Shown here in pieces: positions 1 through 64,000 of a DNA stretch of 64,000 nt. The stretch spans positions 1,426,001 to 1,490,000 of the forward strand of contig NZ_JAMQOP010000001.1 of the NCBI RefSeq assembly GCF_031624495.1, in the 5' to 3' direction. Source of the DNA: Halogeometricum sp. S1BR25-6. Its GTDB lineage: Archaea; Halobacteriota; Halobacteria; Halobacteriales; Haloferacaceae. The position numbers and the translations under genes are program-made. The notes under the pieces are model-generated. The model saw nothing but the letters and a program-made list of their open reading frames with translations, was not told where the DNA came from and ran no database searches. Positions within the stretch are counted from its first letter, which is position 1; the number at the start of each line of letters is the position of its first letter.

Positions 1-705
1 GACCGCGCCCGCCGCCCCGGCGCAGACCCCGATGACGAGCGACAACAGCCCCGGGGAGATACGCTGTGCGATCTGTGCGGTCGTCGAAGGGCGCAGCGAA
101 GGCGGGAGCAGGACGCCGGTCCTGAGGGCGTAGCCGAAGGCGATGGACCCCAGTATCGCCATCCCCAGCCCGAGCAACTGCGTTCTGAACCCCTTGATTA
201 TCATGTCCCGATCCGCGAGGACGGTGCCGAGGCTCGCGGTCAGCGCCGACCCCACCAGCGGCGCGATGACCATGGACCCGACGACCAGCGCCGGCGCGTC
301 GAGGAGCAGACCCGCCGTCGCGACGATGGCGCTCAGACACGTCAGCAGGTAGTACGTGAAGGCGTCCGGCAGGAGACCGAGCACCTGCGAGCGGAGTTCC
401 TCGACGGCGATGCTGCTGTCCTCCTCCTCGCCGACCACGAACCGGTCTTCGACCTCCCCCATGTTCTCCGAGAGCGCCGAGGTGGCTTCCGCGGCGACGG
501 TGTACGCGTGTTCGTCGTGTCCCGCCTCGTCGAACCGCGCGAGGACGACTTCGAGCGCCTGTTCGGGTACCGGAAACTCGACGACGAGTAGGTCCCCGCG
601 ACCGCTGGACTCTTCGTAGATAACGTAGTCGATGTTCTCGTCTTCGAGCACGGCCACGACGTTCTCGCGGTCGTCCTCGTGGATGAGAGTCCGAATTAAC
701 CTCAC
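1..705 (-). CDS. DUF389 (TIGR00341-type) membrane protein, C-terminus cut by window edge
   Basis: The first 235 residues are visible, and the frame runs off the window edge with no stop. The start is a GTG at 705, giving MRLIRTLIHEDD. Residues 1 to about 80 look like a soluble alpha/beta domain. From about residue 115 hydrophobic helices begin, including the small-residue stretch VGSMVIAPLVGSAL, which is typical of DUF389 proteins. The family is widespread in archaea and bacteria and its function is unknown; an inner-membrane location follows from the helices. The gene stands alone on its strand here and is divergent from the zinc-finger gene at 894. I am fairly sure of the family. The start could shift a few codons. 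Confidence 0.8.
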   Translation of the reverse strand, partial: MRLIRTLIHEDDRENVVAVLEDENIDYVIYEESSGRGDLLVVEFPVPEQALEVVLARFDEAGHDEHAYTVAAEATSALSENMGEVEDRFVVGEEEDSSIAVEELRSQVLGLLPDAFTYYLLTCLSAIVATAGLLLDAPALVVGSMVIAPLVGSALTASLGTVLADRDMIIKGFRTQLLGLGMAILGSIAFGYALRTGVLLPPSLRPSTTAQIAQRISPGLLSLVIGVCAGAAGAV

Positions 706-893
706 TCCGTAAAACTTCGAGCGAGGCACGGATAAGGCGTCTTGCCGCCGAAATGACGGGTTCGAGCGCTAACACGCCCGCCACCCTCGAAAAGACGCAA
801 ACGTTGCTTTTATTCCGAAACGAGTACCAGATATTCACCCCAGATACGCGATGAGAGACATGATTTAACTTGTATGACGGCATAAGTCCCTCT

Positions 894-1091
894 ATGTCGC
901 AATCACGGACGCCATCCGAGATAGCGTACACGTGGGAGGACCCGAATCGCTGTCCATTCTGTCGGACTGAACTCGAAAACCCCGGCGCCGGTTTCCTCGC
1001 CCACTTAGAAGAGAGCCCGGTCTGCGAACGCGGGTTCGAGACGTGGCGGACCAGCGTCGCCGACGACATGCGCGGCGAGTGGTCCGGATAG
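894..1091 (+). CDS. Small zinc-finger protein (DUF7501-like), 65 aa
   Basis: A 65-residue protein begins MSQSRTPSEIAYTWEDPN. It has a CPFC knuckle near residue 21, followed by His about 23 residues later and a further Cys, a plausible single zinc site. The ATG at 894 is preferred over an upstream in-frame ATG at 870 because a TATA-like stretch (TTTAACT, about 864-870) lies 27 bases before it, as in leaderless haloarchaeal genes. Haloarchaea carry many such one-finger proteins; roles are mostly unknown, with nucleic-acid or protein binding suspected. No operon partner is seen, since the next gene is convergent. Confidence 0.7.
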   Translation: MSQSRTPSEIAYTWEDPNRCPFCRTELENPGAGFLAHLEESPVCERGFETWRTSVADDMRGEWSG

Positions 1092-1140
1092 GGGGGGCGG
1101 GCGAAGACGGAGACGGAGACGAAGAGGAACGCGGCGCCGT

Positions 1141-2001
1141 TCAACCGACCCAGACGTCGGCGAAGGCGTCGAAGAAGTCGTCGCCGGTGTTCACGAGGAC
1201 GTGGTCCGCGCGGAGCGTCTCGGCCCGGTCGGCGACGGTGTCGACGTGCGCTTCGAGGCGGCGGCGGTACTGCTGGGCCAGGGACCCGCCGAAGTACGAC
1301 CGCCGGGACTCCTCGGATTCGGGGTCCTCGAAGATGGTGTCGCCCGAGACGCTCGGGTCGAGTTCGTCGGGCGCGAGCGTCTGGAGCAACAGCACGTCGT
1401 TGTCCCCGAGTGCGGCCACGGCGGCCTCCACCTCCTCGGGGTCGACGAGGAAGTCGCTGACGACGACGACGAGCGACCGCGAGCGGATACTGCTCTCGTA
1501 CTCCTCCAACGAGGCGACCAGGTCGGCCTCGTCGCGCAGTTCCGTCTCGTTCAGCAGGTCGACGACGCGGAGCAGGTCGCCGCGACTCGACCGTCCGGTG
1601 TCGAGGCGGAGCGGTCGGTCGCGGAACGTCGAGAACTGGAAGTCGTTGTTCTCCTCGACGGTGAGGTAGGCGAACCCGAGGCCGAGTTTCGCGCCGAACT
1701 CGAACTTGTGGGCGTCGCCCTCGCCGTAGTCCATCGACGCCGAGGTGTCGACGAGGACGTGGACGGTGAGATTCCGCTCCTCTTCGAACTGCTTGACGTA
1801 GTACTCCTCGGTGCGGGCGTACACCCGCCAGTCGATGAGTCGGGTGTCGTCGCCGGGGGCGTACCGCCGGTAGTCGCTGAACGTCAGTCCCTCGCCGACG
1901 CTCGGGGACTCCTGGTCGCCCTGCTGGAGGTCCTCGGAGACGCGCTTCAGCGAGGCGTCGAACCGCGCGAGTTCGGCGAAAAAGCCCGGGTCGATGGTCA
2001 T
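1141..2001 (-). CDS. DUF58 domain protein
   Basis: A 286-residue soluble protein. It carries the DUF58 hallmark YAPGDDTRLIDWRVYAR (residues about 47-63), then a VWA-like fold with an intact MIDAS motif DTSASM at residues 85-90. DUF58 proteins are regularly encoded next to MoxR ATPases, and together they are thought to act as a metal-dependent chaperone-like assembly or maturation unit. It is the last gene of the minus-strand operon that starts at 8757. Its ATG lies 4 bases after the stop of the MoxR gene, so the two are surely co-translated. Length is normal for the family. Confidence 0.9.
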   Translation of the reverse strand: MTIDPGFFAELARFDASLKRVSEDLQQGDQESPSVGEGLTFSDYRRYAPGDDTRLIDWRVYARTEEYYVKQFEEERNLTVHVLVDTSASMDYGEGDAHKFEFGAKLGLGFAYLTVEENNDFQFSTFRDRPLRLDTGRSSRGDLLRVVDLLNETELRDEADLVASLEEYESSIRSRSLVVVVSDFLVDPEEVEAAVAALGDNDVLLLQTLAPDELDPSVSGDTIFEDPESEESRRSYFGGSLAQQYRRRLEAHVDTVADRAETLRADHVLVNTGDDFFDAFADVWVG

Positions 2002-2005
2002 CGGA

Positions 2006-2950
2006 CTACACCTCGGTGACGAGTCGCTTCACCACGTCGTCCGGCGTCGTCCCCTCGCGTTCGGCGCGGAAATCGAGCAGCACGCGGTGTCGGAGGATGG
2101 GCGGGGCCATGTCCGCGACGTCCTCCCAACTCACGTGCGACCGGCCGGCGAGGAACGCGCGCGCCTTCGCCGCGAGGACGAGACCCATGCTCGCGCGGGG
2201 ACTCGCGCCGTACTCTATCATCTCCTCCTCGCGCGTCGAACGGACGAGTCTGACCGTGCGCTGTCGGATGTCGTTGGCGATGGGCATCTCGCGGACGAAC
2301 CGCTGGGCCCCCTGCAACTGCTCGCGCGAGAGGACGCGTTCGACCGTCGGGTCGGGGGCGCCGCCCGTGTAGCGGGTGACGATGTCGTTCTCCTCGGCCT
2401 CGGAGGGGTAGTCGACGAGTATCTTCATCAGGAAGCGGTCGGTCTGCGCCTCCGGCAGCGGATAGGTGCCCCCCTGGTCGATGGGGTTCTGCGTCGCGAG
2501 GATGAAGAACGGTCGGGGGAGGTCGTACGTCTCGCCCGCCGCCGTCACCTGCCGTTCCTGCATCGCCTCCAACAACGCCGCCTGCGTCTTCGGCGTCGCG
2601 CGGTTTATCTCGTCGGCGAGGACGATGTTGGCGAACACCGGTCCCTTCTCGAAGACGAACTCCCGCCCCTGCGCGGATTCGCGGATGATTTCGGTGCCCG
2701 TGATGTCCGAGGGCATCAGGTCCGGCGTGTTCTGGATGCGCGAGAAGGAGAGGTCCGTCACCTCCGCGACGGTGCGGACGAGCGTCGTCTTCCCGAGGCC
2801 GGGGTTCGACTCTAGGAGGGCGTTGCCGTCGCAGAGGATGCAGACGAGCAGTCGCTCGACCACGTCGGCCTGGCCGACGATTCGCTTGCCTATCTCGCTA
2901 CGGACGCGGGTCAGTCGCTCCTGTACTCGGTCGATGTCGTCTACTGGCAT
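2006..2950 (-). CDS. MoxR-family AAA+ ATPase
   Basis: A 314-residue AAA+ ATPase of the MoxR/AAA_3 type. Walker A is GLGKTT (residues 51-56) and Walker B with the adjacent sensor is DEINRATPKTQ (113-123). The characteristic MoxR stretch ATQNPIDQGGTYPLPEAQ follows, and a helical lid domain forms the C-terminus. MoxR ATPases are predicted to remodel or activate protein partners carrying VWA domains. Here the upstream genes encode two VWA membrane proteins and the downstream gene a DUF58 protein, an arrangement that supports one complex. Starts at ATG 2950, 26 bases after the stop of the preceding membrane-protein gene. Confidence 0.95.
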   Translation of the reverse strand: MPVDDIDRVQERLTRVRSEIGKRIVGQADVVERLLVCILCDGNALLESNPGLGKTTLVRTVAEVTDLSFSRIQNTPDLMPSDITGTEIIRESAQGREFVFEKGPVFANIVLADEINRATPKTQAALLEAMQERQVTAAGETYDLPRPFFILATQNPIDQGGTYPLPEAQTDRFLMKILVDYPSEAEENDIVTRYTGGAPDPTVERVLSREQLQGAQRFVREMPIANDIRQRTVRLVRSTREEEMIEYGASPRASMGLVLAAKARAFLAGRSHVSWEDVADMAPPILRHRVLLDFRAEREGTTPDDVVKRLVTEV

Positions 2951-2976
2951 TGTCGTGCTGGCATGGATTCCTCAGA

Positions 2977-4008
2977 TCAGCTATCGTCGTCGTCCGCTTC
3001 GTCGCTGTCGCGTATCCGCAGGTTGTACTCCCGGATGAGTTCGGCGTCCTCGATGTTCTCCGAGGGGGCGTAGCCCGCGTCCTGCCCCTCGACGGCGGCG
3101 TCGGCGAACCCGCCGTCGTCGTACGAGGAGGGCGGCGACACCGACCCGCCCTCGCCCTCCCCCTCGTCGGAGCCTTGAACGGAGGCGTTGATGCTCTCGT
3201 CGCCCGCCGAGACGTTCTCGGCGTCGCCGAGTATCTCGTCGCCGTCCTGCAGTTCGTCCTCGGCCTCGGTCCGCGGCGGCCGTTCGCCGGGCACCTCGTC
3301 GTCCTCGTCGTCGCCGAAGTCGCTCAGGTCGAGGTCGACCACGGCGACTTGGATGCTGGCGAGGCTGACGAGGACGATGAGGAGCGTCGTCACGACGACG
3401 CGGCGCGTCCCCACGAGTTCGAAGCTGGACGTCCCGCGCAGGTCGACGAGGACGCGCTCGTAGAGTCGGCGCGCCATCTCGGTGTTCGCGCCGTCCTCGA
3501 CGCTGTCGCGGGCGGTTCGGAGCGCCTCGGCGACGCTCGGGTTGCCCGCCTCGAACTGCTCGACCAGCGGTCGCCGCGTCCGGAGCAGGTACTCGCCGAC
3601 GAACGCGACGCCGCCGAGGAGGAGGCCGACGACCGAGGCGGTGTGAATCGTGTTCGGAACGACCCCGCCCGCGCCCGCGAGGAACCCCGGAAGGCCGACG
3701 GCGTCGCCGAGGGCGGCCGGGCGGAACAGTCGGAGGAGAACGTTCGTCACGAGAGCGACGAGGCCGGCGTCGAGGAGAGCGTGGAGGAACGCGACCTTCC
3801 GCGCCTCCTCGCGGACCTCGGAGAGCGCCGCGCGCATTCGCGAGGCGGTGTCGTCCCCGGCGGCCGGTCCGCCGACGTCGGCGTCATCGCCCTCGTGGCC
3901 GCCGTCGCCGCTCGACTCGGTCGCGTCGAGACCCGGTCCGAACCCCGAGTCGGCGTCGAACTCGCGGCCGTCACTGGGGTCTCGGTCGCGGTTGTCGTCG
4001 CCGCTCAT
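2977..4008 (-). CDS. Haloarchaeal membrane protein of the MoxR/VWA operon
   Basis: 343 residues. The first ~55 are a strongly acidic, disordered tail. Hydrophobic segments follow at about residues 75-95, 105-140 and 205-225, and the last ~115 residues are again acidic and low in complexity. The start at ATG 4008 overlaps the stop of the preceding gene (TGATG), which is a good sign of translational coupling; an earlier in-frame start would lie inside that gene. I do not recognise a domain with a known function (a DUF7502-type haloarchaeal family is possible from memory). Its constant company of MoxR, DUF58 and VWA genes suggests it anchors or scaffolds that complex in the membrane. Confidence 0.75.
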   Translation of the reverse strand: MSGDDNRDRDPSDGREFDADSGFGPGLDATESSGDGGHEGDDADVGGPAAGDDTASRMRAALSEVREEARKVAFLHALLDAGLVALVTNVLLRLFRPAALGDAVGLPGFLAGAGGVVPNTIHTASVVGLLLGGVAFVGEYLLRTRRPLVEQFEAGNPSVAEALRTARDSVEDGANTEMARRLYERVLVDLRGTSSFELVGTRRVVVTTLLIVLVSLASIQVAVVDLDLSDFGDDEDDEVPGERPPRTEAEDELQDGDEILGDAENVSAGDESINASVQGSDEGEGEGGSVSPPSSYDDGGFADAAVEGQDAGYAPSENIEDAELIREYNLRIRDSDEADDDDS

Positions 4009-4610
4009 CAGGGACACTCCGCCGGTCTGTCGTCCGCGCTCGTGTTCCACTGGTCGCAGACCGCTTCGAGGTCGTCCTCGAACTCGTTGCGCTCGGCCCG
4101 CAGGTCGTCGGCCTCCTCCTGCAGTTGCTCGTTCCGAGCTTCGAGGTCCTCCACCTCGTCGGTCAGTTCGCGGTTCTCCACTTCGAGCGCGTTCGTCTGC
4201 TCTTCGAGGTCGTCTATCTCCGCCTGCGCCTCTTCGAGGTTGCCGCGGACGATTCCGAGCTGTTCGGTCCGCTCTTCGAGCGAGGACTCCGTGTCCGCCA
4301 GCTTCCGTTGGGTCTGATTCAGGAGCCGTTCGGTCCGCTGGAGTTCCGTAGAGACCTGCCCCACGTCGCCCTCGGAGCGCTCGACGCTCTGGTTCAGGTC
4401 GGCGACGCGCTCCCGTAGCGACCGGAGCTCCTCGCGCGTCTCAGTCAGCTCCTGCCGGAGCTCCTGGTTCCGCTCTCTCAGCTGTTCGTTCTGCGCCTCC
4501 AAATCGCCCGCCGACGACTGATAGACGACCGTCGCGCCCACCGTTCCGGTGAGGAGGAGGGCGACGACGGCGACGAGGGCGAGGTTGATGGGGCGGCCGA
4601 TGAAGCTCAT
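4008..4610 (-). CDS. Membrane-anchored coiled-coil protein
   Basis: A 200-residue protein with one N-terminal membrane segment (residues about 9-30, NLALVAVVALLLTG) followed by almost continuous heptad repeats rich in Glu, Leu, Gln and Arg from residue 35 to about 180. A short tail holds two cysteines near the end. The topology suggests a helical rod projecting from the membrane, probably outside the cell. Both ends overlap neighbouring genes by a few bases (ATGA with the VWA gene upstream, TGATG with the gene downstream), so it is a fixed member of the operon. No enzymatic motif is seen; a structural or spacer role in the VWA/MoxR assembly is inference. Confidence 0.8.
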   Translation of the reverse strand: MSFIGRPINLALVAVVALLLTGTVGATVVYQSSAGDLEAQNEQLRERNQELRQELTETREELRSLRERVADLNQSVERSEGDVGQVSTELQRTERLLNQTQRKLADTESSLEERTEQLGIVRGNLEEAQAEIDDLEEQTNALEVENRELTDEVEDLEARNEQLQEEADDLRAERNEFEDDLEAVCDQWNTSADDRPAECP

Positions 4611-6961
4611 GTCAGACCTCCTTCACCCGCGCTACTGCTCCGACGGACTTGAACCCGCCGATAGATGACGTCGAGGCTGAACAGCGCCAACGCGAGCGCC
4701 ATCGCCAGCCACGTCCAGTCGGTGCGGACCGAGCGCACCCGCCGGGACTCCTCGCGCGTGAACTCGGCTATCTCGGCGGCCTGCGTCGCGGAGAACTCCC
4801 GGCCGCCGGTCGCCTCCACCAGCGTCTCCAGCGCCGGGTCGGGGCCGAAGGCGGCGTACTCCTCCCGGTAGTTCGCCGCGTAGGCTGCGTCGAGCACCTC
4901 GTGGTAGCCCGCCTCGTCGGGCGTCGCCGTCGCGCGGTACGTCTCCTCGCCCACCTGCCGGAACGAGACGTCCGCGGCGGCCGGTCGCTCGCCTCCGCGA
5001 TATGTCACCGTTGTCGGCGACCCGACGCGCGTGTCCGCGATACCGACGACACCCGTCTCCTTCCGTTCGGGGTCGCCGATGACGTAGTTCGTCGACTTCG
5101 TCAACAGCAGCGAGTCGGGCCGGGAGAGCAGACCGTCGAGGCTGCCGTCGGCGGCGTACGTGGTGATGGTGCCCACGCGGCCCAGTCCGTAGCGCCACGT
5201 GGCGACGGCGGGCGTCCCGTCGTCGCTGGCGACGAGGAAGTTCGCCCCCCGCCGGATGGAGACGTCGTTCGTCGACCCCGGGTTCGCGGTCAGTTCGACG
5301 CCCGAGGTGACGAAGTTGTTCGGGTCAACGATGACCAGTCCCTCGCCCTCGTAGGACTGCGCGCCGCCGAACAGGATGTTGAGCCGGTTCGTCTGCGTCG
5401 CGCGGAAGTAGCTGCCGCCGGAGGCCTGCGCGATGGAGCGGAGGGTGTTCTCGTTGACGCGCTGGCCGGCGCCGATGGTGATGACGCGCTGGCCCTCGGC
5501 GCGGAGCTGACTCGCGTAGCTGACGGCCGCGTCGGGTCTGTCCTGCCCGTCGCTGATGAGGATTATCGTTCCGGGGTCGTCGCCGAGCATCTCGCCCGCG
5601 CCGCGCAGTCCGACCGCGATGTCCGTCGCCCCTCCGGCCTGCAGGCGGCGGACCCGGTCGGAGAGTTCCTCGCGGTTCGGTCCGAGCGGTTGGAGGTCGG
5701 CGACGCTGTAGGCGCGGTAGTTGAACCCGACGATGCCCACGTCGTTCTGGTCGCCGAGTTGTTCGAGCGCCGACAGCGCCACGGCCTTCTGCACGCGCAT
5801 GCCGCTGTCCGCGCTCCCGGAGACGTCGACGGCGAGGACGAGGTTCGTCGACTGGCCCGCCCCCTCGCCGGTGGTGACCGGCAGCATCGACGCCAGCGAG
5901 GAACCCTCGTAGCCGCCGTTCTCGAAGGAGTTCGGCCCGCCGACGGTGAGCAGCCCGTTGCCGTCGATGACGAACTCTTGGAGCGCATCGACGTCGCCCA
6001 CCTGCGAGGCGGGCATGTCCTGCATCACGACGGCGTAGTACGGCGAGAGGTCGGAGGGCACCTCCCGAGCCGTCTTGACGTCGTACACCTGTTCGAGGTA
6101 ATCCTCGAACGGGTAGGAGCGCTGCGAGACGTAGAGTATCTGCGGCCGCTCGACGGCTCGGACCGTCTTGTAGAACACGTCGTTCTCCTCGAACTCGTCG
6201 TCGCTCTCGACGCGCGCGGTGACGCGGTGGGTCCCCGTCTCCTCGAACGTGTAGGAGAACTCGCGGGCGTCGGAGGCGTTTGCCACCGTCTCCTCCAGCA
6301 CCCGTTCGCCGTCGACTTCGACGGTCACCGTCGCCGGCGAGTCCACCTCGACGCCGCCGACGCTGACGAGGAAGGCGCTCTCGACGCCGACGCTGGTCTT
6401 CGAGGGACCGTTGAGCGTGACGTACCGCTCCGTTTCGGCCGGTTCGGGCGAGACGACGGAGACGCTGGCGTTCAACGAGCGGGCGAGTTCGCTCGTCTCC
6501 TGTAGCGACCGACCCTCCGTCACCCGGCCGTCGGAGACGACGACGACGCTCCCGTTCTCTTCGAGGTTCGCCGCGATTCCTTCGCCGACGGGCGAGGAGT
6601 CGTCGTTGGCGATGGTCGTCGTCGTCACCGGCAGTCCGGTGTCCTCGATGGCCGTCGCCAACTGGTCGGCCCGTTGCGGCGAGACGTTCGTGCTGTCCGA
6701 GCGGTCCACGAGGAGGTTCACGCGCGGGTCGCCGAGCGTCTCCGTCGACTGGACCGTATACGGTCCCGCCGCGCCGAGGACGACGAGGACGACGGTGAGG
6801 ACGCGGGCGGCGAAGAACAGCCGTCGACTCCGCTCGGAGGCGGTGCCGCGGGCGTTGAACCAGATGAGCGCCCAGAGGACGGCGACGGCGCCGACACCGG
6901 CGAGGAGGAACCGGGGCCGTTCGAGTCCGAGCGTCAGGCCCCCCAGTTCGACGCCGATCAT
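4607..6961 (-). CDS. Large VWA-domain membrane protein
   Basis: 784 residues. Two N-terminal membrane helices (about 18-36 and 48-66) are followed by a beta-rich domain. A glutamine-amidotransferase-like segment lies near 270-370 (VDALQEFVIDGNGLLTVGG). A VWA domain follows with MIDAS DVSGS and the later acidic loop ISDGQD, and there is one C-terminal helix before a short basic tail. This is the layout of aerotolerance-type (Bat/CglB-like) VWA proteins that pair with MoxR and DUF58. The start is taken at ATG 6961, which overlaps the stop of the upstream gene by ATGA; an upstream in-frame ATG at 7033 would overlap that gene by 73 bases. Confidence 0.88.
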   Translation of the reverse strand: MIGVELGGLTLGLERPRFLLAGVGAVAVLWALIWFNARGTASERSRRLFFAARVLTVVLVVLGAAGPYTVQSTETLGDPRVNLLVDRSDSTNVSPQRADQLATAIEDTGLPVTTTTIANDDSSPVGEGIAANLEENGSVVVVSDGRVTEGRSLQETSELARSLNASVSVVSPEPAETERYVTLNGPSKTSVGVESAFLVSVGGVEVDSPATVTVEVDGERVLEETVANASDAREFSYTFEETGTHRVTARVESDDEFEENDVFYKTVRAVERPQILYVSQRSYPFEDYLEQVYDVKTAREVPSDLSPYYAVVMQDMPASQVGDVDALQEFVIDGNGLLTVGGPNSFENGGYEGSSLASMLPVTTGEGAGQSTNLVLAVDVSGSADSGMRVQKAVALSALEQLGDQNDVGIVGFNYRAYSVADLQPLGPNREELSDRVRRLQAGGATDIAVGLRGAGEMLGDDPGTIILISDGQDRPDAAVSYASQLRAEGQRVITIGAGQRVNENTLRSIAQASGGSYFRATQTNRLNILFGGAQSYEGEGLVIVDPNNFVTSGVELTANPGSTNDVSIRRGANFLVASDDGTPAVATWRYGLGRVGTITTYAADGSLDGLLSRPDSLLLTKSTNYVIGDPERKETGVVGIADTRVGSPTTVTYRGGERPAAADVSFRQVGEETYRATATPDEAGYHEVLDAAYAANYREEYAAFGPDPALETLVEATGGREFSATQAAEIAEFTREESRRVRSVRTDWTWLAMALALALFSLDVIYRRVQVRRSSSAGEGGLT

Positions 6962-8757
6962 CAGAGGTCCCCCCGTCGCCGCAGGTAGGCGACTTCGAGG
7001 ACGACGCCCCCCAAGACGGCGAGGGCGACCCACTCGGTCAGCGGGTCGGGGACGGTTCGCTCCTCCTCGCGCACCGGCACGCTGCCGTTGCCCGCCGCAT
7101 CGAGGTCACTCGCGGCAACCGAGGACTCCGACTCGCTCAGGAGCGACGCGCTGTAGCGGGTCCCGCCCGCCTCGTAGAAGCCCGCCTCGTCGAGGGGGAC
7201 GGAGGCGCCGGTGACGGTCCCCGACGGCGTCTCGACGGTCGTCTCGTTGCCGAACGAGAGCCGTCCGCCCGTCTCGGCGTTCAGTTCGGTCAGCGGCGGC
7301 CGCCCGGCGAGTTCGTATATCGCGCGCTTCCAGAACACGGGGTACTGGTAGTCGTACTTGAACGCCGACTCCGCCTCGATGTAGCCGTAGTAGAGAATGC
7401 GGCCGTTTCCGCGCTGGGCGGTGGCGATGAGCGGCGACCCGTCGGCCGTCGACACCAGCGCGCGCCCCTCGCGGAGGCTCCCCGTCAGGTACACCTCCGG
7501 CGGCGGGAAGTCGATGTCGCGCGTCAGTTCGGCCTCGGCGGGCGTTCGCAGCGTCGGGTTCGTCCCCGTCCCGTTCGGTTCGAGGAGGAGCAGGTCGCCG
7601 TAACTGTCCGGCATCGGCTCCTGCGCCTGTATCGCGACGCCGCCGCCGCGTTCGAGCGTCTCGCGGCCCTCTTCGATGTTCGTCTGGAGCAGTCGACCGC
7701 CGTCCACGTTCGAGTAGACGATGGCGTCGTACTCCTCCGTTACCGAGGTGGGCGGTTCCTTCACCGTCACCTCGACGCTGTCGACGACCGACAGCGCCGT
7801 CGTGAGATAGCGGTTCTCGTCGTTCGTCAGGACGAGCACGTCGACGACGGCGTCGGAGGGGGCGGCGACGTACGAAGCGTCGTCGGCGGCGAAGTCGTCG
7901 CCCGGCGAGAGCCGTGCGGTGCCGCCGCCGGCGGGAATCCCGAGCGTCACCGTGCGGACGTCGCCCGGCCCGAGCGACAGCGACTTCCGCTCCCCGCCGA
8001 GCGAGACCGACCGCGTGACCGACGCCTCGCCGTAGTTCTTCAGCGACAGCGTCACCTCGTCGCCGGAGAACGACCGCTCGACGATGCCGACGTTGCTCGC
8101 GCCGCCGTCGGCGAACTGCCGGAGTTCGACCGAGAGGCCGCGGGCGCGGGCGACGCGGACGGCGTCCTCCCAGGCGCTCTCGTCGGCGAAGTCGCTCACG
8201 ACGACGATGCGGGAACCGTCGCCGGCGATGGACGCCGCCGTCGAGATGGCCGAGCGGAGGTCGCCCGGAGCGGTCGTGGCCGAGAGTTCCGACAGGACCG
8301 ACCGCGCCTCGTCGGGGGCGCCGCCCCGGAGGGCGACGGTCGGGTCCGACCCGGCGAGGACGACGGACGTGGTGCCGGTGACGGCCTCGTCCGCGCCGCC
8401 GACGGCGCGGGCGAACCGCGTCTGGCCGCCCGACTCGACGGTCATGCTGGCGCTGGTGTCGACGACGAGCACCGTCTCCTCAACCGTCGAGGACTCCGAG
8501 ACGGGGACGTACGGCGAGGCCAGCGCCGTCGCGAACAGCAGGATGGCGAGCAGTTGTAAGAGCAACAGCGTGCTGCGCTTGAGCCGTTCGAAGAGCGGGT
8601 GGGAGGTGACGTCGCGTCGGTCTTCGGAGAGAAAGCGGTAGGTCGGCAGGCGGACGCGCCTCGGGTCCGGCCGGACGAGATACAGGATGAGTATCGGAAT
8701 CACCACTAAGAGGGCGGCGAATCCGAGTGGAGTGAGAAAGGCGTCGGAGAGGGCCAT
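6961..8757 (-). CDS. BatA-like VWA membrane protein, first gene of the operon
   Basis: 598 residues. The N-terminus is the BatA pattern: one helix (residues about 11-27), a basic loop with RPDPRRVRLPTYRFL, and a second helix (about 60-82). A VWA domain follows with MIDAS DTSASM near 97-102. After that come beta-sandwich-like and amidotransferase-like segments and a final helix near the C-terminus. The ATG at 8757 is chosen because it opens directly into the BatA helix; an earlier in-frame start at 8814 adds a non-conserved basic stretch. It leads six genes reading towards 1141 with overlaps or very short gaps. Its VWA domain is presumably extracytoplasmic and a client of the MoxR ATPase. Confidence 0.88.
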   Translation of the reverse strand: MALSDAFLTPLGFAALLVVIPILILYLVRPDPRRVRLPTYRFLSEDRRDVTSHPLFERLKRSTLLLLQLLAILLFATALASPYVPVSESSTVEETVLVVDTSASMTVESGGQTRFARAVGGADEAVTGTTSVVLAGSDPTVALRGGAPDEARSVLSELSATTAPGDLRSAISTAASIAGDGSRIVVVSDFADESAWEDAVRVARARGLSVELRQFADGGASNVGIVERSFSGDEVTLSLKNYGEASVTRSVSLGGERKSLSLGPGDVRTVTLGIPAGGGTARLSPGDDFAADDASYVAAPSDAVVDVLVLTNDENRYLTTALSVVDSVEVTVKEPPTSVTEEYDAIVYSNVDGGRLLQTNIEEGRETLERGGGVAIQAQEPMPDSYGDLLLLEPNGTGTNPTLRTPAEAELTRDIDFPPPEVYLTGSLREGRALVSTADGSPLIATAQRGNGRILYYGYIEAESAFKYDYQYPVFWKRAIYELAGRPPLTELNAETGGRLSFGNETTVETPSGTVTGASVPLDEAGFYEAGGTRYSASLLSESESSVAASDLDAAGNGSVPVREEERTVPDPLTEWVALAVLGGVVLEVAYLRRRGDL

Positions 8758-8897
8758 CGACAGAGAAGGTGTTCGCACTCCTAATGGGTCTTTTCCAATG
8801 TCACGACGGCGCACGGAACTTTCACTGACGGCGACTCGTCGCCCCCGAACCGCGCGCCGACGCCGAACTTATCGGTGGGCCGCGCCAGAGACGCGAC

Positions 8898-9404
8898 ATG
8901 GTGAAGCGAGTCTCCGCGTCGGACCTGCCCGACGCGCCGAACCCGACGAGTCGAAAGAAGGAGGTAGACGAGGCGGTGGGCGCGTCGGCGTTCGGATTCA
9001 ACGTCTACGAGGTGCGGCCGGGAGAGCGAGTGCCGTGGGGGTATCACTCCCACCCCGACCACGAGGAACTGTTCTACGTCGTCTCCGGCGAGATCGTCGT
9101 CGACACCGAGGACGGTCCGGTCCGCGCGGCGGCGGGCGACGCCGTCTTCGTCGAACCCGGCGAGAAGAACCGCGCGCGCAACGACGGCGAGGAGGTGGCG
9201 GAAGTCATCGCTGTCGGCGCGCCGAAGGAAGGAGACGGAGCGGTCATCGAGGAGGAGTGCCCGCACTGCGGCGCGGTGACCGACCGGACGTACGAGTCCG
9301 TCGAATCCGACGGCGGGGCGGTGTACGTGCTCTCCTGTGCGGCCTGCGGGGCGGAGACGGACCGGTTCGGCGCCGGACCCGGCGACGGCGGAGAGGCGGC
9401 GTAG
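8898..9404 (+). CDS. Cupin protein with C-terminal zinc ribbon
   Basis: 168 residues. Residues about 35-110 form a cupin barrel: the metal-site motif GYHSHPDHEELFYVVSGE supplies two His and a Glu, and the second conserved box (AAGDAVFVEPGEKN) follows. The C-terminus has CPHC and CAAC pairs, a small zinc ribbon added to the barrel. Cupins of this size bind sugars or small acids or act as metal-dependent isomerases; the substrate cannot be read from the sequence. The start ATG follows a TATA-like box (ACTTATC) about 27 bases upstream. Divergent from the VWA operon and followed by an independent gene on the same strand. Confidence 0.85.
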   Translation: MVKRVSASDLPDAPNPTSRKKEVDEAVGASAFGFNVYEVRPGERVPWGYHSHPDHEELFYVVSGEIVVDTEDGPVRAAAGDAVFVEPGEKNRARNDGEEVAEVIAVGAPKEGDGAVIEEECPHCGAVTDRTYESVESDGGAVYVLSCAACGAETDRFGAGPGDGGEAA

Positions 9405-9467
9405 TCGTCGGGCCGGTCGCTCCGCCCGCGCGCGACGTTCATCGTCGTCGGGCGCCTCTCTCCTCCC

Positions 9468-9968
9468 GTGACCGACGACTCGACGCCCGACGCCCGCCGC
9501 GACAGACCGGAGACAGAGGAGAGTTACGGCGTCCCCGACTCCGAAGAGGGGTTGCTCCCGTGGTCGTTCGTGACCCAGCGACTGGCCGCCGACCGGACGT
9601 TCTGGGTGTCGACGACGCTTCCTGACGGGCGGCCGCACGCCCGTCCGGTCTGGGGCGTCCGGGTCGACGACCGACTGCACTGCGGCGGCGGCGCGGGGAC
9701 GCGGTGGGTGCGGAACGCCTCGCGCGACCCGCGCGTGGTCGTCCACCGCGAGAGCGGCGAGGAGGTGGTGGTTCTCGACGGCATCGCGGAGCGACTGGAC
9801 GGGGACGCCGACCCGGACAGACTGGAGCGAATCGACGACGCCTACGAGGCGAAGTACGGCGTCCGCCACGGGACGCCCGTGTTCTCGATTCGGCCGACGC
9901 GGGTGCTGGCGTGGTCCGACTACCCGACGGACGCGACGCGGTGGACGTTCGGCGACGACGGTGCGTGA
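9468..9968 (+). CDS. Pyridoxamine 5'-phosphate oxidase-family (FMN-binding split barrel) protein
   Basis: 166 residues beginning with a GTG at 9468. The core (about residues 30-150) fits the split-barrel flavin fold: STTLPDGRPHARPVWGVRVDDRL, then GGAGTRWVRNASRDPRVVVH, and the C-terminal part with RPTRVLAWSDYP. Family members bind FMN, F420 or haem, and in archaea many are F420-dependent reductases; cofactor and substrate are undetermined here. The gene sits 63 bases after the cupin gene and about 55 before the alkyltransferase, possibly a loose transcription unit. Length is normal for the family. Confidence 0.85.
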   Translation: MTDDSTPDARRDRPETEESYGVPDSEEGLLPWSFVTQRLAADRTFWVSTTLPDGRPHARPVWGVRVDDRLHCGGGAGTRWVRNASRDPRVVVHRESGEEVVVLDGIAERLDGDADPDRLERIDDAYEAKYGVRHGTPVFSIRPTRVLAWSDYPTDATRWTFGDDGA

Positions 9969-10023
9969 GGTTCCGCGGGCACGGACGCACGGAGTTATCA
10001 CGCCGCGCGGCGTAGCGGGGCGC

Positions 10024-10440
10024 ATGCGCGCGGAGATCCATGGGGCGACGCTGGAACTCGACGAGTCGTACCTCGACGCGGACCCGAAAGTGGTCCGCGA
10101 GCGGATTCGGGAGTACGAGCGCGGCAACCGGACGGCGCTCGATATCGAGGTTCGCTACCCCGACACGTTCACCGGCCGAGTGATGCGGGTGATGACCGAG
10201 ATTCCGTACGGCGAGACGCGGACGTACGGCGAACTCGCGGCCGAGTTAGACACGAGTCCGGTCGCCGTCGGGCAGGCCTGCGGCCGGAACCCGATTCCGC
10301 TCGTCGTCCCCTGCCACCGCGTCGTCGGCGCGGGCGGCCGACTCGTCGGGTTCTCCGCCGAGGGCGGCGTCGAACTGAAACGTCGACTGCTCGACGGCGA
10401 GGCGGCGAATCGGCAGGCGAAACTCGCGGCGTTCGAGTGA
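10024..10440 (+). CDS. ogt: Methylated-DNA--protein-cysteine methyltransferase (Ogt/MGMT type)
   Basis: 138 residues. The C-terminal DNA-binding domain is complete: PYGETRTYGELA, the Asn-hinge GRNPIPLVVPCHRVVGAGG with the alkyl-acceptor Cys in PCHRV, and GFSAEGGVELKRRLLDGE. The N-terminal domain is much shorter than in Ada/Ogt of bacteria, as is common in haloarchaea. The protein removes alkyl groups from O6-guanine in a suicidal transfer to its own cysteine. Start at ATG 10024; the frame is open upstream to 9961 but that part overlaps the preceding gene and is not conserved-looking. Confidence 0.9.
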   Translation: MRAEIHGATLELDESYLDADPKVVRERIREYERGNRTALDIEVRYPDTFTGRVMRVMTEIPYGETRTYGELAAELDTSPVAVGQACGRNPIPLVVPCHRVVGAGGRLVGFSAEGGVELKRRLLDGEAANRQAKLAAFE

Positions 10441-10576
10441 GTCCGGGAACGCCGCCGTCGCTCGCGGGGCGGGACTCGCGACCACTATCCTAACCGCACC
10501 CGGACACATCAACCCGATTAACATTTCAGCCGTCGGCCGACGAATATAACACCCTCTCCGGAAATGGTCGAACAAC

Positions 10577-11263
10577 GTGACTCGTACTTCGACCGGCCTC
10601 GTCGTGGTCGTCGCCGTCCTCCTCCTCACGCCGGCGGCGCTCGGAACCACGGCGTCGAGCCAATCCGAACCGGTACAGGAGATAGACAACTGCGGCGTCA
10701 TCTCCGAACCGGGACGCTACGTACTGACGTCCGACATCAAGAACGGCGGGAGCGGCGACTCCTTCACCTACTCCTCCCAGTCCTGCATCGTCGTCGAGAG
10801 CGACGACGTCCACATCGACGGCGACGGGCACCGGGTCGACGCCCTCGGCAACAGCGACACGACGGGCATCGCCGTCGTCGGGACCGAAGCCGACCCCGTC
10901 GAGGACGTGACGGTGTCGAACGTCACCTTCACCGACTGGAACCGCGCCGTCTACTTCCGGCACGTCGAGAACGGGACTGTCCGCGGGTCTGCCCTCCGCG
11001 CCAGCGCCTACGGGATGTCCGTCGAGCACTCCGAGAACGTGCGGGTGGTCGACGCCATGGTCGTCAACAACCTCCTCGGCATCTACGAGAACGACACCAC
11101 CGACACGGAACTCTCGAACATCCGCTACGCCAGCAACTACGCCGGCGACCACGTCGTCGAGAACGGGACAGACGAGGACGCCGCGGCGGAGACGCCGACG
11201 GCGACTCCCACCCCGACGCCGACGCCGACACCCACGCCGACGCCGACCGAAGACGACTACTGA
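10577..11263 (+). CDS. Secreted NosD-like parallel beta-helix protein
   Basis: 228 residues, GTG start. An N-terminal signal peptide (residues about 6-24, TGLVVVVAVLLLTPAALG) leads into repeated short beta strands of the NosD/pectate-lyase type, with phrases such as VEDVTVSNVTFTDWNRAVYF and ENVRVVDAMVVNNLLGIYEN marking the coils. The C-terminus is a Thr-Pro repeat linker ending in EDDY, with no membrane helix or PGF-type sorting motif after it. The start is supported by an AATATAA box at 10543-10549. The protein is probably extracellular and may bind or process polysaccharide. The short length and missing anchor suggest either free secretion or a trimmed relative of larger S-layer-attached proteins. 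Confidence 0.75.
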   Translation: MTRTSTGLVVVVAVLLLTPAALGTTASSQSEPVQEIDNCGVISEPGRYVLTSDIKNGGSGDSFTYSSQSCIVVESDDVHIDGDGHRVDALGNSDTTGIAVVGTEADPVEDVTVSNVTFTDWNRAVYFRHVENGTVRGSALRASAYGMSVEHSENVRVVDAMVVNNLLGIYENDTTDTELSNIRYASNYAGDHVVENGTDEDAAAETPTATPTPTPTPTPTPTPTEDDY

Positions 11264-11408
11264 GTCCGAACCGCGCGCTGAACGCAGCGCCGAGCGCCGA
11301 ACGCGAACGCGATTGCGACTGCGACTTCTCGATGTCTCTCCGTTCGGACTCCGAGCGAGGAAGGACAGCGAAGCGGACGCAGAACAGAGACGGAGAGCAG
11401 CGGGGCGG

Positions 11409-12770
11409 TTACGGTTCGGGCGATTCGGTGGCTTCTGATTCGGACTCGGACTCGTTCCCGAGCGTCCCGTTCTCCGTCCCGCTTTCGGCCTCGGTTTCCG
11501 TCTCGTCGGGCGTCTCGGTGGCGACGGACTCGCCGTACACTTCCTGCTTTATCGGTTCGGTCCACTGCGGCCAGCGTTCCCGCTCCTCCAGGTCCTCGAC
11601 GGAGTCCTCGCCGGACATCGCCTTGATGGCCCGGGCGTCTTCGAGGCTCCAGACGGCGCCGTCCTCATGGAACAGGCCGTTGAGAATGCCGACCTCGCGC
11701 TGCGAGGAGAAGTACGCCGGCTGGACCATCAGCGACCAGAAGAAGTTCCCGACGCCCATCTCGGTGATTATCGGCGCCATCGAGGCATAATCCGGCGTGC
11801 GCTGCTCGCGCGGCGGCGCCGTGTGGAATCCCGCGCCGGACCGGACGCGTTGCCACTCGGTGAGCATCACCGGTTCGTCCATGTTGTCGTCGAGCGTCAC
11901 CACCTGCCGGAGGGCGTCGCGGAACTCCTCTTGGCTCGTGGGGAAGTTGTAGTGGAACTGGAATAGGTCGAGATTCCAGTCGGCGTACTTCGCGTTCTTC
12001 GCCATGCTCGTCGCGCCGATGGTCAGCGGGACGGACCCGCGCATCTCCCACATCGTCTCGTACATCGCCTTCGAGAACGTCACCCGCCGGGAGTTCCAGC
12101 CGGGTTCGTTCATCACTTCGATGGCCAGCAACCGGTCGTCGTCGGCGTAGCGCTCCATGAACTGCCGGGTGAACTCGCGGGTGTTCTCCCAGCGGTCGCG
12201 GTTGTTCAGCACCTGGTTCGACGGCGAGGCGACGCCGGTGGCGGTCATCAGGTTCTCGTCTTCGAGGTTCTGTCGCGTCGGCTGGTTGCCGATGCCCTCG
12301 AAGAGACCGATGAGCACTCGGATGCCGTGGTCGTCTGCCGTCGATACGAAGTCCTCGAACGCCTCGAAGAACGCCTCGGGCTCTTCCTTCCAGAACTCGT
12401 AGCTCCCCCACGTCCGAATCGCGTTGAGGTTCACCTGCTCGGCGTAGCCGAGGTCACGGTCGGCTATCTCGGAGTCGTAGTCCCGCCACATCTGATAGAA
12501 GTTGAACGCTCTGGCGGGGATGTAGATGGCCCCGCGCACGTCGACGGGGGCGTCGGTGTCGGGGGCGACCGTCACGTCCCGCGTGGCCGTCTCCGGCGGC
12601 GTCCCGGACTCGCCGGCCGCCGTCGCCGTCTCCACCTCGTCGCTCAGTTCGGTCACGGGGTTGTCGTTCCCCTCCGAGCCGTCGAACCCGAGGGACGAAC
12701 AACCCGCGAGGCCCGCTATACCACTCGCCGCGCACCATCGGAGGAATCTCCGTCGTGTGTTCCGTGTCAT
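11409..12770 (-). CDS. Glycoside hydrolase family 5-like lipoprotein
   Basis: 453 residues. It has a Tat motif (RRRFLRW) and lipobox with Cys24 (GLAGC), so it is exported folded and lipid-anchored. An acidic linker precedes a TIM-barrel domain (about 78-400). The acid/base candidate is Glu222 in AIEVMNEPGW, and the nucleophile candidate is Glu305 in VMLTEWQ. These are the two signature glutamates of clan GH-A/GH5 enzymes (cellulases, beta-mannanases). The exact substrate is open. The C-terminus is a Ser/Glu-rich tail. Upstream on the same strand, about 275 bases away, is the arylsulfotransferase-like gene, so a small set of extracellular carbohydrate genes is suggested. Confidence 0.85.
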   Translation of the reverse strand: MTRNTRRRFLRWCAASGIAGLAGCSSLGFDGSEGNDNPVTELSDEVETATAAGESGTPPETATRDVTVAPDTDAPVDVRGAIYIPARAFNFYQMWRDYDSEIADRDLGYAEQVNLNAIRTWGSYEFWKEEPEAFFEAFEDFVSTADDHGIRVLIGLFEGIGNQPTRQNLEDENLMTATGVASPSNQVLNNRDRWENTREFTRQFMERYADDDRLLAIEVMNEPGWNSRRVTFSKAMYETMWEMRGSVPLTIGATSMAKNAKYADWNLDLFQFHYNFPTSQEEFRDALRQVVTLDDNMDEPVMLTEWQRVRSGAGFHTAPPREQRTPDYASMAPIITEMGVGNFFWSLMVQPAYFSSQREVGILNGLFHEDGAVWSLEDARAIKAMSGEDSVEDLEERERWPQWTEPIKQEVYGESVATETPDETETEAESGTENGTLGNESESESEATESPEP

Positions 12771-13045
12771 TGCGTGCTCCAGTGTCGAACGTCGTCTCCG
12801 CCTTCTCCGTCGCTATCGCTGCCGCCGTCGGTCCGTTCTGGGCGACGCCGCGGCCGCCACGTCTCCCGCGTCGGCGGCGCACCGCTCCTCGCCGCGTCGG
12901 CCGTCGCCGCGCAGTCCGTCGTATCGTCCGTCATCGGTGTCCTCGGTCGGTCATCGTCGTTGTCATCGGTATCGTGGTGGCGGCCGTTATGCGTTGTCGC
13001 CGGCCGCACTCGCTGTCGGTCGTCCTCAGTTCTCGCTCCGCTCGG
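12771..13045. other. Spacer between the GH5 and arylsulfotransferase genes
   Basis: A run rich in CGTC, GTCG and GTTGTC triplets with no stable domain on either strand. Open frames exist on both strands but have no recognisable motif or promoter, and they read as basic or Ser-rich low-complexity protein. It probably holds the promoter of the GH5 gene, but I could not pick a convincing TATA box. Confidence 0.5.
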
Positions 13046-14437
13046 TCACGCTCGTCGCCGCCACGCCGCCTCCGTTCCGCCCCAGGCGAGCAGAGTGACG
13101 GCGACGAGCAGCGTCGCCAGTATCTCCGGCAGGCCCATCCAGACGGGCGTGACGTACATCAGCCCGTTCAGGTACCGGCCGGGGACCACCTGTTTGACGA
13201 AGATGGACGCCTGGTCGGCGAGGCCCGGGTCCTTCGACTGCAGGTCGGCCGAGGCCGCGCTGGGACCGCCGGCGCTCTCGTCGCCCGTCCCCAGTCGCTC
13301 CGACTCGTAGGGGAAGGCGATGTCGACGCGCCAGACGATTTCGCCGTCCTCGTCCACCTCGAAGACGCGGTTAGCGTTCGAGTCGCTGATGAGGGTGTGG
13401 CCGTTGGGCAGGCGGTCGGCGTCGCGCGGCCACTGCATGCGGCCGTCGCGCCAGTGCCACGACTGCTCCCACGAGCCGTTGACGCGCTGATATTCGATCA
13501 CGCGGTTGTTCTCGGAGTCGGCGACGAGCACCGCCGGGCCCCCGCGTTCGGCAGGGATGTAGTCCGGGTTGTGCTGTTCGTAGAGGATACTCGTGTCGTC
13601 CTCGGCGCCGAGCGTCCAGTTCTCGTCCAGTCCGTTCTCGTCGACGAAGACGACACGGTCTTGGTTCCGCGCGCTGACCATGATTCGGCCGTCGTCGAGT
13701 ATCTCCACGTCGTTGATGTGCGTCCAGTCGCCCGGGGAGTCGTCGCCGCTGTCGGGGTCGAACGACTCGCTGGCGTTCCACGTCCACTCGGTCTGCCCGT
13801 CGCGCGTGTCCACGACGAACACGCGGTCGAGGTAGATGTCGGCGACGACGAGGTGCGTCTCGTTCAGTCGGTCGGCGTCGTGGTAGCGCGTCGCCTCCTT
13901 ACCCGGCGTCACGCGGTTCCACACCTCGGTCTTCTCGCCGGTGGTGAGATTGACGCGCTCGAACCCGTTCCGCGTGCAGGCGTCCGAGGAGCGCCCGGCC
14001 TGATAGCGGTCCCACTTCTCCTGGCTCACCCCGCGCTTCGAGAGGTTCCACTCGGTGGGACACTCGTCGGGTTCGAGGTGGTCGGCGTACATGTACTCGA
14101 CCGTCGCCTCGGTCCCGGGCACGGGGTCGACGTCCCAGTAGCGCGTGTGGGTGTCGTTGTAGTACATCGTCGTCCCGTTCGGCGCGAACGCGACGAGTTC
14201 CGCTCTCGCCCGCGGCCCTTCGCTGGCCCGCCCGCGCCAGGAGTTCGAGTCGGTGGCGACCACGGTGATGTCGTCCCGCGGCGGGGCCACCTGTTCGCTT
14301 CCGTCGACGGTCCCCTCGGAGATGTGACTCTCGAAGGTGCTGCCCGACGACCCGGCGGCGTATCCGTAGGCGACTCCGGCGGTGGACAGGCAGAGGACCG
14401 CGACGAAGAAGACGCGGACGGCCCGCTTAGAGACCAT
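13046..14437 (-). CDS. Membrane-anchored arylsulfotransferase (ASST)-like beta-propeller protein
   Basis: 463 residues. There is an N-terminal membrane segment (about 7-25) and a second near the C-terminus (about 430-452). Between them lie repeated propeller blades: DADRLNETHLVVADIYLDRV, WTHINDVEILDDGRIMVSAR, HWRDGRMQWPRDADRLPNGH. Repeated HxND/LPNGH-type loops are typical of arylsulfate sulfotransferase-like proteins (ASST/Arylsulfotrans_2), which in bacteria move sulfate between phenols; the archaeal substrate is unknown. ATG 14437 is chosen over an upstream ATG (14461) because a TATA-like CATATG lies about 28 bases before it. The active face should lie outside the cell. Confidence 0.8.
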   Translation of the reverse strand: MVSKRAVRVFFVAVLCLSTAGVAYGYAAGSSGSTFESHISEGTVDGSEQVAPPRDDITVVATDSNSWRGRASEGPRARAELVAFAPNGTTMYYNDTHTRYWDVDPVPGTEATVEYMYADHLEPDECPTEWNLSKRGVSQEKWDRYQAGRSSDACTRNGFERVNLTTGEKTEVWNRVTPGKEATRYHDADRLNETHLVVADIYLDRVFVVDTRDGQTEWTWNASESFDPDSGDDSPGDWTHINDVEILDDGRIMVSARNQDRVVFVDENGLDENWTLGAEDDTSILYEQHNPDYIPAERGGPAVLVADSENNRVIEYQRVNGSWEQSWHWRDGRMQWPRDADRLPNGHTLISDSNANRVFEVDEDGEIVWRVDIAFPYESERLGTGDESAGGPSAASADLQSKDPGLADQASIFVKQVVPGRYLNGLMYVTPVWMGLPEILATLLVAVTLLAWGGTEAAWRRRA

Positions 14438-14796
14438 ATGCGTACAGACTGCGGTCGACACTCATATGCGTCACGGCCGTCGTGTCGGCTCGCTGGCCCG
14501 ACGGTCGGTTCGGAGGAGACGGCGGCGTCTCGGCCGAGTCCGGCGGAGTTCCGGACCGGGGACGGCCGCGCGCCGCGCTCTTTCGTATCACGTGTGGTCG
14601 GGTGCGCTCCGCCCGAAATACTTTTTCGACACGCGCCCGCCGGTCCGCGACGTTGACAGTTTCCACCTCGGGTCGCCCGCGTGTGCCGAGGCGGATGCGA
14701 ACGAACCGGCTCTGTTCGACTCTCCGGAGATTGACAGAAGTGGTGGGCCGAACGGAGGGGGTGAGTTCAGCAGCCCGAGCGTTGTCGTTTTCGCGT
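14438..14796. other. Intergenic region without a supported gene
   Basis: The left edge holds the promoter of the arylsulfotransferase-like gene (CGCATATGAG near 14460-14470, minus strand). In the rest, frames are open by chance in GC-rich DNA on both strands, but none has a start with a promoter or any family motif. GC falls from left to right towards the accessory stretch that begins around 14.8 kb. Confidence 0.5.
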
Positions 14797-15021
14797 CTAC
14801 CAAGCATCTACATCGTATACCTCACCCAGTAGTTCGAACTGGTCGACATCGTATTCGGTCCCACTCTGCTGATTGACGAGGTATCGGTCCTGTGGATAGA
14901 ACCGGTAGCAACTGTCACTGTGACTTCTCACCTCAAACCACGAATTCGTCACCTCCGTTACCACGTGCGGGTGTGTGCGGCCATTCCATCGGACGAGACT
15001 CCCCACGTCGACCTCGTTCAT
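14797..15021 (-). CDS. Small hypothetical protein, 74 aa
   Basis: A 74-residue acidic protein beginning MNEVDVGSLVRWNGRTHPHV and ending DVDAW. It reads like a small beta-barrel (SH3-like: VGSLVRWNG...VVTEVTNSWFEVRS), but I do not recognise the family. Start at ATG 15021 is preferred because a Shine-Dalgarno-like GGAG sits 5 bases before it; an alternative GTG start is at 15045. Codon use is less GC-rich than in the genes to the left, fitting the accessory character of 14.8-20.1 kb. No operon partner. Confidence 0.45.
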   Translation of the reverse strand: MNEVDVGSLVRWNGRTHPHVVTEVTNSWFEVRSHSDSCYRFYPQDRYLVNQQSGTEYDVDQFELLGEVYDVDAW

Positions 15022-15214
15022 GCCGTCTCCCTGTATCACGGTCACAGAGACGCGGGAAGGAATATCAACATACAGTCTCCCTCTTCATCCGGTCGGTCCT
15101 GAAAGCGACCGAGACGCGCCCTGTGTTCAGCACCGCTACAGAAACCTCATCGAACGCGGTCATTCGTGGCGTGCGAAACTGGGAGAGTGAGCCGAGCACC
15201 GCGAACGAACTGTT

Positions 15215-15594
15215 CGGGTTCTACCGCGGCGGTTCGCTCTCGTCGTCGTCGGGTACGGGAGGTGGTTGCCTAACGAGAGCGTCGGAGAACAGTTCGGCGC
15301 CGCCCCACCAATTGACGACGGCCTCGTCGAGTTCCCAGCCGTCCTCCGCGAGGTCGTTCAACAGTTGGTCGGTCGCGTCGCGGTCGATTCGGAACTACAG
15401 GAGGCTGGTCGGCGCACCTCAGCGAACCATCGGTCTCCGCGGATTCCAAGGAGGGAACGACCCTGCGCGAGCGACACCACCATCTCCGGAGCCATGCGAC
15501 CACGAAACCCGGAATAGTTGAGACTGGCGTTCTCGTGCATCCGGTCCTCACATATCGCTAACAGTAACCTCTCTACGAGAGATCTCACGACCAT
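15215..15594 (-). pseudogene. Degraded gene remnant
   Basis: On the minus strand two frames carry protein-like sequence that join only through a frameshift. One, about 15594-15400, reads NYSGFRGRMAPEMVVSLAQG and then turns to nonsense. The other, about 15390-15215, reads FRIDRDATDQLLNDLAEDGW followed by ELDEAVVNWWG and ends in an acidic, Pro-rich tail before a TAG. The second part has strong haloarchaeal codon use yet no start codon, with an in-frame TAG right before it. I take it as the tail of a former gene left at the border of the zinc-transporter region. The parent family is not recognised. Confidence 0.4.
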
Positions 15595-15595
15595 C

Positions 15596-15613
15596 GATTA
15601 GACTAGTCTAATC
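15596..15613. promoter_or_regulatory. Perfect 18-bp palindrome, candidate metal-regulator operator
   Basis: GATTAGACTAGTCTAATC is its own reverse complement over all 18 bases. It lies about 18 bases upstream of the TATA-like box of the metal-transporter operon. Its TTAG...CTAA arms resemble half-sites bound by DtxR/MntR-type repressors, and such a regulator is encoded at the end of the same gene cluster (18630). The binding partner is inferred, not shown. Confidence 0.6.
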
Positions 15614-15630
15614 TCTATTTTTGATAGAAG

Positions 15631-15640
15631 CTATTATACT
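15631..15640 (+). promoter_or_regulatory. TATA-like box of the metal-transporter operon
   Basis: CTATTATACT is centred about 29 bases before ATG 15665, the usual spacing for a leaderless haloarchaeal transcript. It sits within a strongly AT-rich stretch (15596-15660) in otherwise GC-rich DNA. Confidence 0.6.
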
Positions 15641-15664
15641 ATTTGCCCTATCACCGACTAGCCG

Positions 15665-16762
15665 ATGATGGACGACACGCAACAGTCGAAAGCGAAGCAC
15701 GGTTTCTCACGCAGAAGGGCCATTACTGCCGGTGCGGGACTTCTTGCCACTGGACTCGCCGGATGTACGAGTAGTGGCGGCAGCAACGATACCGAACCCA
15801 CGAACGGTTCAGGCAACGAGGGTGTGAATGGAGACGGCCCTGCCGTCGCAGTGGCCTCCTTCTTCAGTTTCTACGACTTCGCACGGAATATCGTCGACGG
15901 GACGCCCATCCAGGTGAGCAACCTCGTTCCAACCGGCTTGCATGGTCACGGGTGGGAGCCGAATGCGAGCGTTACGAAAGACATCATCGAAGCAGACGCG
16001 TTCCTTCACGTTGGTCCAGGGTTCCAACCATGGGCCGACCGCGCGATTCAGACGCTCAAAGACGACAACGTCGACACGCAGTTGATCAACGTCCGCGAGG
16101 GTGTCGAACTGGTCGATCTCGCGGCCACTCTCGATCCTGAAGAAGAAGGCGTCGGCGAGCAGCAAGGCAAGGACCCGCACTTCTGGCTCGACCCACAGCG
16201 GGCGATGGTCTCGGTCGATAACATCACCGAGGGACTCGCCGAACTCGTGCCCGAGCAGGAAAGCGCGCTTCGGGACAACGCCGAGACGTACAAATCCGAT
16301 ATTCTCGAACGGATCAATCAGGATTTCCAGGCCATCTTCGACGCGTCCGAGCGAGATGCGGTGCAACTGGCCGCGCACAACGCCTTCCAGTACTGGGGCG
16401 TCAGGTACGGCGCACAGATGGAACCCCTCGTCACGAACCTCGCGGCCAGCGGCGACGTCAAGCCCTCGGACATCGCCGAAGCGAAGGAATTCATCGAAGA
16501 GAACGACATCAAGTACATCGCCAACGGCGTCTTCGAATCGCGGAAACCTGCGAAGCAACTACTCGCCGAAACCCAGGTCGAGGGGTACTTCCCAGTGACA
16601 CCGTACGCGGGCGTTCGAGAGGACTGGGTCGAGAACAACTGGGGCTACGAGGAGGTTGCTTACAACATCAACGGCCCCACGCTTGAGGTCGTCCTCGGTA
16701 CCAAGACCCCCGAGGAAGCTGGGCCCGACGGCTGGGCGGACGAGTGGATGAACTTCGAGTGA
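15665..16762 (+). CDS. Zinc/manganese ABC transporter substrate-binding lipoprotein (ZnuA-like)
   Basis: 365 residues. Tat-type signal (SRRRAITAG) with lipobox cysteine in TGLAGCTSSG, so it is a membrane-tethered binding protein outside the cell. The cluster-9 (TroA/ZnuA) metal ligands are visible: His in LVPTGLHGHGWEPN, His in GKDPHFWLDPQR, and His in AAHNAFQYWG. It captures a divalent metal, probably Zn or Mn, and hands it to the permease. ATG codons at 15665 and 15668 are equivalent; the first is used. The gene is followed after 7 bases by the ATPase gene. The His-rich loop of many ZnuA proteins is absent, so the metal cannot be decided. Confidence 0.9.
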   Translation: MMDDTQQSKAKHGFSRRRAITAGAGLLATGLAGCTSSGGSNDTEPTNGSGNEGVNGDGPAVAVASFFSFYDFARNIVDGTPIQVSNLVPTGLHGHGWEPNASVTKDIIEADAFLHVGPGFQPWADRAIQTLKDDNVDTQLINVREGVELVDLAATLDPEEEGVGEQQGKDPHFWLDPQRAMVSVDNITEGLAELVPEQESALRDNAETYKSDILERINQDFQAIFDASERDAVQLAAHNAFQYWGVRYGAQMEPLVTNLAASGDVKPSDIAEAKEFIEENDIKYIANGVFESRKPAKQLLAETQVEGYFPVTPYAGVREDWVENNWGYEEVAYNINGPTLEVVLGTKTPEEAGPDGWADEWMNFE

Positions 16763-16769
16763 ACGTCCA

Positions 16770-17558
16770 ATGAATACACAAAATCCTGCGAATACTACGA
16801 GTTCGGGGACGGCGAGCAGCACCGAGTCGGTCATCGAACTATCCGGGGTCGACTTCGGATACACGTCTTCCCCGGTCGTCGAGGATATCTCGCTTCGGAT
16901 CGACCCCGGCGAGTACGCTGCAGTCGTAGGTCCGAACGGGTCGGGGAAGTCGACGCTGATGAAGTTGATGCTCGGACTCCTCCGACCGGACGAGGGAAGC
17001 GCCAGGCTCTTCGGCGAACCCTCGCACCAGTTCGACGACGGTTCCAGAATCGGCTACGTCGCCCAGCACGCCAGCGCCTCGAAAGAGATGCCGATCACCG
17101 TTCGAGAAGTCGTGAAGATGGGCCGATTCCCACACGTCGGCTTCGGTCGCCTCGCCAGTGAGGACTGGAACATCGTCGACCGGGCGCTCGACACCGTCGG
17201 CATGACGGCCTTCGCCAATCGTCGTGTGACACAGTTGTCTGGCGGCCAGCGCCAGCGGGCGTTCATCGCCCGTGCGCTCGCCAGCGAAGCCGACCTGCTC
17301 GTCCTCGACGAACCGACCGTCGGGGTCGACATCGAATCGGTCGAAGCGTTCTACGATCTCTTGGACTCGCTGAATCAGGACGATATCACGGTCCTCCTTA
17401 TCGAGCACGACCTAGGCGCGGTCACCGAACACGCCGAACGTGTCATCTGTCTCAACCGCGAGATATACTTCGACGGGCCAGCCAGTGAGTTCGCCGAGAG
17501 TGACGCCCTGGCTCGCGCATTTGGGACCACTGCGAACCTGCTGGGTGGTTCTCGATGA
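16770..17558 (+). CDS. Metal ABC transporter ATP-binding protein (ZnuC-like)
   Basis: 262 residues. All ABC motifs are intact: Walker A GPNGSGKST (about 54-62), Q-loop in YVAQHAS, signature LSGGQRQR, Walker B LLVLDEP, and switch His in LLIEHDLG. It powers import through the adjacent permease. The first ~20 residues are a Ser/Thr-rich extension before the core. It begins 7 bases after the binding-protein gene and its stop overlaps the permease start (ATGA at 17555-17558), so the three are translated from one message. Confidence 0.93.
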   Translation: MNTQNPANTTSSGTASSTESVIELSGVDFGYTSSPVVEDISLRIDPGEYAAVVGPNGSGKSTLMKLMLGLLRPDEGSARLFGEPSHQFDDGSRIGYVAQHASASKEMPITVREVVKMGRFPHVGFGRLASEDWNIVDRALDTVGMTAFANRRVTQLSGGQRQRAFIARALASEADLLVLDEPTVGVDIESVEAFYDLLDSLNQDDITVLLIEHDLGAVTEHAERVICLNREIYFDGPASEFAESDALARAFGTTANLLGGSR

Positions 17559-18565
17559 CGTACCTACCCACCACTCCACTGCAAGCGGGACCGTTGAGTC
17601 CCATATTCGAACCACTGTACTGGTTCCTGCAACTCTGGTCGGGGTTCGTCTCTTGGGTGGCTCGGATGTCTGGGCTGGAACTGCTCCAGTATGGCTTTAT
17701 GCACCGAGCGATCCTCGTCGGTCTCTGTATCGGGGTGATGGCACCCTTGATCGGGACCTTCCTCGTTCATCGGCAGTTGGCACTGATCGGTGATGCGCTC
17801 GCCCACACCGGGTTCGCCGGCGTCGCCGTGGGATTGTTCCTCAACGCCGTCTTCGAACTCGGGGTCTCGCCGTACCTGACGGCAGTCGTCGTTTCGATGA
17901 TCGCTGCGCTGTTCATCGAACTCATCTCGGAGGCGACAGACGCCTACAACGACGTCTCGATGGCAATCGTGCTCTCGACGGGCTTCGCGTTGGGGACGAC
18001 ACTCATCAGCATCAATGCCGGTGGCCTCTCCGTCGGGGTAAACCAGTTCCTCTTCGGGAACCTCGCTACGGTCTCGCAGGACAGTGCCGCGATACTCCTG
18101 CTGCTGTTCGTCATCATTATCGGCGTGGTCGCGCTCACGCGTAACCAATTGCTGTACGTCACCTTCGACGAGACGGCAGCAGCCGTGTCTGGGCTCTCGG
18201 TCAGCTGGTACAACCGCATCATGGTGTTGTTGACGGCGATGGTCGTGGTCGGCGCAATGCAGATCATGGGCGTCATCCTCGTGGCCGCGATGCTCGTCGT
18301 ACCCGTCGCTGGCGCATCGCAGGTCTCTCGGAGTTTCAACGAATCGATACTCGTGTCGGTCGTACTCGCCGAACTGGCCGTCATCCTCGGCATCGGTGTC
18401 TCGTACTATGCCGAGGCGACTGCCGGGGGCGTGATCGTCCTCCTCGCAGTCGCGATCTATGTCGCCGCTGTCGTGCTCGGAAAGTTCCAGACCGCCCTCG
18501 GTGAGGAGGAGACCCCCGAGATGGGGAGTATCGACATGGGCGAAGCCGAACCAAGTGACGACTGA
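17555..18565 (+). CDS. Metal ABC transporter permease (ZnuB-like)
   Basis: 336 residues with eight to nine membrane helices and the ABC-3 family pattern: APLIGTFLVHRQLALIGDALAH near the N-terminus (the coupling region) and MQIMGVILVAAMLVVPVAGA in the second half. It forms the channel of the divalent-metal importer. The N-terminal ~45 residues include an extra hydrophobic segment compared with bacterial ZnuB. The start overlaps the ATPase stop. The C-terminus is short and acidic (EAEPSDD). The regulator gene follows about 64 bases downstream. Confidence 0.92.
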   Translation: MTYLPTTPLQAGPLSPIFEPLYWFLQLWSGFVSWVARMSGLELLQYGFMHRAILVGLCIGVMAPLIGTFLVHRQLALIGDALAHTGFAGVAVGLFLNAVFELGVSPYLTAVVVSMIAALFIELISEATDAYNDVSMAIVLSTGFALGTTLISINAGGLSVGVNQFLFGNLATVSQDSAAILLLLFVIIIGVVALTRNQLLYVTFDETAAAVSGLSVSWYNRIMVLLTAMVVVGAMQIMGVILVAAMLVVPVAGASQVSRSFNESILVSVVLAELAVILGIGVSYYAEATAGGVIVLLAVAIYVAAVVLGKFQTALGEEETPEMGSIDMGEAEPSDD

Positions 18566-18629
18566 CGACCGCTTCCACAACGAACAGTGCGGTGACCCGC
18601 GAAGTAACCGTTCGATAATACCAGACGAA

Positions 18630-19349
18630 ATGAGTTCATCCGATTCTGACACCCCTGACGCGCCGGAGTCGTTGCCAGCGATCACGCCGAAGATGGAAGA
18701 CTATCTCCGTCGCATCTACCGTCTCGAGCAGGAAGCCGACGGTCGGGTGTCCAACTCGGAAATCGCCGAACGGCTCGGGGTCACCAGAGCATCGGTGACG
18801 AGTATGCTCAGTACGCTCTCGAATCGGGGGCTGATCGACCGAGAACGGTACCGCCCGATTCGTCTCACGACCGAGGGAGAAGAACTCGCACTACGAGTGG
18901 TCCGCAGACACCGGCTCGCCGAGACGATGCTCGCGGAGTTGTTCGAGTACGCGATCAGTGAAGTCGACGCCGAGGCCGATATCTTGGAGCATCACCTCAG
19001 TAATCGGCTGTGTCGGGAAATCGAACGGACGCTTGACATGCCAGAAACCGATCCACACGGCGATCCGATTCCCGACAGTAACCTTGACCTCCCTCAATCA
19101 GCAGACGTTACCTCGCTGGTCGAGATTGATGAATCGACGAGTGTGAAGGTTACGCGGATTTTGACGCAGGATGACGAGGTACTGGAGTATCTCGTTTCGA
19201 TCGGGCTGGAGCCGACTAAACGCCTTCACCTCGACGAAATTACGCCGATTGGGATGGTGGTTCTCACTATCGGGGACGCCAGTGAACAGACGAGTCTCCC
19301 ACAAAGACTGGCCTCACAGATACTGGTTTCGCCGCTGGATGACCCATAG
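18630..19349 (+). CDS. DtxR/MntR-family metal-dependent transcriptional regulator
   Basis: 239 residues. Winged-helix domain at about 20-85 (KMEDYLRRIYRLEQ, SNSEIAERLGVTRASVTSML, YRPIRLTTEGEELA). Metal-binding and dimerisation helices follow, with RRHRLAETMLAELF and DAEADILEHHLSNRL carrying the expected Glu and His ligands. A C-terminal FeoA/SH3-like domain starts near 165. With bound metal such proteins repress uptake genes, and its position after the transporter genes makes it their likely regulator, possibly via the palindrome at 15596. Start ATG 18630 is chosen because it opens just before the HTH; upstream in-frame codons lie within the permease gene. Confidence 0.92.
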   Translation: MSSSDSDTPDAPESLPAITPKMEDYLRRIYRLEQEADGRVSNSEIAERLGVTRASVTSMLSTLSNRGLIDRERYRPIRLTTEGEELALRVVRRHRLAETMLAELFEYAISEVDAEADILEHHLSNRLCREIERTLDMPETDPHGDPIPDSNLDLPQSADVTSLVEIDESTSVKVTRILTQDDEVLEYLVSIGLEPTKRLHLDEITPIGMVVLTIGDASEQTSLPQRLASQILVSPLDDP

Positions 19350-19998
19350 CTCACACAGCGGTCGCGGATCACGAGCCTCGACGCACTGTCTTTCAACGAA
19401 TCGCCCAACAGCCGTACGTCGAGTGGCCAGCTTATGAGTCGACACCGCTGTACGATCGAATCTCGCTCGCCGGGTTAGAATCGGACGTTCGAGTCGTCTC
19501 AGGTGTCCGGTTTACGCACCCTGATCATAACTCACTCGAAGGGTTGGTCTGCGAACTTCCGATAGCCGACTTCAGATTCGAGGCTCACGACCGCTACGGA
19601 AGTTCGACACGCTACGAGATGGACATCCTCTTTCGCGTGTTCATGCTGAAAGAACTCTACGGGTGGGAGCATGAAACAACTCTCCCCGAATATCTCGATA
19701 GTCACCCGGCACTCTGTGAACGCCCGGGATTGGAGTCAGCCCGCAACCAATCAACACTGTGGCGTACTTGGAACGAGCGCTTCACACGAAATCTCCGCGA
19801 GACGGTCCAGAAAGCGGCTCGAACGATCCTCATCAACGCGCAGAACGCGGATGTCGCCATCCCGCGCGAACCAGAACGAAACCTCCCACCTCGAAGAGAC
19901 GACGCGGATGAATCTGACTCAAACGATCAAGCCATCCTCGACGGTGCAGGGACGATTACCGAGCACGTTAGTCGCGTCGTCAACCACGCATTACAGCC
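19343..19998 (+). pseudogene. Transposase remnant (N-terminal part only)
   Basis: The frame is open from 19343, just after the regulator gene, without a proper start codon. It reads like the N-terminal region of a haloarchaeal insertion-sequence transposase: ILFRVFMLKELYGWEHET, then NQSTLWRTWNERF and later IPREPERNLPPRRDDADESD. Similarity ends near 19990, and the DDE catalytic part that should follow is missing. The sequence then turns into unrelated DNA up to the Lrp gene. I cannot name the IS family with certainty. It marks an old insertion bordering the metal-transport genes. Confidence 0.6.
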
Positions 19999-20027
19999 CC
20001 GCAAAACCCGGTGTAGTCTCAAATTCC

Positions 20028-20045
20028 ACGAAATCCGGATTTCGT
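20028..20045. promoter_or_regulatory. Perfect 18-bp palindrome upstream of the Lrp/aminotransferase genes
   Basis: ACGAAATCCGGATTTCGT equals its own reverse complement. It lies 85 bases before ATG 20130 of the Lrp-type regulator, in the short stretch between the transposase remnant and that gene. It could be an operator for the regulator or the end of a lost mobile element; nothing in the sequence decides. Confidence 0.45.
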
Positions 20046-20129
20046 ATCGCAGTATCCGCTTCACATCGCCCTCGGCCCCAAGCTTGCGCCGTGAGCAAAT
20101 CATTTCACGGGGGACCGCAACCCCGTAGT

Positions 20130-20618
20130 ATGGACGACAAGCGGGAACTGCTCGACCTGTTGCTGCGAGACGCTCGCGAGAGCCCAGAAGACATCGCCCG
20201 GCAGACTGGACTCGACGCGGCAGCGGTCGAAACGCTCATCGCGGAGTTAGAAGCGGAGGGCGTCGTCCGCGGGTATCAGGCCGTCGTCGACTGGGACCGC
20301 GTGGACGAAGAGCACGTGCAGGCGCAGTTGGAACTCAACGTGGAACTCGACCGCGAGACGGGGTACGAGGAGATCGCGCGCCGCATCGCCAAGTTCCCCG
20401 AGGTGTCCTCACTCCGATTAGTCTCCGGCGACTTCGACTTCGCGGTCGACGTCGAGGGGAAGTCGATGCACGACGTCTCGCAGTTCGTCTCCGAGCGGAT
20501 CGCTCCCATCCCGGAGGTGACCCAGACGGTGACGCACTTCGTCATGGAGACGTACAAGGAACGCGGCATCGAGATGGGCGATACGGACGAGGACGACCGA
20601 CTCACGTTCTCGCCATGA
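20130..20618 (+). CDS. Lrp/AsnC-family transcriptional regulator
   Basis: 162 residues. The N-terminal winged helix (about 5-55: LLDLLLRDARESPEDIARQTGLDAAAV) binds DNA and the RAM/AsnC-type domain (about 65-150) binds an effector, usually an amino acid, and assembles oligomers. Start ATG 20130 opens directly on the HTH. Its stop overlaps the aminotransferase start (ATGA at 20615-20618), so regulator and enzyme are co-translated, and the regulator probably senses an amino acid handled by that enzyme. Confidence 0.9.
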   Translation: MDDKRELLDLLLRDARESPEDIARQTGLDAAAVETLIAELEAEGVVRGYQAVVDWDRVDEEHVQAQLELNVELDRETGYEEIARRIAKFPEVSSLRLVSGDFDFAVDVEGKSMHDVSQFVSERIAPIPEVTQTVTHFVMETYKERGIEMGDTDEDDRLTFSP

Positions 20619-21766
20619 ACCGCCACCTCTCGACGCGCGCCCGCGAGACGCCGCCGTCGGGCATCCGGCGCTTCTTCGAGGTGGCCGAGGAGATGGACGA
20701 CGTCATCTCCCTCGGCGTCGGCGAACCGGACTTCTCCGCGCCGTGGGCCGCCCGAACCGCCGCCATCGACTCCTTGGAGCGGGGTCGAACCTCCTACACC
20801 TCGAACCGCGGCCGCCGCGACCTGCGGGAGGCCATCGCCGACCGGGTCGAACGCTACGACCAGTACTACGACCCGGACGACGAGATACTCGTCACCTCGG
20901 GGGCGAGTGAGGCTGTCGACTTGGCGATGCGCGCCCTCGTCGACCCCGGCGACGCCGTCGCGGTGCCGGAACCGTCGTACATCTCCTACACGCCGACCGT
21001 CTCCTTCGCCGGCGGGGACCCCCTGCCCGTGCGGACGCGCGCCGAGGAGGAGTTCGCCCTCCGGTACGAGGACCTCGAACGCGCCGGCGCGGCCGACGCC
21101 GAGACCCTCGTGCTCTGCTACCCGAACAACCCGACGGGCGCGGTGATGTCGGAGGATGGACTCGCCGAGGTGGCGGAGTTCGTCGAGGAACACGACCTGT
21201 TCGTCCTCTCAGACGAGATTTACGCGGCACTCAGATACGAAGACGAGCACACCTCCATCGCCACGCTACCGGGGATGCGCGAGCGGACCGTCGTGTTCAA
21301 CGGCTTCTCGAAGGCCTACGCGATGACGGGCTTTCGCCTCGGGTACGCCCTCGGCCCCCCGGAAGTCATCGGCGCGATGAACCGCATCCACCAGTACACG
21401 ATGCTGTCGGCGCCGACGACGGCGCAGTACGCCGCCATCGAGGCCATCAAGGCGTGCGACGACGCCGTCGAGGAGATGCGCCGCGCCTACGACCGGCGGC
21501 GGCGGTTCGTCATCTCGCGGTTCAACGAACTCGGGATGGACTGCTTCGAGGCGAAGGGCGCCTTCTACGTCTTCCCGAAGTGTCCGCCTGGATGGGAGGA
21601 CGACGAGGCGTTCGCGGAGGCGCTACTCCAAGAGGAACAGGTCGCTCTCGTGCCGGGTCGGGTCTTCGGCGAGAGCGGCGAGGGCCACCTCCGCGTCTCC
21701 TACGCGACGGGGATGAACGAGTTGAAGGCGGCGCTGAACCGCATCGAGTCGTTCCTGCGGGAGTAG
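20615..21766 (+). CDS. PLP-dependent class I/II aminotransferase
   Basis: 383 residues of fold-type I. Seen are the N-terminal SLGVGEPDFSAPWAA, the PLP-phosphate region TSGASEAVDLAMRALVDPGD, CYPNNPTGAVMS, LSDEIYAALRY with the PLP-binding Asp/Tyr, and the Schiff-base Lys in NGFSKAYAMTGFRLGYA. The C-terminal Arg (LRVSYA) binds the substrate carboxylate. This points to an aspartate- or aromatic-type aminotransferase. The upstream overlapping Lrp gene suggests amino-acid-responsive expression. Confidence 0.92.
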   Translation: MNRHLSTRARETPPSGIRRFFEVAEEMDDVISLGVGEPDFSAPWAARTAAIDSLERGRTSYTSNRGRRDLREAIADRVERYDQYYDPDDEILVTSGASEAVDLAMRALVDPGDAVAVPEPSYISYTPTVSFAGGDPLPVRTRAEEEFALRYEDLERAGAADAETLVLCYPNNPTGAVMSEDGLAEVAEFVEEHDLFVLSDEIYAALRYEDEHTSIATLPGMRERTVVFNGFSKAYAMTGFRLGYALGPPEVIGAMNRIHQYTMLSAPTTAQYAAIEAIKACDDAVEEMRRAYDRRRRFVISRFNELGMDCFEAKGAFYVFPKCPPGWEDDEAFAEALLQEEQVALVPGRVFGESGEGHLRVSYATGMNELKAALNRIESFLRE

Positions 21767-21843
21767 CCCGCTAAACCGCCCGTCGCGATATCGTTTCTCG
21801 CTACGGGAGGCAGTTGTGCGGCCGATTCGTGTCGGAGACGCCC

Positions 21844-22305
21844 TCATCCGGGGCAGTTCCCACTCAAGGAGTCCGGCGCCCCAACCGTCACGTACGGATG
21901 GCTGTCATCCGGGAATCCGATGGTGATGACCGCGACGGCACAGCGTCCCTCGGTGTGCACGTCGTCCGCTGTCAACGTCCGCGTGCGAATGTCGGGGTCC
22001 TCGTCCGGTCCGAAAACGACGTACTGGAGCGTATATACCGCGGGTGTCGACGGCCACGAGACGCCGATTCGCTCCACGTCGCCATCGCCGCCGACGGTGA
22101 CCGTCGTTTCGTGGACGAGTTCACCGTCACGCTCGAGTTCGACTCTGACCGTATGCTCGTCCGGGTGAGCGTTCCGAACGGAAATCTCACCCAGTACGAG
22201 ACCGCGGTCTCCGGTAACGACAGGCGCGGAGCATCCCGCTACACCCGCAACCGTAACGGCACCGAGGCTTCGTAGAAGATTCCGTCGAGAAGGGCTGAGA
22301 GTCAC
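21844..22305 (-). CDS. Exported lipoprotein of unknown function, 153 aa
   Basis: The N-terminus RRNLLRSLGAVTVAGVAGCSA has a twin-arginine signal and a lipobox cysteine near residue 25. The remaining ~125 residues look like one immunoglobulin-like beta sandwich (GEISVRNAHPDEHTVRVELE, VERIGVSWPSTPAVYTLQYV). Haloarchaea carry many such short lipoproteins without known function; a related one is at 56939-57409. Convergent with the aminotransferase gene. Two further cysteines (GRCAV and SGNCPG) could form a disulfide outside the cell. Confidence 0.75.
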   Translation of the reverse strand: MTLSPSRRNLLRSLGAVTVAGVAGCSAPVVTGDRGLVLGEISVRNAHPDEHTVRVELERDGELVHETTVTVGGDGDVERIGVSWPSTPAVYTLQYVVFGPDEDPDIRTRTLTADDVHTEGRCAVAVITIGFPDDSHPYVTVGAPDSLSGNCPG

Positions 22306-22476
22306 TACATCTCCTTAGCGTATTCGTCGCAAGTACGTTCCGGAGTGTGAGGTACTTCTCGGGGACTCACCAACCGAGTATTCCCAACGCGCCAGACTTC
22401 CGCCGCCGAGACCCGCGAGCGCCGCGTCCGCGACGGCGCACTTATGCGCTCGGAGCGGCCTCCCACACGCACACTC

Positions 22477-22977
22477 ATGAGTCGCACGAGCGAGGACGCC
22501 GAGTTCGGGGCGCGCACGGGCACCGTCGACCGCATCCACGTCGTCCCGGAGACGAGCGGCGAGGCCGAACCCCGCGAGTCCGTCGAGGCCGTCGTGGACC
22601 GCGGCATAACCGGGGACAGATACTACGAGGGGAAGGGGATCAACAACGAGAATCCGAACCTCGAATCCAGCGACGTGACGCTCATCGAGGCCGAGGCGCT
22701 GGCGGACGCCGCGGCGGACTACGGCGTCGAGTTCGAGTCCGGCGCGCACCGTCGCAACATCACGACGCGGGGCGTCGCGCTGAATCACCTCGTCGGCGAA
22801 CGGTTCCGCGTCGGTGAGGCCGTCTTCGAGGGGACCGGCCTCTGCGAACCGTGCGGGCACATGCGGTCGCTCTCGGGCGAGGACGACGCGGTGGAGGCGC
22901 TCAGACACCGCGGCGGCCTCGACGCCCGAATCGTCGAGTCGGGACGGGTCGCCGTCGGCGACGACGTTCGGTGGTGA
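22477..22977 (+). CDS. MOSC-domain protein
   Basis: 166 residues. The MOSC (molybdenum cofactor sulfurase C-terminal) domain spans almost the whole protein, with VVDRGITGDRYYEGKG, SGAHRRNITTRGVALNHLVG, and the conserved Cys in FEGTGLCEPCGHM. Such proteins handle sulfur for the molybdenum cofactor or act as small Moco-dependent reductases. ATG 22477 is favoured over the in-frame ATG at 22444, because the latter lies inside the TTATGC promoter box. Stands alone between an oppositely directed lipoprotein gene and the GntP gene. Confidence 0.87.
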   Translation: MSRTSEDAEFGARTGTVDRIHVVPETSGEAEPRESVEAVVDRGITGDRYYEGKGINNENPNLESSDVTLIEAEALADAAADYGVEFESGAHRRNITTRGVALNHLVGERFRVGEAVFEGTGLCEPCGHMRSLSGEDDAVEALRHRGGLDARIVESGRVAVGDDVRW

Positions 22978-23074
22978 GACGGGCGCGCGGACGACGTGCG
23001 GGACGGGGTGCCCGGTCGCACGGGCGTCCGGTCACCTGACGGACGCGTTCGAAAAAAGAGCGGTCGCGGCCGGT

Positions 23075-24469
23075 CTACGCGAGGGGGAGCACCGTCGAGT
23101 AGACGAGGACGGCGACGATACCGGTGATGGAGATGATGGTCGTGAGCACCGTCCACGTCTTCAGCGTCTCCGCCTGCGTGAGGCCGCCGATTTCCTTGAC
23201 GAGCCAGAAGCCCGAGTCGTTGTACCACGAGCAGATGTTTCCGCCCGCACCGATGGCCATGACGAGGTAGGCGGGGTGGACGGTGAGTTGACCCGTCAGC
23301 GGCGCCATGATGCCGGCGGTAGTGAGCATCGCGGCGGTCGCCGACCCCTGCGCGATGCGGACGATGGCGGCGATGAGCCACGCGGTCACGATGAGGCCGA
23401 TGCCGACGCCTTCCAGACTGCCGGCGATGTACGAGCCGATTCCGGAGGCGGCCAACAGCGCGCCGAAGGCGCCACCCATCGCCGTGATAGCCGCGATGTT
23501 ACCGCCGCTCTTCAGCGCCTCGGTGAGTTCGTCCTCCCACTGCGAGCGGGTCAGTTCGGACCATCGGAGGTACGTCAGCGCTGCCGCGATGGCCGCAATG
23601 GTGAGCGCGACGTTCTTGTCCCCGATGAACGCCACAATAGGCCTGATGCTCTGGAGCACCGGATACGTGGACTGGAGCGTGTCGACGATGGTGAACGAGG
23701 AGACGAGGACGACGGCGAGGAGGATGGGAAGCGCCGATTCGAAGACGCCAGGGATGTTCTCCGCGGAGCGGTTCGCGCGCTCCATCAACTCCTCGGTGGA
23801 GGTCCCCATCGCGTCGCGGAGGGGGATGTCGAGGCGGTTGTTTATCCAGCGGCCGTAGACGAGTCCGGCCATCGTCGCCGCCGGGAGGGCGACGGCGACG
23901 CCGACGGCGATAGTCATTCCGAGGTTGACGCCGATTTCGCTGGCGACGGCCAGCGGACCGGGCGTCGGCGGGATGAACACGTGGGCCGTCGCTCCGCCGG
24001 CGCCGACTGCGACGATGTACAGCGCGTAGTCCTTCCCGCGGCGCGCCCGCATCGAACGGGCCAGCGGCGCGAGCAGGTAGAACACGCTGTCGAAGAAGAC
24101 GGGGATGGCGAGGACGGTACTGCTCCCCCACAGTGCGACGTCGGAGTTGTCCTCCCCGAGAACCGACTGGAACCCGCGCACGATGCGCTGGGCGGACCCG
24201 GCCTCCAGCATCGCTTTGCCGATGACCGCGGCCATCAGGATGGGAATACCGATGCCGGCCATCCCGTTCCCGAACGCCGTCGCCGTCTGCGTGGCGGCGT
24301 CGGCGAGCGAGAAGTCGGGTACGAAGGCGGCGTTGACGAGTCCGACCGTGAAGGCGGCGATAGTCAATCCGACGAACGCCGGGAGGTCCCAGACGACGAG
24401 CAGCAATACGACCACGACGAGCCCGACGACGAACGTCAAAAGCGGGCTGTGAGCGAATTCGGCTACCAT
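23075..24469 (-). CDS. GntP-family permease (gluconate/hydroxy-acid:H+ symporter type)
   Basis: 464 residues with about 12-14 membrane helices. GntP features are seen: FGNGMAGIGIPILMAAVIGK, HVFIPPTPGPLAVASEIGV, and the C-terminal GQLTVHPAYLVMAIGAGGN with ICSWYNDSGFWLVKEIGG. Transports a sugar acid or other hydroxy acid with protons; the substrate is unknown. ATG 24469 is preferred to ATG 24487, since the AT-rich palindrome at 24499-24510 then lies at about -35 and can act as TATA region. A UspA gene is divergent from it and shares the same intergenic region. Confidence 0.92.
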   Translation of the reverse strand: MVAEFAHSPLLTFVVGLVVVVLLLVVWDLPAFVGLTIAAFTVGLVNAAFVPDFSLADAATQTATAFGNGMAGIGIPILMAAVIGKAMLEAGSAQRIVRGFQSVLGEDNSDVALWGSSTVLAIPVFFDSVFYLLAPLARSMRARRGKDYALYIVAVGAGGATAHVFIPPTPGPLAVASEIGVNLGMTIAVGVAVALPAATMAGLVYGRWINNRLDIPLRDAMGTSTEELMERANRSAENIPGVFESALPILLAVVLVSSFTIVDTLQSTYPVLQSIRPIVAFIGDKNVALTIAAIAAALTYLRWSELTRSQWEDELTEALKSGGNIAAITAMGGAFGALLAASGIGSYIAGSLEGVGIGLIVTAWLIAAIVRIAQGSATAAMLTTAGIMAPLTGQLTVHPAYLVMAIGAGGNICSWYNDSGFWLVKEIGGLTQAETLKTWTVLTTIISITGIVAVLVYSTVLPLA

Positions 24470-24498
24470 AGAGACACCGGGTATCATCCACGTCCGTT

Positions 24499-24510
24499 GA
24501 AAATATTTTC
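24499..24510. promoter_or_regulatory. AT-rich 12-bp palindrome in the GntP/UspA divergent promoter region
   Basis: GAAAATATTTTC is a perfect palindrome about 30 to 41 bases upstream of the GntP start. It lies in a long AT-rich block (24495-24595) in a GC-rich genome. It could combine a TATA element with a regulator site. Confidence 0.4.
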
Positions 24511-24638
24511 CATTACAAAATATGTAGCAATCTCTGTCGGATTATATTTTATATTTGTATGACTCATTTAATTATCCAAAGGGGAAATCGATTCGAAATC
24601 GGCCAGGCGTTTATGACTCTCGACATGGACGGGCGAAC

Positions 24639-25085
24639 GTGAACCGAGCACTCGCCGTCGTCGAACCGACCGACGCCTCGAAGGAACTGCTGCGCGAAGC
24701 CGGGAGCCTCGCCGAAGGCGTCGGCGCCGACCTCGTTCTGGTGCACGCGACCACCGACGAGGAGTACAGCGCCCGCCGAAAGGCGATGGAATCGCTCTCG
24801 AACGCGTCGACCAAGTATACGCCGGGGGAGGCCCGGGCGGGGGCGGCCGAGTTCGCCCGCGACTTGGGAGAGGAGATACTCGCGTCGTTCGACGTCGAGT
24901 ACGAGGTCACCAGTTCGGTCGGCGACAAGGCCGACGCGGTTCTCGGGGCCGCCGAGGAGTACGACTGCGACCACATCTTCTTCGCCGGGCGGCAGCGTTC
25001 GCCCACCGGAAAGGCCCTGTTCGGCGACGCGACGCAACGGGTCATCCTCGACTTCGATGGACCCGTGACCGTCCTCACCGCCTGA
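24639..25085 (+). CDS. Universal stress protein (UspA family)
   Basis: 148 residues from a GTG start. Rossmann-like Usp fold: MNRALAVVEPTDASKELLRE, ADLVLVHATT, and the C-terminal nucleotide-loop region FFAGRQRSPTGKALFGDATQRVILDFDGPVTVL, which has the spacing of the ATP-binding G-x2-G-x9-G-(S/T) motif though residues deviate. The start is supported by a TTTATG box about 27 bases upstream; longer in-frame extension to 24555 lies in AT-rich promoter DNA. Cytoplasmic, exact role unknown; sharing a promoter region with the permease suggests a link. Confidence 0.88.
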   Translation: MNRALAVVEPTDASKELLREAGSLAEGVGADLVLVHATTDEEYSARRKAMESLSNASTKYTPGEARAGAAEFARDLGEEILASFDVEYEVTSSVGDKADAVLGAAEEYDCDHIFFAGRQRSPTGKALFGDATQRVILDFDGPVTVLTA

Positions 25086-25160
25086 CCGCCGCTCTCGCTC
25101 CGTGCGAGGGACACGCATGGATAGACGCTCGCGTGCAGAAACTCATCAAATACACAAAGT

Positions 25161-25168
25161 ATTATTTG
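25161..25168 (+). promoter_or_regulatory. TATA-like box of the DUF7504/CHAT genes
   Basis: TATTATTT is centred 28 bases before ATG 25193, in an AT-rich stretch. The ATG is otherwise without a ribosome-binding site, so a leaderless transcript is likely. Confidence 0.5.
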
Positions 25169-25192
25169 CTGGGGTTGCGTGAGTCAAGACGA

Positions 25193-25987
25193 ATGGATCA
25201 GGGAGGTGGAGCCGGCGGCGTCCCCGGCGAGGCGCCGGAACTCGCCGCTGCGCTCGACGAGCTGAAACGGCGCGGAAGCGCGCTCCTGGTCGTCGGTTCG
25301 GTACCGGCGGACGTCTACCGGCGGGTGTCCGTGCGGATGCTCGGCGACGGGGACGCGGCGCCCAGACGTCGGCTCCTCGTGACGAACGCCACCGACGACG
25401 AACGGGACTCGCGGCTGGAGGCCGTCGAGCGCCGAACGCCCGAGTGGACTCGAATCGTTCAGTTCGCCGCCGCGTCGAGGGGGTCCGCGGCCGCCTCGGC
25501 CGGACCGACGTCGACCGTCTCGCCGATGGAACCGGGAGTGGCGTCGGACTCCGATGCCGACGCCGACTCCGACTCCGGTTCGGACGCCGACGCCGACACC
25601 GGCGGCGACCCCATCGCACACCGCGTCGACGGGGGCGTGGTCGAGTTGGGTGCCGAGGTGACCAAGACGGTCGAGCAGTTCGACGCCATCGCCGGCGGAC
25701 TGGCGCCCGCGGAACTCAGGGTCGCGTTCGACTGCCTGCCGACCCTCGTCGCCGAGTACGACCTCGAAACCGGCTTCCGGTTCGCGCACATCTTCGCGAA
25801 CCACGTCCGCATCGTCGACGGCATGGCGCACTTTTGGCTCCCGCGCGAGCGAGACGACGAGGCCGTCCGCGTGCTCGAACCGCTGTTCGACGCGACGGTC
25901 GAACTCTGCCTCGACGGAACCCAGTTGCGCCAGCGCTGGCACTTCCGCGACAGCAACCTCTCGTCGGATTGGCTCGTGCTGGAATGA
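25193..25987 (+). CDS. DUF7504-family protein (degenerate KaiC/RadA-like)
   Basis: 264 residues. Residues about 15-90 resemble the first strands of a RecA/KaiC-like fold (RRGSALLVVGSVPADVYRRV, RRLLVTNATDDERDSRL) but without a Walker A motif. An Asp-Ser-Ala low-complexity linker (about 110-140) follows. The C-terminal part (about 150-264: FDAIAGGLAPAELRVAFDCL, FRFAHIFANHVRIVDGMAHF, RQRWHFRDSN) is the conserved portion of these haloarchaeal proteins. Function unknown; the fold suggests a former ATPase kept for protein contacts. ATG 25193 follows the TATA box by 28 bases. The CHAT-domain gene begins 56 bases downstream, and a DUF7503 peptide gene closes the cassette. Confidence 0.7.
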   Translation: MDQGGGAGGVPGEAPELAAALDELKRRGSALLVVGSVPADVYRRVSVRMLGDGDAAPRRRLLVTNATDDERDSRLEAVERRTPEWTRIVQFAAASRGSAAASAGPTSTVSPMEPGVASDSDADADSDSGSDADADTGGDPIAHRVDGGVVELGAEVTKTVEQFDAIAGGLAPAELRVAFDCLPTLVAEYDLETGFRFAHIFANHVRIVDGMAHFWLPRERDDEAVRVLEPLFDATVELCLDGTQLRQRWHFRDSNLSSDWLVLE

Positions 25988-26042
25988 CCGCACCGCTCGA
26001 TACGCCGAGTGTGACCGACCAACACGCTTTTACTCGCAAACG

Positions 26043-28217
26043 ATGACAGAGAAGATGATGGAACGGTTCGAGAATCCGGAGAGTTGGTCGCTCGCGACTC
26101 CCGAGACGCACCTCGAACTCTCGCTCGAACCGGTTCCCGGCGGCGACGGGATACTCGTCACCGACCCGATAGAGCGTCACCAGTTCGCACTGTCGACGCC
26201 CTCGGTGCTCGACCTCGAACCGGCCGACCCGGACGCGTTCTGGTTTCCGGCCGACGCCGCCGTTCGCTTCCGCACCGACAGGCTCGACCTCCAGTCGGTC
26301 GTCTCGGTCTGCGTCCGCGACGACGAGGGACGGATGCTGGGGCAGACGGAACACTACGCCTCGGAGTCGTTTCCGCGCGCGACGTACAGTTTGGAACTGT
26401 TCGCGCCCGTCAAGACGTACGTGCGCGTCACCGCGCCGCTGACGGTCAGTTCCGACGCCGAGCGGACGACGCTGTCGTTCGGCGAGGAAACGGAGGTGCT
26501 CGTCGGCGCGCGCTCGCACCACAAACGCCCCGCGACGACCATCACGACTCCGGACGACCCGCGGTCGATGATGCGGGCGGTGTCGCTGCTCGGGTCGGCG
26601 CTGAAGACCACCTCGCCCGAGCGGTCGTACCCCACGCTCCGAGGGCATCCGCCGCTCATCGAACGCGGCGAGACGTTCCGCGCGCCGCCGAGCATGACCG
26701 CGCCCGAGACGGGAGTCACGCTGGAACTCCCGGCGACGCACCGCCACGTGTACGTGGCCGCGCCGCTGGCGTACTACCTCGGCGCCACCGTCGTCGAGGG
26801 GGAGACGCCGCGGCTCCGAACGTCGGAGGGCTTCACCTACGACCTGGACACGGCGGTGGGGTACGAACGCGCCGTCGAGCGCACGCTCAAACAGACATTC
26901 TTCCTCGACTGCCTCGCTCGCACGGAGGGGTACTACCAGGTGGACCTACACGAGCGTCGGGCGGTCGAGGAGCGCCTCGACCTCGACTTCGCCGACCTGT
27001 ACGGCCGGTCGCTGGCCGAACGGGTCGAAGCCTACCTGCAGGTGCCGTACGACGCCGTCGCCGACCACGTCCCGGAGTGGAAGCTCACGACGCACGTGAC
27101 GCCGACGCCGGACAACGTCGAACTCCTGCCGTTCGTGGCGAACGACCTTGCCATCGTCCGGACGCCTCGGGCGAAACCGACCGCGAGTTCCGAGACGCAG
27201 GCGGCGGCCGTCGGGGCTTTCCTGCGGTCCTCGCCGCCCGCCGACGGCGTCGCTTCCGGGGACGACTTCACCCGGAGCGCGAGCGGAGCGACGCCGCTCC
27301 CGGAGCGGACGTACGTTCAACCCGAGGAGACCGATTCGCTGGAACAGGCGTGGGTCGGCGAGGGCACTCCGATCGGTGCGAGCAAGGCCTCGCTGCAGGC
27401 GTATCGCAACCGGCTGTACCGGTCGCCGACGGAGGGCGACATCGGCATCACCGTCGTCTGCAACGACCCCAAGATGGCCGACGAACGGGAGGACGTGGAG
27501 ACGGTGTACGGTTCGCGCGACTCGCTCCCGTTCGACGTGCAGGTGCAGTACGAGTTGACGCGGGCGGAACTCCGGGACGCGCTCGCCGGCGAGACCGACT
27601 TCTTCCACTACATCGGGCACATCGACGACGACGGCTTCCACTGCTCCGACGGGACGCTCGACGCCGCGACGCTTTCGGAGGTTGGTACGGACGCGTTCCT
27701 GCTCAACGCCTGCCGGTCGTACGAGCAAGGGATGCACCTCATCGAGGCGGGCGCCATCGCCGGCATCGTGACGCTCGACGACGTCGTGAACAGCAGCGCC
27801 GTCGAAGTCGGGTCGATGCTCGCGAGGTTGTTGAACGGTGGGTTTCCAGTTCGAACAGCATTAGAGATTCTGAAGAAGACAAACCTCCCCGACAACGACT
27901 ACCTCGTCGTCGGTGATGGTGGACATCCGATAGCTCAAACCGATGGTGCATTTCCGAATTCGGTCGAAATCGAGAAGCAATCCGACGGCTCGTTCGAGCT
28001 CATCTACCACACGTACCCCGCCGCCGAGTTCGGTATGGGTTCACTAGTCCAACCGCTCTTACCTGGAGAACACTCTTACTACTTATCATCGGGTACTGCA
28101 AACGTATTCACGCTCTCGGAACCCGAGCTAAGAGACTTCCTCAATCTGGAGAGGGTTCCGCTCCTCGCCAACGGTTCGTTGTACTGGAGTGACGAGTTCA
28201 GTACTGACGTACTCTAA
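26043..28217 (+). CDS. CHAT (caspase-like) domain protein, 724 aa
   Basis: The last third carries a caspase/CHAT-type protease core. His526 is in FFHYIGHIDDDGFH and Cys557 in DAFLLNACRSYEQGMHLIEA, followed by GAIAGIVTL, the usual strand-His-loop and strand-Cys order. The first ~480 residues have no recognised domain but contain many beta strands (HRHVYVAAPLAYYLGATVVE) and may be the sensor or target-binding part. No membrane segment. ATGs at 26055 and 26058 are alternative starts. GC falls clearly from about 27840 to the stop. The predicted peptidase sits between a DUF7504 gene and a convergent DUF7503 gene whose stop codon abuts its own. Catalytic activity is inferred from the dyad only. Confidence 0.72.
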   Translation: MTEKMMERFENPESWSLATPETHLELSLEPVPGGDGILVTDPIERHQFALSTPSVLDLEPADPDAFWFPADAAVRFRTDRLDLQSVVSVCVRDDEGRMLGQTEHYASESFPRATYSLELFAPVKTYVRVTAPLTVSSDAERTTLSFGEETEVLVGARSHHKRPATTITTPDDPRSMMRAVSLLGSALKTTSPERSYPTLRGHPPLIERGETFRAPPSMTAPETGVTLELPATHRHVYVAAPLAYYLGATVVEGETPRLRTSEGFTYDLDTAVGYERAVERTLKQTFFLDCLARTEGYYQVDLHERRAVEERLDLDFADLYGRSLAERVEAYLQVPYDAVADHVPEWKLTTHVTPTPDNVELLPFVANDLAIVRTPRAKPTASSETQAAAVGAFLRSSPPADGVASGDDFTRSASGATPLPERTYVQPEETDSLEQAWVGEGTPIGASKASLQAYRNRLYRSPTEGDIGITVVCNDPKMADEREDVETVYGSRDSLPFDVQVQYELTRAELRDALAGETDFFHYIGHIDDDGFHCSDGTLDAATLSEVGTDAFLLNACRSYEQGMHLIEAGAIAGIVTLDDVVNSSAVEVGSMLARLLNGGFPVRTALEILKKTNLPDNDYLVVGDGGHPIAQTDGAFPNSVEIEKQSDGSFELIYHTYPAAEFGMGSLVQPLLPGEHSYYLSSGTANVFTLSEPELRDFLNLERVPLLANGSLYWSDEFSTDVL

Positions 28218-28361
28218 TTACGGACCCGAGATACCGACGTTGTTCCCCGCCGCGACGGACCCCGCCTGCGATAGCAGCAGCAGGGCCGTGAACAGGACGC
28301 CCATCATGCGCGGGTGGTCGGTCAGGTACTGTGCGACAGCGTTCGCGTCATCTTCGGACAT
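28218..28361 (-). CDS. DUF7503-family small membrane peptide, 47 aa
   Basis: A 47-residue peptide begins MSEDDANAVAQYLTDHPRMM, followed by one hydrophobic segment (about residues 21-38, GVLFTALLLLSQAGSVAA) and a short tail ending GISGP. One transmembrane helix or signal-like peptide with a cytoplasmic acidic N-terminus is likely. Very similar short peptides are annotated in haloarchaea as DUF7503, commonly beside DUF7504 proteins (from memory). Its TAA directly abuts the TAA of the CHAT gene, so the two are convergent with no spacer. Function unknown; it could be a membrane partner or target of the CHAT protein. Confidence 0.72.
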   Translation of the reverse strand: MSEDDANAVAQYLTDHPRMMGVLFTALLLLSQAGSVAAGNNVGISGP

Positions 28362-28563
28362 GACATATGGTCCGTAGACCCGGCACTAAATGAATATTTT
28401 CGAGAGGTTCTGACACGAAATTAACTCAATTTAAACTCGTATTTTTATGAAGAAACTCGGAGACGTCGCCAGAGAGAATATAATCGTCGCACGACCGTTC
28501 TCACTAGGAGAAGGTCGTTACTCGGAGGAAGAGACTGCGAAGAGAGTGCCGACCGGGAGTTCG

Positions 28564-29166
28564 TCAGTTCTCGCTTTCGAGGTCCTCGAACGCGGAGTTG
28601 TCGCCGAGGTCGCGGTAGACGGCCGCGATGTCGCGTTCCTCGTCGAACTGACGGAGGGTCTCGTCGAGGTCCGCGCGGAGTTCCGAGAGGCGCGCGTCGA
28701 GTTCGCGGTACTCGTCGTTCTCCTCCAAGGTGGCCGCCTCCTTCTCCGATTCGAGGAGGGCCTTCTTCGAGGCGAGCGAGAACAGTTCCTGGACGCCGTC
28801 GTTGTAGGAGTTCCTCAGGAGGAGGTTGTCGACCGTCTCTTCGAGGGCCTCCTTCGAGACGGGTTTGACGAGGTAGTCGTCGAAGCCCATGGCGACGATG
28901 TCGAAATCCGGTTCGACGGCCGTCACCATCGCGACGCGGCACTCGAAACCGCGGTTCCGTATCTCCGCGAGGGCTTCGTCTCCGGAGAGGTCCGGCATGC
29001 GGCGGTCGAGGAGGACGACGTCGACGTCTCCGTCGAGTTGGTCGAGCGCCTCGTGACCGCCGTAGGCGACGCGGACACGACAGTTCTCTCTGAGCCACGT
29101 TGCGTACAGGTCGGCGAGGTCCGGCTCATCTTCGACGATGAGCACGAGCGGCTGGTCAGCACTCAT
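28564..29166 (-). CDS. HalX-domain response regulator
   Basis: 200 residues. The receiver domain (1-120) has acidic Glu12/Asp13, phospho-acceptor Asp54 in DVVLLDRRMP, a Thr in MVTAVEP, and the conserved Lys in YLVKPVSKEAL. After it comes the HalX region (about 125-180), a coiled, Glu-rich helix set found only in haloarchaea (FSLASKKALLESEKEAATLE). No DNA-binding domain is present, so output is by protein contact. No histidine kinase is adjacent. It is separated by about 200 AT-rich bases from the DUF7503 gene on the same strand. Confidence 0.9.
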   Translation of the reverse strand: MSADQPLVLIVEDEPDLADLYATWLRENCRVRVAYGGHEALDQLDGDVDVVLLDRRMPDLSGDEALAEIRNRGFECRVAMVTAVEPDFDIVAMGFDDYLVKPVSKEALEETVDNLLLRNSYNDGVQELFSLASKKALLESEKEAATLEENDEYRELDARLSELRADLDETLRQFDEERDIAAVYRDLGDNSAFEDLESEN

Positions 29167-29360
29167 TTGTATGTCCGTGGTGTTCCCGGAACACGCACGT
29201 CATCGAATGAAACGCGTGGGCATATCAATATACCCCTTATTCTGTCTGACGTGAACAAATTGGTTCCGGTCCACATAGATATCCAGTCAGAAGTTCGCAA
29301 CTACTTAGATTTATATGTTTCGTCCGAATTCGCACGGAGTGAGACGCGGGCGCAATCCGC

Positions 29361-30437
29361 TCACTTCGCCACGTCGGTAATCGTCACGCGCGTCGCCTCT
29401 ACCTCTTCGAGAACGGCGCCCCATCCGCCGACGCTGTAGGACCCTCCGTTGGTCCGAAGAGTGAAACACACCTGTCCGGCCAACTGCGAGAGGGGGGGCG
29501 TCCCGTCCGTCTCCGCCGCGCCCGAGTAGCGGAGTTCGACGACGTCCCCGGAGAGGTCGACGGCCTCGCCGGTCTCGGTGTCGAACCCCGCTACCGAGGC
29601 GCGGACGGTCGCTCCCGCCGAGAAGTAGGGTTCGATGGTGCGGACACACCGCCTGATGTCGGCGAAGACGAACGGCGGGTCGTCGTCGCCCTCGGCGTAG
29701 ATAGTGTCCCACACCTCCCACAGGCAGGTCTGGAAGTACCAGTGGAAGACGTACGTGAGCGTGTAGTCGTCGACCAGCACGCCGTACTGGTTCAGCGAGT
29801 TCGCGTGCGGCGCGAAGCAGGTTCCGGTCCGGTCGACGAGGAGGACGAACGGCGCCGGAAGCGTCCGGTGTCGCGCCTCGGTGACGACGCCCTCGAAGTC
29901 GGCGGCGTCGAACGCCGACAGGTCGGTGTCGGGGTCGGTGTGGAGCGACACTTTCACGATGGCGTCGTTGCGGTACGCCTCCCGGAGCGCGGGCCGGAGG
30001 TTCTCGTACTGTTCGGGCGTCGCCGACAGTTGCACCTCGCTCTCCGCCTCGCGGATGAACGACGCGGCGCGCTGGAGCACCGTGTCGAACCGCTTGACGA
30101 TGCTCAGCATGTGCGGGTCGACTTCGGGCGCCTCCCAGCGGTCCTCTATCTCGTCGGCCGCCGTCTCCAGCATCGTGGCGCGGCCGCGGAGGTCCTCCAG
30201 AACGGTCTCGGGGTCGCACGCCCGCGCGTGGAGGCTGTCCTGCTCGTACGTCTCGATGTACCCCTTCGCCTCCAGGTCCCTGAGCACGTCGTAGATGCGC
30301 GCGGTGGGAACCGCGCAGGCGTCGGCCAGTTCGGTGGCGCTGGCGGTACCCAACTGCAGGAGAGTGTTGTACGCCTCCGCTTGGTACTGCGAGAGCCCAG
30401 CGTCTTCGAGGGCGTCACGCAACTCCGTGGAGTTCAT
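29361..30437 (-). CDS. trmB: TrmB-family transcriptional regulator
   Basis: 358 residues. The N-terminal winged helix (about 5-75: ELRDALEDAGLSQYQAEAYN, TASATELADACAVPTARIYDVLRDLEAKGYIET) is the TrmB-type sugar-responsive HTH. A coiled segment and a large effector domain follow (SEVQLSATPEQYENLRPALR; FAPHANSLNQYGVLVDDYTL), with a C-terminal beta domain. Length and order match the global haloarchaeal TrmB that controls gluconeogenesis and glycolysis in Halobacterium (established there). The ATG has a TATA-like TTAAT 25-29 bases upstream. Orthology rather than paralogy is inferred. Confidence 0.85.
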   Translation of the reverse strand: MNSTELRDALEDAGLSQYQAEAYNTLLQLGTASATELADACAVPTARIYDVLRDLEAKGYIETYEQDSLHARACDPETVLEDLRGRATMLETAADEIEDRWEAPEVDPHMLSIVKRFDTVLQRAASFIREAESEVQLSATPEQYENLRPALREAYRNDAIVKVSLHTDPDTDLSAFDAADFEGVVTEARHRTLPAPFVLLVDRTGTCFAPHANSLNQYGVLVDDYTLTYVFHWYFQTCLWEVWDTIYAEGDDDPPFVFADIRRCVRTIEPYFSAGATVRASVAGFDTETGEAVDLSGDVVELRYSGAAETDGTPPLSQLAGQVCFTLRTNGGSYSVGGWGAVLEEVEATRVTITDVAK

Positions 30438-30639
30438 GCACTCCGTCGTGATTGAACCGCATTAATCATCATTGTTTCGGGTAGCCACTACAGGAGTTGT
30501 AACACAGTCAGCGTGAACGGACGGAGGGGTGAACCACGCTGTCACGCCCCCGAGCGGCCCGTTTCGGGACAGAGACACCACCGGTGTGGTCGGCAAGCCG
30601 AAGAAGGCGGAGAAGGGCAGCCGGTTCTGGTACGAGAGT

Positions 30640-32139
30640 TTACTCGTTCTGCGGGCTGTAGTTGGGCGCCTCGTCGGTGATCATCACGTCGTGGGGGTGA
30701 CCCTCAGTCTGTCCGGCGCTGGAGACGCGGATGAACTCGGCGCGTTCTTTGAACCCGGGGAGCGTCTCGGCGCCGACGTAGCCCATGCCCGAGCGCATGC
30801 CGCCGACGAGTTGGTGGAGTTCGGAGGCGAGCGTCCCCTTGTACGGCGTCGCCGCCTCGACGCCCTCGGGGACGAACTCCTCGTCCTCGTCGGCGTCCTT
30901 GAGGTACCGCTCGCCGCCGCCGGACTTCATCGCGCCGACGGAGCCCATGCCGCGGTACTGCTTGTACTTCTTGCCGTTCATCGTGATGACGCGGCCGGGC
31001 GCCTCCTCGGTGCCCGCGAAGTACGACCCGAGCATGACGGCGTCGGCGCCGGCGGCGATGGCCTTGATGGCGTCGCCGGAGTAGCGGATGCCCCCGTCGG
31101 CGATGACCGGCACGCCCTCGGGGGCGGCCACGTCGGCGACTTCGGCGACGGCGGTTATCTGCGGCATCCCGGCGCCGGAGACGACGCGGGTGGTGCAGAT
31201 GGAACCGGGGCCGATGCCGACCTTCAGACCGTCGGCGAAGTCGACGGCCGCCTCGGCGGCCTCGCGGGTACCGACGTTGCCGACGACGACGTCCGCCTCG
31301 ACGGACTGTTTTATCTCGCGGGCGCTGTCGAGCACGTTGAGGTTGTGTGCGTGCGCGCAGTCGATGAACAGGATGTCGGCGCCGGCTTCGTCGGCCGCCG
31401 CCGCGCGGTCGGACTCGAACGGGCCGACGGCGACGCCGCAGACGAGGCGGCCGTCGTCGTCGCGCGCGGCGTTCTCGTGCTCCCGTCGTTGGAGGATGCC
31501 CTGCATCGTCACCAGACCGACGAGGCGCCCCTCGTCGTCGACGACGGGGACGCGCTCTATCTTGTGGTCGTACATGAGTTCGAGGGCGTCGCGGGCGTTC
31601 AGGTCGCGGCCGGCCGTGATGACCTCGTCCGTCATCGCCTCGCGGACGGCGTCGGACTCGCCGACTTCGAGGTACGGGCGGATGTCGGTGCCGGAAATGA
31701 TGCCGAGCACCTCATCGTCCTCGTCGACGACGGGGGCGCCGGAGACGCCCTGGCGCTCCATCATCTCGTCCACCTCGCTGATGGTCTGGGACGGACGAGC
31801 GGTCACGACGTTCTCGCGGCGGATGACGAGTTCGTCGGCGCGCTTCACGCGCTCTATCTGCGTCACCATCGTCTCCGTGTTCATGTTCTGGTGGAGAACG
31901 CCGAGACCACCCTCGCGAGCCATTCCGATAGCCATGCCGCTCTCGGTGACGGTGTCCATGGCCGCCGAGAGCACGGGGAGGTTCAGTTCGACGTTCTTCG
32001 AGACGACCGTCGACACGTCCGCCTCGTCGGGTTCAACCCGACTCTCCATCGGACGGAGCAGTACGTCGTCGAACGTCAGTGCCTCTGGTACGCGCAGTTT
32101 CTCGGAGAAGGACTCTCGGTCCGGAACGTCGTTCGCCAT
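30640..32139 (-). CDS. guaB: IMP dehydrogenase
   Basis: 499 residues. Converts IMP to XMP with NAD+, the committed step of GTP synthesis. The N-terminal TIM-barrel part has [13 protein letters not shown]. Two CBS domains (about 95-205) follow, with [12 protein letters not shown] and [12 protein letters not shown]. The catalytic loop [20 protein letters not shown] holds the active-site Cys, and the flap carries [16 protein letters not shown] 32139 gives the conserved MANDVPDR; an in-frame codon at 32184 would add an AT-rich, unconserved leader. Transcribed alone between TrmB and a divergent gene set. Confidence 0.95.
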
Positions 32140-32467
32140 GTAAATCGTCCAGACTCCTGCGACAAAAGGGTTGCGAGACAGCACAGGTGTGCAGTGTATT
32201 GCCAGTCATGCGGTTCAGATATACACGTTCGAGGATATCTGTCGGCGACAACGAGACGCGAAGCGCGCTCGCGGACTCCGAAATCCGGAGAGGAGACGAC
32301 GTTCGCAAGAATCACCCGAACCGCCACGGCACACCGACGGATAGTCGGACAGAGAAACAAAAACCGACTATTCGTAGGCTAGTTTATATGGGGAGGTGAG
32401 AGGTACTGGTTCCCGTGCCGTGCGGTCTCACACAAATTTTAATAGTTCAGTACGATTGTTGGTAGAT
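32140..32467. other. Divergent promoter region between guaB and the DUF5794 genes
   Basis: Medium-GC DNA with several AT-rich islands, including TTTATATG near 32385 and TTTTAATA at 32437-32444, both on the plus strand. The latter has the right spacing for the small reading frame starting at 32468. No RNA gene or protein family is recognised. Confidence 0.5.
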
Positions 32468-32680
32468 ATGGACTTCGAGTGTCCCGCTGCACCGCGTATC
32501 GCCGGTCGGACGAGCTTCGACTCCGGCATCCTCTTCAATTTCGCGGCGATGTGGCGGACATTTACATTCGGGAAATCGGCCGTCCCGAACCTCACGGCGC
32601 TCGGAGGACTCGCGGCCACCGACGGCGGGTCGGCTGGCTTGCGTTCGTATCGCCGCTTGGCCGATGGTGACGGCCGCTAG
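32468..32680 (+). CDS. Possible small protein, 70 aa, ahead of DUF5794
   Basis: A 70-codon frame starts MDFECPAAPRIAGRTSFDS and ends 6 bases before the DUF5794 start. The supporting signs are a TATA-like TTTTAATA centred 28 bases before the ATG, third positions dominated by G and C over much of its length, and the tight spacing to the next gene. No domain is recognised and the N-terminus has one cysteine only. It may simply be the 5' leader of the DUF5794 transcript. Confidence 0.35.
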   Translation: MDFECPAAPRIAGRTSFDSGILFNFAAMWRTFTFGKSAVPNLTALGGLAATDGGSAGLRSYRRLADGDGR

Positions 32681-32686
32681 CGCCGA

Positions 32687-33631
32687 ATGAGCGTCTCACA
32701 GCACCCCGTCGCGCTCCGCCTGGAGCAACAGGTCGGCGGCGCGACGCGTCTGCTCGCGACGGTCATGGCGCTACCGCTCGTCGACGGCATCTTCCCGGCG
32801 CTCGTCATCGCGGGCGCGATGAGCACTCCCGTCGGCATCCTCCAGACCGGGCTGCTCATCTTCGGCGGGTCGGCCACCGTCGCGGTCATCCTCGCGGAGA
32901 TGGAGGGGACCCGCCGCGAGCAGGTCACCTCGATACTCCTCATCGCCGCCGTCCTGCTCCCCGTCGCGGGGTTGGAGGCGGTGTTCGCGAGGACGCTGCA
33001 GACGGTGTTGAACTTCGACGTGTTCCACCGGTTCGCCGGATTGGTCATCCTCGCCGTCGCGGCGAAGACGGCCTCCTCGGAGGTCGGCGAGAAGCTTCCG
33101 TCCCCGAGCGTCATCATCGGCCTCGGGTTGGTCGCGAGCTTCGACCCCTCGAACCCGGAGCTGATACTGAACCTCGACGGGGAGATGCTGACGACCGTCA
33201 CGCACGCCGTCGCGGCGGCCGGAACGGGCGTCGCCTTCGCGCTCTCCGTCGCGCTGCTCGCCCCGCGTCTGCGCGGCGCGGTCGACATCGACCGCTTCCG
33301 CTTCGGAAGCTCCGTGGCCCTCGGAATGCTGGCGCTGGACGTGCTCGGCGTGCTCCCGTCGCAGCGCCCCATCGCGCTGGGCGTCCTCGCCGTGACCGCG
33401 TTGTTCGCCTACGACCGTTCGGCCGGCGACGACTCGGCGGCCGAGGCGGACGCCGACGACGGCCCGTCGCCCGCGGAGGACGTGCCCGCCGCTCCCGCCA
33501 CCGCCGCCACCGTCGCGGACGGCGGGGGCCACGACCGTCCGGAACCGACCCGCGACGATTCGGACGACGCAGCCTCGGACGCCGGCTACGGCTATCCCAG
33601 CGACAGCGATTCGCGCGCGCCGTGGCTCTGA
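32687..33631 (+). CDS. DUF5794-family membrane protein
   Basis: 314 residues with about seven membrane helices between residues 20 and 245 (MALPLVDGIFPALVIAGAM, VGILQTGLLIFGGSATVAVI, RPIALGVLAVTALFAY), then a disordered acidic C-terminal tail of ~65 residues rich in Asp, Ala and Pro. The DUF5794 family is haloarchaeal and uncharacterised. The DUF5795 gene follows after about 95 bases, a pairing I take as usual for these families. No transport motif is visible, so any substrate is unknown. Confidence 0.8.
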   Translation: MSVSQHPVALRLEQQVGGATRLLATVMALPLVDGIFPALVIAGAMSTPVGILQTGLLIFGGSATVAVILAEMEGTRREQVTSILLIAAVLLPVAGLEAVFARTLQTVLNFDVFHRFAGLVILAVAAKTASSEVGEKLPSPSVIIGLGLVASFDPSNPELILNLDGEMLTTVTHAVAAAGTGVAFALSVALLAPRLRGAVDIDRFRFGSSVALGMLALDVLGVLPSQRPIALGVLAVTALFAYDRSAGDDSAAEADADDGPSPAEDVPAAPATAATVADGGGHDRPEPTRDDSDDAASDAGYGYPSDSDSRAPWL

Positions 33632-33725
33632 GCTGACTCCGCTTCGTTCTCGTTCTTCTCCCCCGTCCGTACCCGTAGCCTCCCGAACGCGGAGGACTTA
33701 CCACCGTCCCGTTCGTCCGCCCCGT

Positions 33726-33950
33726 ATGAGCAATCGCGTCGTCGAAGGACGGATGGTGACGCCGGAGCGACTCGCGGAACTGGTCGAAGGCGAGAAACCC
33801 CTCGAAGCGGAGCCCATCGAGGACGCCGACCGGGAGTGCCCCGACTGCGGCGGCAACGTCATCTCGGTGGGGTACATGCCGAGCGTGACGGAGTTCGTGA
33901 CGGCCTACAAGTGTCAGGACTGCGAGTGGGCCGAGACCGACCGCGATTGA
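33726..33950 (+). CDS. DUF5795-family small zinc-ribbon protein
   Basis: 74 residues: an N-terminal helix (VEGRMVTPERLAELVEGEKP) and a zinc ribbon made of CPDC near residue 37 and CQDC near 65. Probably a cytoplasmic nucleic-acid- or protein-binding adaptor; function unknown. It starts with MSNRVVEGR at 33726. The tRNA-Trp gene begins 57 bases after the stop. Confidence 0.82.
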   Translation: MSNRVVEGRMVTPERLAELVEGEKPLEAEPIEDADRECPDCGGNVISVGYMPSVTEFVTAYKCQDCEWAETDRD

Positions 33951-34007
33951 CGGGCGTCAATCGAAATTCCTTTACGTAGAATCGCCATACGAGGAGACGC
34001 AGACAGC

Positions 34008-34185
34008 GGGGTCGTGGCCAAGCCCGGCATGGCGACTGACTCCAGAGGCGACGCGCCCGGGACGAAACTCCAGACTGATATACCGAGCGACCGACTGATC
34101 ATCGGTCGCGTTGACGACCCTCTGGAGTTCCGAGGCGCACACCGGAGATATCAGTCGATCGGGGGTTCAAATCCCTCCGACCCCA
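34008..34185 (+). tRNA. tRNA-Trp (CCA) with 104-nt intron
   Basis: Exons are 34008-34045 and 34150-34185, with discriminator A34185 and no encoded CCA. The acceptor stem GGGGTCG pairs perfectly with CGACCCC (34178-34184). The D arm is GCCAAGCCCGGCATGGC, the anticodon stem ACTGA pairs with TCAGT, and the anticodon is CCA at 34042-34044. The T arm is GGGGGTTCAAATCCCTCC. The intron interrupts after position 37, the archaeal place cut by the tRNA splicing endonuclease at a bulge-helix-bulge. Haloarchaeal tRNA-Trp is known to carry an intron of this length. The exact exon borders could move by one base. Confidence 0.95.
34046..34149 (+). ncRNA. tRNA-Trp intron, probable box C/D guide RNA
   Basis: In Haloferax the corresponding intron guides 2'-O-methylation of its own pre-tRNA (known). 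Here two nested perfect helices are visible: ACTCCAGA (34067-34074) with TCTGGAGT (34121-34128), and GCGACCGA (34087-34094) with TCGGTCGC (34102-34109) around a CTGATCA loop. Short CTGA boxes at 34075 and 34095 fit D-type motifs. The first arm repeats the exon anticodon-loop sequence, as expected for guide pairing. The box assignment is tentative. Confidence 0.65.
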
Positions 34186-34210
34186 CTTCTACTCCGAAAC
34201 TACGACCGAC

Positions 34211-34232
34211 GAGCACTGCGTAGCGTGTGCTC
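34211..34232 (+). terminator. Hairpin downstream of tRNA-Trp
   Basis: GAGCAC (34211-34216) pairs with GTGCTC (34227-34232) across a 10-base loop, 25 bases after the tRNA end. There is no following T-run, so use as a terminator is only suggested by position. Confidence 0.3.
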
Positions 34233-34256
34233 CTCACGCGTTTCGAGGTGTCGAAC

Positions 34257-34330
34257 GGAGGGGCGGATTCGAACCCGGAGGACAAGCGACGCGGGTTCTC
34301 GCGGTTCACGTTCTCCCGGACACCTCTACC
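34257..34330 (-). pseudogene. tRNA-like relic (tRNA-Ser-like)
   Basis: On the minus strand the segment begins GGTAGAGGTGTCCGGGAGA, passes a CGAGAA anticodon-loop-like stretch, and ends with a T-loop GGGTTCGAATCC and CCCCTCC. The order of D arm, anticodon region and T arm is tRNA-like and closest to tRNA-Ser, but the acceptor pairs in only four of seven positions and the T stem has mismatches. Near-flanking GAGGTGTC (34245-34252) and GACACCTC (34319-34326) are exact inverted copies. Probably a decayed tRNA gene fragment next to tRNA-Trp. Confidence 0.35.
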
Positions 34331-34455
34331 GAACCCCCGCCCTTCGGAGCGCTCGCTCTTTGCTCTTCTATCGGTTCCGCCGCGAACCGATGGCTAACTC
34401 TCACCGAACGGGAATTCGCTCAAGGGTCATCCCCCTCCGACGCCTCACAGCGGTA

Positions 34456-34798
34456 ATGACAGATATCGGGGTCGTGGACGCGGGTGCGAGCGAGGGGGCC
34501 ACCGACGGACGCGAGAGGCGCATGGACGAAGAGACGCTCCTCGTGACTCTCGTCGAGCGGATAGCCGGGGCGCTCGGTCGGGACCCGACCGACCTCCCGC
34601 CGCTGTCGAGGGAGGTAGACTTAGAGGCGGTCGCGGCGCTCGGGACGCGGCCGGGGACGACGGTCAGTTTCGAGGCGCACCGCTGTGCGGTGTTCGTCGG
34701 GAGCGCCGGGGACGACGGTCAGTTTCGAGGCGCACCGCTGTGCGGTGTTCGTCGGGAGCGCCGGGAACGTCTCGGTTTCGCGGCTCGACGCGGAGTAG
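34456..34798 (+). pseudogene. HalOD1-type output-domain gene disrupted by a 55-bp tandem duplication
   Basis: The frame from ATG 34456 reads MTDIGVVDAGASEGATDG, then a HalOD1 core (LVTLVERIAGALGRDPTDLP, LSREVDLEAVAALGTR, TTVSFEAHRCAVFVGSAG). At 34651-34760 a 55-bp unit occurs twice in exact tandem. Since 55 is not a multiple of three, the reading frame shifts after the first copy and runs on to 34965 into nonsense that overlaps the convergent gene. Removing one copy restores VGSAGNVSVSRLDAE and a TAG at 34796-34798, a normal HalOD1 ending. HalOD1 domains are haloarchaeal signalling modules. No upstream partner is seen. Confidence 0.75.
34651..34760. repeat. Exact tandem duplication, 2 x 55 bp
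   Basis: Copies are 34651-34705 and 34706-34760, identical at every base, and the first five bases of a third copy (CCGGG) follow. The repeat lies fully inside the HalOD1 coding sequence. Perfect identity implies recent origin or continuing slippage. Confidence 0.95.
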
Positions 34799-34834
34799 TT
34801 CGGACGGAGCGTCGGCCCGAATCCCGAAGGAGAA

Positions 34835-35617
34835 TCAGTCGGCCAGTTCAGCGTGGGGGCGGTCGAACTCCACGTCGGTCCCGTCTTCGCGGCAGACTTC
34901 GAGGGCGTGCTTCGCCGCGAATCCGGCGTCGTGCGCCGTGGCCCCGGTGCCGACGCCGACTTTGAGTTCGACGCCGGCCTCCTCGCCGACGTGGCGAATC
35001 GCGTCACGGTAGTCCTCCTCGGTCATGGCCGGACAGATGGAGATGATGTTGTCGCCGCCGACGAAAAAGGAGAGCGCGCCGTCCTCCTCGCGGAGGTAGC
35101 GCATCAGCGTCGCGTAGCCCTGCTCGATCTGGATGAACGAGTCGAACTCGTTGAGTCGGTCGGTGTACTTGCCCGTCGCGTCGTTCACGTCGAAGTGGGC
35201 GATCTGGAGGTCCTCGACCGCGCGTTCGGCGTCCGGAAGAGTGCTCCCCGAGAGCACCTCGCGGCGGTCGCCGTCCTGCGCGCTGCCGGCCGTCTGGAGG
35301 CCGGCGGTGCTCGCTTCGAGCGCCTCGATGGGCGAGGGGTCGACGCCGACGCCGAGGCTTATCGTCACCGGATAGCGGTTGCCGATGGTCTCCTGCAGCA
35401 GTTCGTGGTCCGCGTCGTCGAGGCCGTTCGTGACGGCCACCATGTTGTCGAAGCGGGTGAAGAAGACGTAGCCGTCCCGGCTCCCGACGAACTGCGCGAG
35501 GTCCGCGAACAGCCGCGACTGGAGCGTCTGGAGGTCCATCTCTCGGCGCGGCTCCGGGGTGACGGTCCACGGACCGTAGTTGTCTATCTGAATTAACGAG
35601 AGCTGCGTATTCGTCAC
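34835..35617 (-). CDS. gch3: GTP cyclohydrolase III
   Basis: 260 residues. Forms FAPy-GMP from GTP, the first archaeal step towards riboflavin/F420-type flavin precursors. The sequence shows the two GGDEF-like halves typical of GCH III: SRDGYVFFTRFDNMVAVTNG and DGALSFFVGGDNIISICPA, with the metal-binding Asp in each, plus LGVGVDPSPIEA and KVGVGTGATAHDAGFAAKHA. The start is taken as GTG 35617 (MTNTQLSLIQIDNYGPW), since family members begin exactly there; an upstream TTG at 35629 is less likely. Convergent with the broken HalOD1 gene. Confidence 0.92.
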   Translation of the reverse strand: MTNTQLSLIQIDNYGPWTVTPEPRREMDLQTLQSRLFADLAQFVGSRDGYVFFTRFDNMVAVTNGLDDADHELLQETIGNRYPVTISLGVGVDPSPIEALEASTAGLQTAGSAQDGDRREVLSGSTLPDAERAVEDLQIAHFDVNDATGKYTDRLNEFDSFIQIEQGYATLMRYLREEDGALSFFVGGDNIISICPAMTEEDYRDAIRHVGEEAGVELKVGVGTGATAHDAGFAAKHALEVCREDGTDVEFDRPHAELAD

Positions 35618-35702
35618 GTTCAGAGACAAGGAGTTCGAGCATATCGTTCTTTGGTTGTACGCGCGAACGCGCCGCTACTCGACGTTCCCGACGCCGAGTC
35701 GC

Positions 35703-35981
35703 TCACTCCGCGGTCGCGCGCCGCCGGCGGACGTACCTGTCGTGCGCCACGTCGAGCGTTATCCAGACCACCACCCAGGTGAGGATGCCGACGAACGTGA
35801 CAACCGTCGTCGAGAGCAGGGGGAGGAGGCTCGCGAGGCCGACCAGCACGGAGTACGTGAGAAATACCGCGAGCACCGCGACGCCGAGGCCGACGGCGCC
35901 GCACGCGTAGTGGCTCCGCGCTCCCGGCACATACGGCTCCGCCGAGGGGTCCTCCTCCGTTCGCACGACGAAGACGTTCAT
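35703..35981 (-). CDS. Small membrane protein, 92 aa
   Basis: 92 residues starting MNVFVVRTEEDPSAEPYVPG, with a short soluble N-terminus and then two or three membrane helices (GLGVAVLAVFLTYSVLVGLA, TTVVTFVGILTWVVVWITL), ending in a basic tail DRYVRRRRATAE on the cytoplasmic side. ATG 35981 has an AT-rich promoter stretch (AATTATATG on the minus strand) about 25 bases upstream. No family recognised. Upstream of GTP cyclohydrolase III on the same strand with an ~85-base gap. Confidence 0.65.
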   Translation of the reverse strand: MNVFVVRTEEDPSAEPYVPGARSHYACGAVGLGVAVLAVFLTYSVLVGLASLLPLLSTTVVTFVGILTWVVVWITLDVAHDRYVRRRRATAE

Positions 35982-36091
35982 AATTAATAGTCGGCAGCGG
36001 AGCATATAATTGTTACCGATACGCACGGGCCGAACCGGCGAGGCGCGGCTATCCCCATCGGTTAAGCCCGAACGGCCCCCAGGTGGGAGCG

Positions 36092-36880
36092 ATGAACTTC
36101 CGAGGCGTCGTCCTCGACGTGGACGGCACGGTGGTGCGCGGGGACGAACTGATTCCGGGCGCGCGGGACGGACTGGACGCCCTCGCGGCCGCCGGGGTGA
36201 CGCGCGTGTTCGTCTCGAACAATCCGACGAAACCCCCGGAAGCGTACGTCGACCGCTTCGCCGGCGTCGGCGTCGAGGTGTCGCCCGAGGAGGTGATCAC
36301 CGCCGGGTCGGTGACGGCCCGGTACCTCCGCGAGGAACGACCCGACGACGACCTGTACGTCGTCGGCGAATCGGGCTTAGTGGACATCCTCACCGACGCC
36401 GGCCTCTCGGTCGTCGGCGCCGACGATTCGCCCGACGCACTGGTGGCGTCTATCGACCACGAGTTCGACTACGACGCGATGTGTCAGGCGCTCTGGACGC
36501 TGTCGGACGACGACGTGGGATTCGTCGGCACCGACCCGGACGTGGTCATCCCCGCCGTCGGACGCGACGTACCGGGGTCGGGGGCGGTTATCAACGCCAT
36601 CGCGGGCGTCGCCGAACGCGAACCCGACGCGGTGCTCGGGAAACCCTCCGAGACGGCGCGCGAGATGGCGCTCGAACGCCTCGGCGTCCCGGCCGAATCC
36701 GTTCTCGTGGTCGGCGACAGACTCAACACCGACATCGCCCTCGGCGAGCGCGCGGGCATGACGACGGCGCTCGTGAAGACCGGCGTCACCGACGACGACA
36801 CCCTCGCCGCGTCGTCGGTGACGCCCGACTACGTCCTCGATTCGCTCGGGGAGGTCGGTCGGTTGCTGGAGGAGGCGTAG
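36092..36880 (+). CDS. HAD-IIA family phosphatase
   Basis: 262 residues. Motif I DVDGT (Asp9 and Asp11, nucleophile and acid) is seen in VVLDVDGTVVRGDELIPGA. Motif II is FVSNNPTKPPE, the cap domain is the middle third, motif III Lys is in AVLGKPSETA, and motif IV is VVGDRLNTDIALGERAGM. This is the NagD/p-nitrophenyl-phosphatase type of the HAD superfamily, removing phosphate from small metabolites; the substrate is unknown. ATG 36092 is used, as the codon at 36083 adds three residues inside the promoter-proximal region. Followed by PfpI 65 bases later. Confidence 0.9.
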   Translation: MNFRGVVLDVDGTVVRGDELIPGARDGLDALAAAGVTRVFVSNNPTKPPEAYVDRFAGVGVEVSPEEVITAGSVTARYLREERPDDDLYVVGESGLVDILTDAGLSVVGADDSPDALVASIDHEFDYDAMCQALWTLSDDDVGFVGTDPDVVIPAVGRDVPGSGAVINAIAGVAEREPDAVLGKPSETAREMALERLGVPAESVLVVGDRLNTDIALGERAGMTTALVKTGVTDDDTLAASSVTPDYVLDSLGEVGRLLEEA

Positions 36881-36945
36881 GCGAGGGACGAGTTCGGACG
36901 AACGGTTAAGCGCTCGCCGGCCGTACTCCCAGTGGAGAGATACCA

Positions 36946-37536
36946 ATGGGCAAGAAGATACTCATGCTCGTCGGCGACTTCGTCGAGGACTACGAGACGA
37001 TGGTACCGTTTCAGGCGCTCGGAGCCGTCGGCCACGAGGTGGACGCCGTCTGTCCCGAGAAGAAGGCCGGCGAGACGGTGAAAACCGCCATCCACGACTT
37101 CCGGGGCGACCAGACCTACCTGGAGGAACGCGGCCACGACTTCGAGGTGACTGCGACGTTCGACGACGTCGACCCCGCCGACTACGACGCCCTCGTCGTC
37201 CCCGGCGGCCGCGCACCCGAGTACCTCCGAACCTACGACCAGGTGCTCGATATCGTCCGGCACTTCTTCGAGGAGGACAAGCCGGTGGCGTCGCTCTGCC
37301 ACGGACCGCAGATTCTCGCCGCCGCGGGCGTCCTCGACGGCTACGAGATGACGGCGTACCCCGCCGTCCGCGCCGAAGTCGAAGCGGCCGGGTGCGCGTG
37401 GACCGACGAGGTGACCGTCGACGGGAATCTCGTCACCGCGCAGGCGTGGCCCGACCACCCCGAGTGGTTGGCGGAGTTCTTCGACCTGCTCGGAACGGAA
37501 GTGACCGACCGGGAAGCCGCTCTCGCCGACGACTGA
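36946..37536 (+). CDS. DJ-1/PfpI-family protein
   Basis: 196 residues. Flavodoxin-like fold with the nucleophile elbow [15 protein letters not shown] (Cys118, His119) and the acidic partner in [11 protein letters not shown]. The PfpI class includes intracellular peptidases and glyoxalase/deglycase enzymes; the activity is not decidable from sequence. The C-terminus ([20 protein letters not shown]) is standard. Start ATG 36946 follows the HAD gene; a possible promoter TTAAGC lies about 40 bases upstream. Confidence 0.9.
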
Positions 37537-37628
37537 GACGGGCCGTAGCGGGACGGATTCCGAGCACCCCTCTCGGTCGGACGCGCAGCCCTCGCCACAG
37601 TTCTCCGATTGTGAATGTCTGACAAAGC

Positions 37629-37634
37629 TTTATA
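37629..37634 (+). promoter_or_regulatory. TATA-like box of the 56-aa protein gene
   Basis: TTTATA is centred 27 bases before ATG 37659, matching leaderless haloarchaeal promoters. Confidence 0.6.
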
Positions 37635-37658
37635 CCGGAGAGTGCGGTATGGAGTAGC

Positions 37659-37829
37659 ATGGAAGGTCAGCCGAACAGCCCGTACGTCTTCGACGGCGAC
37701 GGAGAACTACACGGACCGTACGTCTCGCGCGACGAGGTGGAAGAAACCCCTATCAGCGACCCCGAGGAGCGGGAAGTCGTGATCGTAGAGGGAGAAGCCA
37801 TGAGTTACCGGGCGTATCACCGACGCTGA
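37659..37829 (+). CDS. Small acidic protein, 56 aa
   Basis: A 56-residue frame starts MEGQPNSPYVFDGDGELHGP and ends MSYRAYHRR, with strong haloarchaeal codon use, many Glu and Asp residues, and a TATA box at the right distance. A stem-loop follows its stop by 6 bases. The two stretches GPYVSRDEVEETP and VVIVEGEAM look like strands of a small beta protein. No cysteines, no membrane segment. I do not recognise the family. Confidence 0.6.
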   Translation: MEGQPNSPYVFDGDGELHGPYVSRDEVEETPISDPEEREVVIVEGEAMSYRAYHRR

Positions 37830-37835
37830 CTCTCC

Positions 37836-37855
37836 CGCCCCGGACGGCCGGGGCG
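37836..37855 (+). terminator. GC-rich stem-loop after the 56-aa gene
   Basis: CGCCCCGG (37836-37843) and CCGGGGCG (37848-37855) pair perfectly around ACGG, followed by TCTCT. The position right after the stop suggests a transcription end signal. Confidence 0.5.
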
Positions 37856-37858
37856 TCT

Positions 37859-37944
37859 CTATAGTAGCGTCTGCAACTGTGTACTCATCCGACCGCACGC
37901 CGTCGTGCGGTCGAGTGTGTAATGACTTGTAGACGCGACTATAG
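37859..37944. repeat. 86-bp nested inverted repeat (MITE-like or structured RNA)
   Basis: The outer arms are CTATAGTAGCGTCTGCAA (37859-37876) and TTGTAGACGCGACTATAG (37927-37944), complementary at 16 of 18 positions. Inside lies a second, perfect stem: GACCGCACG (37891-37899) with CGTGCGGTC (37904-37912) around CCGT. ACTC/GAGT pairs extend the inner helix across a bulge. There is no coding frame. Terminal inverted repeats with a short core suit a miniature transposable element; a stable RNA is the other possibility. Confidence 0.55.
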
Positions 37945-38036
37945 TTCCCGTCTCACCCGCGGTTCTGAACCCGTTTTCGACGCTGTCGCTCCGCGAGCGG
38001 CGGCCGTAAAGAAGAGCGAGACGGAAGCGCGCGGCG

Positions 38037-38435
38037 TTAGAAGGCGTCGCCGTGGGCTTCGATTTCGGCGTGGAGTCCCTCGCGGAGCGCAGCGTGGACG
38101 TGACAGATGTCCTCGGCGCGGGAGACGATTTCGTCGAGGTCCTCGTCGTTGACGTCCTCCTCCACGTGGACGGAAAAGCGGATGGCTTCCAGGTCGTCGT
38201 CGTCGTTGATGTCGGCGTCGGCGTCGATCTGGACCTTGCCGATGTCCTCGTGGCCCGTCTTGTTGGCGCCGACGCGGAAGGCCGGCAGGAAGCACGACGC
38301 GTAGTCCGCGACGAGCACCTGGTTCGGGTCGGGACCCTCCTCGCCCGTGGCGTCGATGGTGAGTTCGAAGTCGCCGACCTGACTCGTGGAGGCGAAGCCC
38401 TCTTCGCTGACGGTGGAAGTTTCGATATCGCTCAT
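38037..38435 (-). CDS. OsmC-family protein
   Basis: 132 residues. The two catalytic cysteines of the peroxiredoxin-like OsmC/Ohr fold are present: Cys48 in LVADYASCFLPAFRVGA and Cys111 in AEDICHVHAALREG. The protein should reduce organic hydroperoxides in the cytoplasm. Between them lies an acidic beta region (IGKVQIDADADINDDDDLEA). Starts MSDIETSTVSEE at 38435; no operon partner; divergent from the surface-protein gene at 38580. Confidence 0.9.
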   Translation of the reverse strand: MSDIETSTVSEEGFASTSQVGDFELTIDATGEEGPDPNQVLVADYASCFLPAFRVGANKTGHEDIGKVQIDADADINDDDDLEAIRFSVHVEEDVNDEDLDEIVSRAEDICHVHAALREGLHAEIEAHGDAF

Positions 38436-38579
38436 GCGTCTCCACGGTCGAACGCCGCGGCCCTAAATGTTGCTCACCAGCGCGAGCGGTGCGACCGCTC
38501 CGTCGCCATCGAAATATCGCTCGTGATATTTTAGTTGCACAGCTATATATCGTTCTGGGGTAATTTCACGTATACAGCT

Positions 38580-40133
38580 ATGAAGGGAAATCGCGGCGGG
38601 GGCGGGGTATCGGGTGGTGGAGGCGTCGTCGTCCTCCTCGTACTGGTGATGGCGGTGACCGGCGGTATCACGTCTGCGAGCGCCGCGGCGTGTTCGGCCA
38701 CGGAGGCGGTGGACTGCCGACTCGCGGGCGGGTCGGCGGCCGCCGAATCCGCCGCTCGACAGACGTCGCCGGTCGGGTCGGCGGGCATCGTCGGCGCGCC
38801 GCCGCCGTGGGGAAACGGACCCGGTAGCAACGGACCGCCGGAAAAAACGAACGACGACGGCGACGAAGCCGACGAGGAGAACGAAGACGGGAACGACGGA
38901 GCAAACGGCGCGAGCGACGCCGATTCACCCCGAGGAGGTGACGCGCCGGGCAACGGCCACGGGGCCTCCACCGGGTCGTCTGCGCAGGGCGACTCCCCAG
39001 GGAGCGACGACGCCCCCGACCGAAGCGGCGAGGGGTCCGAACGAACGGGTGCCGACGCCGGCCGACCGACGAACGCGACTCACTCGGGCGAGGCCGCCGG
39101 GAACGGGAGTGCGGGTGCTGCCGCCCGCGCCCCGCCCGCGGCCGTCCCCGCGTCGGTGAACCTTACGGCCCGCGGGAGGGCGGCGGACCGCGACGAGACG
39201 GTCGTGAACGCGTCCGTCGGCGAGATTCGGCGGAACCAGCGCGTCAGCATCGACCTCGACGCTCGCCGGAACGCCCTTCTGAACCGCTCGAACGCCTCCG
39301 ACGTGGCCATCTCGACTATCGACCTGACGCCGACGCGGAACGGGTCGTTCACCATGAACCTCACCACGGCCGAGCGAATCGAAGGCTCCCCCGAGTTCGA
39401 GACCGACGACGGGGCGGAGACGCTGTCGCACATCCGCGTCGACCACTCCATCTCGAACGCCGAGGTGAACGGCACCGTCGAAATCGGGTTCGAGGTGTCG
39501 AAGGCGCGCCTCGGAAACGAGAGCGTCGCGCCCGAGAACGTGGCCCTCTACCGATACGAGAACGGGTCGTGGACGGAACTCCCGACCGACGTCGTCGGCG
39601 AGACGAACGAGACGGTCCGCTTCCGCGCGGCGTCGCCCGGCCTCTCCGAGTTCGCCGCCGGGGCGAAGCGCGCGCGGTTCACCGTCGAGACGGTCGACGT
39701 GGCCGTCGCGGAGATAACCGTCGGCGACGGCGTGCGGGTCCACGTCACGGTCGGCAACGACGGCGGCGCGGACGGGGAGTTCCTCGCCCAACTCATCCTG
39801 GACGGTCGGCCCGTCGAGGAGCGCTCGCTCACCATCGCGGCCGGCGGGCAGCGACAGACGCTGTTCGACCACGCCGTCGTCGACGCCGGCGAGTACGAGG
39901 TCCGGGTGAACGACGTCGTCGCCGGGTCCGTCGTCGTTCGCCGACCCGTCGAGGAGGGATCGACGGGCGGTGCGGAGACGGACGAGTCGGCCACCGAACC
40001 CGCGGCGACGGACGCGAAAACGACCGCGCCGACGGTGACCGGCACCGACGTCGCCAGTCCCGTGTTCCACCCGACGGCGCTCGTCTTCGTGGCGCTCGCG
40101 TCCGTCGTAGCGCGGGTCCGCCGCCGTCGCTGA
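38580..40133 (+). CDS. PGF-pre-PGF/CARDB-domain cell-surface protein
   Basis: 517 residues. There is a signal peptide (about 14-36), then ~130 residues of Gly/Ser/Asp/Asn-rich low-complexity linker. A beta domain with VSIDLDARRNALLNRSNASD follows, and then the PGF-pre-PGF pattern (GFEVSKARLGNESVAPENVA, YRYENGSWTELPTDVVGE, FRAASPGLSEFAAGAK). A CARDB-type adhesion fold (about 375-460: VHVTVGNDGGADGEFLAQLI) leads to a Thr/Glu linker and a C-terminal helix capped by RVRRRR. No PGF tripeptide is seen, so anchoring is by the helix. Several N-x-S/T sites suggest glycosylation. ATG 38580 lies 45 bases after an alternative start at 38535. Confidence 0.82.
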   Translation: MKGNRGGGGVSGGGGVVVLLVLVMAVTGGITSASAAACSATEAVDCRLAGGSAAAESAARQTSPVGSAGIVGAPPPWGNGPGSNGPPEKTNDDGDEADEENEDGNDGANGASDADSPRGGDAPGNGHGASTGSSAQGDSPGSDDAPDRSGEGSERTGADAGRPTNATHSGEAAGNGSAGAAARAPPAAVPASVNLTARGRAADRDETVVNASVGEIRRNQRVSIDLDARRNALLNRSNASDVAISTIDLTPTRNGSFTMNLTTAERIEGSPEFETDDGAETLSHIRVDHSISNAEVNGTVEIGFEVSKARLGNESVAPENVALYRYENGSWTELPTDVVGETNETVRFRAASPGLSEFAAGAKRARFTVETVDVAVAEITVGDGVRVHVTVGNDGGADGEFLAQLILDGRPVEERSLTIAAGGQRQTLFDHAVVDAGEYEVRVNDVVAGSVVVRRPVEEGSTGGAETDESATEPAATDAKTTAPTVTGTDVASPVFHPTALVFVALASVVARVRRRR

Positions 40134-40256
40134 CTCGATTCTCACTCGCTCTTCTTTCCGGCCAGAGGCGGTTGGATGTCACCGTTCGTCGTCGGAGATA
40201 GCCGACGCGCGGCGCGCGCGGGTTGCTCCCGTTCGTCGTCGGTCCCCGGGCGGCGG

Positions 40257-41948
40257 CTACCGTTTCGACCCGTCCGAGCCGTCCGACCCGTCCGCCCTGT
40301 CCGCGTCACCCGTTCGCCCGCCCGCGCTCCCTGCCTCGTCCGCGCGCAGCAGTCGAAGCGTGACGACGCTTCCGCGGGGGTCGTTCTCCGCGAACGCGAC
40401 GGACCCGCCGGAGCGACCGACGAGCCACTTCGTCACCCACAGGCCGATGCCGCTGCCGTGGTCGAGCGCCGTCTCCTCGCCCTCAACGAGCACCGACCGC
40501 TCGTGTTCGGGGATGCCGGGCCCGTCGTCCGCGACGGCGACCGTCGCCGTATCCCCGTCGGCGCTGACTGTGACGCCGACCGATGGGACGACCTCGTGGT
40601 GGACGCACGCGTTCTCGACGACGTTCCGGACCGCGTCCCCGATACCGGGGACGGCGCGGACGGCGAGGGAGTCGGGGACCGTCGCCGTCAGGTCGGCTTC
40701 GGGGTGATCCGCTCGGACGTCCGCGAGAGCGTTCTCCACGGCCTCGACGAGGTCCAGTGAGACGGGGTCGGTCGCGTCGAGGCGCCGGTCGAACACGCGC
40801 GCCTTCTCGCTGACCGTGACCAGTCGCTCGCCCCGCCGGAGTATCGTCTCGGCTGCTCGCGCCGTCTCCGGATCCCCCGTTCGTGAGGCGACGACGTCGG
40901 CGTAGCCGAGAACGACGTTCATCTCGTTTCTGACGTTGTGCCGGAGAACGCGGTTCAACACGTCGAGTCGCTGCTCGCGCTCTCTGATGGCCGTCTCACG
41001 CTCGTCGAGTCCGGTCGAGAGCGCGTTGAACCCGTCGCTGATTTGCGCCCACTCCTCGGCCGACCGCAGGTCGAGCGTGCGGTCGTACTCGCCCGCCCGG
41101 AGCGCCTCGAAGCCATCGAGTAGTCGCCGGGTCTGCCCGACAGTTGTGCGGTGTTCGGTCCACCACAGCAGTCCGACCAACAGCAGGACCAACAGCAGTC
41201 CCGCGCCCTGCGCGGCGCCGAGCGTCCGAATCCGCTCGTCGAGGGTCGACCGGTCGCGTTCGACGGCGACCGTCCACCCGTACGGCTCCACGGCGGCCCG
41301 TCCCGTCAGCGCGCGCTCGAACGGCTCTCGGCTCTCGTACAGCACCGCATCGCCGGCGCTGACGGTGACGCGCTGGTCGTGGCGCGCCAGCGGCGCGACC
41401 GGTTCGAGGAACGTATCCGTGGAGACGTACATCGAGGCCGCGAGCACGCCGACGACGCGCCCCTCGCGCAGTATCGGCGCGCTGACGACGACGAGATACT
41501 GGTCGCGCGCGGGGACGAACTCGGGGTCGGAAACGGACGACCCGCGGTAGCGGGCGGCGGTGAAGTACGCCTCGTCGCTCACGTCGGACCCGACGGTCGC
41601 CGCGCGGACCGTCTCGTCTATCTGGCCGTCGAACGCGAGGACGGTACCGTTCGCGCCGACGACCTGCACCGCCGAGAACCGGCTGTTGTCGACGATGCCG
41701 TCTATCACCGCCGCGTTGTTCGAGAAGTTCGACACCTCGGGTTGTGAGGCGACGTAGCCGATGTAGTCGGCGCGTTCGTCCAACGAGGAGGCTATCTGCG
41801 CCGCGCCGAGGGAGGCGGACTCCTCAACGGCCGACTCGCTGCGCTGGAGTTCCTCGTGCTTGTACAGTTCCACGCCGCCGTAGGTGGCGCCGCTCAGAAT
41901 CAGCGTGACCGCTACGAGCACGACGGCTAACTTGGTCTGTAGTTTCAC
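40257..41948 (-). CDS. Membrane sensor histidine kinase with extracellular Cache domain
   Basis: 563 residues. Helix 1 (about 8-24), a Cache sensor (35-240, with VVVSAPILREGRVVGVLAAS), helix 2 (about 248-263), HAMP-like linker (270-325), HisKA with His337 in VLRHNVRNEMNVVLGYA, then HATPase with NVVENACVHHE, DDGPGIPEHE and SGIGLWVTKWL. It should autophosphorylate in response to a small extracellular ligand. No response regulator is adjacent, as is common in haloarchaea. The C-terminus is a Gly/Ser/Asp-rich tail. Starts MKLQTKLAVV at 41948. Confidence 0.93.
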   Translation of the reverse strand: MKLQTKLAVVLVAVTLILSGATYGGVELYKHEELQRSESAVEESASLGAAQIASSLDERADYIGYVASQPEVSNFSNNAAVIDGIVDNSRFSAVQVVGANGTVLAFDGQIDETVRAATVGSDVSDEAYFTAARYRGSSVSDPEFVPARDQYLVVVSAPILREGRVVGVLAASMYVSTDTFLEPVAPLARHDQRVTVSAGDAVLYESREPFERALTGRAAVEPYGWTVAVERDRSTLDERIRTLGAAQGAGLLLVLLLVGLLWWTEHRTTVGQTRRLLDGFEALRAGEYDRTLDLRSAEEWAQISDGFNALSTGLDERETAIREREQRLDVLNRVLRHNVRNEMNVVLGYADVVASRTGDPETARAAETILRRGERLVTVSEKARVFDRRLDATDPVSLDLVEAVENALADVRADHPEADLTATVPDSLAVRAVPGIGDAVRNVVENACVHHEVVPSVGVTVSADGDTATVAVADDGPGIPEHERSVLVEGEETALDHGSGIGLWVTKWLVGRSGGSVAFAENDPRGSVVTLRLLRADEAGSAGGRTGDADRADGSDGSDGSKR

Positions 41949-42087
41949 CCGACTGCGTTCTCCTTCTTCTCGGGGCGTTCGATGTCGCCTTAGGTATACT
42001 TATCGGATATAATTACTTTCAGTGAAGAGGGATTTTTGGTCCTTCGCGCCGTGGTGCGCGCAAAAATCGGGTCGGGGTCGGAAGAAA

Positions 42088-42810
42088 CTACTCCAGCGAG
42101 AACGTCCCGTCGCCGTCGAGGACGTGCACCTCGGCGTCCGAACCGGTCGCTTTGACCTCGCGTTCGAAGTCGTCGACGTCGATTTCGATCGGCGGGAACG
42201 TATCGTAGTGCATCGGGAACGCGTGGTCGACGTCCAACCAGTCGACGGCGATGGCGGCCTGCACCGGTCCCATCGTGAAGTGGTCGCCGCAGGGAAGGGC
42301 GGCCGCGTCCGGTTCGAGGTACGGACCGATGACGTCTTTCATCTCGGACATCAGTCCCGTGTCGCCGGCGTGATAGAACGTCGTCGCGTCGGCGTCGGAC
42401 TCCTGTGTCGGCTTCTTGTCGCTGAGGAGGAAACCCACGGGAACCCCGAAGTCGTTCTCGTAACTGGTGTTGAGGCCGTTGGTGTGGTCCGCGCGGTGCA
42501 TCGTGACGAACGCGTCGTCGCACTCGACGGTGCCGCCCATGTTCATGCCGATGCTGTCCGTGAAGCCCTTCTCGTCCTCCATGTAGCCGGTGAGTTCGGG
42601 GACGCCCACGACCGTCGCGTCGGTGAACGCGCCGGCGTCGGAGATGTGGTCGGCGTGGCTGTGCGTCAACAGGAGGTAGTCGGGGTCCTCCACGTCCGAG
42701 GGTGACAGGTCGGTGAACGGGTTATCGAAGAACGGGTCGATGAGGAACGTCGTGCCGTCGACGTCGACGTGCCAGGTGGAGTGACCGTGCCAGGTGAGTT
42801 CCATCGTCAT
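42088..42810 (-). CDS. Metal-dependent hydrolase, MBL fold (UPF0173 type)
   Basis: 240 residues. Metallo-beta-lactamase metal site THSHADH, preceded by [15 protein letters not shown] and [11 protein letters not shown], with further ligands in [20 protein letters not shown] and [14 protein letters not shown]0173 proteins are predicted zinc hydrolases close to the L-ascorbate-6-phosphate lactonase UlaG group; the substrate is unknown. ATG 42810 is used rather than ATG 42804 because a TATA-like ATTTATG lies about 32 bases upstream. The frame is open far upstream (to 43113), but that part overlaps the divergent AIM24 gene. Confidence 0.9.
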
Positions 42811-42958
42811 AGTCGTGTGCCACTTGTGCCGTCGGGCGCATAAATCCAACAGTCCGGAGACAGGTCTGCTCGTTCCACCGGAGACGGACAGTCGGCGCCG
42901 ACGGACACTCCGGCGGACCGAAAGTAGATTCTTCAGCTGACACGTCCACCGGTCCGGT

Positions 42959-43639
42959 ATGGAACACGAGGTATCCGCCCGGCCGTCGTTCGCGCTACTG
43001 ACCGTCTCCTTGGAGGAAGGCGAATCCCTCCGCGCCGAGTCGGGGGCGATGGTGAGCCACGACACCGGCATCGAGATGGAGACGAACGCCACGGGCGGCT
43101 TTCTGAAGTCCATCAGGCGCGCGTTCGGCGGCGAGAGCTTCTTTCAGAACACGTTCCGCGCGACGGCGCCGGGCGACGTCCAGTTCGCCCCGCCGCTTCC
43201 GGGCGATATCTCTCACGTCGAACTCGAAGGGGATACGCTGTACGTCCAGTCGGGGTCGTATCTCGCGGGCGACGCGGGCTTAGACGTAGACACGGAGTTC
43301 GGTGGTACGCGGACGTTCTTCGGCGGTGAGGGCCTCTTTCTCTTGAAAGTGACCGGGACGGGACCCCTGTTCCTGTCGAGTTACGGCGCCATCGAGGAGA
43401 TATCGCTCAACGACCGGGAGTCGTTCGTCGTCGACACGGGCCACGTCGTCGCCTTCGAGGACACCGCCGAGTTCACCGTCCGGCGCGTCGGCGGCCTCCG
43501 GTCGACGCTGACCAGCGGCGAGGGCCTCGTCTGCGAGTTCGGCGGCAGCGGCACGGTGTGGGTGCAGTCGCGGAGCCCTGACGCGTTCCTCTCGTGGCTC
43601 ATCCCGAAACTTCCGCAACCGTCGCCGAACACGCAGTGA
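42959..43639 (+). CDS. AIM24 (TIGR00266)-family protein
   Basis: 226 residues. The AIM24 beta-helix-like fold is clear: [19 protein letters not shown] at the N-terminus, [60 protein letters not shown], and [20 protein letters not shown] at the end. Related proteins occur in yeast mitochondria and many bacteria; function unresolved. Divergent from the MBL hydrolase and 70 bases before the FAH-family gene on the same strand. Confidence 0.88.
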
Positions 43640-43709
43640 GCGGACGGGAGAAACCCGACGGTTTTCCGCGAAGGAAAGAACGAAACGGGCGCGCGGTGAC
43701 ACCGCGTCC

Positions 43710-44441
43710 ATGCACCGCGTACGCTTCCGCGACCCCGCGGGGTCGGCCCGCGACGGCCAGTGGCACGACGACGGCGTCTCCTTCGCCGACCGAACGTACT
43801 CGCTCGACGAGGTGGACGTCCTCCCGCCGTGCGAACCGACGAAACTGGTCTGCATCGGCCGCAACTACGCTGAACACGCCGACGAGATGGACAACGACCT
43901 GCCGGACCGGCCGCTGCTCTTTCTCAAACCGCCGAACGCGCTTGCGTCCCACGGCGATACCGTGACCGTCCCCGGAGGAAAGGAGCGAATCGACTGGGAG
44001 GCCGAACTCGCCGTCGTCATCGGGGCGCAGGCCCGCGACGTCGACGCCGACGACGCGATGGACTACGTCGCCGGCTACACCTGCATGAACGACATCTCGA
44101 ACCGCGACGACCAAAATAAAGAACAGAACTGGGTGCGCGGGAAGGCGTTCGACAACTCCGCGCCCCTCGGCCCCGTCCTCGCCACGCCCGACGAGGTGCC
44201 CGACGACGCCGCCATCAAACTCCGCGTCAACGGCGAGACGAAGCAGTCCTCGACCATCGAGCACATGATTTTCTCGATTCCCGAGCTAATCGAGGAGATA
44301 ACGGCGTACGTGACGCTGGAACCCGGCGACGTGATATCGACGGGCACGCCCGCCGGCGTGGGCGCCCTCTCGGACGGCGACAGCGTCGAAGTCGAAGTCG
44401 AGGGCGTCGGCGTCCTCGAACATGACGTGCGCGTTCCGTAG
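43710..44441 (+). CDS. Fumarylacetoacetate hydrolase-family protein
   Basis: 243 residues. The FAH-fold core is intact: KLVCIGRNYAEHADEMDNDL, FLKPPNALASHGDTVTVPGG, ERIDWEAELAVVIGAQARDV with the metal-binding Glu residues, YVAGYTCMNDISNRDDQ, GKAFDNSAPLGPVLATPDEV and VISTGTPAGVGALSDGDSVE. Family members cleave or decarboxylate 2-keto acids, including oxaloacetate and acylpyruvates; here the substrate is not fixed. Start ATG 43710. Neighbours are unrelated, and the histidine-biosynthesis gene hisC follows 110 bases later. Confidence 0.92.
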   Translation: MHRVRFRDPAGSARDGQWHDDGVSFADRTYSLDEVDVLPPCEPTKLVCIGRNYAEHADEMDNDLPDRPLLFLKPPNALASHGDTVTVPGGKERIDWEAELAVVIGAQARDVDADDAMDYVAGYTCMNDISNRDDQNKEQNWVRGKAFDNSAPLGPVLATPDEVPDDAAIKLRVNGETKQSSTIEHMIFSIPELIEEITAYVTLEPGDVISTGTPAGVGALSDGDSVEVEVEGVGVLEHDVRVP

Positions 44442-44551
44442 GCGTCGCCCCCGATTCGAGTATTCTCCTCGCTCGTCCCCGCGTCGCACGCGACGTCCGA
44501 GCGTCGTCCGGTGTAAGCACCCTTAAGAACCGGCGGCGGCATCGTTCGACC

Positions 44552-45649
44552 ATGCGACCGAGGGACCTCTCCGCGCACCAAGCGTACGTACCCGGACGCG
44601 GCGCCGAGGAGGTGGCCCGCGAACTCGGGATGGACCCCGACGAGTTGACGAAACTGTCCTCGAACGAGAACCCGCACGGACCGAGTCCCGACGCGGTGGC
44701 CGCCATCGAGGACGCCGCTCCGGAGGTACACGTCTACCCGAAGTCCTCCCATACGGACCTCACGGACGCCCTCGCCGAGCGGTGGGACCTCACCTCAGAG
44801 CAGGTGTGGGTCAGCGCCGGCGCCGACGGCGCCCTCGATTATCTCTCGCGGGCGTTCCTCGAACCGGGCGACCGCGTGCTCACGCCGGAACCGGGCTTCG
44901 CCTACTACCCCATGTCCGCGCGCTACCACCACGGCGAGGTGGCCGAGTACGACCTGTCGAAGGCCGACGACTTCGCGCAGACGTCCGAGGGAGTGCTCGA
45001 CGCCTACGACGGCGAGCGCATCGTCTACGTGACGACACCGCACAACCCGACAGGGTCGGAGATGCACCGAAGCGACATCGTCGACCTGCTCGAATCGGTC
45101 GACGACGAGACGCTGGTCGTCGTCGACGAGGCGTACGGCGAGTACAGCGAGGAACCGTCGTCCATCGACCTGCTCTCCGAACACGACAACCTCGCGGTCA
45201 CTCGCACGTTCTCGAAGGCGTTCGGCCTCGCGGGGCTCCGCATCGGCTACGCCGCCGTGCCCGAGTCGTGGGCCGACGCCTACGCCCGCGTGAACACGCC
45301 GTTCGCGGCGAGCGAGGTGGCCTGCCGCGCCGCCCTCGCCGCCCTCGGCGACGAGGCGCACGTCGAGACGTCGGTGGAGACGGCCGAGTGGGCCCGCGAG
45401 TACTACCGCGAGGAACTCGACGCGGAGACGTGGCCCTCCGGGGCCAACTTCGTCCTCGCCGAGGTGGGCGACGCGTCCGCCGTCGCCGAGGCGGCGCAAA
45501 AACGGGGCGTCATCGTCCGCGACACGAGCAGTTTCGGCCTGCCCGAGTGCGTCCGCGTCTCCTGCGGCACGCGCGAGGAGACGACGCGCGCCGTCGAGGT
45601 GCTGAACGAGGTCATCGCCGACCTAGACGCAGGGGTCCCCGAGGCGTGA
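44552..45649 (+). CDS. hisC: Histidinol-phosphate aminotransferase
   Basis: 365 residues, PLP fold-type I. N-terminal HQAYVPGRGAEEVARELG and LSSNENPHGPSPDAV are family-typical. ADGALDYLSRAFLEPGDRVL binds PLP, TPHNPTGSEM and VVDEAYGEYS follow, and the Schiff-base Lys is in TFSKAFGLAGLRIGYA. Converts imidazole-acetol phosphate to histidinol phosphate in histidine synthesis. A TATA-like CTTAAG lies about 30 bases before the ATG. The stop overlaps the next start (GTGA at 45646-45649), so the AK6-type kinase is co-translated. Confidence 0.94.
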   Translation: MRPRDLSAHQAYVPGRGAEEVARELGMDPDELTKLSSNENPHGPSPDAVAAIEDAAPEVHVYPKSSHTDLTDALAERWDLTSEQVWVSAGADGALDYLSRAFLEPGDRVLTPEPGFAYYPMSARYHHGEVAEYDLSKADDFAQTSEGVLDAYDGERIVYVTTPHNPTGSEMHRSDIVDLLESVDDETLVVVDEAYGEYSEEPSSIDLLSEHDNLAVTRTFSKAFGLAGLRIGYAAVPESWADAYARVNTPFAASEVACRAALAALGDEAHVETSVETAEWAREYYREELDAETWPSGANFVLAEVGDASAVAEAAQKRGVIVRDTSSFGLPECVRVSCGTREETTRAVEVLNEVIADLDAGVPEA

Positions 45650-46161
45650 CGCGCCGCATCGTCCTCACCGGCACGCCCGGCACGGGCAAGACCACCGTCT
45701 CCGAACTCGTCGCCGAGCGAACCGGTCTCGACGTGGTCCACCTGAACGACGAGATACGCGACGAGAAACTGTACACCGAACGCGACGACGAACGCGACTC
45801 GCTCGTCGCCGACGTGGAGGCGATAACCGAGTGGCTGGGCGAGTGGGACGGGATGGTCGAGTCGCACCTCTCGCACCTGCTCGACGCCGACGTCGCCGTC
45901 GTCCTGCGCTGTCACCCCGAGGAGTTGGAAGAACGCCTGCGGGAGCGGGGAGAATCGGAGGCGAAGGCGCGGGAGAACGCCGAGAGCGAGGCGCTCGACG
46001 TCGTCCTCTCGGAGGCCGTCGACCGCTTCGGTACCGAAGCGGTGTACGAGATAGACACGACCGACCGGACGCCCGAGGCCGTCGCCGACGACGTGGTGGC
46101 GGCCGTCGAGGGTGAGATGGAACCGCGCGCCGGAACCGTGAACTTCATCGACTACCTATGA
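45646..46161 (+). CDS. AK6/Fap7-type adenylate kinase-like NTPase
   Basis: 171 residues from a GTG start that overlaps the hisC stop. P-loop GTPGTGKTT lies at residues 9-17, then LVAERTGLDVVHLNDEIRDE, the AMP-site region WLGEWDGMVESHLSHLLDAD, and the lid VLRCHPEELEERLRERGESE. AK6/Fap7 proteins are small nucleoside monophosphate kinases that in archaea and eukaryotes assist maturation of the small ribosomal subunit. A role in ribosome assembly is known for the family and inferred here. Followed after 10 bases by the phosphatidyltransferase gene. Confidence 0.9.
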   Translation: MTRRIVLTGTPGTGKTTVSELVAERTGLDVVHLNDEIRDEKLYTERDDERDSLVADVEAITEWLGEWDGMVESHLSHLLDADVAVVLRCHPEELEERLRERGESEAKARENAESEALDVVLSEAVDRFGTEAVYEIDTTDRTPEAVADDVVAAVEGEMEPRAGTVNFIDYL

Positions 46162-46171
46162 GGCGGACCCG

Positions 46172-46774
46172 ATGACGCTCGACCGCTACCGCTCGGTCGC
46201 GGACCGCCTGCTCGACCCGTTCGTCGGCGCGGCCGACCGACTCGGGCTCTCTCCCGACGGCGTGAGCGTCGTCGCCTTCGCGTTCGCCGTCGCCGCCGGC
46301 GTCGCGTTCTACCTCGGGACGCCGCTCTGGTACGCACTGGGCGGCGTCTTCGTCTTCCTGAACGGCTGGTTGGACCTCGTGGACGGCGCCCTCGCCCGCG
46401 CGCAGGGCGTCTCCTCGGACGGCGGCGACCTGTTGGACCACGTGCTCGACCGCTACGCCGACATCGCCATGCTCGTCGGTCTCGCCGCCGGCATCGACTC
46501 CTACGGTCTCGGCCTCGCCGCCGTCACGGGCGTCTTGATGACCTCGTACCTCGGCACGCAGATTCAGGCGGTCGGCCTCGGCCGCCAGTACGGCGGCCTC
46601 GTCGGCCGCGCGGACCGCCTGGCGCTCATCGGCCTCGTCGCGTTCGTCGCCGCCGCCGTCCCCCGGCCGGTGTTCGGACTCACCCCCGTCGGGTGGCTCT
46701 TGGTGTTCTTCGCAGTCATCGGCCACTTCACCGCGCTCCAGCGGTTCTGGGGCGCGTGGTCGGACCTCTCCTGA
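46172..46774 (+). CDS. CDP-alcohol phosphatidyltransferase
   Basis: 200 residues with about six membrane helices. The catalytic CDP-OH-P motif is intact: DLVDGALARAQGVSSDGGDL followed by LDHVLDRYAD, matching DG-x2-AR-x8-G-x3-D-x3-D. Transfers a phospho-alcohol group from CDP-archaeol-type lipids to a head group such as inositol phosphate or glycerol phosphate; which one is unknown. A last short hydrophobic segment (GWLLVFFAVIGHFTALQRF) ends the protein. Tail-to-head with the kinase gene upstream. Confidence 0.92.
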   Translation: MTLDRYRSVADRLLDPFVGAADRLGLSPDGVSVVAFAFAVAAGVAFYLGTPLWYALGGVFVFLNGWLDLVDGALARAQGVSSDGGDLLDHVLDRYADIAMLVGLAAGIDSYGLGLAAVTGVLMTSYLGTQIQAVGLGRQYGGLVGRADRLALIGLVAFVAAAVPRPVFGLTPVGWLLVFFAVIGHFTALQRFWGAWSDLS

Positions 46775-46826
46775 CGGGACCGGGTTCGAGAGTCGACGGC
46801 CGCCGCCGAATCGCCGTCGTCGCACG

Positions 46827-46835
46827 TTTTATAAG
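46827..46835 (+). promoter_or_regulatory. TATA box of the MBF1 gene
   Basis: TTTTATAAG is centred 27 bases before ATG 46858 and is one of the clearest promoter boxes in the window. Confidence 0.75.
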
Positions 46836-46857
46836 TCGCCTCCGACTATCACGCACT

Positions 46858-47391
46858 ATGCCCCAGTGCGAAATGTGCGGCAAGGAGCGACCGTCGCTCA
46901 CGACGGTCAAAGTCGAAGGGGCCGAACTCGAACTCTGTGACGACTGTTCGCAGTTCGGAACCGAGGTCCGCACCGAGTCGAGTTCCTCCGGCTCGACGAA
47001 GTACTCAACGTCGAGTTCGTCGGGGTCGTCCTCGTCGTCCGACTCGTCGGGTTCCGGGTCCTCGGGCGGCGGCGGTGGCTCCTCCCAGCGCCGGCGCGAC
47101 ATGTTCGACGACATGGACGAGATAGCGGGCGACTACGACGACCGCATCCGCGACGCCCGCGAGGAGCGCGGCATGAGCCAAGAGGACCTCGCGAACTCGC
47201 TCAACGAGAAGGCGAGCCTCATCCGCAAACTCGAACGCGCCGACATCCTCCCGCCGGACAACGTCCGGAAGAAACTGGAGCGGAAGCTCGAAATCTCGCT
47301 CGTGGAGGGCGGCGACGACGAGGAGAACGAGTGGTCCGGCGGGTCGTCGACGACGACCACCCTCGGCGACGTGGTAAAGCGGAAGGACTGA
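46858..47391 (+). CDS. Archaeal multiprotein bridging factor (MBF1-like transcription factor)
   Basis: 177 residues. An N-terminal zinc ribbon with CEMC (4-7) and CDDC (about 31-34) is followed by a Ser/Gly-rich linker. A Cro/C1-type helix-turn-helix comes next (about 95-150: IRDAREERGMSQEDLANSLN, EKASLIRKLERADILPPDN), then an acidic tail ending VVKRKD. aMBF1 is a conserved archaeal factor proposed to connect transcription and translation. ATG 46858 fits the TATA box; a longer frame upstream overlaps the preceding gene. Confidence 0.93.
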   Translation: MPQCEMCGKERPSLTTVKVEGAELELCDDCSQFGTEVRTESSSSGSTKYSTSSSSGSSSSSDSSGSGSSGGGGGSSQRRRDMFDDMDEIAGDYDDRIRDAREERGMSQEDLANSLNEKASLIRKLERADILPPDNVRKKLERKLEISLVEGGDDEENEWSGGSSTTTTLGDVVKRKD

Positions 47392-47412
47392 CTGCTCGGC
47401 TCGCTTCTCGAT

Positions 47413-47892
47413 TTACTCTTCCGTGAGAAACCGCGCGCGAACCTCCAGCGACAGGTCCGCGACGATGCCGATAGTCACCGACGCTCCCTCCAGCAGCGAC
47501 GACGCCTCGGTGTACGAGAGCGGTTCCGCGCGGTCGGCGCCGGGCGCGTTTTCGCTTCCGCTTCCGCTTCTACTTCCACTTTCGTCTCCGTCGGGGTCGG
47601 CGGCGAACCGGAACGGCTCTGGGTCGATGCGGTCGCCCGACACCGTCGGCCGGTGGCGGAGGACCCCCTCGTCGGTGCGAAGGTAGAGCACGTCCGCCGC
47701 CGCCTCCAGCGCCGCCAGCCAGTCGTCGGGGGTGACCGAGTCGGCGTCGCGCCACCCGGCGACGGCCTCGACCACGGGCTGAAGCGCGCCCACGCGTTCG
47801 GTGTCCGACTCGTCTTCGAGGTGTCGCTGGAGGGTCTCGGCCACCGTCGCGGGGTCGCCGGCGACCGGCCCCGAGTCGTCCGGGTCGTCCAT
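47413..47892 (-). CDS. Hypothetical haloarchaeal protein, 159 aa
   Basis: A soluble acidic protein, MDDPDDSGPVAGDPATVAET at the start. Residues about 15-85 are a helical module (LQRHLEDESDTERVGALQPV, DDWLAALEAAADVLYLRTDE). A Ser/Gly/Glu low-complexity stretch (about 105-118) comes next, and the last part (YTEASSLLEGASVTIGIVAD) reads like a small alpha/beta unit. I recognise no family. ATG 47892 is preferred to a possible start at 47919, as the extra nine residues look like promoter DNA. Convergent with the MBF1 gene. Confidence 0.6.
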   Translation of the reverse strand: MDDPDDSGPVAGDPATVAETLQRHLEDESDTERVGALQPVVEAVAGWRDADSVTPDDWLAALEAAADVLYLRTDEGVLRHRPTVSGDRIDPEPFRFAADPDGDESGSRSGSGSENAPGADRAEPLSYTEASSLLEGASVTIGIVADLSLEVRARFLTEE

Positions 47893-47970
47893 GCGGGACC
47901 CCTCGCGCTCCGCCCCCAAAAGAGAGCGGGATGCTGAACCTATTTTGCACCTCGGCGTTTACTCTCTCAC

Positions 47971-48615
47971 GTGTTCATCCTCGTCAACCTCAAGGCGTAC
48001 CCGTGCGACCCCGTCGAAGTAGCGACCGCGGCCCGCGACGTGGCCGAGGACTCGGACGTCCGCATCGCCGTCTCGCCGCAGGCGGCGGACCTGCGCCGCG
48101 TCGCCGACACCGGCGTCGAGACGTGGGCCCAGCACGTCGACCCGAACGACTACGGCAGTCACACCGGCAGCACCCTCGCCGAGGCCGTCGCGGAGGCGGG
48201 CGCCGAAGGAACGCTCGTCAACCACTCGGAGAAGCGCATGAAACTCGCCGACATCGACGGCTCCGTCCGGGCCGCCGAGCGGGCCGGACTGGAGACGTGC
48301 GTCTGCGCGAACAACCCGGCGCAGATCGGCGCCGTCGCGGCCCTCGGCCCCGACTCGGTCGCCGTCGAACCGCCGGAACTCATCGGCGGCGACGACTCCG
48401 TCGCCTCGGCCGACCCCGACATCGTCCGCGACGCCGTCGAAGCGGCCGCGAACGTCGACGAGGACGTCGAAGTGTTCTGCGGCGCCGGCATCTCCACCGG
48501 CGACGACGTCGAGGCGGCCGGCGACCTGGGCGCGACGGGCATCCTCCTCGCCTCGGGCGTCGCCAAGGCCGACGACCCGCGCGCGGCGCTGGAGAATCTC
48601 GTCGAACCGCTGTAA
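47971..48615 (+). CDS. tpiA: Triose-phosphate isomerase (archaeal type)
   Basis: 214 residues from a GTG start, [13 protein letters not shown]; the short archaeal TIM form (bacterial ones are ~250). Catalytic His is in [18 protein letters not shown], the base Glu in [20 protein letters not shown], and phosphate loops [14 protein letters not shown] and [13 protein letters not shown] are intact. Interconverts dihydroxyacetone phosphate and glyceraldehyde 3-phosphate. The start is supported by the conserved N-terminal strand directly after the GTG. Transcribed alone; convergent with the HerA-like gene. Confidence 0.95.
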
Positions 48616-48655
48616 GCCGTCAGAAAGCGCAGAAAACAGAGAAAACAGAGGCGAC

Positions 48656-50467
48656 TCAGTCGTCCGCTTCCGCCGTCTCGCCGTCCTCGATTCGCTCCGT
48701 ATCGGGCACGAACGCCGACTCGACGGCCGAGACGACCGCCGACAGTTCCGCCTCGTCGAGACGGTCCGCGAACGTCTCGCGGACGAGTTCGGGGACGGCG
48801 TAGGCGTAACGCCCGCGGCCGACGTGTTCGACGAACCCGGCGCGCCGGAGCGGTCCGTTTCGGCTGTAGGCCAACTGCTTGTCGCCGACCTCGCCCGCGG
48901 CGACGTGCGCGTCCACGGGGTCGCGGGCGTCCGACTCCCGGTAGACGGCGAGCATCCGGCGGGACGCCTCCGGCAGTCCCGCGAGCACGCCCGTCAGTCG
49001 CTCAACCACGTCCTCGCGGCCCGTGAGACCCTCGACGCCGCTGTGGGCGCGTTCGGGAGCGACAGAGGACTCGTCGGCCGCCGTGTGGCCGTCGACGCCG
49101 GCGTCGGCGCCGACGAACGCGTCCGCGTCCAGACCGGGATAGGCGCCCGCGGCGGCCGACGTCACCGCCTCCTCCTCCGCGTCGTCGTCAGCGGCGGTCG
49201 TCTCCGAGTTCTCCGGGTTCGCTTCCGCCCCCGCCTCCGCCTCGGACCCGTTCTCGACGGCACCGGTCGCACTCTCGTCGGCCGTCGTCGCGCCGTCCAC
49301 CGCTGCGCCGTTCTCGACCGTCTCGTCGCGCGACGCCTCGTACTCGGCCAGCGCGGACTGCTGCTCTTCGGGGCGTCCGAGGTTCCGACCCTGTCCGCCG
49401 CGGTAGGGCGACTCCGCCTTCCGGAACATCGCCTGCGCGAACTGGTCGGCCATCCGCGAGAGGTCGCGGGCCTCCTCCAGTTCGCGCTCCAAGTCGCGTA
49501 TCCGCGCCTCCTTGCGTTCTAACTGCTGGCGCAGGTCGGCTATCTCCGACTCGCGGCGCGCCTTCTCGTCGGAGATTCCCTGTAACTCCGAGACCAAGTC
49601 GCCGTCGACGGACTTCAGGTCGGGGCGCTCGAAGTCGTCGAGGCCGGGCGTCGCGCCCGCGTCGAACGTGTTCTTCTTTCTGAACTGCACCCGTCGGATG
49701 GATTCGGACCAGTCGGTGACGAGGAACGCCTCGCCGTTGGCCATGTCCTCGATGGCGTCGGCGTACTCGCTCCCCAGAATGCGGCCGACGACCTTCGTGT
49801 CGTTGTTCCACGTCAGGCGGTGCCAGCAGAGCCAATCGCACTGGGTGATGAAGTCCTTCTTCACGTCGGCGGGTCGCTGGGAGATGCCTACGATGCCGAG
49901 GCCGTGTTTCCGACCCCGCTTGCCGATTTTGATGAGCATCTTGCCCGCCTCGTCCATCCCGCCACCCTCGGGGATGTACTCGTGGCACTCCTCGACCAGC
50001 ATGAGAAACGGCTTCTTCAGTTTCTTCTCCTTGGCGAAGAGGTTCTTGGCCACCTCGGTGAGCAGTTTCTGCGCGTCGCTCTCGTCGAGGTAGCCCGACA
50101 CGTCGAGGATGATGGGGATGTTCTGCTCTAAGGCGAGGTGTGCGAGTTTCTCCGCGTGTTCGGGGCTGACTTGGATGTCGCACTCGTCGTCAGCGCCCGC
50201 GTGCAGGAGTTCGAACTGCTCTTTCAACCCGTAGTACTCGCCGTCGGTGTCGACGATGAGGACCGGAAAGTTGTTCGACAGCAGTTTCTCGATGACCACC
50301 GACGCGGTGTTGGATTTGCCGGACCCCGACTTGCCGGTGATGAACCCCCGGCCGGTCAGGATGTCGACCACCGGCAGTTCCACCGGCGACCCCGGGTCCG
50401 CGTCCGCGTCTCCCCCCGCGCCGTCGCGCACGTCCGCGACGGTAATCGTCTCGGTTTCCTCGCTCAT
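48656..50467 (-). CDS. HerA-like ATP-binding protein (DUF87)
   Basis: 603 residues. A HerA/FtsK-type P-loop ATPase occupies residues ~30-260: LTGRGFITGKSGSGKSNTAS (Walker A), FPVLIVDTDGEYYG, FLMLVEECHEYIPEGGG (Walker B) and IVGISQRPADVKKDFITQCD. A coiled-coil helix (about 300-350: ARRESEIADLRQQLERKEAR), a variable acidic stretch (385-480) and a winged-helix-like C-terminal region (about 500-580) follow. HerA relatives move along DNA with the NurA nuclease in archaeal repair; no nuA-like gene is next to it, and this divergent type may act on something else. On the same strand, 106 bases downstream of DNA polymerase IV. Confidence 0.9.
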   Translation of the reverse strand: MSEETETITVADVRDGAGGDADADPGSPVELPVVDILTGRGFITGKSGSGKSNTASVVIEKLLSNNFPVLIVDTDGEYYGLKEQFELLHAGADDECDIQVSPEHAEKLAHLALEQNIPIILDVSGYLDESDAQKLLTEVAKNLFAKEKKLKKPFLMLVEECHEYIPEGGGMDEAGKMLIKIGKRGRKHGLGIVGISQRPADVKKDFITQCDWLCWHRLTWNNDTKVVGRILGSEYADAIEDMANGEAFLVTDWSESIRRVQFRKKNTFDAGATPGLDDFERPDLKSVDGDLVSELQGISDEKARRESEIADLRQQLERKEARIRDLERELEEARDLSRMADQFAQAMFRKAESPYRGGQGRNLGRPEEQQSALAEYEASRDETVENGAAVDGATTADESATGAVENGSEAEAGAEANPENSETTAADDDAEEEAVTSAAAGAYPGLDADAFVGADAGVDGHTAADESSVAPERAHSGVEGLTGREDVVERLTGVLAGLPEASRRMLAVYRESDARDPVDAHVAAGEVGDKQLAYSRNGPLRRAGFVEHVGRGRYAYAVPELVRETFADRLDEAELSAVVSAVESAFVPDTERIEDGETAEADD

Positions 50468-50573
50468 CTACCGATTCGTCCGCGCGCGTCCTCATAGTTC
50501 CTCCCCTCGCGTCCGTCGCGCGTCGGACGCGGGACGTCGTGCGGTACGGCGGAGTCCGGTGAAGAGCGGACGC

Positions 50574-51869
50574 TCAATCGAAGTCGCCGAGGGAGACCTG
50601 TCCGTCCGTCGCGTCTCCTCGCTCGCCGTCGCTCTCGGCGCTCTCCGCGCCCGCCGGTGCCTCGTCGGCTTCGTCCGTCGATACCGTCGCGTCCGACCCC
50701 TCCCAGCCGTCCAGTCGGGACTGGTCGGCGTCGGCAAAGGAGAGGTTCGAGACGCGGACGCCCACCTTCCGGGCCGCGTCGCCGTCGAACTCTGCGAGGA
50801 GGTCCAGCGCCACCTCGCGCACGAGGTCGGGGTCGTCGACCGGACCTGACAGCGACCGCGCCCGCGTGTTCACGTCGTAGGGCGGGACGACGACCTTGAT
50901 GCCGATGGTTCGGTACATCGCACCGCGGCGCCGCGCGCGGTCGGCCACGTCCGCGGCGAGGCCGGTGACGACGTCCGCCTTCTCGTCGGCGTCGTCGGTC
51001 GCCTCGGCGAACGCCGACTCCCGCGAGAGGCTCTTCGGCCGCCCTGTGGGCGTCACCTCCCGGTCGTCGACGCCGCGCGCCCGGTCGTGGAGTTCGCGGC
51101 CGCGCGACCCGAACCGCGCTTCCAATCGGTCGGGGTCCGCGGCCGCGAGGTCGCCCGCCGTTTCGATTCCCATCTCGCCCATCTCCCGCGCCGTCACGGG
51201 GCCGACGCCGTGCACCTCGGTGACGGAGAGGGGGGCGAGAAAGTCGCGGACCGACCCCGGCGGGACGACGACCAGTCCGTCCGGCTTGTCGTGGTCGGAG
51301 GCCACCTTCGCGGCCGACATGTTGGGGGCGACGCCGACGCTGGCCGGGACGCCCACCTCGCGGGCGATGCGCTGTTTGAGGTGGCGGCCGACGCCCTCCG
51401 CGAGCGTTCGCTCTCTGTCGCTTCCGTCGTCGACGGTCCGCCACGCCGTGCTGTCGGTCACGTCGAGGTACGCCTCGTCGATGCTCACCTCGCGCACCAC
51501 GTCGGCGCAGTCGTGCAGAATCTCGCGCACCTCCTCGGCGACGGACTGGTAGTACTCGATGTCGACGGGACGGTAGCGGCCGCCGGGTTCGTCGCCCGAC
51601 GCTTCGATGGGCGGGAGGCGTTCGAGGGCTTGCGAGATGGGTTGGGCGCTCTCGACGCCGAACTCGCGCGCCTCGTAACTCGCGGTGGCGACGGCGCCGA
51701 ACGACTCGCCGTCCTCGTAGCCCATGCCGACGACGAGGGGTTCCCCGCGGAGGGAGGGTTCGCGCAGGCGCTCGCAGGAGGCGTAAAAGCAGTCCATGTC
51801 GACGTGGAGGACGACGCGCGCGTCGGTGCGGTCCTCGCGCGCCACGCCGGGGAGCGTCTCGCCCGCCAT
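50574..51869 (-). CDS. dinB: DNA polymerase IV (Y-family)
   Basis: 431 residues. Y-family polymerase with catalytic HVDMDCFYASCERLREP at the N-terminus and VREVSIDEAYLDVTD in the palm; VEYYQSVAEEVREI, SVGVAPNMSAAKVASDHDKP and the HhH segment LSVTEVHGVGPVTAREMGEM are normal. The last residues QVSLGDFD resemble a PCNA-binding PIP box. Copies damaged DNA with low fidelity. ATG 51869 is used (MAGETLPG); a further in-frame ATG at 51908 would add 13 residues. The upstream region (51870-52047) shows no other gene. Confidence 0.94.
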   Translation of the reverse strand: MAGETLPGVAREDRTDARVVLHVDMDCFYASCERLREPSLRGEPLVVGMGYEDGESFGAVATASYEAREFGVESAQPISQALERLPPIEASGDEPGGRYRPVDIEYYQSVAEEVREILHDCADVVREVSIDEAYLDVTDSTAWRTVDDGSDRERTLAEGVGRHLKQRIAREVGVPASVGVAPNMSAAKVASDHDKPDGLVVVPPGSVRDFLAPLSVTEVHGVGPVTAREMGEMGIETAGDLAAADPDRLEARFGSRGRELHDRARGVDDREVTPTGRPKSLSRESAFAEATDDADEKADVVTGLAADVADRARRRGAMYRTIGIKVVVPPYDVNTRARSLSGPVDDPDLVREVALDLLAEFDGDAARKVGVRVSNLSFADADQSRLDGWEGSDATVSTDEADEAPAGAESAESDGERGDATDGQVSLGDFD

Positions 51870-52047
51870 GAGAGACAGTGCGCTCTCCGGACTCGTTAGT
51901 GTTCGCAAAGCGGGGCGAAACTGAACGTGGCCGCTCGTCTCGACGGGGAGGCGAGCGACGCCGACGCCGGCGCTGACGCTTGTGGGTACGACGGAGACGG
52001 GAGCGGAAACGGAAGGACGCGGTCGGCCCCGGAGAACGCGGCCGCCC

Positions 52048-52476
52048 TCACTTCAGCCGTTCTTGGAGGAACGACGGATGCGCGGCGGTGACGCCGTCGA
52101 TGGAGAGTATCTGTTCGGCGATGACGTCGCCGAGGGCGTCGCCGTCGGCGGCGCGCACCTCGGCCATCAGCATGTGGTCGCCCGACGAGGAGTACAGCGA
52201 CTCCACGTCCTCTAGCGCTTTCAGCGCGCGCGTCGCTTCGACGTAGCGCTCGGAGGCGATGTCGATGCCGACGAACGCGATGGACTGCCCGGAGAGTTTC
52301 TTCGGGTCCACGTCGGCCGAGTAGCCGACGATGACGCCGTCGGACTCCAGTTTCTGGATATACTTGCGGACCGTCGGCTTCGAGACGTCCGCCCGTTCCG
52401 CGATTTCCGCGTAGGACGCCTGCGCGTCCTGTTCGAGGACGGCGAGGATGCGTCCCTCCGTAGAGGTTGCTTCCAT
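52048..52476 (-). CDS. Lrp/AsnC-family transcriptional regulator
   Basis: 142 residues. Winged helix (about 8-60: EGRILAVLEQDAQASYAEIA, SKPTVRKYIQKLESDGVIVG) and RAM domain (65-142: GQSIAFVGIDIASERYVEAT). Start ATG 52476 has a TATA-like GATATTTTTTC about 27 bases upstream (minus strand 52499-52509). It lies right after the porAB operon on the same strand with its own promoter, so it may respond to amino acid or pyruvate-linked signals. Its targets are unknown. Confidence 0.92.
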   Translation of the reverse strand: MEATSTEGRILAVLEQDAQASYAEIAERADVSKPTVRKYIQKLESDGVIVGYSADVDPKKLSGQSIAFVGIDIASERYVEATRALKALEDVESLYSSSGDHMLMAEVRAADGDALGDVIAEQILSIDGVTAAHPSFLQERLK

Positions 52477-52498
52477 AGCTAACTGTTTTGCTTCACTG

Positions 52499-52509
52499 AA
52501 AAAATATCT
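52499..52509 (-). promoter_or_regulatory. TATA-like box of the Lrp regulator gene
   Basis: On the minus strand GATATTTTTTC lies about 24-34 bases before ATG 52476, in an AT-rich island between the regulator and the end of porB. Confidence 0.55.
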
Positions 52510-52571
52510 TCCGAATCGGAAAACGAAGTCGGCGGCCGGTTCGGACCCCGAGAACGGCGTCGTCGGGGCCG

Positions 52572-53510
52572 TTACTTGTGCTTGTCGAGGAACATGTCGT
52601 ACGAGCGCTCCCACTCGTAGTCCTCGTCGAAGTAGCGCTCCGCGAGGGGTTCCTCGGGCATCTCGCCGATGTTCTGCTTCTCCTGCTGGTAGGACGGACG
52701 GTCCTCGTCGTGGTAGTACCGGCCGGTGAGGACGGTACCCTCGTTGAGGGCGTTCTCCGTCTCGTACATCAGGTCGGAGGCGGACTTACGGTCGGAGACG
52801 TCGATCTCGTAGTCCTCCGAGTCGTTGACGTCGATGTAGGGGACGTACTGCTTGGCGTCCTTGTTCCACGTCGGACACTGCGTCAGGAAGTCGACGTGGC
52901 TGAACCCGTCGTGCTCGATGGCCTCGACGATGATGTCCTTCGCCTGGTTGGGGTTGACGGCGGCGGTGCGGGCGACGTACGACGCGCCCGCGTTGAGGGA
53001 CATCGACAGCGGCCGAAGCGGCTGCTTGGCCGAGCCGTGAGGCTGGGTCTTCGATTTGTGACCCATCGGCGACGTCGGGGACGTCTGCCCCTTCGTCAGG
53101 CCGAAAATCTCGTTGTTGAACACGATGTAGGTCATGTCGTGGTTCTCGCGGGCGGAGTGCATGAAGTGGTTTCCGCCGATACCGTAGCCGTCGCCGTCGC
53201 CGCCGGCGGCGACGACCGTCAGGCCGGGGTTCGCGAGTTTCGCGGCGCGCGCGATGGGGAGCGAGCGCCCGTGGATGGTGTGGAAGCCGTAGGAGTCGAA
53301 GTAGCTGTTCAGCTTACCCGAGCAGCCGATGCCCGTGACGAGGAGCATCTCCTCGGGGGACAGGCCGAGTTCCGCCGCGGCGCCTTTCAGGGCCTTAAGG
53401 ACCCCGAAGTCGCCACAGCCGGGACACCAGGTGGGCTGGGGTTCGAGTCCGGGTGTGTACTCGTTTCGGTCTCGTTCGACGTTCTCGCCGATTGCGTTGA
53501 ATGCGCTCAT
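52572..53510 (-). CDS. porB: Pyruvate:ferredoxin oxidoreductase beta subunit
   Basis: 312 residues. The beta subunit binds thiamine diphosphate and an iron-sulfur cluster: EPQPTWCPGCGDFGVLKALK, LVTGIGCSGKLNSYFDSYGF, and the TPP site AAGGDGDGYGIGGNHFMHSA with VFNNEIFGLTKGQTSPTSP. Together with PorA it oxidises pyruvate to acetyl-CoA, reducing ferredoxin. The length (312) matches the haloarchaeal pyruvate enzyme rather than the shorter 2-oxoglutarate form. Begins 3 bases after the porA stop. Confidence 0.93.
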   Translation of the reverse strand: MSAFNAIGENVERDRNEYTPGLEPQPTWCPGCGDFGVLKALKGAAAELGLSPEEMLLVTGIGCSGKLNSYFDSYGFHTIHGRSLPIARAAKLANPGLTVVAAGGDGDGYGIGGNHFMHSARENHDMTYIVFNNEIFGLTKGQTSPTSPMGHKSKTQPHGSAKQPLRPLSMSLNAGASYVARTAAVNPNQAKDIIVEAIEHDGFSHVDFLTQCPTWNKDAKQYVPYIDVNDSEDYEIDVSDRKSASDLMYETENALNEGTVLTGRYYHDEDRPSYQQEKQNIGEMPEEPLAERYFDEDYEWERSYDMFLDKHK

Positions 53511-53513
53511 TGG

Positions 53514-55412
53514 TTAGTCACTCGCTGCGGGGACGAATTTGGTCTCGTGGGTGGGAAGCTCCTCACCCTCGACGATGCTCGTGACGAAGCCTTCGGTTAT
53601 CTCTTCGGGTTCGAACGGGTTGCCGTTGTACTTGAGCAGACTGGAGAGTTTCTCGCCGTACTTGCCGATCTCCTTCTGCGTGAGACCACGGAACTGCGCC
53701 GAGGCGTTCATCTCGACGACGAGACACTCGTCGACGCTCTCTAAGAACTCGGACACCTGTTCGACCGGGTACGGCGCCATCTCGGAGACGCCGAGCGCCT
53801 TCACGGAGTGGCCGTCGTCGTTGAGACGGTCGACGGCCTCCTCGACGGTCCCCTGCTGGGAACCGAACGTCATGATGCCGTACTCGGCCTCGTCGGGGCC
53901 GTAGTGCGTGTTGTTCGGCACGTCACCCTCGTCGAGTTCCGCACGGATGGCCTCGAGTTTCTCCATGCGACGGTTCACTTGGAAGACGCGGTTGTCCGGG
54001 TCCTCTGCGATGTGACCGGCGGGCATGTGCTCGTTACCGGTCGCGAGGTAGCGGCCGCCCTTCTGACCGGGGATGGACCGCTTGCTGACGCCCTTTTCGC
54101 CTTCGTGCTGGAAGCGGTTGTACTTCCCGGAGGGGTCGTGCGGCGCGTCCGCGAGTTCCTCCTCGGAGATGACCGAACCGATGTCGCCGTTCGGTTCCTC
54201 GTCGAAGACGCTGGCCGGGACGTTCCGCAGTTCCCCGCCGTTCTTCTGGTCGTAGAGGACGATGGACGGAATCTGGTACTCGTAGGCGATCTGGAACGCC
54301 TTTCGCGTCTGGTGGTACGCCTCGGCCGCGTCCGAGGGCGCGAAGACGACGCGGTGGGAGTCGCCCTGCGAGGTGTACAGGACGTGTTCGAGGTCGCCCT
54401 GTTCGGGCTTCGTCGGCATGCCCGTCGAGGGGCCGGCGCGCATGGCTTCGACGAGGACAACCGGCGTCTCGGTCATCTCGGCGAGGCCGAGCGGTTCGGA
54501 CATCAGCGCGAACCCGCCGCCGGACGAACCGGACATCGCCTTCGTGCCGGCGTGGGAGGCGCCGATGGCCAGCGCCGCCGCCGCGATTTCGTCCTCGACC
54601 TGCTCGGAGATGCCGCCGACCTCGGGCAGGTTCTGGGACATGATGGTGAACACTTCGGTCCACGGGGTCATCGGGTAGCCCGCGATGAACCGACAGCCCT
54701 CGTCGAGTGCGCCGTAGGCGATGGCGTCGGAACCGGAGAGCAGCACCTGCTCCTCGTCGTGTTCGCCCTCGGGTACCGAGATGTCCGGAGCGTCGACGTC
54801 GTACTCCTCTTGGACCATCTCGTAGGCCGCTTCGAGGATTTCGAGGTTGGGGTCGAGAATCTTCTCGGGCATCGCATCGCGCATGAGGTTCTCGATCCAC
54901 TCGGTGTCGATGCCGGCGATGGCGCACGTGACGCCGACGCCGGCCGTGTTGCGCATGACTTCGCGACCGTGCTCGCGCGCCATCGTGCGCAGGTCGATGT
55001 CGTAGACGTGCCAGCCGTTCTCCTCGACGCGTTCGTCGAAGTCCTCGATTTCGGAGGTGTCGAGCAGCCCGGAGTCGTAGACGATGACCCCGCCCTCGCG
55101 AAGTTCGTCGAGGTTCTCCGACAGCGGCTTGACCTCCTCGTTACCGTAGTACGCGTTCTCCTGCGGGTTCCGAGCGAACGAGTCGCCCAGCGCGAGCAGG
55201 AAGTTGTAACCGTCCCCGCGGGACTTGACGGGGTCGGCGGAGGCGCGAATCTCCGTGTACGTGTGGCCGCCGCGGATCCGCGACGGGTAGTGACGGTGTG
55301 TGAATACGTGAAGCCCCGAACGCATCAGGGCCTTCGCGAAGTTTTGGCTCGTCGAGGCGATACCGTCCCCAGAACCGCCTGCGATTCGCCAGATAAGTTC
55401 ATCGTCAGTCAT
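53514..55412 (-). CDS. porA: Pyruvate:ferredoxin oxidoreductase alpha subunit
   Basis: 632 residues. The N-terminal gamma-type domain (about 1-190: IWRIAGGSGDGIASTSQNFA, RIRGGHTYTEIRASADPVKS) is fused to the alpha domain (from about 210: LLSGSDAIAYGALDEGCRFI, YPMTPWTEVFTIMSQNLPEV, KAMSGSSGGGFALMSEPLGL). This fused form is usual in haloarchaea. The last part (APYPVEQVSEFLESVDECLV) contacts PorB. ATG 55412 is chosen because MTDDELIWRIAGG is the conserved start; a GTG at 55421 is an alternative. The promoter region 55413-55550 is AT-rich. Confidence 0.93.
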   Translation of the reverse strand: MTDDELIWRIAGGSGDGIASTSQNFAKALMRSGLHVFTHRHYPSRIRGGHTYTEIRASADPVKSRGDGYNFLLALGDSFARNPQENAYYGNEEVKPLSENLDELREGGVIVYDSGLLDTSEIEDFDERVEENGWHVYDIDLRTMAREHGREVMRNTAGVGVTCAIAGIDTEWIENLMRDAMPEKILDPNLEILEAAYEMVQEEYDVDAPDISVPEGEHDEEQVLLSGSDAIAYGALDEGCRFIAGYPMTPWTEVFTIMSQNLPEVGGISEQVEDEIAAAALAIGASHAGTKAMSGSSGGGFALMSEPLGLAEMTETPVVLVEAMRAGPSTGMPTKPEQGDLEHVLYTSQGDSHRVVFAPSDAAEAYHQTRKAFQIAYEYQIPSIVLYDQKNGGELRNVPASVFDEEPNGDIGSVISEEELADAPHDPSGKYNRFQHEGEKGVSKRSIPGQKGGRYLATGNEHMPAGHIAEDPDNRVFQVNRRMEKLEAIRAELDEGDVPNNTHYGPDEAEYGIMTFGSQQGTVEEAVDRLNDDGHSVKALGVSEMAPYPVEQVSEFLESVDECLVVEMNASAQFRGLTQKEIGKYGEKLSSLLKYNGNPFEPEEITEGFVTSIVEGEELPTHETKFVPAASD

Positions 55413-55619
55413 ATCTTCCACTCAGGCCCGCGAGGGCCACTACTGGATAATTTCGAGAGGAGGCGATTAAAGCCTTTGCTATGCATTAACAAGGAAAGAT
55501 GATGTAAGACCTAATATTCATAGTACGCTCCGCGAAAATCCCGGATTTGTGGACAGTCGACCAGTTTCGGCGTCAGGCCGACGCGGGAACCGCCTCTCCG
55601 TCCGCCCCTCGAAACGGCG

Positions 55620-56771
55620 TTACTCGTTGTCGGGGCTGCTCGGGTGGTAGTCGGTGTCGTACTCGCCCGGGTTCGCGTCCATCCGGTCGGGGTTGACGCG
55701 CCCGCCGAGGAGCATGAAGTCCACGATAGTGAGATACAGCATCGCCTCGACGACGGGGACGGCCCGCGGCGGGAGCACCGGGTCGTGCCGGCCGACGACC
55801 TGGATATCCTTCTCCTCGCCCGTCTCCCAGTCCACCGTCTTCTGCTCTTTGGGAATGGAGGTGGGCGCGTGCCACGTCACCTCGCCGAATATCGGCTGCC
55901 CCGTCGTGATGCCGCCCTGGATGCCGCCGTGTTTGTTGCCGACGGGCGTCGGATCGCCGTCCTCGTCGAACTCCCAGTCCTCGTTTCTGTCCTTGCCGGT
56001 CCACTCGCGCGCCTCGCGGCCGAGGCCGAACTCGAACCCCGTCGTCGCGGGGATGGCCATCATCGCCTGCCCGAGGCGGGCGGAGAAGGAGTCGAACCGC
56101 GGTGCGCCGAGGCCGTGGGGGACGCCGCGCGTCTCGAAGTAGACGGACCCGCCGATGGAGTCGCCCTCCTCCTGGTACGTCTCTATCTTCTCCAGCATCT
56201 CCGCGGCCGTCTCGGGGTGCGCACAGCGCACCTCGTTCTCCTCGGTGTGTTCGACCATCTCCTCGAACGTCACCGGCGGCGCCTCCACGTCGCCGATCTG
56301 GTTCACGTGGGCTTTGACCTCCACGCCCTCTTCTTCGAGAATCTTCTTGGCCACCGCGCCGGCGGCCACCCAGTTCACCGTCTCGCGCGCGGAGGACCGC
56401 CCGCCGCCGCCCCAGTTGCGCGTGCCGAACTTCGCGGAGTAGGTGAAGTCGCCGTGACTCGGTCGCGGCGCCGTCACGTACGGTTCGTACTTGCCCGACC
56501 GGGCGTCCTTGTTCTCGATGACCATCCCGATGGGCGTGCCCGTCGTGTAGCCGTCCTGCGTCCCCGAGTTGATGACGACGGCGTCGGGTTCGCCTCTGGA
56601 CGTCGTTATCATCGACTGGCCGGGCTTTCGCCGGTCGAGTTCCTTCTGCACGTCGTCCTCGTCGAGTTCGAGGCCGGCCGGACACCCCGAGACGGTGACG
56701 CCCATCGCGTCGCCGTGGCTCTCGCCGTAGGTCGTCACCTGGAAGAGTCGGCCGAAGCGGTTGCCGTTCAT
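55620..56771 (-). CDS. aroC: Chorismate synthase
   Basis: 383 residues. Converts 5-enolpyruvylshikimate 3-phosphate to chorismate with reduced FMN. Conserved stretches: GNRFGRLFQVTTYGESHGDA at the N-terminus, RRKPGQSMITTSRGEPDAVV, SGTQDGYTTGTPIGMVIENK, RPSHGDFTYSAKFG, GGGRSSARETVNWVAAGAVA and RVNPDRMDANPGEYDTDYH at the end. One of the aromatic pathway genes in this region (with aroA and tyrA). Start ATG 56771. Separate transcription unit. Confidence 0.95.
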   Translation of the reverse strand: MNGNRFGRLFQVTTYGESHGDAMGVTVSGCPAGLELDEDDVQKELDRRKPGQSMITTSRGEPDAVVINSGTQDGYTTGTPIGMVIENKDARSGKYEPYVTAPRPSHGDFTYSAKFGTRNWGGGGRSSARETVNWVAAGAVAKKILEEEGVEVKAHVNQIGDVEAPPVTFEEMVEHTEENEVRCAHPETAAEMLEKIETYQEEGDSIGGSVYFETRGVPHGLGAPRFDSFSARLGQAMMAIPATTGFEFGLGREAREWTGKDRNEDWEFDEDGDPTPVGNKHGGIQGGITTGQPIFGEVTWHAPTSIPKEQKTVDWETGEEKDIQVVGRHDPVLPPRAVPVVEAMLYLTIVDFMLLGGRVNPDRMDANPGEYDTDYHPSSPDNE

Positions 56772-56938
56772 TACCCGTCGCTCTGTGACGCGGGCATTTA
56801 GGCTTTGTAGAAAGGCGCAAACGCGGCGGTCGATTCGGCGGGAAGTCTTCCCCCGCCGCTTCCCTCCCGGGGTCGCGGCGTCGTTCGGCGAATCGTCCGA
56901 GTCGGGAGGCCGGGTGCCGACCCTCGACGACCGCCGAC

Positions 56939-57409
56939 CTACGGGAGCGTTCCGTCGGCCGCGTAGCAGTTGAATCGGAGGCGCACGGTCGCGCGCACGT
57001 CGTCGTCGTCCGGGCCGATCAAGGCGACCGTGTACTCGCCGTGAACCGGGGGGCGACCGAGCGGGACCGCGTACAGTTCGCCCTCCTCGGGCGAGAATAT
57101 CGAGTAGTCGTCGGGGTCGAGTTCGCTCATGTCGCGGTTGTCCGACAGCGGAATGGTGGTGACGAGGTCGTCGTCGCGGTTTCGTACCGTGACCGCGCGA
57201 CCGGCACCCTCGGCCGCGGCTTCCTCGGAGACCAACACCCCGAGAGCGACTTGCTCGTCGCCCTCTATCGGGGCGACCCGACGGAGGTGTTGAGAGCCGC
57301 CTCCGAGGCCCTCGCTGGAACAGTGAGCGACGTTCTCCGTTCCGAGACAGCCGGCGACGAGACCCGAGCCGCCGGCAACTCCGCCGAGAAACGCGCGCCT
57401 GGAAAGCAT
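56939..57409 (-). CDS. Exported lipoprotein of unknown function, 156 aa
   Basis: Twin-Arg signal (MLSRRAFLGGVAGGSGLVAG) with lipobox Cys21, then a single beta-sandwich-like region rich in short strands (RRVAPIEGDEQVALGVLVSE, YTVALIGPDDDDVRATVRLR). Two cysteines flank it (HCSSEG and FNCYAAD). Similar in build to the lipoprotein at 21844-22305. Convergent with aroC's upstream side and divergent from the DUF6653 gene. Function not recognisable. Confidence 0.72.
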   Translation of the reverse strand: MLSRRAFLGGVAGGSGLVAGCLGTENVAHCSSEGLGGGSQHLRRVAPIEGDEQVALGVLVSEEAAAEGAGRAVTVRNRDDDLVTTIPLSDNRDMSELDPDDYSIFSPEEGELYAVPLGRPPVHGEYTVALIGPDDDDVRATVRLRFNCYAADGTLP

Positions 57410-57507
57410 ACTCGTTAGTGTCAGCTCACATCAGAATAGCGTTGCGGGTGTCGTGGCGCGTCTCCTCCCGCCGAGAGTATAACTCGTCCGGGATTCTCGT
57501 ACCACCG

Positions 57508-57996
57508 ATGCTCTTCACCGAGACGCTCCGCGACCGACTCGAAGCGACGTTCTGGGCGCGCCACGCCAACCCGTGGAGCGCCGGAACGCGCTTTCTCGCG
57601 CTTCCGTTGCTGATGACCGCCGTCTATCGCCGCGACCGGCGACTTCTCCTCGCGACGCTCGCGTTCACGCTCGTCAACCCGGTGTTGTTCCCGCCGCCGG
57701 CGCGGACTGACTCGTACCTGAGTCGCGTCGTCCTCGCCGAACGCGAGTGGCTGAGCGAGGATAGGGGAACGACGGGAACGGACTACCCGAACGTGCTTAA
57801 CCTACTCAACGCCGCCGCGACGCTGTACGCCCTCGTCTCGGCCCTGCGGCGCCGTCGGGCTGGGACGGTTCTCGGGACGCTCTGCGCGATGGGGTTCAAG
57901 CTCTGGTGGGTCGACGCCGTCGTCCGCGAGACGGGCGTGACCGGCGAGGGACCCACCGGGCCGGCGGCGTCGAGTGCGGAATCGAGCGCCGAGTAG
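57508..57996 (+). CDS. DUF6653-family membrane protein
   Basis: 162 residues. The start MLFTETLRDRLEATFWARHA, with NPWSAGTRFLALPLLMTAVY, is the DUF6653 pattern. Hydrophobic helices lie at about 27-44, 49-66 and 97-120, and the C-terminus is polar (GPTGPAASSAESSAE). Function unknown. ATG 57508 is chosen from a longer open frame because the family begins there. Three bases separate its stop from the convergent aroA stop. Confidence 0.78.
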   Translation: MLFTETLRDRLEATFWARHANPWSAGTRFLALPLLMTAVYRRDRRLLLATLAFTLVNPVLFPPPARTDSYLSRVVLAEREWLSEDRGTTGTDYPNVLNLLNAAATLYALVSALRRRRAGTVLGTLCAMGFKLWWVDAVVRETGVTGEGPTGPAASSAESSAE

Positions 57997-57999
57997 CGC

Positions 58000-59301
58000 C
58001 TACTCGTCGCGCCGGACCGACGCTCCCAGCGACTCCATCGTCTCGAAGAAGTTCGGGAAGGACACGTCGACGTGTTCGGCGCCGGTCACCGTCGTCTCGC
58101 CGTCGGCGACGAGGCCGGCCAGCGCCAGCGCCATCACGATGCGGTGGTCGTGCCGCCCGTCGACCGTCGCGCCCGTCAGGTCCGTCTCGCCGCCGTGAAT
58201 CGTCAGCGAGTCCGTCTCCTCGGTGACGGAGGCGCCCATCGCCTCCAACTCCTCGGCCATCGCGCGCACGCGGTCGGTCTCCTTGTACCGGACGTGCTCG
58301 CAGTTTTCTATGGCGGTGTCGCCGTCGGCGACGGCGCCGAGGACGGCGATGGTCGGCAGGAGGTCCGGCGTGTCGCCCACGTCCACCGTCGTCCCGGAGA
58401 GGTCGGCGTTCGAGACGGTGAGTTCGCCCGCGTCGCGGTCCCACTCGACGTCCGAACCCATCTCGCGGACGACGTCCACGATGGCGGCGTCGCCCTGCGC
58501 GCTGGGTCGGGCGCCCTCGACGACGACGGACTCCCCCTCAGCGCCGGCCATCGCACCCGCCGCGAGGAGATAGGAGATGGAGGAGAAGTCGCCGGGCACC
58601 TCGTACTCGCCGTCGGCGGGGTCGTAGGACTGCCCGCCGTCGACGGAGAAACCCGATTCGGTCTTCTCGGCGTCGACGCCGTAGTCGGCTAAGAGTTCCA
58701 GCGTGATGTCGACGTACGGCGCCGACTTCAACTCAGTCTCCAGTTCGACGTCGATTCCCTCCTCGGTGACGGCGCCGGCCATCAGGAGCGCGGAGATGTA
58801 CTGCGAGGAGACGTCGCCCGGAATCGACACCGCACCGCCGGCCATGCCGCCGCCGAGGACGAGGGGGGCTTGCCCGTTCCCGCGGGTAGACTCGCCGCGG
58901 GCGCCCAACGACTCGACGGCGCCGAGCAGCGGTCCCTGCGGGCGCGAGCGGAGCGAGTCGTCGCCGGTGAGGACGGTCAGTCCGTCGCCGAGGGCGGCGC
59001 AGGCCGTCACGAGGCGCATCGTCGTCCCCGAATTCTCGCAGTTCACCACGTCGTCGGGCGTCTCGGGTCGGCCGCCGAACCCGGAGACGGCGAGCGACGA
59101 CTCGTCGTCGGCCAACTCCGTCTCGCCGCCGGAGGCGTCCACGAACCGCATCGTCGCCTTCGTGTCGGCGCTGACGAGGGGGTTTCGGACCGTCGCCTCG
59201 GCGCCGTACCCCGCGGCGAGAATCGCCCGGTGGGTGTAGCTCTTCGACGGCGGGGCGCGCGCGCGTCCCTCGACGCGAGACGGCGAGATGGTGACGTCCA
59301 T
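58000..59301 (-). CDS. aroA: 3-phosphoshikimate 1-carboxyvinyltransferase (EPSP synthase)
   Basis: 433 residues. The two-domain inverse alpha/beta barrel of EPSP synthase: [20 protein letters not shown] (phosphate site), [79 protein letters not shown] and [20 protein letters not shown]. Makes EPSP from shikimate 3-phosphate and PEP in the aromatic pathway. The start is ATG 59301 ([10 protein letters not shown]); the frame stays open upstream to 60201 only because it runs antisense to the M24 gene. Confidence 0.95.
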
Positions 59302-59448
59302 GCCTTCCGATGGCGCGGGGGTCCGTATGAGGGTACCGGAGGCGGCGAGGATTCCCCGCCCTCCCGGTGCGTCCGGCGGTCGGACCTCGCCCGCCCGCGC
59401 CGTTCCGCGACGCGTGCCCTTATGAACCGCCACGTCGAAGCCGGGTCC

Positions 59449-60621
59449 ATGGACCCGGACCTCTCGTCGCTCGACGCCCTCCTCGGCGAGGAGGACGCCG
59501 ACGGCTACCTCGTCGACGACACGAGCCACAACTCCACGCAGCAGTACCTCTCGGGGTTCGAGGCGCACGACCCGTTCGTGACGCTGTACACCCCCGAAGA
59601 GACGGTGCTTCTCGTCTCCACGCTGGAGTTCGGCCGCGCGAAAAAGCAGAGCCGCGCCGACGAGGTGCGCCGCCTCGCCGAGTACGATTACCGCGACGTC
59701 GTCGCCGAACACGGCCCCGCCGAGGCGAAGGCGCGCGTCCACGCCGCCTTCCTCGACGACTACGGCGTCTCGTCGGTGCTGACGCCCGAGCGGTTCCCCC
59801 TCGGCCCCGCCGACGGCCTCCGCGACCGCGAGGTGTCCGTGACGCCCGACCACAGCGACCGGGTGACCGAGATTCGCGCGACGAAGACCGACGAGGAGGT
59901 GGAACACGTCCGCGCGGCCCAGGAAGCCAACGAGGCGTCGATGCGCGCCGCGGAGGACCTCATCGCCGACGCCGGCGTCGAGGACGGACGTCTCGTCCAC
60001 GACGGCGAACCGCTGACGAGCGAACGCGTCAAAGAGGAGATAGAGGTGACGCTGCTCCGTCACGGCTGCGGACTGGACGACACCATCGTCGCCTGCGGCG
60101 CCGACGCCGCCGACCCGCACGACCAGGGGAGCGGTCCGCTCCGCGCCGACGAGCCGATAATCGTCGACATCTTCCCGCGGTCGAAGACGACCGGCTACCA
60201 CGCCGACATGACGCGGACGTTCCTGAAGGGCGACCCGTCCGAGACGCTACTCGAGTGGTACGACCTGACGCACGAGGCGTTGGAGGCGGCGTTCGACGCC
60301 GTCGAACCCGGCGTCACTGGCGCGGACGTCCACGACGTGGTCTGCGACGTCTACGAGGGGGTCGGTCACGACACCCTCCGGTCGAACTCGATGGCCGAGA
60401 CGGGGTTCATCCACTCGACGGGCCACGGCGTCGGCCTCGACGTGCACGAACTCCCGAGTCTGTCGCCGTCCGGCGAGGAACTGAAGCCAGGTCACGTCAT
60501 CACGGTCGAACCGGGGCTGTACGACCCGTCGGTCGGCGGCGTCCGCATCGAGGACATCGCGGTGGTGACAGAGGGCGGCTACGAGAACCTCACATCCTAC
60601 CCGGTGGAGCTAGTCGTCTGA
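59449..60621 (+). CDS. M24-family metallopeptidase (Xaa-Pro aminopeptidase-like)
   Basis: 390 residues. Creatinase N-domain (1-130) and pita-bread catalytic domain. Metal ligands are seen in [20 protein letters not shown] (two Asp), [18 protein letters not shown] (His), [14 protein letters not shown] (Glu) and VRIEDIAVV (Glu). Removes N-terminal residues before Pro in the cytoplasm. ATG 59449 is chosen because CTTATG at 59419-59424 is a promoter box 28 bases upstream, which also makes the in-frame ATG at 59422 part of the promoter. Downstream lies a polypurine stretch. Confidence 0.92.
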
Positions 60622-60622
60622 A

Positions 60623-60667
60623 GGAAAAAGGAAAAAGGAGAAGGGAGAAGGGAGAAGGGCAGAGAGG
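60623..60667 (+). repeat. Polypurine stretch with GGAGAAG-type repeats
   Basis: After the M24 gene stop, units such as GGAAAAA and GGAGAAG are repeated several times without a pyrimidine break except at the end. It lies between two convergent genes, where it may help end transcription. Confidence 0.5.
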
Positions 60668-60682
60668 AGACGGCGCTCGGGG

Positions 60683-61198
60683 TCAGCCGCCGGAGGACTC
60701 TTCGACCGCCTCGCCGGCCGCCTGCGACCACTGACTCTGTGCGCTCTCGTACTCCGAGAGGAGCGATTCGAGAGCTTCGGCCGTCGTGGAGTTGAGGACG
60801 CCCGCCGCCTGTCTGACCACCTCGCCGTCCTCGACGAGGAAGGCGTAGATGGTCTGTTCGCCGAGGATGCCGAGTCGGCGCCGGAAGGCCTGTTTGTCGA
60901 CCGGAACGAACACCGTGTTGTCGGCCAGCTTTCGGCGCGCGCTCTCCGGCGACAGTCCGCCCATCACCGACGGAGGGAGCATTCCGCTGCGACCGCCCGT
61001 GACGAACAGTTCGTAGTAGTCGAAGTGGTCGTACTCCTCGCGGAGTTCGTTGGCGAGTCCGCGCCAGGAGTCGACGAGCGTCTGCTGTCGGTTGTGGAAG
61101 CTGAGAACGACGAGCGTCTGCTCTCCCTCGAAGTCGACGGGGAGATGGACTCGTCGACCGTCGCTGGTTCGCCCGGGGACCGAGGGGAATTTCATCAT
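60683..61198 (-). CDS. Thioredoxin-fold protein without CXXC
   Basis: 171 residues. A peroxiredoxin/thioredoxin-like segment (about 25-60: QTLVVLSFHNRQQTLVDSWR, LANELREEYDHFDYYELFVT) lacks any catalytic cysteine, and the whole protein has none. Residues 90-145 (ARRKLADNTVFVPVDKQAFR, GEQTIYAFLVEDGEVVRQAA) continue the fold, as in ATP10- or AhpC-like relatives. The C-terminus is a Gln/Ser/Glu tail. A redox role is unlikely; binding or scaffold use is a guess. Two adjacent ATGs (61198, 61195) are possible starts. Confidence 0.68.
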   Translation of the reverse strand: MMKFPSVPGRTSDGRRVHLPVDFEGEQTLVVLSFHNRQQTLVDSWRGLANELREEYDHFDYYELFVTGGRSGMLPPSVMGGLSPESARRKLADNTVFVPVDKQAFRRRLGILGEQTIYAFLVEDGEVVRQAAGVLNSTTAEALESLLSEYESAQSQWSQAAGEAVEESSGG

Positions 61199-61463
61199 TG
61201 AGAACACTCACTCGGACCAGTATAAACCTGCGCAATTATCAAATCTAGAGAACTAGTCAGACGCCCGCAAGCCCCCGCATATCCGGCGTGTTCCGGAGGA
61301 CGGACGATTGAGACGTCCTAGCGTAAACTCGGCGGCAGTTCCGAAACGTCGGTTCGAGACTCGTCTCTCGTCGACGACAGTCTCCGCTCCGCGCCGGTCG
61401 CGTCTCGGCGACGTCACATAAAGATTCGGCCCCGAAACTCAAACTCGATACTCGAATCCAGAC

Positions 61464-62309
61464 TCAGTCGGGACGCTCGTACTCGGGGTCGAACAGGTGC
61501 GCCGACATCGGTCCGGGGGAGGACCCCTCCACGACGTTGTAGCGGTCGAACTCCTCGACGCCCGCCTCCCGCAGGAGTTCCTCGTCGTAGAACGCGTTGC
61601 CCGTGCACTCGGCGGGGTCGCGGCGTAGAATCTCGGTGACGGCGTCGCAGACGATCTGCGGCGTCCGCCAGTCCTCGGGCGACCCCATACCGAAGTGACG
61701 CGTCGCCTCGGATTCGATGGCCGAGACGGGCCACAAACTGTTCACGCCGATCTCCTTTCCCGAGAGTTCCCCGGCCAACGACTGCATCACGACGGTCATC
61801 CCGTACTTCGAGACGGCGTAGGCGGCCATCCCCGGCCGCGCGGGGTTCGCCATCGGCGGCGAGAACGCGAGGACGTGCGCGCGGTCGCTCTCTTTCAGGT
61901 GCGGCAGGGCCGCCTGCGTCGTGACGTACGTCCCGCGGACGTTCACGCCGGCCAGGAGGTCGAACCGCTTCGGCGGCGTCTCCTCGAACGGCGCCATGTG
62001 GATGGCGCCCGCGTTGTTGATCAGGATGTCCAGACCGCCGAACTCCTCGGCGGTGTCGGCTATCGCCGCCTCGACGGACTCCTCGTCGCGCACGTCCAAC
62101 TCCTTCCAGATGGACTCGCCGCCGCGTTCGCGTATCTCCTCGGTCGTCTGCCGTATCGTCCCCGGGAGTTCGTCCCTCGGTTCGACGGTCTTTCCGGTCG
62201 AGACCACCTTGACCCCCTTCTCGGCGAGTTCGAGGGCCAACGCCTTCCCGATTCCGCGACTCGTCCCCGTGATAAACGCTACACGTCCGTCGAGTTTACT
62301 CCCGGCCAT
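61464..62309 (-). CDS. Short-chain dehydrogenase/reductase (HSDL2-like)
   Basis: 281 residues. Rossmann motif TGTSRGIG near residue 15, NNAG at about residue 97-100, and catalytic YAVSK preceded by VLAFSPPMANPARPGMAAYA. The length, the TVEPRDELPGTIRQTTEEIR segment and the C-terminal extension match the hydroxysteroid-dehydrogenase-like-2 group. Reduces or oxidises an alcohol with NAD(P); substrate unknown. ATG 62309 is used; the open frame further upstream to 62768 runs antisense to tyrA. Divergent from tyrA. Confidence 0.9.
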   Translation of the reverse strand: MAGSKLDGRVAFITGTSRGIGKALALELAEKGVKVVSTGKTVEPRDELPGTIRQTTEEIRERGGESIWKELDVRDEESVEAAIADTAEEFGGLDILINNAGAIHMAPFEETPPKRFDLLAGVNVRGTYVTTQAALPHLKESDRAHVLAFSPPMANPARPGMAAYAVSKYGMTVVMQSLAGELSGKEIGVNSLWPVSAIESEATRHFGMGSPEDWRTPQIVCDAVTEILRRDPAECTGNAFYDEELLREAGVEEFDRYNVVEGSSPGPMSAHLFDPEYERPD

Positions 62310-62464
62310 GGCTCTCCTACCGCGGCCGAGTACTTCACGTTTCCTCACGGAGTCGGCCGGAACCGCGAGTTCGACGGCCGGGGAGCGACGCGGCGCCCCT
62401 GCGGCCGCGCGCACCGCCGCGTCACCGAACCCCTTTTGACCGCCCCGGCGCGTAGTCGGCGGCG

Positions 62465-63265
62465 ATGGAGGTACTGGTCGTCGGCGCGGGCGAGATGGGT
62501 CGGTGGGCGGGCGCAACGCTCGCTCCCGAGTTCGACGTGGCGTACGCGGACCGCGACCCCGCGGCTGCGCGCGCCGCCGCGGCGACGACCCCCGACGCCC
62601 GACCCGTCGCGCTCGACGGGTCGGAGACGTTCGACGCCGTCTGCCTCGCGGTGCCCATCTCGGCCGCCGCGGACGCCGTCGCCGACCACGCGCCGCGCGC
62701 CGACCGCGCGGTGTTCGACGTGACGGGCGTGATGGCCGCCCCCGTCGCGGCGATGCGCGAGTCGGCATCGGAGCGAGAGCGACTCAGTCTTCACCCCCTC
62801 TTCGCCGCGGCGAACGCCCCCGGAAACGTCGCCGCCGTCCGCGATGCTCCCGGTCCCGTCACGGACCGCGTCTGCGACGCCCTCGCCGCGGCCGGTAACC
62901 GCGTCTTCGAGACGACGCCCGAAGAGCACGACGAGGCGATGGAGACCGTACAGGCGGGGGCGCACGCCGCCGTCCTCGCCTACGCGCTGGCGGCCGAGGA
63001 CGTGCGCGAGGAGTTCGCGACGCCGGTTTCGGAGGCGCTCTCGGCCCTCGCGGAGACGGTGACCGGCGGCAATCCGCGCGTCTACCGGGAGATTCAGGAG
63101 TCGTTCCCGGGCGCGGACCGCGTCGCCGACGCCGCCGCCGAACTCGCCGCGGCGGACGCGGAGACGTTCGAGCGACTGTACCGGGAGGCGAACGCGACGA
63201 ACGAACGCGCGAGTGCGGACGCGGACGCGAGCGACGACGGGACCGAGGAGAGCGACCCACCATGA
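62465..63265 (+). CDS. tyrA: Prephenate dehydrogenase
   Basis: 266 residues. N-terminal NAD(P)-binding fold (VLVVGAGEMGRWAGATLAPE) with LHPLFAAANAPG in the catalytic region and an all-helical dimer domain after ~160 (DEAMETVQAGAHAAVLAYAL, GNPRVYREIQESFPGADRVA). Converts prephenate to 4-hydroxyphenylpyruvate for tyrosine synthesis. Its stop overlaps the methyltransferase start (ATGA at 63262-63265). Ends in an acidic Ala/Asp tail. Part of the aromatic gene set with aroC and aroA. Confidence 0.9.
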   Translation: MEVLVVGAGEMGRWAGATLAPEFDVAYADRDPAAARAAAATTPDARPVALDGSETFDAVCLAVPISAAADAVADHAPRADRAVFDVTGVMAAPVAAMRESASERERLSLHPLFAAANAPGNVAAVRDAPGPVTDRVCDALAAAGNRVFETTPEEHDEAMETVQAGAHAAVLAYALAAEDVREEFATPVSEALSALAETVTGGNPRVYREIQESFPGADRVADAAAELAAADAETFERLYREANATNERASADADASDDGTEESDPP

Positions 63266-64000
63266 TAGATAGAGACGCCGTGCGGTCGAACGCGAAGTAC
63301 CTACGGAACGTCCGACCCGTCGACCCCGAGGAGATATGCGAGTACATCGAGGGGACGCCCCACCCCGCCGTCGTGCGCGAAACGCTTCGAGAGGAGGCGT
63401 TCGACCTCGGCATGGTCGAACGCGACGACGGAACGTTCGTCCCCGTCGACGACGACCCGGCGCCGTATCGAGAGTGGGCGCCGACCGAGTTCCCCGAGGC
63501 GCACGCCTTCCGGTTCGAGGACCTCCTCGTCGAACGCCACGGGGTCAACTGGCACCGCGGCGAGTCGGGCGACCGACTCCGCGAGGCGATTCGCCGCCTC
63601 AAGGAGGATTACTACTACCAGAACGACGTCGAGTACGACGCCGACGCCGCCCTCGGCTACGGCATCTACCACCTGCCCGACTACTACGCGGCGGTGGGCT
63701 ACGTCCTCGACGACCTGACGGAGAACGGCCTCCTCCCGCGGACGCTCCGCGTCCTCGACGTGGGCGCGGGCGCCGGCGGCCCCGCCCTCGGCCTGCACGA
63801 CTACCTGCCCGAGGACTCCCTCGTCGAATACCACGCCGTCGAACCCTCCGCCGCGGCCGACGTGCTCGAACAGATGCTGGAGGAGACGCGGTCGAACTTC
63901 GGGACCGAGGTTCACCGCGAGACGGCCGAGGCGTTCGACCCCGCTTCGGTACTGCCCGAGGACGAGGGGTTCGACCTCGTGCTGTTCGCCAATGTGCTCT
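63262..64000 (+). CDS. Rsm22-type methyltransferase (cut by window end)
   Basis: The first 246 residues are seen. The N-terminal part (SNAKYLRNVRPVDPEEICEY, AIRRLKEDYYYQNDVEYDAD) leads into an S-adenosylmethionine-dependent domain with motif I in LRVLDVGAGAGGPALGL and YHAVEPSAAADVLEQMLEET. This layout fits the small ribosomal subunit Rsm22 family, proposed rRNA methyltransferases. Overlaps the tyrA stop by four bases, so the two are co-translated. The C-terminal part, including possible Cys clusters, is outside the window. Confidence 0.82.
   Translation, partial: MIDRDAVRSNAKYLRNVRPVDPEEICEYIEGTPHPAVVRETLREEAFDLGMVERDDGTFVPVDDDPAPYREWAPTEFPEAHAFRFEDLLVERHGVNWHRGESGDRLREAIRRLKEDYYYQNDVEYDADAALGYGIYHLPDYYAAVGYVLDDLTENGLLPRTLRVLDVGAGAGGPALGLHDYLPEDSLVEYHAVEPSAAADVLEQMLEETRSNFGTEVHRETAEAFDPASVLPEDEGFDLVLFANVL

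Follow-up and report, generated by a model that had tools for sequence, protein, structure and literature searches.

Gene organization of the locus

The DNA analyzed here is a 64,000-nucleotide stretch of the Halogeometricum sp. S1BR25-6 genome (hereafter, the window). Three of its genes lie side by side: a gene for a 264-residue DUF7504 protein (positions 25193–25987, forward strand), matching PF24336 with an E-value of 4.7e-53 and 180.8 bits; a gene for a 724-residue CHAT-like protein (26043–28217, forward strand); and a gene for a 47-residue DUF7503 peptide (28218–28361, reverse strand), matching PF24335 with an E-value of 3.4e-22 and 78.2 bits. The curated cut-off of both profiles is 27 bits, and both families are listed in Pfam with unknown function. 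The CHAT-like and DUF7503 genes converge, and their stop codons abut exactly (TAA at 28215–28217 and a reverse-strand TAA at 28218–28220). The positions and Pfam matches agree with the first-pass annotation, which had described a DUF7504 gene, a CHAT-like reading frame containing His526 and Cys557, and a convergent 47-residue DUF7503 gene with a touching stop codon. Neighbors of the CHAT-like gene comprise Usp, DUF7504, a HalX regulator, TrmB and IMPDH.

The same annotation had treated the three genes as one cassette. The pair formed by the CHAT-like gene and the small convergent gene is conserved across the class, but DUF7504 is an optional, if frequent, neighbor: by hand count, 40 of 55 sampled loci of the window type (group A) have a DUF7504 gene ahead of the CHAT-like gene in the same orientation, and none adjoins the group B pairs. 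With DUF7504 missing upstream in about a quarter of the sampled loci, an obligate three-gene cassette was rejected. DUF7504 is a multi-copy family present in 391/391 genomes. Its alignment lacks a Walker A GK[ST] motif, and its profile retrieved neither KaiC at E ≤ 1 nor any meaningful relative among PDB sequences.

The CHAT-like protein family

Homologs of the CHAT-like protein, mostly annotated as hypothetical proteins, were found in 365 of 391 haloarchaeal genomes; the window protein belongs to group A of this class-wide family. Some copies reside on megaplasmids, and some genera carry several per genome. Elsewhere in the phylum, relatives were detected in four genomes of family f19 (E-values of 7e-54 to 3e-59), with no partner gene in the stretches read around them. 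Relatives were absent from the phage records and viral contigs searched, and a viral or phage origin was accordingly rejected. HVO_0582 is cdrS and was rejected as a candidate for the CHAT gene.

The putative catalytic region spans residues ~465–615 (27435–27887, forward strand) and contains the motifs HYIGH and LNACxSY. The presumed dyad residues, His526 (codon 27618–27620) and Cys557 (codon 27711–27713), occupy invariant columns, with H and C in 138/138 and 85/85 relatives, in the contexts H-x-x-x-H and LNxC. The window protein itself has zero Pfam, NCBIfam or PADLOC matches at E ≤ 1, whereas PF12770 (CHAT) is matched by 16 of 45 family members (best E-value, 1.9e-4), and group B relatives score 33.3 and 28.1 bits against its cut-off of 24 bits. 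The probable CHAT assignment of the window protein is therefore based on its motifs and on related proteins, a number of which score above the PF12770 cut-off. The earlier proposal of a CHAT-type protein with an intact dyad is supported, with the dyad invariant in relatives. Two AlphaFold models, built from 7-row alignments, gave pLDDT values of ~25–40 over most of the CHAT region; Foldseek searches with these low-confidence models returned no significant match, and a sequence profile search of the PDB returned no meaningful relative. TPR families were detected neither in the window protein nor among the 45 relatives.

The convergent partner gene and its Gly-Pro tail

A convergent partner gene is present at 134 of 138 group A loci, and 123 of these partners end in Gly-Pro; a few loci have tails with other endings (TID, GI, IA or IS) or no partner found. 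Convergent reading frames ending in Gly-Pro occur at 49/55 group A, 20/30 group B and 5/13 other loci, compared with 2/294 control windows. Among the DUF7503 matches listed (best 150 per search) in genomes with a listed CHAT-like gene, 73 of 77 are convergent and directly downstream of that gene, with a median gap of 20 nt. In 93 of 134 pairs, no more than 12 nt separate the final sense codons of the two genes, and in 32 pairs the stop codons overlap. This convergent layout is far beyond chance. Co-occurrence limited to a single genome, which the first-pass annotation had named as grounds for abandoning its proposal, is not what was found: the association is class-wide.

In closely related pairs of DUF7503 genes, changes are mostly synonymous, with dN/dS of about 0.05–0.2 in most, which identifies DUF7503 as a true coding gene by its substitution pattern. 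The window peptide comprises an acidic N-terminal part, a DHPR motif, a hydrophobic helix and the tail GNNVGISGP (codons 28221–28247, reverse strand), the presumed recognized peptide. A hydrophobic helix was found in 121 of 132 partners scored, and a signal-like N-terminal part in most, being missing in some. Membrane-type partners carry a basic residue ahead of the helix and a mostly uncharged tail, which suggests an N-in/C-out topology under the positive-inside rule. At many group B loci the partner ends in KRVSTYGGP, and KR precedes many group B tails. The Gly-Pro end is unlikely to be a DNA signal, as both its codons and its spacing to the CHAT stop codon vary.

Partners in genus g14 are helix-less and consist of 4–14 tandem repeats of the tail, each 13 residues long, with units such as YTADGNGGGISGP; g14 genomes have no match to the DUF7503 model, which misses such multi-tail partners. 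At every scored locus but one, the units differ from each other exclusively by synonymous codons; at the exception, L113, 379 synonymous and 41 nonsynonymous differences were counted and the residue change is confined to unit position 1. The tandem units contain AD-GN, a possible Asp-type cleavage site. These partners mark the tail as the functional unit, g14 having lost the helix yet multiplied the tail, which is under purifying selection. The earlier suggestion that the membrane peptide is a target or partner is thus borne out as to partnership, but the membrane helix is inessential, several helix-less partners retaining the Gly-Pro tail; a membrane effector as the core idea was rejected on the same ground.

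Allelic matching between the CHAT C-terminus and the tail

Residues 628–724 of the CHAT-like protein (27924–28214, forward strand) form a hypervariable, AT-rich C-terminal domain, presumed to recognize the tail. In the window gene, GC content is 0.53 in this domain versus 0.69 in the core. C-terminal GC is the lower in 135 of 138 loci, with GC3 of 0.64 versus 0.83. Over these ~97 residues, dS is about 2 or saturated, compared with 0.46 in the core. AlphaFold predicts a beta-beta-beta-alpha-beta-beta arrangement, with mean block pLDDT of ~73–89 over most of the domain. The nucleotide identity profile across the junction reveals one variable block of ~360 nt covering both 3′ ends (approximately 27850–28250), and identity returns to 95–97% inside the DUF7503 body.

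Sequence variation in this domain follows that of the partner tail. In pairs with core identity of at least 0.85, C-terminal identity rises from 0.48 through 0.52, 0.58 and 0.70 to 0.86 as tail matches increase from 5 to 9 of 9 positions, while the N-terminal region and linker remain flat. Within clusters, the partial correlation between C-terminus and tail is 0.52 (permutation P 0.001); for the DUF7503 body adjoining the tail it is 0.33. In genus g29, at a core identity of 0.94, same-tail pairs share 0.79 C-terminal identity versus 0.48 for different-tail pairs. Group B served as a control, having constant tails in one family: there, C-terminal identity follows the core and the GC3 drop is absent. 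The N-terminal region also correlates with the tail, more weakly (r 0.30, P 0.005), so some shared ancestry is left in the matching test. By these measures, CHAT C-terminal alleles match the tails of their partners. Such a match was beyond what the first-pass annotation could see.

Proposed function and alternative explanations

The reading we favor, and consider probable, is a cognate recognition pair in which the CHAT C-terminal domain reads the partner tail, with polymorphic, pherotype-like peptide signaling or kin recognition as the simplest function. It brings together the conserved pairing and layout, the invariant dyad, the Gly-Pro end, the tandem tail copies held under purifying selection and the matching of alleles. 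The small convergent gene would supply a C-terminal tail peptide of about 8–9 residues, usually ending in Gly-Pro, and the fast-changing C-terminal domain would recognize it, thereby controlling or preceding the action of the cysteine-protease domain. The precursor, with its membrane or signal-like N-terminal part, may release the tail, which would then be read by a CHAT protein of the same allele. The convergent orientation places both specificity segments in a single contiguous block, which could be exchanged as a whole; this would account for the persistence of that orientation throughout the class. Peptide recognition is well supported; physical binding, proteolysis, peptide release or export and a signaling outcome are steps that we infer. 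For helix-less, leaderless partners (the g14 and KRVSTYGGP types) it is hard to see how they would be exported, and a secreted pheromone is for that reason a conjecture. The pair resembles an undescribed lock-and-key recognition system, possibly serving cell-to-cell signaling. A broader version, which we advance tentatively and rate somewhat short of an even chance, is class-wide archaeal peptide communication, in which polymorphic, Gly-Pro-ended, pheromone-like peptides from single- or multi-copy precursors are read by the variable CHAT C-terminus. Balancing selection would maintain the allele-matched pherotypes, and the convergence of the two genes would let them be exchanged as a single block.

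Alternatively, the tail may dock onto the CHAT protease of the same cell as its inhibitor or substrate, with the helix a mere membrane tether and no intercellular communication. Partners lacking helix or leader show that a tail could act in the cytosol, the g14 units contain the possible cleavage site AD-GN, KR stands ahead of many group B tails, and in Craspase the CHAT protease Csx29 and its substrate Csx30, encoded by adjacent genes, bind each other through the C-terminal region of Csx30 (PMC10028731). With a purely internal pair, however, it is hard to see why a single genus should hold many distinct and ancient alleles, and the N-in/C-out topology suggested for membrane-type partners also argues against it; we consider this explanation rather unlikely. 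Kin discrimination or antagonism, with the peptide or the CHAT protein toxin-like and its partner conferring self-recognition or immunity, would account for the allelic, AT-rich ends that can be exchanged, a typical trait of polymorphic conflict systems, and for the megaplasmid and multiple copies. It is improbable given near-universal presence (365/391 genomes), a dyad domain that is the conserved part and not the variable end, and the lack of PADLOC matches and of viral or phage copies.

The first-pass annotation had envisaged a protease-based stress, defense or signaling module. As a stress or defense executor, the CHAT protease would cleave the membrane peptide, which would then damage the membrane. 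An intact dyad, the helix in most partners and the strong caspase-like activity of haloarchaea with no known gene (PMC3615174) are compatible with this idea, which is nevertheless very unlikely: in g14 the partners have dispensed with the helix while retaining and multiplying the tail, and it is the Gly-Pro tail that is conserved. None of the three proteins matched a PADLOC model at E ≤ 1, and a known defense system was rejected on that ground; nor does a defense role draw positive support from the near-universal presence of the family or from the phage records and viral contigs searched, which yielded no relatives. Equally doubtful is mere linkage, in which a recombination-prone junction swaps both 3′ ends of genes whose products never meet; a contiguous block would indeed carry both ends in any exchange, but the Gly-Pro end persists despite codon variation, tandem tails are identical in protein and not in DNA, the DUF7503 body tracks the C-terminus less closely than the tail does, and group B shares the layout without the variability.

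If the cognate-pair reading is true, nearly all haloarchaea examined possess gene-encoded peptide recognition built on a caspase-type protein. Haloferax volcanii, in which a DUF7503 match was found, displays strong caspase-like activity, reported without a gene homolog (PMC3615174), and the CHAT family provides a concrete gene candidate; our literature search found no paper on haloarchaeal CHAT proteins. Natural alleles offer ready-made cognate and non-cognate peptide–protein pairs for a simple bench test.

Comparison with known systems

HetF of cyanobacteria is likewise a CHAT-domain putative protease with a cellular, non-defense role (PMC8406250). Unlike the window protein, it has TM and TPR domains, and it acts in division and heterocyst development. 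We know of no convergent peptide gene for HetF. Craspase likewise couples a CHAT protease, Csx29 (TPR-CHAT), to a dedicated partner encoded nearby, Csx30, bound via its C-terminal region (PMC10028731). In contrast, the present pair involves no Cas7-11, TPR or CRISPR context, its partner is peptide-sized and its matching is allelic; Cas7-11 with TPR-CHAT in a CRISPR locus, which marks type III-E Craspase, was not found at the window locus.

The agr and ComQXPA systems (PMC10482373, PMC4408185) share with it discrete specificity groups (pherotypes), in which the segments of peptide and receptor match and are encoded next to each other, but the parts are non-homologous, and no AgrB- or ComQ-like processing enzyme or sensor kinase lies beside the haloarchaeal pair. 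RRNPP(A) systems, including arbitrium AimR/AimP and Rap/Phr (PMC10075063, PMC11343458), similarly place a short precursor gene next to the receptor gene, as found here at 134/138 loci; in them, too, activity resides in a short peptide at the C-terminus that contains variable residues, and tandemly duplicated propeptides occur. RRNPP(A) receptors are TPR proteins found in Firmicutes and in the mobile elements of these bacteria, whereas the candidate receptor here is an archaeal CHAT-type cysteine-protease-like protein in which no TPR was found, with convergent gene order and a variable recognition segment at its C-terminus.

Organization of the locus

The three genes described in the first-pass annotation are present in the window: a DUF7504 gene (25193-25987, + strand), an ORF of 724 residues encoding the CHAT-like protein (26043-28217, +) and a DUF7503 gene (28218-28361, -). 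The stop codons of the latter two genes lie directly next to each other. DUF7503 is evidently a genuine coding gene, because close pairs differ mainly by synonymous substitutions. The CHAT/DUF7503 pair is followed by genes for a HalX response regulator, a TrmB regulator and IMPDH (28567-32184, -), and HalX and/or IMPDH also follow the pair in many genomes of one family (f1). DUF7504 lies upstream on the same strand in 40 of 55 loci. It belongs to a large haloarchaeal family found in 391/391 class genomes, with up to nine matches per genome. Its description as a degenerate KaiC is compatible with the absent Walker A motif, but was unsupported by a PDB profile search.

The CHAT-like protein family

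The family occurs in 365/391 class genomes and 78/86 genera, frequently in two or more copies per genome. The window type is here termed group A. A second copy in the window genome (G000:C2:83287-85098; 34% identical to the window protein) represents another type, group B. Searches of Pfam, NCBIfam and PADLOC at E≤1 gave no match to the window protein itself. The residues of its proposed dyad, His526 and Cys557, do not vary in any of 138 group A proteins, nor in a second set of 85 proteins from groups A and B that partly overlaps with the first. The Pfam CHAT model gave sub-threshold to weak matches in 16/45 family members, and in a scan of 79 genomes group B genes exceeded its cut-off (33.3 and 28.1 bits vs 24). 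NCBI labels two plasmid members "CHAT domain-containing protein" and "caspase family protein"; the remainder are mostly "hypothetical protein". Because of the invariant dyad, the Pfam matches of relatives and these annotations, we accept a CHAT-type domain in the window-type protein, which would presumably act as a protease. Two AlphaFold predictions, each from only seven sequences, did not confirm the fold of this region. Distant relatives from outside the class, in four genomes of a different family in the phylum (L100-L103), have no recognisable partner, and L100 has lost both dyad residues.

The convergent partner

Among the matches listed (the best 150 each for the CHAT family, DUF7504 and DUF7503 across the class), DUF7503 was convergent and immediately downstream of the CHAT gene in 73/77, with a median gap of 20 nt. 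A partner is present in 134/138 group A loci and ends in Gly-Pro in 123 of these; the last sense codons of the two genes lie ≤12 nt apart in 93 loci, and their stop codons overlap in 32. Counting any convergent ORF with a Gly-Pro end at a distance of ≤170 nt gave 49/55 for group A, 20/30 for group B and 5/13 for others, compared with 2/294 control windows. For the group B gene of the window genome (L002/L038), no Gly-Pro partner was found; beyond its stop codon, a GP codon pair lies in a frame that does not terminate.

The typical architecture of a partner is [acidic N-part]-[H/N]P[R/K]-hydrophobic helix-QAGxxAA-tail; examples of tails are GNNVGISGP, GNTSVIYGP and NNSAYPGP. A basic residue immediately precedes the helix in 118/121 membrane-type partners. 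Some genomes hold several DUF7503 matches (maximum six). One locus (L043, G374:C1) carries two CHAT + DUF7503 pairs within 17 kb, with different tails (GASAYSGP vs VARACYGP).

Retention of the tail without the helix

Judged from sequence comparison, the tail, not the helix, is the constant element of the partner, and three observations separate the two. Most partners in genus g14 begin like DUF7503 (MSERDSGTV...), have lost the helix and are built of 4-14 tandem 13-residue units (e.g., YTADGNGGGISGP), while sister species of the repeat carriers retain the 47-residue helix form. In all scored loci but one, units differ from each other by synonymous codons only; the remaining locus has 379 synonymous and 41 nonsynonymous pairwise codon differences, with residue changes at unit position 1 only. 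In family f4, the group B partners are short proteins that resemble each other little apart from an end ...(A/S)KR[VI]STYGGP or near variants; those of family f1 are of the HPR-helix type, with ends such as GHSTSTGP. A helix-less end, ...NVAGNGTVITGP, also occurs in a distant relative.

The tandem repeat proteins, convergent to the CHAT gene at L104/L105 (= L017, L019) and L112-L120, have units ending in GISGP or AVSGP; they escape the DUF7503 model, and their unit number varies among species. Small ORFs ending ...KRVSTYGGP or near variants lie convergently just 3' of group B CHAT genes at L066, L067, L069, L071, L074-L076, L078, L080-L082 and L086, and their N-parts are hardly conserved.

Matching between the CHAT C-terminus and the tail

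CHAT residues 628-724, which follow the dyad region, form a hypervariable segment. Among 13 species of genus g29, the CHAT core is ~94% identical, and the C-terminus falls into discrete groups tracking the partner tail: at equal core identity, C-terminal identity is 0.79 with the same tail vs 0.48 with a different one. Across all pairs with core identity ≥0.85, it is 0.48 with 5 of 9 tail matches and climbs to 0.86 with 9 of 9, while N-terminal and linker identities stay flat. With tails permuted within clusters, which were small, the C-terminus correlated with the tail (partial r 0.52, P 0.001); some shared ancestry is left in this test, because the N-terminal region also correlates, more weakly (r 0.30). 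One genome per species was sampled, so these alleles are compared among species, not within populations.

Synonymous divergence is ~2 or saturated in the C-terminus vs 0.46 in the core. The C-terminus also has the lower GC in 135/138 genes (0.54 vs 0.66; GC3 0.64 vs 0.83); both patterns would be expected for old, exchanged alleles. The nucleotide profile shows a single variable block of ~360 nt, running from the CHAT 3' part through both stops and the tail and stopping sharply at the DUF7503 body, where identity is back at 95-97%. In a group B control (family f4), the tail is constant and C-terminal identity tracks the core; group B GC3 is not depressed in the C-terminus (0.83 vs 0.84).

Possible roles and comparison with known systems

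We infer functions for the CHAT protein, partner and tail from these sequence patterns. The tail may be released and sensed by other cells like a pheromone, as suggested by the signal-like N-part, the multi-copy precursors (tandem propeptides occur in bacterial RRNPPA systems, PMC11343458) and a pherotype-like polymorphism comparable to agr and ComQXPA (PMC10482373, PMC4408185), although helix-less partners have no evident export route. Alternatively, the tail may act within the cell as an inhibitor or substrate.

Our literature search, with preprints and most subscription papers outside its range, found no paper on haloarchaeal CHAT proteins and none naming DUF7503 or DUF7504. Strong caspase-like activity has been reported in Haloferax volcanii without a gene (PMC3615174); the CHAT-like family is a candidate source, though other enzymes could explain it. 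Craspase (PMC10028731) and HetF (PMC8406250) share the putative protease class of the haloarchaeal protein but not its genomic context. Unlike agr/ComQXPA-type systems, the pair adjoins no AgrB/ComQ-type enzyme or sensor kinase, and it has no TPR receptor. The CHAT/partner pair would work like polymorphic peptide-receptor pairs without being a member of their families.
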